Shown: positions 1 to 21,068 of the stretch, one piece after another
How positions within the stretch are numbered: the first letter of the stretch is position 1
Layout of the letters: each line of letters starts with the position of its first letter
Virus record (IMG/VR): IMGVR_UViG_3300027749_000535
Coordinates: 1-21,068 of that record
DNA length: 21,068 bases
Reading direction: 5' to 3' (one strand)
From: a virus
Notes under the pieces: model-generated
What the model was told of the DNA's origin: nothing
Database searches by the model: none
Seen by the model: only the letters and a program-made list of their open reading frames with translations
Made by a program: the position numbers and the translations under genes

Positions 1-1022
1 GCAAAAGTGGCATTAGAAATGTAAAAGATCGTATCAAAGGGGCATTAGGGCACCACCATACACCTAACTTACCAGAAGAATCTGCATTTGAATCTTATTT
101 AGACAACATTATGAGAGAAGAAAGTGATTTGTTTAACACAGATGAAGAAAGTCAAAGCGCATCTATACAAACATTAAACCAACTAATTGCACAAGAATTT
201 CCAGCAGGAGTAGATGGTACTAATGCTATTCAAAGTCTAAAAGGTGTTATTGATGATCAAGAATTTACTGACGCAATTAAGCAATTAGGTAAAGTAAATC
301 CTGAAATGGATATTAGAGAATTCCTAAAGAGTTATTTAGAAAAGCACGACGAAGAAAATGGTACAGACATTGCTAGTAAGATCAATTTTAATTCCACTTC
401 ACCTGCTCCAGAAGCACCGCCAGCTGAACCAGCTGAACCAGCAGTAGCAGCACCGGCAGTACCGCCAGTTGATCCTGCGGCAGCGGCTCCAGTAGCTGAA
501 GAAAAAGAAGATCCTCCGTTTGACGGTCCTTACACTAAGAAAGGTGAAAACGATAAAGATCAATACGGCAATCCAGTTAAGCATAAAGCACGTCATTTAG
601 CTAAGAAAGGGATGGCAGATGCCATTGCCAAAGCAAAAAAAGCTGGCGCTACAGCCGAGACGATAGTTAACTTTGGATCCGGCGAAATGAGCCTAGGTGA
701 AGCTATCACTAAGGCCGGAATGGATGTTGAAGAATTCTTTGAAGGCACTAGCAAACAACACGAAGTAATTGAGTTTGTTAAATCAATGTATGACGATGTA
801 ACTGGTAATTTCCCTAAGGGAGAAACTGGTGTATTATTAGCAGTTGAAAAACAATTTGGTGAAGATGCAGCCAAGATGGCACATAGTGTTATTGGTGAAC
901 TTTCACAAGTTTACGAGTCAAAGAGACTACGTACATTGGCTGGTATTACCGAAAGTGGATTGCAAAAGCCGCAAGCAGATGTTGCAGACATGTTCAAACA
1001 CTTTAATGCAATGTTTAGATAA
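1..1022 (+). CDS. Unidentified phage protein, 5' end cut off by window edge
   Basis: The reading frame is open from base 3 to the stop at 1020-1022, so an internal ATG at 111 is not the start; about 339 residues are visible. The visible part begins with a segment containing three consecutive histidines. A Pro/Ala/Glu-rich linker follows (about bases 405-510), then a lysine-rich stretch and an acidic/helical C-terminal half ending in Phe-Arg. Such a linker between two folded halves is seen in phage virion-associated or scaffold-like proteins, but no family is recognised. It ends before a strong terminator, so it belongs to a transcription unit separate from gp32. Being a real gene is near certain; its role is unknown. 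Confidence 0.85.
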   Translation, partial: KSGIRNVKDRIKGALGHHHTPNLPEESAFESYLDNIMREESDLFNTDEESQSASIQTLNQLIAQEFPAGVDGTNAIQSLKGVIDDQEFTDAIKQLGKVNPEMDIREFLKSYLEKHDEENGTDIASKINFNSTSPAPEAPPAEPAEPAVAAPAVPPVDPAAAAPVAEEKEDPPFDGPYTKKGENDKDQYGNPVKHKARHLAKKGMADAIAKAKKAGATAETIVNFGSGEMSLGEAITKAGMDVEEFFEGTSKQHEVIEFVKSMYDDVTGNFPKGETGVLLAVEKQFGEDAAKMAHSVIGELSQVYESKRLRTLAGITESGLQKPQADVADMFKHFNAMFR

Positions 1023-1044
1023 TTGGCAAAAATAAATCACATTT

Positions 1045-1064
1045 AAGCAAGATTTCTCTTGCTT
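1045..1064 (+). repeat. Small perfect hairpin downstream of first gene
   Basis: AAGCAAGA (1045-1052) and TCTTGCTT (1057-1064) form an 8-bp perfect stem with loop TTTC. No T-tract follows. It lies just before the strong terminator and may protect the 3' end of the upstream message. Confidence 0.6.
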
Positions 1065-1072
1065 TACTAAAT

Positions 1073-1110
1073 AAAAGTGCGTATAATAACTTATATGCAC
1101 TTTTTTGTTT
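1073..1110 (+). terminator. Rho-independent terminator upstream of gp32
   Basis: Bases 1073-1086 pair with 1091-1104 to give a 14-bp stem (one G-T pair) around the loop TAAC. The 3' arm ends in a T-run continuing to 1106, followed by GTTT. The stem is AT-rich apart from the AGTGC/GCACT part. It separates the first gene from the gp32 unit. The sequence TATAAT also occurs inside the stem, but no matching -35 box was found. Confidence 0.8.
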
Positions 1111-1128
1111 TACAATGGTGTAAAACAA
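1105..1128 (+). promoter_or_regulatory. Perfect inverted repeat in the gp32 leader
   Basis: TTGTTTTACA (1105-1114) and TGTAAAACAA (1119-1128) form a 10-bp perfect hairpin with loop ATGG. It is followed by about 40 nt of A-rich sequence lacking obvious structure up to the ribosome site AGGAG at 1174-1178. In T4, gp32 represses its own translation by binding a structured element followed by unstructured A/U-rich leader RNA. The arrangement here has the same flavour, but this role is inference. Confidence 0.5.
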
Positions 1129-1185
1129 TACAGGCAAATAAAATCGCAGAAATGCAAAACACAGGCTATTAACAGGAGAACTACA

Positions 1186-2193
1186 ATGGCATCATTAGCA
1201 GAAATCAGAGCAAAGCTCAAAGAACAAGAAGGCAATTCAAAGGGTGGCGGTGAACGTACCGGTGGAGATAATTCCATTTACCCTTTCTGGAACTTGAAAG
1301 AAGGTTCCGAATCCACAGTCCGTTTTCTTCCAGACGGAAATCCCGACAATACATTTTTCTGGGTCGAACGTGCAATGATCAAATTGCCATTTGCCGGCGT
1401 TAAAGGTTCTACGGACTCTAAGTCTGTAACTGTTAACGTTCCTTGTATGGAAATGTACGGAGAGGCTTGCCCAATTCTTGCAGAAGTTCGTGGTTGGTTT
1501 AAAGACCCAGCATTAGAAGATATGGGTCGTAAGTACTGGAAGAAGCGTAGTTACATCTTCCAAGGATACGTTGTTGAAGACGGTCTTAAAGAGGAAAATC
1601 GTCCAGAAAATGCAAACCGTCGTTTCATTATCGGGCCACAGATTTTTCAATTGATCAAAGGTGCGTTGCTTGATCCAGAAATGGATGACATGCCAACTGA
1701 TCCAGTCAACGGCGTTGACTTCAAGTTGATTAAAACAAGTAAAGGTGGTTATGCTGACTACTCTACTAGCAAGTGGAGCCGTCGTACTCGTCCGTTGGAT
1801 AGTACAGAAACTGCTAACTTGGAAACACACGGCTTGTTTAATCTTAAGGATTACTTGCCTAAGAAGCCAACTGACGTTGAAGTCAAGGTAATGAAAGAAA
1901 TGTTTGAAGCATCAGTTGATGGCGAACCATTTGATATGGAACGTTGGGGGCAGTACTTCAAGCCAGCAGGTATGGGCCAGGCTACTGGTGATCCTAACTC
2001 TGCTCCTAAAGCAACTCCCGTTGCCCGCACTGCACCAGCGGCAGTACCAGCGGCAACAGATGCTCCTTGGGAAGATGACGTAGCAGTTGCTGAGAAGTCG
2101 TTTGCTCCAAAGCAAGAAGAAGCTAAGCCAGCTGCCTCTACAGGCGGTCGTGCAGAAGACATTCTTGCAATGATTCGCAATCGTAACAAGTAA
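1186..2193 (+). CDS. 32: Single-stranded DNA-binding protein, T4 gp32 type
   Basis: The product has 335 residues, close to the roughly 300 of T4 gp32. It coats single-stranded DNA during replication, recombination and repair and interacts with the polymerase, UvsX/UvsY and helicase. The start at 1186 is chosen because AGGAG lies 7 nt upstream; an upstream in-frame ATG at 1105 would run through the leader hairpin. The N-terminus (SLAEIRAKLKEQE) resembles the basic cooperativity segment of gp32 homologues. The core has the motifs YPFWNLKEG and TVRFLPDG. Cys87 and Cys95 (…EACPIL…) mark the zinc region, but a cysteine three residues after Cys95 (T4: C-X2-C) is replaced by Leu98. A Pro/Ala-rich linker with an acidic patch (PWEDD) precedes a short basic tail. 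Confidence 0.92.
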   Translation: MASLAEIRAKLKEQEGNSKGGGERTGGDNSIYPFWNLKEGSESTVRFLPDGNPDNTFFWVERAMIKLPFAGVKGSTDSKSVTVNVPCMEMYGEACPILAEVRGWFKDPALEDMGRKYWKKRSYIFQGYVVEDGLKEENRPENANRRFIIGPQIFQLIKGALLDPEMDDMPTDPVNGVDFKLIKTSKGGYADYSTSKWSRRTRPLDSTETANLETHGLFNLKDYLPKKPTDVEVKVMKEMFEASVDGEPFDMERWGQYFKPAGMGQATGDPNSAPKATPVARTAPAAVPAATDAPWEDDVAVAEKSFAPKQEEAKPAASTGGRAEDILAMIRNRNK

Positions 2194-2205
2194 TAAGCAA
2201 AACTA

Positions 2206-2229
2206 CGATAGGGGCCCTTGCCCCTATCG
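2206..2229 (+). repeat. Strong GC-rich hairpin between gp32 and the next gene
   Basis: Bases 2206-2215 pair perfectly with 2220-2229 (10 bp, CGATAGGGGC / GCCCCTATCG) around the loop CCTT. What follows is TCATCATTT, not a clean T-run. It may be a partial terminator or an mRNA 3'-end stabiliser that lets abundant gp32 message accumulate over its downstream neighbours. Confidence 0.75.
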
Positions 2230-2250
2230 TCATCATTTAGGAGAATAATA

Positions 2251-2460
2251 ATGGCAAGAGTACAAAAAATTAATGAGAACTTCTCTCTAAGTTTTAACAG
2301 CAGAGAAGACCAAACAGGCGATACAGTAGCAGACATTGATGTTAGATTTGACAACCCCAAGGATGATTCTGTTATAATTAATAGACTAAACACTTGGCTT
2401 ATAGCAATCGGTCGTACTGACATTGTTGTAAGCCCAAAGAAATTTCCAAAGGGTGAATAA
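2251..2460 (+). CDS. Small phage protein of unknown function
   Basis: The product has 69 residues. The start at 2251 is fixed by AGGAG at 2239-2243, seven bases upstream. The protein begins MARVQKINENFSLSF and looks like a small beta-plus-helix domain with no cysteines and no membrane segment. It sits between gp32 and uvsX and ends two bases before the uvsX ATG, so it is probably co-translated with the recombinase. No family is recognised. Its position inside the recombination cluster is the only functional hint. Confidence 0.8.
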   Translation: MARVQKINENFSLSFNSREDQTGDTVADIDVRFDNPKDDSVIINRLNTWLIAIGRTDIVVSPKKFPKGE

Positions 2461-2462
2461 TT

Positions 2463-3518
2463 ATGGCAACAAAAGCATTTGATCTAAGTAAATTTAGAAA
2501 AACATTAACCAAGAGCATTGACGGTCTTGGTGTAGGCTTCAACGATCCTACAGATTGGGTTGGCACTGGCAATTATGCCCTAAACTATCTAATCTCCGGT
2601 GACTTTAACAAAGGTATTCCCTTGGGCAAAGTTACTGTATTCGCAGGTGAATCTGGCGCTGGCAAATCTTATATTTGTTCCGGTAACATTATTAAGAATG
2701 CACAAGAACAAGGCATCTACGTTATCTTAATTGATAGCGAAAACGCATTGGATGAAAAGTGGTTGTTGGCACTTGGTGTTAACACTGACGAGAAGAAACT
2801 TCTTAAACTTAATATGGCTATGATTGATGATGTGGCAAAGACCATTTCAGAATTCATGAAAGAATATAAAGTTATGGAAGAACGTCCTAAGGTCTTATTT
2901 GTCATAGACTCATTGGGTATGTTGCTTACCCCTACTGACATTAACCAGTTTGAAGCTGGTGATATGAAGGGAGACATGGGCCGTAAACCTAAGGCACTTA
3001 CTAGTTTAGTTCGCAATTGTGTAAACATGTTTGGTAGTTATAATGTAGGTATGGTTTGTACAAATCACACATACGCAAGTCAGGACATGTTTGACCCTGA
3101 CGATAAGATTAGTGGCGGACAAGGATTTGTGTACGCAAGTTCTATCGTAGTTGCTATGAAAAAACTTAAACTTAAAGTTGATGCTAGTGGCACTAAGACT
3201 AGCGAAGTACATGGTATTCGAGCAGCTTGTAAGATTATGAAAACACGGTATGCAAAGCCTTTTGAGACATTGCAAATCGAAATTCCTTACGCAACTGGCA
3301 TGAGTCCCACAAGTGGGTTAGTAGATCTCTTTGAAAAGAAAGGTCTACTAACACAGCAAGGTAATAGACTTAAATTTGTTGACAGCCACGGAGAAGAGCA
3401 CCTTTTCTACCGAAAAGATTGGACAGAAGATAAATTAACTATGATAATGGAAGATATTCCTAATCAAAAAATAGTAGAACCTACTGAACCAATTGAGGAG
3501 CTTGAAATAAATGAATGA
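2463..3518 (+). CDS. uvsX: UvsX recombinase (RecA-like)
   Basis: This 351-residue protein is a RecA/UvsX-family strand-exchange ATPase that forms filaments on single-stranded DNA and starts recombination-dependent replication. Walker A GESGAGKS is at residues 62-69. The catalytic Glu is in DSEN (Glu93). Walker B is VLFVIDS (144-150). The stretch GDMKGDMGRKPKAL is a typical UvsX loop region, and an SGGQG-type motif follows. Length is close to T4 UvsX (about 390). The start lies 2 nt after the preceding stop, with GGGTG nearby as a weak ribosome site. The 3' end overlaps the next gene by 8 nt. Confidence 0.95.
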   Translation: MATKAFDLSKFRKTLTKSIDGLGVGFNDPTDWVGTGNYALNYLISGDFNKGIPLGKVTVFAGESGAGKSYICSGNIIKNAQEQGIYVILIDSENALDEKWLLALGVNTDEKKLLKLNMAMIDDVAKTISEFMKEYKVMEERPKVLFVIDSLGMLLTPTDINQFEAGDMKGDMGRKPKALTSLVRNCVNMFGSYNVGMVCTNHTYASQDMFDPDDKISGGQGFVYASSIVVAMKKLKLKVDASGTKTSEVHGIRAACKIMKTRYAKPFETLQIEIPYATGMSPTSGLVDLFEKKGLLTQQGNRLKFVDSHGEEHLFYRKDWTEDKLTMIMEDIPNQKIVEPTEPIEELEINE

Positions 3519-3756
3519 GAATCACATAGGCGATATCTGGATGCTTTTTAAAGAGTATGCAGATAAAAAAGTACTCGATGTGTTAGCTGAACGATATGTT
3601 GATCTATTAGCAGATCACGGAATAAGTGATAAGGTAATGGCAGCAGCATCTGGGGTTGACGAGGACCTTGATAACGCTATCGATTTCTATCTTGATCAAG
3701 ATGATGAAGAAGATATTGACGAAGAAGATATTGACTCTTACGAAGAAGATGAATAA
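3511..3756 (+). CDS. Small acidic phage protein
   Basis: The product has 81 residues. The N-terminal half looks helical (MNENHIGDIWMLFKEYADKK). The last 25 residues are almost all Asp/Glu (DEEDIDEEDIDSYEEDE). The ATG lies inside the last codons of uvsX, so translation is coupled to the recombinase. A very acidic tail can mimic DNA or contact gp32/UvsX-type DNA-binding proteins; that role is speculation. No family is recognised. The gene is followed after 3 nt by the uvsY-like gene. Confidence 0.8.
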   Translation: MNENHIGDIWMLFKEYADKKVLDVLAERYVDLLADHGISDKVMAAASGVDEDLDNAIDFYLDQDDEEDIDEEDIDSYEEDE

Positions 3757-3759
3757 TCT

Positions 3760-4215
3760 ATGACTTGGTATACTAAGGTTTCAAAAGACATTTCGTATAT
3801 TCCAGATGCAGTAGCACACTTTGAAGTTGAATTACAGGCAGCAAAAACAGATGCTCGTATAACGGGGAACATCGAAAAAGCCGCTGCCAGGATGCCGGGC
3901 ATTGTTGAAGAACGATTTAGTCAGCTACAAGAAATTGAAGCAATTTTGGAATATTTGAATATTGAGTTACGTCGACTTAAGAGTCAACACTTTCGCAAGT
4001 ATTTGGAAAACTATCAAAGGGCTTTATCTTCAAGGGACTGTGAAAAGTTCGTTGAAGGTGAATCTGATGTAGTTGACTTTGAAAAAATTATTAACGAGTT
4101 TGCATTGCTACGTAATAAGTGGCTTGGTATTACTAAAGCTCTTGATCAAAAGCAATGGCAGTTAACCAATATTGTAAAATTAAGAGTAGCCGGCATGGAA
4201 GATGCTACGCTGTAA
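3760..4215 (+). CDS. uvsY: UvsY-like recombination mediator
   Basis: The product has 151 residues (T4 UvsY has 137). It is rich in helix and charge, with a central segment (YLNIELRRLKSQHFRKYLE) and a C-terminal half (WLGITKALDQKQWQLTNIVK) that resemble UvsY-type proteins. UvsY helps UvsX displace gp32 from single-stranded DNA. The call rests on resemblance, length and position in a gp32-uvsX-uvsW cluster. It has no hard catalytic motif, so it is less certain than its neighbours. There is no clear Shine-Dalgarno site; it begins 3 nt after the acidic gene. Confidence 0.7.
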   Translation: MTWYTKVSKDISYIPDAVAHFEVELQAAKTDARITGNIEKAAARMPGIVEERFSQLQEIEAILEYLNIELRRLKSQHFRKYLENYQRALSSRDCEKFVEGESDVVDFEKIINEFALLRNKWLGITKALDQKQWQLTNIVKLRVAGMEDATL

Positions 4216-4226
4216 ATAATTTTACA
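4211..4226. repeat. Palindrome between uvsY-like stop and a promoter
   Basis: TGTAAA (4211-4216) and TTTACA (4221-4226) flank TAAT. The palindrome contains the stop codon of the uvsY-like gene and ends 6 bp before the -35 box of the promoter at 4233-4261. It could be a protein-binding site; no T-run follows, so it is not a terminator. Confidence 0.45.
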
Positions 4227-4232
4227 AAAGGC

Positions 4233-4261
4233 TTGACTTTTCTATTTTAATATCGTATAAT
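4233..4261 (+). promoter_or_regulatory. Sigma-70-type promoter giving a leaderless transcript
   Basis: TTGACT (4233-4238), 17 bp, TATAAT (4256-4261), then six bases and the ATG of the next gene. A start point 7 nt past the -10 box would be the A of the ATG. No Shine-Dalgarno site exists between the promoter and the ATG. Confidence 0.75.
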
Positions 4262-4267
4262 GTATAC

Positions 4268-5437
4268 ATGATAACAATTGACTCGGTATTAACAGAATTA
4301 TTTCAACTAGACATCAATAAATTAGACAATCGCATATCTAATCGTGATAAAAAGGTTTTAATCAGTCTTGCTAAACAACTTGCAGTGGGACAGTTTTTAA
4401 CTGAGAATCAGTCTACGCTACTAATTAAGATCTTTAAAGAAAATAAAGATTCAATCCCCTCCCCATATAATGAAGTAATTGATTATCCAACATGGAGCAG
4501 GCCATTTAGAGTCTTGGAACAGTTCCGACGAATGTTTATAGACAAAGAGCATGACGGTAGAATTGTTGTGGAATTTACTTATAATAAACGACTACGACAG
4601 CAGATAAGTGAAATCACTAAACAAATAGATGGGCAATTACTTTCATTGAATAGTAAGCAGTACTCTCTAGCACTTACTGAAAAAAACTTGTATCTTATGG
4701 TACATACATTTAAAAGTCAAGGGTTTGATATTGATCCTTTAATTACAGAATTTTATGAAGAGATTTCAAATATATTGTCCACTGATGCGGACATGTTTGA
4801 CGTATTTGATCTACCTAACAAACATATAATTAATGCTATTACTAAAGAAATTGGTAATATAACTCCTGAGAATGTATTATTACTTAACGACAGACGACTT
4901 AGGTTTCAATACTCAATTTACCCAAAAAGTTCTGAAAGTTCATTAGTTAACTCTCTAGCAAATAGACCTAGTACTAAGGTATGGGTTGATAGCAATACTA
5001 CACCATTAGCTGAGGTAGTTCGAGCATTACTCACATTAAATCGACTGCCAGTATTAGTTGTGTTTAACGGCCATGAATCAAAAGAATGTCTACAAAACTT
5101 AAAGAAGTTATCAAATGCGTTAAAGAATAATAGTATTAATGGTAGTAATGGAATTTACTTTAGGTTTGATAATATTACAGACAGCAACAAGGATTTTAAT
5201 CATACTGTTGCTCAGTTAGGATACAACTCTCCGTTAACCGAAAATACATTAGTAGCGGGCATTGCCAATAATAAACTTCCAAAATTCTTCATAAAGTCGC
5301 CTTGGTATCCAATGAGTGTTATCACATTTTCAAACAACTTTAAAAGTAATAAAACCAGTGTGTATTGCGATGCAGTTGATTTGATAGTATACTACAATGA
5401 TAAACGTCCTTTAGGAGGAGTTGATGCCGTCGTGTAA
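4268..5437 (+). CDS. Unknown 389-residue protein coupled to UvsW
   Basis: No enzyme motif is recognised. The N-terminal third is helical and charged. The C-terminal part has alternating hydrophobic strands (RLPVLVVFNG, SVITFSN, DAVDLIVYYND) like a Rossmann/RecA-type sheet but with no Walker motif. A degenerate helicase-like domain is one possibility, not shown. The ATG is preceded only by a consensus-like promoter, so the message appears leaderless. Its last 14 bases overlap the start of uvsW and contain that gene's ribosome site (GGAGGAG, 5414-5420), so the two are co-translated. A UvsW partner is a reasonable guess. Confidence 0.85.
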   Translation: MITIDSVLTELFQLDINKLDNRISNRDKKVLISLAKQLAVGQFLTENQSTLLIKIFKENKDSIPSPYNEVIDYPTWSRPFRVLEQFRRMFIDKEHDGRIVVEFTYNKRLRQQISEITKQIDGQLLSLNSKQYSLALTEKNLYLMVHTFKSQGFDIDPLITEFYEEISNILSTDADMFDVFDLPNKHIINAITKEIGNITPENVLLLNDRRLRFQYSIYPKSSESSLVNSLANRPSTKVWVDSNTTPLAEVVRALLTLNRLPVLVVFNGHESKECLQNLKKLSNALKNNSINGSNGIYFRFDNITDSNKDFNHTVAQLGYNSPLTENTLVAGIANNKLPKFFIKSPWYPMSVITFSNNFKSNKTSVYCDAVDLIVYYNDKRPLGGVDAVV

Positions 5438-6884
5438 GTTAATCATTCAAGATGAAGTAAATCTTAAAGTTGAAGGTCTCCCTGTAGAAATACGTAGGAA
5501 GTTAGCTAATACCTTTAAGTATGAAGATCCGACTGCCCGTTATCGTCCGGCATACAAACTTGGTCGATGGGATGGTGCTATTACATTATTTGGATTAGGC
5601 GGCAATGGTTATCTTAGCCAACTGCCAAAGATCTTAGAAGTACTGGAAAAAAGCGGTGTTGAGATTACAGACATCGTAGATAATCGTGCAGCCATTAATT
5701 TACAGTTTCCTAAAGTAGAAGCAGACTTTTGGGGAGAGCAGTGCTGGCCAGTTGGGCATAGATTTGCAGGGCAACCGATTAGACTACGTGAAGATCAAGT
5801 TGAAGTAGTTAACAAGTTTCTTGAAAATCCACAGTGTCTACAAGAGATTGCAACAGGTTTTGGTAAGACAATTACTACAGCTACCCTAGCAAAGATTTGC
5901 GAACCGTATGGTCGAACATTTACTATTGTACCTAACAAGAGTCTCGTGGAACAAACAGAAGAAGACTTTATCAACTGCGGATTAGATGTAGGAGTGTACT
6001 ACGGCGATCGTAAGGATCTGTACAAGACTCATACTATTGCCACGTGGCAAAGTCTCAATATCCTTGATAAAAAAAGTAAAAATCACGAGCAAGATATTCT
6101 AACACTTGCAGAGTTTCTCGATGGTGTTACAACAATTATGGTTGATGAAGTACACATGGCCAAGGCCACTGTGCTGAGAAATTTACTAACACAGAACTTT
6201 AATAATGCACCTATTCGTTGGGGATTAACCGGTACTATTCCCAAAGAAGACTTTGAAGCAGAACAAATTTTTGCAAGTCTTGGACCATGCGTACACGAGG
6301 TTCATGCCCATGAATTACAAGCTCAAGGTGTACTATCAGCTTGTCATGTTAACATAACACAACTTATTGACTTACCTGAATTTAAGTCATATGCAGAAGA
6401 ATACAAATATCTTGTCACTGATGAAGACAGGATGATTTTTATATCAAAACTAGTAAATGGTATTAGCAATAGTGGCAACACTCTAGTACTGGTAAATCGA
6501 ATAGAGACAGGTAAATTTATTGTAAATGAAATCCCAGATAGTGTCTTTATTTCAGGAGAAGTAAAAACTAAAGATAGGAAAAGTGAATACGATGAAGTTA
6601 AGACTGTTGATAATAAGATTATTGTGGCGACTTACGGTGTGGCCGCTGTGGGTATTAATATCCCCCGTATTTTTAATTTGGTTATGGTGGAATCCGGAAA
6701 GAGCTTTACAAGGGTTATACAAAGCATTGGGCGAGGCATTCGACGTGCGGATGACAAAGACTTCGTACAGATCTGGGATGTCACTTCGACCTGCAAGTAT
6801 GCCAAACGTCACCTCACGCAGAGGAAGAAGTTTTACAAGGATGCGAAATATCCTTTTACAATTGAGAAGATAGACTGGAAATAA
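5424..6884 (+). CDS. uvsW: UvsW-type DNA/RNA helicase
   Basis: This 486-residue superfamily 2 helicase matches T4 UvsW, which unwinds branched DNA and R-loops and switches replication from origin to recombination initiation. The ATG at 5424 is chosen over an adjacent TTG because GGAGG lies 5 nt upstream. Visible motifs are LREDQ (121-125), Walker A ATGFGKT (143-149), DEVH box (241-244), motif III GLTGTI (267-272), motif V region VATYGVAAVGINIP (about 401-414) and motif VI QSIGRGIRR (433-441). The N-terminal 100 residues correspond to the small UvsW DNA-binding domain. Length is like T4 UvsW (about 500). Confidence 0.93.
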   Translation: MPSCKLIIQDEVNLKVEGLPVEIRRKLANTFKYEDPTARYRPAYKLGRWDGAITLFGLGGNGYLSQLPKILEVLEKSGVEITDIVDNRAAINLQFPKVEADFWGEQCWPVGHRFAGQPIRLREDQVEVVNKFLENPQCLQEIATGFGKTITTATLAKICEPYGRTFTIVPNKSLVEQTEEDFINCGLDVGVYYGDRKDLYKTHTIATWQSLNILDKKSKNHEQDILTLAEFLDGVTTIMVDEVHMAKATVLRNLLTQNFNNAPIRWGLTGTIPKEDFEAEQIFASLGPCVHEVHAHELQAQGVLSACHVNITQLIDLPEFKSYAEEYKYLVTDEDRMIFISKLVNGISNSGNTLVLVNRIETGKFIVNEIPDSVFISGEVKTKDRKSEYDEVKTVDNKIIVATYGVAAVGINIPRIFNLVMVESGKSFTRVIQSIGRGIRRADDKDFVQIWDVTSTCKYAKRHLTQRKKFYKDAKYPFTIEKIDWK

Positions 6885-6894
6885 TAATAAAAAT

Positions 6895-7401
6895 ATGCAA
6901 ATACTAACCCTAGACAATAGATCTTATGATCTTAATAATTTACCTGAAGAGGTAGATGACAGCATGAGATTTGCTGTGCTGGATAACGGTAATCCTGCTG
7001 AACCAGATTTCTTCTTCCAACCACTAATATTCCTGGAGTCGTTTAATAGTCCAGCAATGGTACTTAGGATAGGCAACGATGATATTACCATGCCCATTGA
7101 TTGGTCTATTGCAGTAGGGGACAGCAGTAGTGCTAGTGATATTGAAATACTGCCATTAACTAGCTTGAATGATAGAGGGTTTGAAGCATTTTGTTTTAAT
7201 CCGCTTAGTAGCTTTAGATTAGAATTTAAGAAAATTGAAATTGTTAATTTTTATAATGATGTCAAATGGTACTTTCCAAAGATGAAAAACAATCAACTAC
7301 TAGCAGTTCCACTCAATCAAGAACCCAAACCACTGTGTGCATATTTTGTCAAAGAGATATCACGTCAAAGTGAAATTATACAGCTAGATAAGTTGTTGTA
7401 A
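6895..7401 (+). CDS. Unknown phage protein
   Basis: The product has 168 residues and appears all-beta, with the characteristic stretch PLTSLNDRGFEAFCFNPLSSF and the end segment PKPLCAYFVKEISRQ. It has no signal peptide or membrane segment. The start follows uvsW by 10 nt, and only AT-rich sequence lies upstream with no Shine-Dalgarno site. The -12 to -7 hexamer is AATAAT, but no convincing -35 box is present, so I do not claim a promoter. Function is unknown; the position suggests the DNA-metabolism unit. Confidence 0.82.
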   Translation: MQILTLDNRSYDLNNLPEEVDDSMRFAVLDNGNPAEPDFFFQPLIFLESFNSPAMVLRIGNDDITMPIDWSIAVGDSSSASDIEILPLTSLNDRGFEAFCFNPLSSFRLEFKKIEIVNFYNDVKWYFPKMKNNQLLAVPLNQEPKPLCAYFVKEISRQSEIIQLDKLL

Positions 7402-7404
7402 ATT

Positions 7405-7707
7405 ATGGGCAGTCTCAAGCCAGGAGCCAAATACATTTATGAAAGAGTTAACGGTATGACGTTTGCTAGAGAATTTGGTGCTGACCCCAATACACGAAAA
7501 TTAGTCGGTTATGAGTGGGATCCTATCACTGGTCATAAGATCGACTACGATTCGAGAACAAGTGACGGCCGACCACTACACGATCATATGATGGAAAACA
7601 AAATGTGGGGCGAAATACACCGGGCTGCAAAAACCAATCCCGCTTTACAAAAGGCCCTGGATCGTGTTATAATAATATACAGACTAAGCAAGGACAATCC
7701 CCTATGA
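7405..7707 (+). CDS. Small conserved-looking phage protein
   Basis: The product has 100 residues beginning MGSLKPGAKYIYERVNG and containing GADPNTRKLVGYEWDP. It is soluble with mixed charge, and the hydrophobic C-terminal part contains VIIIYRL. It starts 3 nt after the preceding stop and overlaps the next gene by 4 nt (ATGA). I have an impression that proteins starting this way are common in marine and freshwater myoviruses, but no function is known to me. Confidence 0.82.
   Translation: MGSLKPGAKYIYERVNGMTFAREFGADPNTRKLVGYEWDPITGHKIDYDSRTSDGRPLHDHMMENKMWGEIHRAAKTNPALQKALDRVIIIYRLSKDNPL
7644..7673 (+). promoter_or_regulatory. Possible sigma-70-type promoter inside the preceding gene
   Basis: TTTACA (7644-7649), 18 bp, TATAAT (7668-7673), about 30 nt before the ATG at 7704. 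It lies inside the end of the upstream coding region, so chance similarity in AT-rich coding DNA cannot be excluded. Confidence 0.4.
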
Positions 7708-8006
7708 GCAATGAAACAGATAAATTTAATCATAGTAAGCGTTTACTCAAAGACGAGAATGCTATTAAGAAACAAACTAAAATTGCTAGATCAAAATCAA
7801 GTGCTAATAACAAAGTTCTAGAACAACCACATCGCCTTGCCAAACATCATGCTATGGATTGCGGGAATCCTGGGTGTATGCTGTGCGGCAATCCTCGTAG
7901 AGCATGGAATGAATTAACTATACAAGAAAAACGTGAGTTTCAAGAAATAGAAGTTGCCCGTATGAGACATGGTAATGGTATAACGGCAAAGGATGACGAT
8001 GAGTGA
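7704..8006 (+). CDS. Small cysteine-motif phage protein
   Basis: The product has 100 residues; AAGGA lies upstream and the ATG overlaps the preceding stop as ATGA, which sets the start at 7704 instead of an in-frame ATG at 7605. The core HHAMDCGNPGCMLCGNPRR carries three cysteines (C-X4-C-X2-C) preceded by two histidines, which could bind one metal ion. The N-terminal 45 residues are lysine-rich and the C-terminus is acidic. The motif looks like a widespread small phage family of unknown role. A nucleic-acid or protein-binding metal knuckle is inference. Confidence 0.85.
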   Translation: MSNETDKFNHSKRLLKDENAIKKQTKIARSKSSANNKVLEQPHRLAKHHAMDCGNPGCMLCGNPRRAWNELTIQEKREFQEIEVARMRHGNGITAKDDDE

Positions 8007-8469
8007 AAAAATTGAACTAAAAGATAAACTTGCAGCCGTTGATATGAATTACAAGGGACTGTGGGACGAAATGGACGCCGATCAACAAAAAGCTCTAAAG
8101 AGTGAATTGTTTATATTAAATCGATACATCAGTAATGCACAAGGTAATCGTGAGACGCAGGAACATTTTGTATTAACAGTTAATGAGTATTTTAACAAAC
8201 ATTGGAATACACTACAGAAGCATCCAAAATTATTGTGGCAGTTGCTTTGTATGTGCGGGCATGAAAGTCAAAAGATATTTTTCCACCAATGGATCGGATT
8301 TAAAAAGAAGCAAGGCAACAACAAAATTGGGAAGTTTTTGTTAGAAGTATATCCCAATCGAAAGCAAGACGAAATTGATATGTTAGCTGTTATGATGACC
8401 ACTACTGAGGCAAAGAAACTTGCACAAGCACACGGATATGAAGATAAACAAATTGCTAAAATGTTTTAA
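7999..8469 (+). CDS. Unknown helical protein, weakly clamp-loader-small-subunit-like
   Basis: The product has 156 residues from the ATG at 7999, chosen over 7993 because AAAGGA sits 5 nt upstream of it. It overlaps the preceding gene by 8 nt. It is mostly helical, with an LNRYIS segment, a WQLLCMCGH segment and a basic KKKQGNNKIGKF stretch. The overall pattern and length loosely recall gp62-type clamp-loader subunits of T4-like phages. No gp44 or gp45 gene is in the window and similarity by eye is weak, so I give no symbol. Confidence 0.82.
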   Translation: MSEKIELKDKLAAVDMNYKGLWDEMDADQQKALKSELFILNRYISNAQGNRETQEHFVLTVNEYFNKHWNTLQKHPKLLWQLLCMCGHESQKIFFHQWIGFKKKQGNNKIGKFLLEVYPNRKQDEIDMLAVMMTTTEAKKLAQAHGYEDKQIAKMF

Positions 8470-8471
8470 AG

Positions 8472-9167
8472 ATGTTACAATTAAGTGTGAATAAACCTTA
8501 TAGCTGCCAATTTTGCAAGTCAACATATATGCAAGAGAGAACTCTTGCAGTACATATGTGCGAACAAAAAAGACGTTACCTAGCTAAAGATGAAAAGCAT
8601 GTTCATATTGGATATCAGACATACAATAGATTTTATAGAATTACGCAACAGTTAGGACAAGACAAATCGTATGACGACTTTGCACATAGTCCGTACTATA
8701 ATGCAATGGTTAAGTTTGGTAGCTTTGTTAGCAACACTAAGCCATTGTATCCAGACAAGTTTATTGACTATGTAGTACGCAGTGGTGTTAAGTTAGACCA
8801 TTGGTGTAGAGATGAACTGTATGAAAAATATGTTATCCATCTAATTCATACAGAATCAGTTGAAACAGCTCTAGAAAGATCAGTAGCACATATGCAATCT
8901 TGGGCTACTGAAAACAATTCTGTGTGGCATCATTATTTTAAATATGTTAGTACTAATCGAGCAGTATTTGATGTTAAGGATGGTAAAGTAAGTCCTTGGT
9001 TAATACTCAACTGTACTAGTGGAAAAAACATGTTAGCTAACTTTCGTGATGATCAATTGTCTGCTATTAGCAACGTGATTGATCCCCAAGTATGGGTTAA
9101 GAAATTTAAAAATCAAAAGTTTGACATGGAATTAGTAAAGAGTATTGTTAAGGAGGCTAATATATGA
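8472..9167 (+). CDS. C2HC zinc-finger phage protein
   Basis: The product has 231 residues. The N-terminus shows Cys12-X2-Cys15-X12-His28-X-Cys30 within YSCQFCKSTYMQERTLAVHMC, a classical finger spacing with a final Cys. It is followed by a basic patch (EQKRRYL). The remaining 190 residues are helical with conserved-looking Trp and Tyr (LDHWCRDELYEKY, SPWLILN, DPQVW). Role is unknown. Its place among replication genes and a DNA-binding-type finger would suit a loader or recombination accessory factor. It begins 2 nt after the preceding stop without a good ribosome site and overlaps the next gene by 4 nt. Confidence 0.85.
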   Translation: MLQLSVNKPYSCQFCKSTYMQERTLAVHMCEQKRRYLAKDEKHVHIGYQTYNRFYRITQQLGQDKSYDDFAHSPYYNAMVKFGSFVSNTKPLYPDKFIDYVVRSGVKLDHWCRDELYEKYVIHLIHTESVETALERSVAHMQSWATENNSVWHHYFKYVSTNRAVFDVKDGKVSPWLILNCTSGKNMLANFRDDQLSAISNVIDPQVWVKKFKNQKFDMELVKSIVKEANI

Positions 9168-9337
9168 AAATTGCAAAGACTACTATAACTAGATTGTTAA
9201 ATGATAAGACTATTATAGAAGATATACCAGAGCAGAATCGATGCGGTGACATATGGAAATTAATTAATCCAGAAACAAAAGAGATAGCCTCTCCTGAAAG
9301 CAATGAACCAAAGCAATGGATACATACAGATTATTAA
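9164..9337 (+). CDS. 57-residue phage protein
   Basis: This small gene is supported by AGGAGG at 9151-9156, seven bases before the ATG, and by an ATGA overlap with the preceding gene. The product begins MKIAKTTITRLLNDKTIIED and ends WIHTDY; it has one Cys and no membrane segment. It ends one base before the ATG of the reduced polymerase III-like gene, whose translation probably depends on it. No family is recognised. Confidence 0.75.
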   Translation: MKIAKTTITRLLNDKTIIEDIPEQNRCGDIWKLINPETKEIASPESNEPKQWIHTDY

Positions 9338-9338
9338 T

Positions 9339-9920
9339 ATGCCAGATATCGATATAGACTTTGCTGATAGAGATCATGCCCTTACATTTGTTAAGCATGT
9401 ACCTGCATCTATTAAAGATGTAAATAATACTTTTAAAAAGCACAATACCGGCGTATATTGTACTTCTATTCCGTACAATCCAGTTACTAATCAAGCTAGC
9501 ATTGAATACAAAGAAGCAGAAGCACGTGGGTATTTTAAAATTGATTTTTTAAATGTAAGCATTTACAAAGATGTAAAAGATGAAGTGCATCTTACAACTT
9601 TAATGGAGACTGAACCACTATGGGACCTTTTAGAGCAGGACGATTTCAGCAGTTTACTATTTCATGTCAACGGTCACGGCAGTATATTGCGTCAAATGAA
9701 GCCAACGAGTATACTCCAACTAGCGGCCGTTTTGGCTATGATACGCCCAGCAAAGAGGCACTTGATAGGGGAGAATTGGACGACAGTGATGGAGACTATT
9801 TGGATAAAGCCCGAGGACGGTGAGTATTACTTTAAGAAAGCACACGCAGTTGCTTATGCAATGGCAGTGGTGGTGCAGATGAATCTAATATGTGAAAAAA
9901 TTAGTTACGGATATAGTTAA
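9339..9920 (+). CDS. Miniature DNA polymerase III alpha (DnaE)-like protein
   Basis: The product has 193 residues from the ATG at 9339, which follows the previous stop by one base; an in-frame ATG at 9303 would add 12 residues and lacks a ribosome site. Four segments match landmarks of bacterial DnaE in the same order. These are MPDIDIDF (1-8), the PDxDxDF motif with two catalytic Asp; GYFKIDFLNV (64-73), the DFLGL motif with the third Asp; FHVNGHGSILRQMKPTSILQLAAVLAMIRPA (108-138), the fingers segment of type VFQLES…ALYRPG; and FKKAHAVAYAM (165-175), like FNKSHAAAYAL. DnaE is normally about 1,100 residues, so PHP, most palm/fingers inserts and beta-binding parts are absent. Polymerase activity is unproven; a binding or regulatory role is equally possible. 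Confidence 0.85.
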   Translation: MPDIDIDFADRDHALTFVKHVPASIKDVNNTFKKHNTGVYCTSIPYNPVTNQASIEYKEAEARGYFKIDFLNVSIYKDVKDEVHLTTLMETEPLWDLLEQDDFSSLLFHVNGHGSILRQMKPTSILQLAAVLAMIRPAKRHLIGENWTTVMETIWIKPEDGEYYFKKAHAVAYAMAVVVQMNLICEKISYGYS

Positions 9921-10297
9921 CGTTTAGGTATAGGACGAACTAACTGTACGCTCCTGCGTTTAACTCGCTTTAAGGTTAGGTTCATTAAATTAACTACCGG
10001 GCCCAGTACTACCCGCACATCTTTGCTGCTAAACGTCTTTATAGCATATCTATACACTTCAGTATCATTGCGGCAGAAGATATTAATAGGAATTTGACGG
10101 TTTGATTCCCACCACCATATCTCTCCGATTTCTAATAATCCAGTCTTTTCTTCAGGCGATTTTAATAGAGAAAGGTCATAGAAGCTAGTAACAAACTGAT
10201 CTTGATTGATAATAATGCCCACATATTCGGCCTCTCCGTAGTGCAACACACTTATAAAGGGTAGTTGTTCTTGTATGTTATCTCTTAATTTAACCAT
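9917..10297 (-). CDS. Unknown phage protein on the opposite strand
   Basis: The product has 126 residues from the ATG at 10297; an upstream ATG exists but lies in the leader of the neighbouring gene. It is rich in beta strand, with the motif EIGEIWWWESNRQIPINIF and a basic tail (LKRVKRRSVQL). It is the only minus-strand gene in the left 15 kb and converges on the reduced polymerase gene, with a 4-base overlap of stops (TTAA). Its ATG overlaps the TATAAATA box that serves the plus-strand gene to the right. No clear promoter or ribosome site of its own is visible. Function is unknown. Confidence 0.8.
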   Translation of the reverse strand: MVKLRDNIQEQLPFISVLHYGEAEYVGIIINQDQFVTSFYDLSLLKSPEEKTGLLEIGEIWWWESNRQIPINIFCRNDTEVYRYAIKTFSSKDVRVVLGPVVNLMNLTLKRVKRRSVQLVRPIPKR

Positions 10298-10304
10298 ATA
10301 AATA
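10297..10304 (+). promoter_or_regulatory. T4-type late promoter box TATAAATA
   Basis: The octamer is an exact match to the T4 late promoter consensus, recognised in T4 by gp55 with the gp33/gp45 coactivators. It lies 20 nt before the ATG of a probable structural gene, which fits late expression. It overlaps the start codon of the divergent gene. Confidence 0.65.
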
Positions 10305-10324
10305 GTAGTGAGGCCTTTAACCAA

Positions 10325-11128
10325 ATGCAAAAAATTTCAAGTTATTTATATTCGAACAGAATCCAAGCAGTTGTCAATCTGGCTGCATCACCTTTGGAGT
10401 GGAGAATCGTGTACCAACGTAAATTTAAAATCTATCAAGGACTAGACAATGTACTAGAACTTGATGTAAAAAATGTCGAGCAAAAACGTATTAATATTAC
10501 TACTTATGCAATGAAGTTTATCATTATGGATCAGCTTAATCAAGCAGTATATTGGGGAGACGTTAATTCTGCAACAGGTAAAAAAGGTATTGGACTAATA
10601 ACTATTCCGGCATATGCCTTAAACTCCATTACTCCCCAATTCTTAAAATACACAGTATATATCCTCAATGATGATGATACTAAAACTCCAGTATATGGCG
10701 ATACTCAATTTGGTGTTACGGGCACTTTGGACCTGTTGGCAGGTGCACTGCCAACAGGATTGCCGCCTAGCATCATAAAAACCTTTACTTATGAAATTGA
10801 TGTACGAGATCCAACATGGCAAACTCGGAATTATCATAGCGAAGCAGTTGAAATCAATCCAGTAAATGACGGTGCTGGATCTGGCAACGTTGTGTTAGAA
10901 TTTTTGTTTAGTTCTCTTGCTGCCAGGGTCACAGTTCAAACTACCAAGGGCAGTGTAGTGAGTACTGCAACCACTTGGTCCAATATAGAAACGTTTGATG
11001 TGACCACAGCAACTACTACTGTAACAAAAACATACCCCACTACCGATGATACGAATTGGCTGAGAATTTCCTACACCGCCCAGGCAAATGCCACCGGAAC
11101 TATTGACAAAGTAACTGCAAGAATGTAA
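10325..11128 (+). CDS. Probable virion structural protein
   Basis: The product has 267 residues. It begins MQKISSYLYSNRIQAVV, has beta-rich segments such as FKIYQGLDNVLELDVKN and KYTVYILNDDD, and a Thr/Ser/Val-rich C-terminal third (VTTATTTVTKTYPTTDDTNW). Such beta-sandwich, Thr-rich proteins are common among tail, neck or head decoration proteins of T4-like marine phages. The exact late box TATAAATA 20 nt upstream supports late structural expression. GTGAGG upstream is a weak ribosome site. It is an island of late-type gene inside the replication cluster. The precise virion position is unknown. Confidence 0.75.
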   Translation: MQKISSYLYSNRIQAVVNLAASPLEWRIVYQRKFKIYQGLDNVLELDVKNVEQKRINITTYAMKFIIMDQLNQAVYWGDVNSATGKKGIGLITIPAYALNSITPQFLKYTVYILNDDDTKTPVYGDTQFGVTGTLDLLAGALPTGLPPSIIKTFTYEIDVRDPTWQTRNYHSEAVEINPVNDGAGSGNVVLEFLFSSLAARVTVQTTKGSVVSTATTWSNIETFDVTTATTTVTKTYPTTDDTNWLRISYTAQANATGTIDKVTARM

Positions 11129-11131
11129 AAT
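11103..11131 (+). promoter_or_regulatory. Sigma-70-type promoter giving a leaderless primase transcript
   Basis: TTGACA (11103-11108), 17 bp, TAAAAT (11126-11131), then six bases and the primase ATG at 11138. The -10 box includes the stop codon of the preceding gene. No Shine-Dalgarno site lies before the ATG. Confidence 0.75.
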
Positions 11132-11137
11132 GTATCT

Positions 11138-12127
11138 ATGAGCTTGATCATAGATACCGTCCAATCCTACCTGCCAGCAAAGCGTAAAGTAACCCCCAGC
11201 GGATGGGTCAGCTTCAATGCGGTATGCTGTCACCATAATGGAACATCAGCTGATAATAGACAGCGTGGCGGTATTATGGTCAATGAAGGCGTTAGCTATC
11301 ACTGTTTCAATTGCGGATTCAAAGCCAGTTGGCAACCTGGCAGAAAACTATCAGTTAAATTAAAACGTCTTATGCAATGGTTAGGTGTTGCAGACGACGC
11401 TATAACTAAATGCAGTCTTGAAGCTATGCGTATAGAAGAAGATAGTTCATACCAAGGCGAGCGCAGTTTAATACCAGTTTTTATAGACAAAGCAATGCCA
11501 TTAGGTGCAATGCCCATTAAAGAATGGCTCAACGATCCCCCACTTGAACTTTGGCCTGTGCTTGAATATATGGCATCAAGAAACTTATTTGTTGATGATT
11601 ATACTTGGTATTGGACTGATGAAGAAGGATTTCAAAATAGATTAATAGTCCCGTTCTATTATCAAAAAAGACTAGTGGGCTATACTGCCCGTAAAATTAC
11701 TGCGGGTAACCCAAAGTATATCAGTGAACAACAACCCGGGTATGTGTTTAATTTAGACAGTCAGACACACGATCGTAAATATGTAATAGTTACTGAAGGA
11801 CCAATTGATGCTATCTGCATTGGTGGTGTTGCTGTGATGAGCGCAGAAATTGGACCCAGTCAAGCCCCTCAAATTAGTCAGCTACAGCGAGAAGTGATTG
11901 TGTTGGCGGATCGTGATACTGCTGGTATTAAAATGGTTGAACAAGCATTAGAGTTAGGGTGGAGTGTGGCATTCCCCGAATGGGCTGACGGTATCAAAGA
12001 TGTTAACGATGCTGTTAAACGATATGGTAGATTATATACATTGTACAGTATTATCAATAGTAAAGAATCTAACAATTTAAAAATACAATTGAAACTACGC
12101 AAGTGGTTTAAGAAGGAAGAGCAATGA
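11138..12127 (+). CDS. 61: DNA primase, T4 gp61 type
   Basis: The 329-residue length is near T4 gp61 (342). It makes short RNA primers and forms the primosome with the gp41 helicase. The N-terminal zinc ribbon uses Cys30/Cys31, His32/His33 and Cys56-X2-Cys59 (YHCFNCGF). The catalytic TOPRIM domain shows VIVTEGPIDA (Glu220) and IVLADRDTAG (Asp258, Asp260). The gene is preceded by a promoter whose -10 box is six bases from the ATG, and overlaps the next small gene by 4 nt. The helicase partner lies 1 kb downstream. Confidence 0.93.
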   Translation: MSLIIDTVQSYLPAKRKVTPSGWVSFNAVCCHHNGTSADNRQRGGIMVNEGVSYHCFNCGFKASWQPGRKLSVKLKRLMQWLGVADDAITKCSLEAMRIEEDSSYQGERSLIPVFIDKAMPLGAMPIKEWLNDPPLELWPVLEYMASRNLFVDDYTWYWTDEEGFQNRLIVPFYYQKRLVGYTARKITAGNPKYISEQQPGYVFNLDSQTHDRKYVIVTEGPIDAICIGGVAVMSAEIGPSQAPQISQLQREVIVLADRDTAGIKMVEQALELGWSVAFPEWADGIKDVNDAVKRYGRLYTLYSIINSKESNNLKIQLKLRKWFKKEEQ

Positions 12128-12234
12128 GATTTATTAACTGGGTATTAACACCCTACAGACGTTGGCAAGATCGACAACGTTATAAAAAACGCCTTGAAGA
12201 ATTACGCAAACGCGATCCATTTATCTACAAATGA
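12124..12234 (+). CDS. 36-residue basic microprotein between primase and helicase
   Basis: The start is supported by AAGGA upstream (near 12113) and by ATGA overlaps with both neighbours (12124-12127 and 12231-12234). The product begins MRFINWVLTPYRRWQDRQRY and ends RDPFIYK: a short hydrophobic start, then a strongly basic helix. It is well placed to be a small cofactor of the primosome or simply a conserved spacer gene. The double coupling argues that it is translated. Confidence 0.72.
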   Translation: MRFINWVLTPYRRWQDRQRYKKRLEELRKRDPFIYK

Positions 12235-13184
12235 TACAGTGGGGGATAAGTGCTCTTAATCACGGCTCGAGCCTGGCTGTATTTAAGGATAGCATACTAC
12301 ACTCATGGGCAACATGTAAAGATGATGAATTAGACTCATCACTTATTAGTAAAGCACTGCATCAAGGTGCGCCGGATCGAGTCTTTTGGTATGAGCGTCC
12401 TTGGATTAAAAAGGCAAGACAAGTATATGCTGGCCAGTATCGTACAGCATTAGACCTGTCGGTATTACCTAGACGATATCTAAAGAAAATAAGGGCTCAC
12501 TATGCACCAATCACCTACACGCCGCATCATGCAAGTCATGCTGCCGCTGGTTATTATACCAGCCCGTTTAATCACTGTGCTGTTGTGGTGCTGGATGCTA
12601 TCGGTGAGTTTGAATGTGCTACAATTTGGCATTGCAGTCACGGTGAAATGAAGAAAGTGTGGAGTCGTGGTTATCCACATAGCTTGGGATTGTTCTACAG
12701 TGCCTTTACTCAGTTTGTGGGATTAACGCCTATCAAAGATGAATACTTGCTACAGAAAATGGCTGAACAAGGTGATCCCTACCAGTTTAGAAGAACCGTG
12801 GGCAACTACTTTGGGTCAGGAGTAGTTGATTTAGAATACAATTTTCACAGGGGTATTGGGCAGTGGAGTGACAATGAATTAAGTACATTACAACTGCAAT
12901 GTGACCTTGCCGCCGCAGTACAAGAACGTTTTGAAATAGAAGTAGGTAAGGTAATGCGCTTAGCCAAGACGTTGACCAATGCAGACAGTCTAGTCTACAT
13001 GGGCGGGTGTGCCATGAACAGTCAAGCCAATCGAACGGAAGTAGAACCCTTATTTAAATATTGTTGGAGTTTACCTAATCCCGGAGACGCCAGCAGTGCT
13101 TTAGGTGCAGTACTATATCACACCAAGCAGAGAGAATGGAAATATAACTGGGATCTAGTCAAACACATTGCTATTCGCACATAA
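12231..13184 (+). CDS. Single-domain carbamoyltransferase (NodU/TobZ/CmcH family)
   Basis: The product has 317 residues. The motifs are those of the Kae1-like domain of NodU-type O-carbamoyltransferases: the opening WGISALNHGSSLAVF, metal-binding HHASH (His99, His100, His103), VVLDAIGEFE (Asp122), GGCAMNSQANR (258-268) and the nucleotide-binding end PNPGDASSALGA (282-293). Family members are usually about 550-600 residues with a C-terminal YrdC-like domain that makes carbamoyl-adenylate; that domain is absent here. In phages, relatives are proposed to decorate hydroxymethylated DNA bases or sugars. It overlaps the microprotein by ATGA, placing it inside the primase-helicase unit. Confidence 0.88.
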   Translation: MIQWGISALNHGSSLAVFKDSILHSWATCKDDELDSSLISKALHQGAPDRVFWYERPWIKKARQVYAGQYRTALDLSVLPRRYLKKIRAHYAPITYTPHHASHAAAGYYTSPFNHCAVVVLDAIGEFECATIWHCSHGEMKKVWSRGYPHSLGLFYSAFTQFVGLTPIKDEYLLQKMAEQGDPYQFRRTVGNYFGSGVVDLEYNFHRGIGQWSDNELSTLQLQCDLAAAVQERFEIEVGKVMRLAKTLTNADSLVYMGGCAMNSQANRTEVEPLFKYCWSLPNPGDASSALGAVLYHTKQREWKYNWDLVKHIAIRT

Positions 13185-13196
13185 AGAAAGTATAAT
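13168..13196 (+). promoter_or_regulatory. Promoter giving a leaderless helicase transcript
   Basis: TTGCTA (13168-13173), 17 bp, TATAAT (13191-13196), six bases, then the helicase ATG at 13203. It sits at the end of the carbamoyltransferase gene. No Shine-Dalgarno site is present. Confidence 0.65.
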
Positions 13197-13202
13197 AAGA
13201 AT

Positions 13203-14672
13203 ATGACCACAAGACAAAACGCAGACTACGGATACGACATCCAACGACTTTACCTGGAGATGATGCTGAGTGATGCAGAAACATTTGTTCGCTGCCAAAG
13301 CATTTTTGACCATGAACTGTTTGACCGCAAACTACAAAGTGCAGCCAAATTTATCAATGACTATGTAGTTGAACACAGCGTTCTACCCACATATGACATT
13401 GTTAATGCAGCCACTGGCTCAACCTTTAAGCACACAGACGAACTTAAAGAAGAACATTACGATTGGCTGTTGCAAGACTTTGAAACATTCATTCGCCACA
13501 AAGGTCTTGAGAAAGCAATTCTAGCCTCAGCTGACCTGCTGGAAAAGGGCGAATACGGTCCAGTAGAAGAATTAGTCAAGAAGGCAGTGCAGGTTGGACT
13601 AACTAAAGATCTGGGCACTGACTACTTTTTAGATCCCCGTGCTCGACTGATGAAAATCAAAAGCAACAACGGACAGTTAAAAACTGGTTGGGACACTGTG
13701 GACAAACGCTTGTTTGGGGGTTTCAATCGCGGAGAATTGAATATCTTTGCAGGCGGATCGGGTGCGGGCAAGAGTCTGTTTCTAGCAAATCTAGGTGTGA
13801 ACTGGGCACTACAGGGTTATAATGTAGTGTATCTAACACTTGAACTTTCTGAAGAACTTGTGTCAATGCGTGTGGACAGTATGATTACAGAGATACCCAG
13901 CAGGGACGTTTTCCGACAAATTGATGAAGTGGAAATGCGTGTTCGAGTAATTGGCAAGAAATCGGGCACGTATCAAGTCAAGTATATGCCAAGCGGTAAG
14001 ACTGCAAACGATGTACGCAGTTACCTAAAGGAATATGAAATTAAATTGGGTCGTAAAGTAGATATCCTGCTACTAGACTACCTGGATCTTTTAATGCCTA
14101 TTAGTAAGAAGATTTCGGCCGAAAACCTCTTCATTAAAGACAAATATGTGTCAGAAGAGCTTCGAAACTTAGCAGTAGAAAAACAATGTGTACTTGTGAC
14201 TGCCGCGCAGTTAAATCGAGGTGCTGTAGAAGAAGTTGAGTTTGATCACAGTCACATCTCGGGTGGTTTGAGTAAGATTCAAACAGCGGACAATGTGTTT
14301 GGTATCTTTACCAGCAGGGCAATGCGAGAACGGGGCAAGTATCAAATACAGCTGATGAAAACTCGTAGCAGTTCCGGGGTGGGTATGAAGATTGATTTGG
14401 ACTTTAACATTGATACACTTCGTATTACAGATCCCGGGGAAGAAGGACAAACAAGCGGTGATGAAGGCCCCGCAGCCAGCAAGGGCAGTCAGATTCTTAA
14501 CAGTTTAAAACGTACCAGCACTACCGGGGGAACTAGTGAACCTTGGGAACGGGCTCAACCTCGAGAAGGTGTAGATCCCCTAGCTGGAATAGCCATCAAG
14601 AAAACAACTGCTCAAGTGGAAAGTTCAAAACTTAGACAACTTATATCAAATATCAACACTGACGAGGTGTAA
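13203..14672 (+). CDS. 41: Replicative helicase, T4 gp41 / DnaB type
   Basis: The 489-residue length is close to T4 gp41 (475). It is the hexameric 5'-3' replicative helicase that pairs with the gp61 primase. The N-terminal helical collar covers about 150 residues. The RecA-like ATPase has Walker A GGSGAGKS (184-191), the catalytic Glu in YLTLELSEE (Glu214), Walker B DILLLDYLDLL (287-297) and a downstream ISGGLSKIQTADNVFGI segment typical of the family. The low-complexity C-terminus (EEGQTSGDEGPAASKGS) probably is a flexible interaction tail. Expression appears to come from its own leaderless promoter plus read-through. Confidence 0.93.
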   Translation: MTTRQNADYGYDIQRLYLEMMLSDAETFVRCQSIFDHELFDRKLQSAAKFINDYVVEHSVLPTYDIVNAATGSTFKHTDELKEEHYDWLLQDFETFIRHKGLEKAILASADLLEKGEYGPVEELVKKAVQVGLTKDLGTDYFLDPRARLMKIKSNNGQLKTGWDTVDKRLFGGFNRGELNIFAGGSGAGKSLFLANLGVNWALQGYNVVYLTLELSEELVSMRVDSMITEIPSRDVFRQIDEVEMRVRVIGKKSGTYQVKYMPSGKTANDVRSYLKEYEIKLGRKVDILLLDYLDLLMPISKKISAENLFIKDKYVSEELRNLAVEKQCVLVTAAQLNRGAVEEVEFDHSHISGGLSKIQTADNVFGIFTSRAMRERGKYQIQLMKTRSSSGVGMKIDLDFNIDTLRITDPGEEGQTSGDEGPAASKGSQILNSLKRTSTTGGTSEPWERAQPREGVDPLAGIAIKKTTAQVESSKLRQLISNINTDEV

Positions 14673-14729
14673 TCTTACTTTAATATATAAAAGGATAAGT
14701 ACAAGTATTAAACCTAAGGCGTAGCGAAA

Positions 14730-15155
14730 ATGTTAAAAGTAATTAGTTCAATTACAGATCCCTTGATTGACTTGATCAAAGATGATCCTGTGCGTCCAGC
14801 AATTCCCACACAGGCCCGTGTGCATGATCATGCAGAAATTCTTGTGCTGATCGAAGATGGTGCGCCTGCTGCGGTGGTATGTGTAGCGTATCTCGACGCT
14901 GTTCCACAAACCGAAACTGAACTGGGCAAGACCGGGAACAATGTAGCGGCATTCTATACCATTTGGAGTTATGCATCGGGTGCGGGCCGCAGACTGATCC
15001 GTGCTGCTCGTATTCACATTGCCACTAGTCGCCCCGAGATCAAGAGCTATGTAACACTGAGTCCCAAGACTGAAATGGCCCGCAAGTTTCATATCAGTAA
15101 CGGTGCCACCATGCTGGCTGATAACGAAACCACCATCAACTATCAATACGAATAA
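14730..15155 (+). CDS. GNAT-like acetyltransferase fold protein
   Basis: The product has 141 residues. The segment SGAGRRLIRAARIHI resembles the acetyl-CoA-binding loop and helix of GNAT enzymes. The C-terminal MARKFHISNGATML resembles the GNAT motif B helix (…A..FY.K.GF). Some phage relatives may be non-catalytic. AAGG about 12 nt before the ATG is a modest ribosome site, and AT-rich TATATAAAAG at 14684-14693 could be promoter-like but is not a clear match to any consensus. The substrate cannot be predicted. Confidence 0.72.
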   Translation: MLKVISSITDPLIDLIKDDPVRPAIPTQARVHDHAEILVLIEDGAPAAVVCVAYLDAVPQTETELGKTGNNVAAFYTIWSYASGAGRRLIRAARIHIATSRPEIKSYVTLSPKTEMARKFHISNGATMLADNETTINYQYE

Positions 15156-15158
15156 TAG

Positions 15159-15377
15159 TTAATCTAGCTTGCTAGCATTGTGTTGAGCGCGGAGTACAAA
15201 GCATTCCGCGGAATATGAGCAAGGACCTTGGGAACGAAGTTGAATGTTATTGTACTCATTTTTGCATTCCGCTTCTAGTCCAGTATGCTCCAATGGACAC
15301 CACTCTTGCAACCCAGTGTCGACAAAGTTAACATTGTCAAATACAATACCATCCACAGTTGAAATTAATTTGGGCAT
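15159..15377 (-). CDS. Small four-cysteine protein
   Basis: The product has 72 residues from the ATG at 15377, chosen because AGGAGG (15385-15390 on the opposite strand) lies exactly 7 nt upstream. It has Cys27, Cys38, Cys53 and Cys59, which could bind a metal ion or form disulphides. It converges on the GNAT-like gene with three bases between stops. It lies apart from the main minus-strand arm and has no consensus promoter; TATAAG upstream is weak. The good ribosome site is the main support; the function is unknown. Confidence 0.6.
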   Translation of the reverse strand: MPKLISTVDGIVFDNVNFVDTGLQEWCPLEHTGLEAECKNEYNNIQLRSQGPCSYSAECFVLRAQHNASKLD

Positions 15378-15455
15378 AACACAGCCTCCTATGATCACAT
15401 ACTTATACAGTAGCTACCCAATCGGAACCAATTCTGGACACAGAGTCTACGTGCA

Positions 15456-15475
15456 GCGGCGAAGCCGCGAAGCGG
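15456..15475. repeat. Two overlapping, mutually exclusive GC hairpins
   Basis: GCGGC-GAA-GCCGC (15456-15468) and CCGC-GAA-GCGG (15465-15475) share the bases CCGC, so only one can form at a time. A T6 run follows at 15485-15490, about 10 nt further on. On the plus strand this could be a weak terminator or a two-state switch; it separates the small minus gene from the gene at 15541. Confidence 0.5.
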
Positions 15476-15495
15476 TTCAGCAGATTTTTTAACAG

Positions 15496-15518
15496 TTAAC
15501 TGAGCACTTAACTGAGCA
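15496..15518 (+). promoter_or_regulatory. Tandem 12-bp repeats at the -35 position of a promoter
   Basis: TTAACTGAGCA occurs at 15496-15506 and 15508-15518, a 12-bp period close to one helical turn. They precede TATAAT (15529-15534). The expected -35 position (15506-15511) reads ACTTAA, which is not a sigma-70 box. The repeats may bind an activator that replaces the -35 contact, as in T4 MotA-dependent middle promoters; the sequence is not the T4 MotA box. Confidence 0.5.
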
Positions 15519-15528
15519 TTGTGTGTAG

Positions 15529-15534
15529 TATAAT
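15529..15534 (+). promoter_or_regulatory. -10 box giving a leaderless transcript
   Basis: TATAAT is followed by six bases and the ATG at 15541, the same spacing as at 4268, 11138 and 13203. There is no Shine-Dalgarno site and no good -35 box; see the tandem repeats just upstream. Confidence 0.6.
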
Positions 15535-15540
15535 AAATAC

Positions 15541-15972
15541 ATGATGCACAACCAACCAGCTGTAACAGCATTAAGAACACTGCTCGATGAGGCTATGCAT
15601 ACGCAAGGTTGGCTGATACCACCTTTGGTATTGGAGTATACAAGTAGAGTACTAGCAGAGAAGATTGACAAGAACCCTTGGCAACCAGAACCCAGCTATG
15701 CAGAACAGTACATGATGTTGCGCACACCGGCAGCGGCTTTGGCCCTGGGCAACACCTGTTGGTTCACTCGTGCTGTGTTTCCTGAATTGGGTCGCGGCAG
15801 AGGTATCAAGAGCAGCTACTATGTTGACTTGGGACAGGGTTGTTATGAAATGGTATTACGGCACACAGAAATGCCCGCTATACGCACTATGCATAAACAC
15901 TTTGAATTTCTAGCTGAAGCAGCGTATACAGCAATTAGACACCACGGTGAGTTTCGTGAGATGTGGGATTAA
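15541..15972 (+). CDS. Unknown phage protein
   Basis: The product has 143 residues beginning MMHNQPAVTALRTLLDE. It appears helical, with an aromatic-rich central part (GNTCWFTRAVFPELGRG) and an acidic/histidine-containing C-terminus (IRHHGEFREMWD). It is the last plus-strand gene before the convergence zone. The start is placed at the first of two adjacent ATGs because the -10 box is exactly six bases upstream, as at three other genes. GC content looks higher than in the left arm, similar to the early arm. No family is recognised. Confidence 0.78.
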   Translation: MMHNQPAVTALRTLLDEAMHTQGWLIPPLVLEYTSRVLAEKIDKNPWQPEPSYAEQYMMLRTPAAALALGNTCWFTRAVFPELGRGRGIKSSYYVDLGQGCYEMVLRHTEMPAIRTMHKHFEFLAEAAYTAIRHHGEFREMWD

Positions 15973-15982
15973 TCCACTATCA

Positions 15983-16019
15983 GTGCTAGCGACTACGTCC
16001 TAGCACACTGCTTCGCAGT
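15983..16019 (+). terminator. Paired hairpins after the last plus-strand gene
   Basis: A 7-bp stem (15983-15989 with 16000-16006) is followed at once by a 5-bp stem with loop TTC (16007-16019). No T-run follows, so intrinsic termination is unproven; they are well placed to end plus-strand transcripts. Confidence 0.4.
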
Positions 16020-16063
16020 AGAGGTTCTAAATACCAAATGGTAAGTATTCTCTTACTGTGCTC

Positions 16064-16189
16064 GAATGGGTCTGCAGTTCAAAAAAAATTGCCGCGCAAA
16101 AAATTTAGGTGGAGTACTTGAGTCCAGAATGGGTCCTGCAGGGTAAAAACCACAGATCGCAAAAAATTAAGGGTAAGTACTTTTTGTTT
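16064..16189. repeat. 63-bp imperfect tandem direct repeat
   Basis: Three anchor blocks recur at exactly 63 bp: GAATGGGTC (16064 and 16127), CGCAAAAAATT (16095 and 16158) and AGTACTT (16113 and 16176). TGCAG also recurs with a 1-bp offset. Between the anchors the copies have diverged. A-rich tracts (A8, A6) lie within each unit. Confidence 0.75.
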
Positions 16190-16295
16190 CAAGGTGGTGA
16201 TTTAGCACCACTAAGTGTTGTAAAGTAACAACTAATAATTGTAATTAATATATCCCGACCACCTCTCTCATCGCCTCCCACCACCGGTCGCCAGA

Positions 16296-16345
16296 GCCAA
16301 AAAAAATCCTAACCTACCGGGAGCGAATCGGATCAGTTAGGATTT
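16296..16345 (-). terminator. Rho-independent terminator of the minus-strand arm
   Basis: Read on the minus strand, AAATCCTAAC (16345-16336) pairs with GTTAGGATTT (16313-16304), a 10-bp perfect stem followed by a run of eight T in total (16306-16299). The 22-nt loop contains the first copy of the 16-bp CCGGGAGCGAATCGGA motif. It lies about 100 bp downstream of the ATPase gene. Confidence 0.8.
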
Positions 16346-16407
16346 GAAACACCTCTCAGTGTTTACACGGGCCAGCCTGCTAAATACACAGCCGGGAGCG
16401 AATCGGA
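16317..16407. repeat. 16-bp motif duplicated inside two hairpins
   Basis: CCGGGAGCGAATCGGA occurs at 16317-16332 and 16392-16407 (75 bp apart). Each copy lies within an inverted repeat of different sequence: AAATCCTAAC/GTTAGGATTT around the first and ATACAC/GTGTAT around the second. Conservation of the inner motif with changed stems suggests the motif itself is selected. Confidence 0.7.
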
Positions 16408-16443
16408 CCTACGTGTATGCTACAGGGCCTAGCCCTGCTACAG

Positions 16444-17313
16444 CTATGCTCTACGCATACATGTAACCTCTGCAACAGCACGCCAGTTGCCGGGCATACT
16501 CTTCTTAAGGTCTGCTAGCTTGAGTACCATACGTAGGCTCAGCTCTCGCAGCTTCTTCTTATTGTCCTTGATGAAGTCCAGTATCTCGTCCACAGTGTAC
16601 TGTTCGAACTCATAGTCTTTGAGCATGCCGTCTTCTACGATCTGTTCAATGCGCAAGATCTTCTCACGCTCAGTATCAATAGTCAAGTCCAAGTAGTGGC
16701 AACGGCTCTCTAATGCTGCCAAGTGATCCTGTAGCTTCTTGCTCTTAACGTTCTCAAACTTAATATTAGTTATGAAGATCGCACCACCCTTGAACTCGAA
16801 TGCATTGGGCACACCTTCACTACGTAAAAGACGTGAGTCAGTGTTCCAACAGATCATACGCTTCTTACCTGAGTCCAGGGCTGCCTTAAGTATGTTCAAT
16901 GACAAGTCATCTAACAGTACTGAGTCACAGTCATCGAACACTAGGATGCTCTTCTTGTCTGAGAACTCATACAGCTTCTTGTACAAGCCAATCGCACTCA
17001 TTGCGCCTTTAACCACTTCGTACTTCTTCAGCTTAGAGTCGTTGGCAATGTCAGCAAACATGTCATGCTTGGCTAACACAGTCTCAACTCCAAACGATTT
17101 GCCCACACCCGGGGGTCCTGTCATGATCATAGCACGGATGTCGCCCCGTTTCACAGCACGAGTCATGTCGTCTGCAATGTCAAAACGTTGGCGCATACGA
17201 TCCTTGATCTCTGCGTCCGTTTCCGTTAGATTCTTCTCTACTGCCTTCTGCTCTAGGCTCTTAGTTGTAGTCATAGTGTCCAAGCTCAAAACTTTATATC
17301 CTTTTGTTGCCAT
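16444..17313 (-). CDS. AAA+ ATPase
   Basis: The product has 289 residues. Walker A GPPGVGKS is at 66-73, Walker B ILVFDDCD at 123-130, a sensor-1 region is in IFITNIKF, and a helical C-terminal lid follows. The first 60 residues look helical and charged. AAA+ proteins of this size in phages include clamp-loader-like and remodelling ATPases; nothing here fixes the target, and it lacks the motifs of gp44 that I would expect. AGGAGCGACT precedes the ATG. A promoter (17341-17369) starts just upstream, with its -35 box inside the end of the next gene. It is the last gene before the arm's terminator. Confidence 0.9.
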   Translation of the reverse strand: MATKGYKVLSLDTMTTTKSLEQKAVEKNLTETDAEIKDRMRQRFDIADDMTRAVKRGDIRAMIMTGPPGVGKSFGVETVLAKHDMFADIANDSKLKKYEVVKGAMSAIGLYKKLYEFSDKKSILVFDDCDSVLLDDLSLNILKAALDSGKKRMICWNTDSRLLRSEGVPNAFEFKGGAIFITNIKFENVKSKKLQDHLAALESRCHYLDLTIDTEREKILRIEQIVEDGMLKDYEFEQYTVDEILDFIKDNKKKLRELSLRMVLKLADLKKSMPGNWRAVAEVTCMRRA

Positions 17314-17340
17314 AGTCGCTCCTGTGTGTGTTAAGTGTCT

Positions 17341-17369
17341 ATTATACTATTAAGCGTAGGCTCTGTCAT
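17341..17369 (-). promoter_or_regulatory. Sigma-70-type promoter for the AAA+ gene
   Basis: On the minus strand, ATGACA (17369-17364), 17 bp, TATAAT (17346-17341). The -35 box lies in the last codons of the upstream gene. Confidence 0.75.
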
Positions 17370-17643
17370 CCACTTTGGACAACATGTTAGCCGGCACTCG
17401 CCATTGCCCCATGCCCGTATCCACAGTCACGTATTTAATAGCAATCTTGGTCACATGGCCACGGGTCAAGCGGCCTGTCTTTGAGCTGGTAAACTCCACG
17501 TTGTCACCAATCCGCAGGCTGTATTTGGTTGCCTGCGCCAATCGGCTACGTGCAAATTTGACTGCATCAATGATGCTGACCAGCTCATCGTTGGTAAGAC
17601 CGCCTTGGATAATGGCAGTGTTGATCTCTTGTATTGTACGCAT
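17350..17643 (-). CDS. Small protein with SH3/KOW-like C-terminal half
   Basis: The product has 97 residues from the ATG at 17643. The start is set by AGGAGCGAC just upstream; a TTG at 17685 would extend the frame through that ribosome site. Residues 1-40 are helical (IQEINTAIIQGG…). Residues 41-90 (LRIGDNVEFTSSKTGRLTRGHVTKI…TVDTG…WRVP) look like a small beta-barrel of SH3 or KOW type that often binds RNA, DNA or polymerase. This is judged from sequence pattern only. Its leader is unusually long, about 125 nt, with several possible small hairpins. Confidence 0.82.
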   Translation of the reverse strand: MRTIQEINTAIIQGGLTNDELVSIIDAVKFARSRLAQATKYSLRIGDNVEFTSSKTGRLTRGHVTKIAIKYVTVDTGMGQWRVPANMLSKVDDRAYA

Positions 17644-17768
17644 AGTGTCGCTCCTATTTGTGTTTAGCTTAGGCAGAGTCTCCAAACTCTCTCCGTATCC
17701 CTTGGTTACAACCCTTTTTGCATTTCTGCTGGGTTCTTACATTTGAGGATCGCCTTGCTTCTGTCTAT
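17644..17768 (-). promoter_or_regulatory. Long structured leader of the 97-residue gene
   Basis: The predicted transcript starts near 17768, giving about 125 nt before the ATG, compared with roughly 25-35 nt for most other genes in the arm. It can form AGAGT/ACTCT (stem within 17674-17691) near the ribosome site and AACCC/GGGTT further upstream. A five-codon upstream reading frame (ATG CAA AAA GGG TTG TAA) lies inside it. I cannot assign a known riboswitch. Confidence 0.45.
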
Positions 17769-17774
17769 GTATCT

Positions 17775-17803
17775 ATTGTACTGTCTTATCAGTAGCCTGT
17801 CAA
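17775..17803 (-). promoter_or_regulatory. Sigma-70-type promoter for the 97-residue gene
   Basis: On the minus strand, TTGACA (17803-17798), 17 bp, TACAAT (17780-17775). Confidence 0.78.
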
Positions 17804-17807
17804 CCAA

Positions 17808-18002
17808 TTAATTGTAGTAATCAGTTGAGCTGTTAACACGGATAGCCAGCACGCCAGCACCCATGGTCATTAGTCCTACGATGGCAACAAGGAGACCCTG
17901 TGCCAAACCTACGTTATCCATACTAGCCTCAATGCCGCCTACGCCCAACAGGGTTAATACTAGTCCCGCTACTACGAGAAACATTGCAGTGGAATCTTTC
18001 AT
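17808..18002 (-). CDS. Small two-segment membrane protein
   Basis: The product has 64 residues. Hydrophobic segments lie at about residues 7-24 (MFLVVAGLVLTLLGVGGI) and 33-54 (AQGLLVAIVGLMTMGAGVLAI), with polar ends, so it is a predicted inner-membrane hairpin. The start is supported by AGGAGCGCAAG before the ATG and by its own promoter at 18031-18059. Early phage membrane proteins of this size sometimes modify the host envelope or exclude other phages; no evidence selects a role here. Confidence 0.8.
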   Translation of the reverse strand: MKDSTAMFLVVAGLVLTLLGVGGIEASMDNVGLAQGLLVAIVGLMTMGAGVLAIRVNSSTDYYN

Positions 18003-18030
18003 CTTGCGCTCCTTTGTTGTCTATGTATGT

Positions 18031-18059
18031 ATTATAGCACCAATCAATAACCCAGTCAA
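18031..18059 (-). promoter_or_regulatory. Sigma-70-type promoter embedded in an inverted repeat
   Basis: On the minus strand, TTGACT (18059-18054), 17 bp, TATAAT (18036-18031). ATAACCC (18047-18053) and GGGTTAT (18065-18071) form a perfect 7-bp inverted repeat around the -35 box and include the stop codon of the upstream gene. Confidence 0.78.
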
Positions 18060-18067
18060 TCGACGGG

Positions 18068-18292
18068 TTATAGCCATTCTTTGTGGTCGCCGCTGTCTTC
18101 GTTGTCACGGAAGCCTGCGGTGTAGGCTACAATCTCGTCTGGTGTCATGCGGGCCAGCGGCACACGTGGTGAACTGCCAGTGCCAGCCACATAGTAGTGG
18201 GGGTTATATGCACGACGGTAGTAGCTGTCTGCCATGCCGCGATCATAAGGACTGCCGTGGCGGGTATCAATGACAATGTGATCTCTTACCAT
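18068..18292 (-). CDS. Small unknown early protein
   Basis: The product has 74 residues beginning MVRDHIVIDTRHGSPYDRGMADSYYRRAYNPHYYVAG, rich in Tyr, Arg and Asp. The C-terminal half has MTPDEIVAYTAGF. The ATG overlaps the stop of the preceding gene (ATGGTAA) with AAGGAG just upstream, so the two are translationally coupled in one transcript. It is probably soluble. No family is recognised. Confidence 0.8.
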   Translation of the reverse strand: MVRDHIVIDTRHGSPYDRGMADSYYRRAYNPHYYVAGTGSSPRVPLARMTPDEIVAYTAGFRDNEDSGDHKEWL

Positions 18293-18600
18293 GCCAACTC
18301 CTTAGAGGGGAAACGGATGGAGCCTTCATAGTCCAGTTGGCTCTGCTCAAACTCTGTGAGGTGCTTGTCGCCCACGATCTCCCATCCGATAATCGTTTCG
18401 CGGAAGCCTTCATTGTCGCACTCGATCTGTGAGCGCAGAGCCATCACAGTCTCAGTGACCTTGTTGAGGTCTTTGAACTTCTTGACCACATAGTCCGAAC
18501 CGCCCTTGGCTTTCCAGTACTGTGGGCACTCGCCGGTACCATCCCAGTCATGGGCGCCGTAGTTCTCGTAGACCTGTGTAGTGATCAGTAGTTTAGCCAT
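18286..18600 (-). CDS. Early phage protein, LITTQVYENYGAHDW type
   Basis: The product has 104 residues from the ATG at 18600, set by AGGAGCGAACCAA; an upstream in-frame ATG lies before the promoter and is rejected. The opening LITTQVYENYGAHDWDG and the following CPQYWKAKGG stretch look like a conserved phage family of unknown function. It is soluble and acidic to neutral. It shares a transcript with the 74-residue gene. It has its own perfect consensus promoter at 18635-18663. Confidence 0.85.
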   Translation of the reverse strand: MAKLLITTQVYENYGAHDWDGTGECPQYWKAKGGSDYVVKKFKDLNKVTETVMALRSQIECDNEGFRETIIGWEIVGDKHLTEFEQSQLDYEGSIRFPSKELAW

Positions 18601-18634
18601 TTGGTTCGCTCCTAGTTGCTGTGTGTATGTGTTA

Positions 18635-18663
18635 ATTATAACAGGGTTCTTAGATCTTGTCAA
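18635..18663 (-). promoter_or_regulatory. Perfect-consensus sigma-70 promoter
   Basis: On the minus strand, TTGACA (18663-18658), 17 bp, TATAAT (18640-18635). The TGA stop codon of the upstream gene (18662-18660) is part of the -35 hexamer. Confidence 0.88.
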
Positions 18664-18872
18664 CCAAAGTGTGTCAGTGTTTGACCGAATTCAACCCCAT
18701 CATCCTGCTCGTCGGGCCACTCATCGCCACCAGTGTCCCGCCTCCACTGCTCGTACTCTGCGGCATCTTCCTGCTCGCGCTTACGAACAGTGTCGTAGGC
18801 TTGGGTGTAGCCGATGCCCTTGGCCATCAAGTCCACCATCTGTGCTTCGAATTCTTCGTTGCTGTAGAACAT
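18660..18872 (-). CDS. Small acidic early protein
   Basis: The product has 70 residues from the ATG at 18872, set by AAGGAGCACACT; an ATG further upstream lies within the leader. It is charged and helical (MFYSNEEFEAQMVDLMAKG, DTVRKREQEDAAEYEQWRRD) with an acidic tail. No cysteine motif or membrane segment is visible. Function is unknown. Its stop codon is built into the -35 box of the next gene's promoter. Confidence 0.8.
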   Translation of the reverse strand: MFYSNEEFEAQMVDLMAKGIGYTQAYDTVRKREQEDAAEYEQWRRDTGGDEWPDEQDDGVEFGQTLTHFG

Positions 18873-18902
18873 AGTGTGCTCCTTGTTGCTGTCCATGTGT
18901 GT

Positions 18903-18931
18903 ATTATAGCAAGGATCTTAGAGCTTGTCAA
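18903..18931 (-). promoter_or_regulatory. Perfect-consensus sigma-70 promoter
   Basis: On the minus strand, TTGACA (18931-18926), 17 bp, TATAAT (18908-18903). The -35 box lies in the last codons (Val-Asp-Lys) of the upstream gene. Confidence 0.88.
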
Positions 18932-19079
18932 CCACTTCTGTTTGAATCTTCTCAATGTAGACAGTGGGATCATTCTCGTATTCCCAGGCTGTTCGGGCCC
19001 AATGCTGGGCTTCTGCCAGTGTTTTGAATTTGCGGGTCCAACTGACCTGCTTGCTCTTTACGCGGAATTCAACTTTCAT
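18918..19079 (-). CDS. 53-residue basic early protein
   Basis: The product has 53 residues from the ATG at 19079, set by AAAAGGAAGCAAG; the longer upstream frame would start inside the leader. The sequence MKVEFRVKSKQVSWTRKFKTL…EAQHWARTAW…PTVYIEKIQTEVV looks like a beta-beta-alpha-beta mini-domain with a basic first half. No family is recognised. The small size and strong promoter are typical of early host-takeover genes, which is inference. Confidence 0.78.
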   Translation of the reverse strand: MKVEFRVKSKQVSWTRKFKTLAEAQHWARTAWEYENDPTVYIEKIQTEVVDKL

Positions 19080-19109
19080 CTTGCTTCCTTTTGCGTTGCC
19101 CATGTGTGT

Positions 19110-19138
19110 ATTATAGCAAGATTCTTGTGACTTGTCAA
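19110..19138 (-). promoter_or_regulatory. Perfect-consensus sigma-70 promoter
   Basis: On the minus strand, TTGACA (19138-19133), 17 bp, TATAAT (19115-19110). The TGA stop of the upstream gene (19137-19135) overlaps the -35 box. Confidence 0.88.
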
Positions 19139-19350
19139 CCAAACTTCTTTAGGAAAGTGTCCCGGATCAAGCTCATCTCGTCCCGCTCGATGTAGAAGTC
19201 TGAGCGTGGATCCCAGTAGGCGCCTTCAACTGGATCGTAGTACAGAACACGACCGGAGAAGTTAAACGGACCTTCTAGGCCCTTGCGTGGACCGTAGGTG
19301 TCGCGCATCTGATCCATTTGGAACTTGTCTGCTGTGATCTTGTAGCCCAT
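19135..19350 (-). CDS. Small unknown early protein
   Basis: The product has 71 residues from the ATG at 19350, set by AAGGAGCGGCAC; the longer frame begins upstream of the promoter and is rejected. It contains MGYKITADKFQMDQMRDTYG, a central GRVLYYDPVEGAYWDP stretch rich in aromatics and Asp, and a basic/helical end (SLIRDTFLKKFG). Probably soluble. Function is unknown. Confidence 0.8.
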   Translation of the reverse strand: MGYKITADKFQMDQMRDTYGPRKGLEGPFNFSGRVLYYDPVEGAYWDPRSDFYIERDEMSLIRDTFLKKFG

Positions 19351-19381
19351 GTGCCGCTCCTTGTTGTTTACTGTAGCCACT

Positions 19382-19410
19382 ATTATAGCAAGGATCGCTG
19401 ACTCAGTCAA
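19382..19410 (-). promoter_or_regulatory. Sigma-70-type promoter
   Basis: On the minus strand, TTGACT (19410-19405), 17 bp, TATAAT (19387-19382). A stem-loop (19421-19436) lies just upstream. Confidence 0.85.
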
Positions 19411-19420
19411 CCAAATGACT

Positions 19421-19436
19421 GTTGTATTTTTACAAC
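19421..19436 (-). repeat. Stem-loop between a stop codon and the next promoter
   Basis: GTTGTA and TACAAC form a 6-bp stem with an AAAA loop (minus strand). It lies 2 nt after the stop of the 57-residue gene and about 10 bp before the next -35 box. This matches the stem-loop plus promoter arrangement known between early genes of T4-like phages. Confidence 0.6.
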
Positions 19437-19437
19437 A

Positions 19438-19611
19438 CTAATAGGTCTCTTTGACAATGTCGTATAGCTCTGCGGGCCACTTGGCTTTGAACTCGTCGGT
19501 CTTGATGTACTCGTTGTAGGCCTTTGCATCAAAGAAGATCTTGTGGAATGCTGTGGTGAACGTACCTTTTGGATTGATCGTTAAGTATACTGATTTCGCT
19601 TTGCCTGCCAT
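19438..19611 (-). CDS. 57-residue protein cotranscribed with the tRNA
   Basis: The product has 57 residues beginning MAGKAKSVYLTINPKGTFTT and ending ELYDIVKETY. AGGAGC lies just before the ATG at 19611. The CCA end of the tRNA is only 18 bases upstream, and there is no promoter between them, so the gene must share the tRNA transcript. It is basic at the start, aromatic in the middle (AFHKIFFDAKAYNEYI), with no cysteines. Family is unknown. Confidence 0.8.
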   Translation of the reverse strand: MAGKAKSVYLTINPKGTFTTAFHKIFFDAKAYNEYIKTDEFKAKWPAELYDIVKETY

Positions 19612-19629
19612 GTCTGCTCCTAGTTAATT

Positions 19630-19704
19630 TGGCGCCGTAGATGGGACTCGAACCCACCTGGTACTGATAGACAATCAGTTGCCCTCCCCGAGGACTACTA
19701 CGGC
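19630..19704 (-). tRNA. tRNA with Asp anticodon (GUC)
   Basis: A 75-nt cloverleaf including an encoded CCA. Acceptor GCCGTAG pairs fully with CTACGGC, positions 8-9 are TA, the D arm is short, the anticodon stem ACTGA/TCAGT closes the loop TTGTCTA, and the T arm GTGGG/CCCAT carries TTCGAGT. The discriminator is G, as expected for tRNA-Asp. U33 is present. Oddly, position 37 reads T instead of a purine, and U32/A38 could extend the stem to leave a 5-nt loop. It follows the structured RNA without a spacer. Confidence 0.85.
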
Positions 19705-19913
19705 AGTTAGAAAAGAACTAAAGGAACCATTGTGCATCTATGTCTACCATATACGAACGTCTCGTATAGGCCTGCACGGTCATTACTGCCTACATACTCC
19801 GCCGCTTCTCCGGCTTACGCCTGTTTCATGGTCTGGACTCGACCAACACCCGTCGGCATTGTCATCTTCCCAGATCCCTAACGGTGTAGGTAACCTCTAA
19901 CTCTTTTCTAACT
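19705..19913 (-). ncRNA. 209-nt structured RNA of unknown family directly 5' of the tRNA
   Basis: The ends form a 20-bp stem: 19894-19913 with 19705-19724, the outer 12 bp perfect and the inner 8 bp with three G-U pairs. Inside is a nested set of helices: 19885-19890 with 19789-19794, enclosing hairpins 19829-19845 (TGGTC/GACCA) and 19812-19821 (GGC-GTAA-GCC, a GNRA tetraloop); and 19773-19777 with 19732-19736, enclosing 19750-19768 (TATACGA/TCGTATA). The promoter at 19926-19954 predicts a start about 6 nt before the stem. RNase P cleavage at the tRNA 5' end would release it. It does not match tmRNA, RNase P RNA, 6S or group I intron features that I checked by eye. Confidence 0.75.
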
Positions 19914-19925
19914 GTCTATGTATCT

Positions 19926-19954
19926 ATTATACTCTCGATTTGCTATCTCGTCAA
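19926..19954 (-). promoter_or_regulatory. Sigma-70-type promoter for the structured RNA, tRNA and small gene
   Basis: On the minus strand, TTGACG (19954-19949), 17 bp, TATAAT (19931-19926). The TGA stop of the upstream gene (19953-19951) is part of the -35 hexamer. Confidence 0.85.
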
Positions 19955-20187
19955 CCTACTGCTTTGTATAACCCTACTAGCCCTATGGCTAATGCTACAA
20001 CGTTAACAACGGCCTGCGGCATATTGCGCACCCGAGCGGCCCACGTTAAAAATAGTACTGTGCCCACAGCAAACACTAAAATGTTATAGGGGTACATTGA
20101 AGGGCCGATTGCGTTAAGCACATGCCCCGCAATAATTGCAGCCGCCCCTGTCCACTGTAGTGCCTCGTCAATTTGTGTACGTGTCAT
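19951..20187 (-). CDS. Small predicted membrane protein
   Basis: The product has 78 residues with three hydrophobic stretches at about residues 9-28 (ALQWTGAAAIIAGHVLNAIG), 34-50 (YNILVFAVGTVLFLTWA) and 58-77 (AVVNVVALAIGLVGLYKAVG). It is probably an integral inner-membrane protein. The ATG shares one base with the stop of the preceding gene (TAATG), so it is translationally coupled to it. Its stop codon forms part of the next promoter's -35 box. Function is unknown. Confidence 0.8.
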   Translation of the reverse strand: MTRTQIDEALQWTGAAAIIAGHVLNAIGPSMYPYNILVFAVGTVLFLTWAARVRNMPQAVVNVVALAIGLVGLYKAVG

Positions 20188-20525
20188 TAAGCCGCCTGCA
20201 TAAAAGTATTAATAAAACGCTCACCAACGTCACAGCTAACGTAAGTGTCTCCCTGCATGCCTTGTTCGCTGTAGCTTACATCGCCTGCGTCAAAGCCCTT
20301 AGCAGTTAACAGCTCTTTAAGCTCTGTCATAAACTGTTTGTCTGTGTATATAAGACCCAGCTTGTTTACATCCCAAGTTGCTGTGTTAAAGCGTACACGC
20401 AGTTCGCCAAAGTCCAACTCGTCGTTTATGTAGCTTAGTTGCAAATGTGTAATCTCTACAGCCGCTTTAGTGTTGCTCCAATAGCCGCCACCGCTTGTGT
20501 TTAGTGTTGCATTTACTTTGTACAT
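20187..20525 (-). CDS. Unknown early phage protein
   Basis: The product has 112 residues beginning MYKVNATLNTSGGGYWSNTK, beta-rich at the front (VEITHLQLSYINDELDFGELRVRF), with a helical middle and a short C-terminal helix. It has one Cys and no membrane segment. AGGAGCGAACC precedes the ATG and a perfect consensus promoter lies at 20549-20577. It forms a two-gene unit with the membrane protein downstream. No family is recognised. Confidence 0.83.
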   Translation of the reverse strand: MYKVNATLNTSGGGYWSNTKAAVEITHLQLSYINDELDFGELRVRFNTATWDVNKLGLIYTDKQFMTELKELLTAKGFDAGDVSYSEQGMQGDTYVSCDVGERFINTFMQAA

Positions 20526-20548
20526 GGTTCGCTCCTGTTTAAAAACTT

Positions 20549-20577
20549 ATTATAACGCATTTTGAGCTGAGTGTCAA
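20549..20577 (-). promoter_or_regulatory. Perfect-consensus sigma-70 promoter
   Basis: On the minus strand, TTGACA (20577-20572), 17 bp, TATAAT (20554-20549). Confidence 0.88.
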
Positions 20578-20590
20578 CTGCGCTGTAATA

Positions 20591-20604
20591 AGCCCTTACG
20601 GGCT
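20591..20604 (-). repeat. Stem-loop upstream of a promoter
   Basis: AGCCC and GGGCT form a 5-bp GC stem with a GTAA (GNRA) loop on the minus strand, between the stop of the 87-residue gene and the next promoter. TATTA follows; too poor in T for a confident terminator. Confidence 0.55.
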
Positions 20605-20610
20605 GTAGGG

Positions 20611-20874
20611 TTAATAATTGCTGTGTTTAGCAAGTTCTTCGTCTAAGTAATTAAACACAATTTGTTTTTTGTAAGTGTTAAAAATCTCTTCTTGTAGTGT
20701 CTCGCAAGCACACAACAAGTTAGTGTCGCTGTCGTCTTCTTCTAGTACGTACTGCAACACTTGCAACATTGTTTTGTTTGTGCGTACTGCTTCCGCAAAA
20801 ACAATAGTTTCGCAGTTGCGAACGTCGTTGTTTTGGGCACTAAAGCCCCCGTCAAATTGTTTAATCTCTAACAT
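20611..20874 (-). CDS. Unknown acidic early protein
   Basis: The product has 87 residues beginning MLEIKQFDGGFSAQNNDVRN. It is helical and acidic (QYVLEEDDSDTNLLCACETLQEEIFNTY) with a closely spaced Cys-Ala-Cys. AAGGAACAC precedes the ATG at 20874, and a perfect consensus promoter sits at 20899-20927. Function is unknown. Confidence 0.82.
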   Translation of the reverse strand: MLEIKQFDGGFSAQNNDVRNCETIVFAEAVRTNKTMLQVLQYVLEEDDSDTNLLCACETLQEEIFNTYKKQIVFNYLDEELAKHSNY

Positions 20875-20898
20875 GTGTTCCTTTGTTGTTAAGTGTTA

Positions 20899-20927
20899 AT
20901 TATAACAGCTTTTGGGCTAGCTGTCAA
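20899..20927 (-). promoter_or_regulatory. Perfect-consensus sigma-70 promoter
   Basis: On the minus strand, TTGACA (20927-20922), 17 bp, TATAAT (20904-20899). Confidence 0.88.
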
Positions 20928-20929
20928 CG

Positions 20930-20948
20930 ACCCTACTAGCTGTAGGGT
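20930..20948 (-). repeat. Stem-loop between a stop codon and the next promoter
   Basis: ACCCTAC and GTAGGGT form a 7-bp stem with loop AGCTA on the minus strand. The stem begins in the stop codon of the partial gene and ends 2 bp before the -35 box. No T-run follows. Confidence 0.6.
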
Positions 20949-21068
20949 TATTCCTCGATATCATCCTCTATGATGGCAATGCTCTTTTCTGCGGCTGGTC
21001 GGCCTGCCTTCTTTGGAGCGCCCCAGGGAGAATAGGGTTCACCTTCAACACGGCCGCTGACTCCGGTA
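20948..21068 (-). CDS. C-terminal 39 residues of a gene cut by the window edge
   Basis: The frame is open from the right edge to a TAA at 20948-20950. The visible tail contains GEPYSPWGAPKKAGRPAAEK followed by a strongly acidic end (IIEDDIEE). It resembles a flexible, charged C-terminal tail; the folded part lies outside the window. It cannot be identified. Confidence 0.7.
   Translation of the reverse strand, partial: TGVSGRVEGEPYSPWGAPKKAGRPAAEKSIAIIEDDIEE

Follow-up and report, generated by a model that had tools for sequence, protein, structure and literature searches.

A probable family of independent, structured non-coding RNAs in jumbo myophages, with a fixed core and exchangeable arms

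Well-described structured RNAs of phages are few, and for those of the tRNA clusters, namely GOLLD, ROOL and the T4 RNAs RNAC and RNAD, no function has been settled. GOLLD and ROOL are structured non-coding RNAs of phages and prophages, often located near tRNA islands, and the members studied measure about 660 nt (ROOL) and more than 800 nt (GOLLD) (PMC12286853). RNAC and RNAD, the species 1 and 2 stable RNAs of T4, are 119-139 nt long, lie in the tRNA cluster and have no known function (PMC9697503). A further RNA comes from a related jumbo phage, PA5oct, whose ncRNA004 is a putative lncRNA of 619 nt (positions 40-658 of L210) based on RNA-seq.

Here we describe a 209-nt RNA encoded in the window, by which we mean the whole analysed stretch of 21,068 nt from the IMG/VR virus record IMGVR_UViG_3300027749_000535. 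The genes of the window include a T4-type replication set with a UvsX-like recombinase, DNA helicases, a primase, a DnaB-like helicase and a clamp-loader-like protein. Its only tRNA is a tRNA-Asp on the minus strand. The helicase at 5421-6884 is 56-75% identical to helicases of virus records of 280-383 kb, and among cultured phages this protein comes closest, with about 50% identity, to those of Sinorhizobium phage Phosso and of the Pseudomonas phages of the PA5oct group. Because of these resemblances, the window is very probably a fragment of a jumbo myophage.

The RNA occupies positions 19913-19705 of the minus strand, on which all its parts given below also lie. The initial annotation had proposed a structured RNA behind a strong promoter, closed by a 20-bp stem that ends at the first base of tRNA-Asp, and each of these elements was borne out. 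The 5' strand of the closing stem P1, AGTTAGAAAAGAGTTAGAGG (19894-19913), pairs strictly with the 3' strand, CCTTTAGTTCTTTTCTAACT (19705-19724), over 20 bp with no mismatches (17 Watson-Crick and 3 G-U pairs). Position 19704, directly past the RNA, is G1 of tRNA-Asp (gtc, 19630-19704). Upstream lies a near-consensus sigma-70-type promoter, TTGACG-17-TATAAT (19926-19954, minus strand; -10 at 19931-19926), which matches 11 of 12 consensus bases and keeps a fixed spacing in part of the relatives. Its position predicts a transcription start about 5-6 nt 5' of the stem, in agreement with the 6 nt or so proposed earlier. The 209 nt fold with a minimum free energy of -73.7 kcal/mol (z = -4.67), which none of 200 shuffled sequences equalled, while the opposite strand folds more weakly (z = -3.70).

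Folding, alignment and a covariance model together support the complete RNA, and computationally its fold is a three-way junction formed by P1, a 5' domain and a 3' domain. The 5' domain consists of P2, divided into P2a and P2b, and a second three-way junction that carries P3 and P4. In P2, the strand CCUACA-CCGUU (19880-19890) faces GGCGG...UGUAGG (19789-19803); 99-100% of the alignment cells of these helices are paired and the 3' strand is supported by covariation. The P3 arm (19830-19877) is a variable hairpin domain that, by covariation and domain comparison, is swapped among copies. P4 (19810-19823) is a hairpin with the GNRA loop GUAA that had been noticed at first reading; such a loop is not universal in P4, being present in only slightly over half of the copies (partly judged by eye). 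The conserved junction strand AUGAAA (19824-19829) stands between P3 and P4, and the conserved strand (C)AGUAAU (19782-19788) joins the two domains. The 3' domain, P5/P6 (19723-19781), is built from GACC-GUGCA...UGCAC-AAU-GGUUCC with an inner hairpin, is supported by covariation, and ends in the 7-nt apical loop AGACGUU (19756-19762), an instance of AGACGKU. A kissing interaction of this loop with ACCGUU was checked by eye and rejected, since the ACCGUU strand is already paired in P2.

Covariation in relatives had been named beforehand as the test of this structure. Our alignment held 39 copies, and the structure was derived from the same alignment, which gives a mild bias in its favour. In it, 91.2% of the cells pair, and 48 of the 64 base pairs show at least one double change, including 17 of the 19 pairs of the main closing helix. 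The double-change cells number 452, against a mean of 147 (sd 11) in shuffled controls and 59-94 when the partners were slid by 1-3 columns. The sliding control preserves the relatedness of the sequences, so shared descent alone is insufficient to account for the covariation, and the circularity is too small to give a five-fold excess. The compensatory changes are thus very strong evidence for one fold. The junction strands AUGAAA and AGUAAU are almost invariant across the 39 copies, and the apical AGACGKU loop is kept in 61 of 70 copies while the stem supporting it differs.

A protein-coding explanation was rejected. As the initial annotation had held, there is no convincing frame: read in the direction of transcription, the 72 copies have longest frames of 10-53 codons, and none is conserved or common to them. 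On the plus strand, a 73-codon frame (19679-19900) runs antisense across the RNA into the tRNA. It looks fortuitous, since the length of the antisense frames inside the RNA is anywhere between 7 and 67 codons in the 72 copies.

We then compared the RNA with the described systems. Rfam searches of the window and its relatives, at gathering and at lax thresholds (E≤10), returned only tRNAs and chance matches, and no model of a known riboswitch or ribozyme class matched. The initial annotation was therefore right that no known family could be recognised, and its suggestion of a host-RNA mimic found no support, as no Rfam family matched. Within the partial literature collection searched, we found no description of the 209-nt RNA. 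Like GOLLD and ROOL, it is phage-encoded and often near tRNAs; unlike them, it measures 209 nt rather than about 600-900 nt and differs in sequence and architecture, and the GOLLD and ROOL Rfam models do not match it at the gathering threshold or at E≤10. A further trait of GOLLD and ROOL is assembly into oligomeric cages made of RNA alone. With RNAC and RNAD it shares being a small RNA associated with phage tRNA genes, but these two stand after a tRNA whereas the 209-nt RNA stands before one. The covariance model R1, which scores 191.8 bits on the window copy, reached at most 3.5 bits inside either of them with filters off, and we rejected them as homologues. PA5oct ncRNA004 resembles our RNA in location, preceding the orthologous clamp-loader-like gene by about 2 kb, and was rejected likewise (about 6 bits at best inside ncRNA004). 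Since the setting is like that of GOLLD, ROOL and RNAC/RNAD, yet the homology tests were negative, we class the 209-nt RNA as a new family inside a known broad kind, comparable in kind to these RNAs and unrelated to them.

The first homologues were retrieved through the neighbouring clamp-loader-like protein, and two pattern scans then gave more than 100 loci with at least 72 distinct copies among IMG/VR contigs, both numbers being lower bounds. The homologues belong to contigs of related jumbo myophages of up to 383 kb. R1 found exactly one copy in each of 15 out of 17 IMG/VR records, of which ten are 156-383 kb long. In the other two, which are related and some 350 kb in length, it detected no copy, so the RNA is not universal within its phage clade. 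R1 also found no copy in PA5oct, Phosso or the whole T4 genome. Using blastn, four different copies had no match among cultured phages, and the window copy had none among plasmids. An exact-pattern scan of bacterial and archaeal genomes for the 5' core gave nothing, and a lone match to the 3' motif in an Anaerolineae bin was rejected by the covariance model.

Closing stems were measured across copies by strict outward pairing, because loose duplex folding of the flanks over-extended the stem. The median stem has 21 pairs over all copies, against 4.2 with a shuffled 5' flank, and 48 of 67 copies have at least 15 strictly paired positions (shuffled mean about 4 pairs), while the sequence of P1 is free to vary. 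The RNA occurs in two settings. In the window type it has its own sigma-70 promoter at a fixed distance: 27 of 71 copies have a promoter matching 11-12 of 12 bases, with 29-30 nt from the end of the -10 to the core GG in long-stem copies and 20-22 nt in short-stem copies. In the other it lies within a tRNA array, between tRNAs and often directly 5' of tRNA-Asp, Glu and Tyr.

Several neighbouring elements were seen along the way. In 14 copies (L019, at about 6398-6485, and 13 others) the promoter and the core are separated by a second structured RNA, which is conserved, about 85 nt long (AAGGCGAUCCUC...CUCGGCCU) and has no Rfam match. Just downstream of the core, L059, L109, L115 and L200 have a tRNA-like module (GUCCCGGGAAUCCACGC...GGGACGCCA or GGGGCGCCA); it gets no ARAGORN call, and it replaces tRNA-Asp or stands before it. 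A motif like AAGGCATTCAGGTAGNCCCTGATGTAAG, possibly a small RNA element, is common to L019, L027, L053, L081 and L059 downstream of the core. The jumbo-phage tRNA array of L215 has large gaps (549-1101, 1940-2144 and 2228-2433) which may hold unrecognised RNAs or small genes.

The exact junction with tRNA-Asp raised the idea, already present in the initial annotation, of a stability or processing element, whose closing stem would stack on the acceptor stem and protect or present the tRNA. The RNA repeatedly stands before tRNA-Asp, and direct junctions occur in the window, L184 (tRNA-Glu), L199, L152 and L113 (tRNA-Leu) with different stems and tRNAs; in most other tRNA-adjoining copies a few A/U-rich bases separate stem and tRNA. 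Nevertheless, among some 70 distinct copies no more than 20-23 have a tRNA (Asp, Ser, Leu or Glu) in the next 40 nt or so. The remaining two thirds or so keep the same core, and a mere clamp would need no conserved core of about 170 nt. We consider this explanation highly improbable. What stands of the earlier interpretation is a new structured RNA with its own promoter and no reading frame; the general tie to the tRNA falls away.

The copies with no adjoining tRNA bear on a second alternative, a cis-acting leader which, by responding to a signal or by slowing transcription, controls the adjacent downstream tRNA or gene. A tRNA or gene on the same strand does come after the copies, and the conserved unpaired junctions look like those of ligand-binding RNAs. 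However, the downstream neighbours are not constant (tRNA-Asp, Ser, Leu and Glu, and assorted small genes). In 20 of the 47 tRNA-less copies, the following gene is served by a strong promoter of its own that begins 5-64 nt past the core, between RNA and gene, against a shuffled rate of 1.8%, and a T run capable of termination follows the RNA in only 2 of the 47. The varying neighbours and next-gene promoters argue against both the leader and tRNA stability as general explanations, and as such a leader is unlikely. In about seven tRNA-less copies, the ribosome-binding site of a gene does come 8-35 nt after the RNA and no strong promoter intervenes, so some copies may act as leaders.

The interior of the RNA is a mosaic. 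A simple motif test gave a wrong context label for at least one array copy (L179), and we therefore limited this reading to pairs with clearly unrelated flanks (L118/L187, L113/L198 and L158/L103). In such pairs the cores are 94-96% identical while the flanks are only about 57-63% identical; L158 and L103, for example, share 94% of the core and 57% of the flanks. P3 types and P5 types occur in many combinations across copies. Judged by sequence comparison, hairpin domains are recombined among the copies, with the junctions and the AGACGKU loop staying fixed. This constant core with exchangeable arms fits a trans-acting RNA.

The same core could be read as that of a ribozyme, either a self-processing RNA or a self-splicing remnant, which cleaves or ligates at its own stem or at the tRNA junction. 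The size of about 200 nt, the nested three-way junctions, the strongly conserved unpaired strands, the GNRA-capped arm of many copies and the neighbouring tRNAs would all suit such an activity. Against this, no ribozyme or intron family matched in separate searches at E up to 10 or 5, and there is no constant site beyond the core, the sequence of P1 varying freely. A ribozyme is thus very unlikely.

Taken together, we favour an independent, trans-acting structured non-coding RNA family of jumbo myophages with a fixed core and exchangeable arms, to which we assign a probability of roughly 0.72. Given the minority of copies with a tRNA and the next-gene promoters, it is most likely an independent RNA and not an accessory of the tRNA or a leader. 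Transcription would start at the RNA's own sigma-70 promoter or reach it as part of a tRNA operon, and P1 would clamp both ends and block exonucleases. In tRNA-adjoining copies, 5' maturation of the tRNA by RNase P would define the 3' end of the RNA. Release of the 209-nt RNA in this manner, as the initial annotation had supposed, is plausible because the maturation would cut precisely at the junction, although a leader base-paired all the way to -1 would be an atypical RNase P substrate. In copies with no tRNA, the 3' end may be defined by a different enzyme, such as RNase III cleaving the stem. The mature RNA would act in trans, alone or in an RNA-protein complex. The fixed junctions and loop would form the common working core, and P3 and P4 would be exchangeable recognition arms, most likely directed at host factors.

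The arrangement suggests an RNA that is sometimes made joined to a tRNA and serves the phage as a device during infection. More tentatively, it could be a modular counter-host RNA in which a fixed core, catalytic or protein-binding, carries P3, P4 and P5 as recognition arms that are recombined between jumbo phages, making the gene an exchangeable cassette in an arms race against host defence or translation factors. With its more than 100 natural variants, its firm secondary structure, a defined promoter and clear invariant positions, the family allows probing, structure determination and pull-downs to be designed at once. It also gives a clear example of a non-coding RNA gene evolving through domain exchange.
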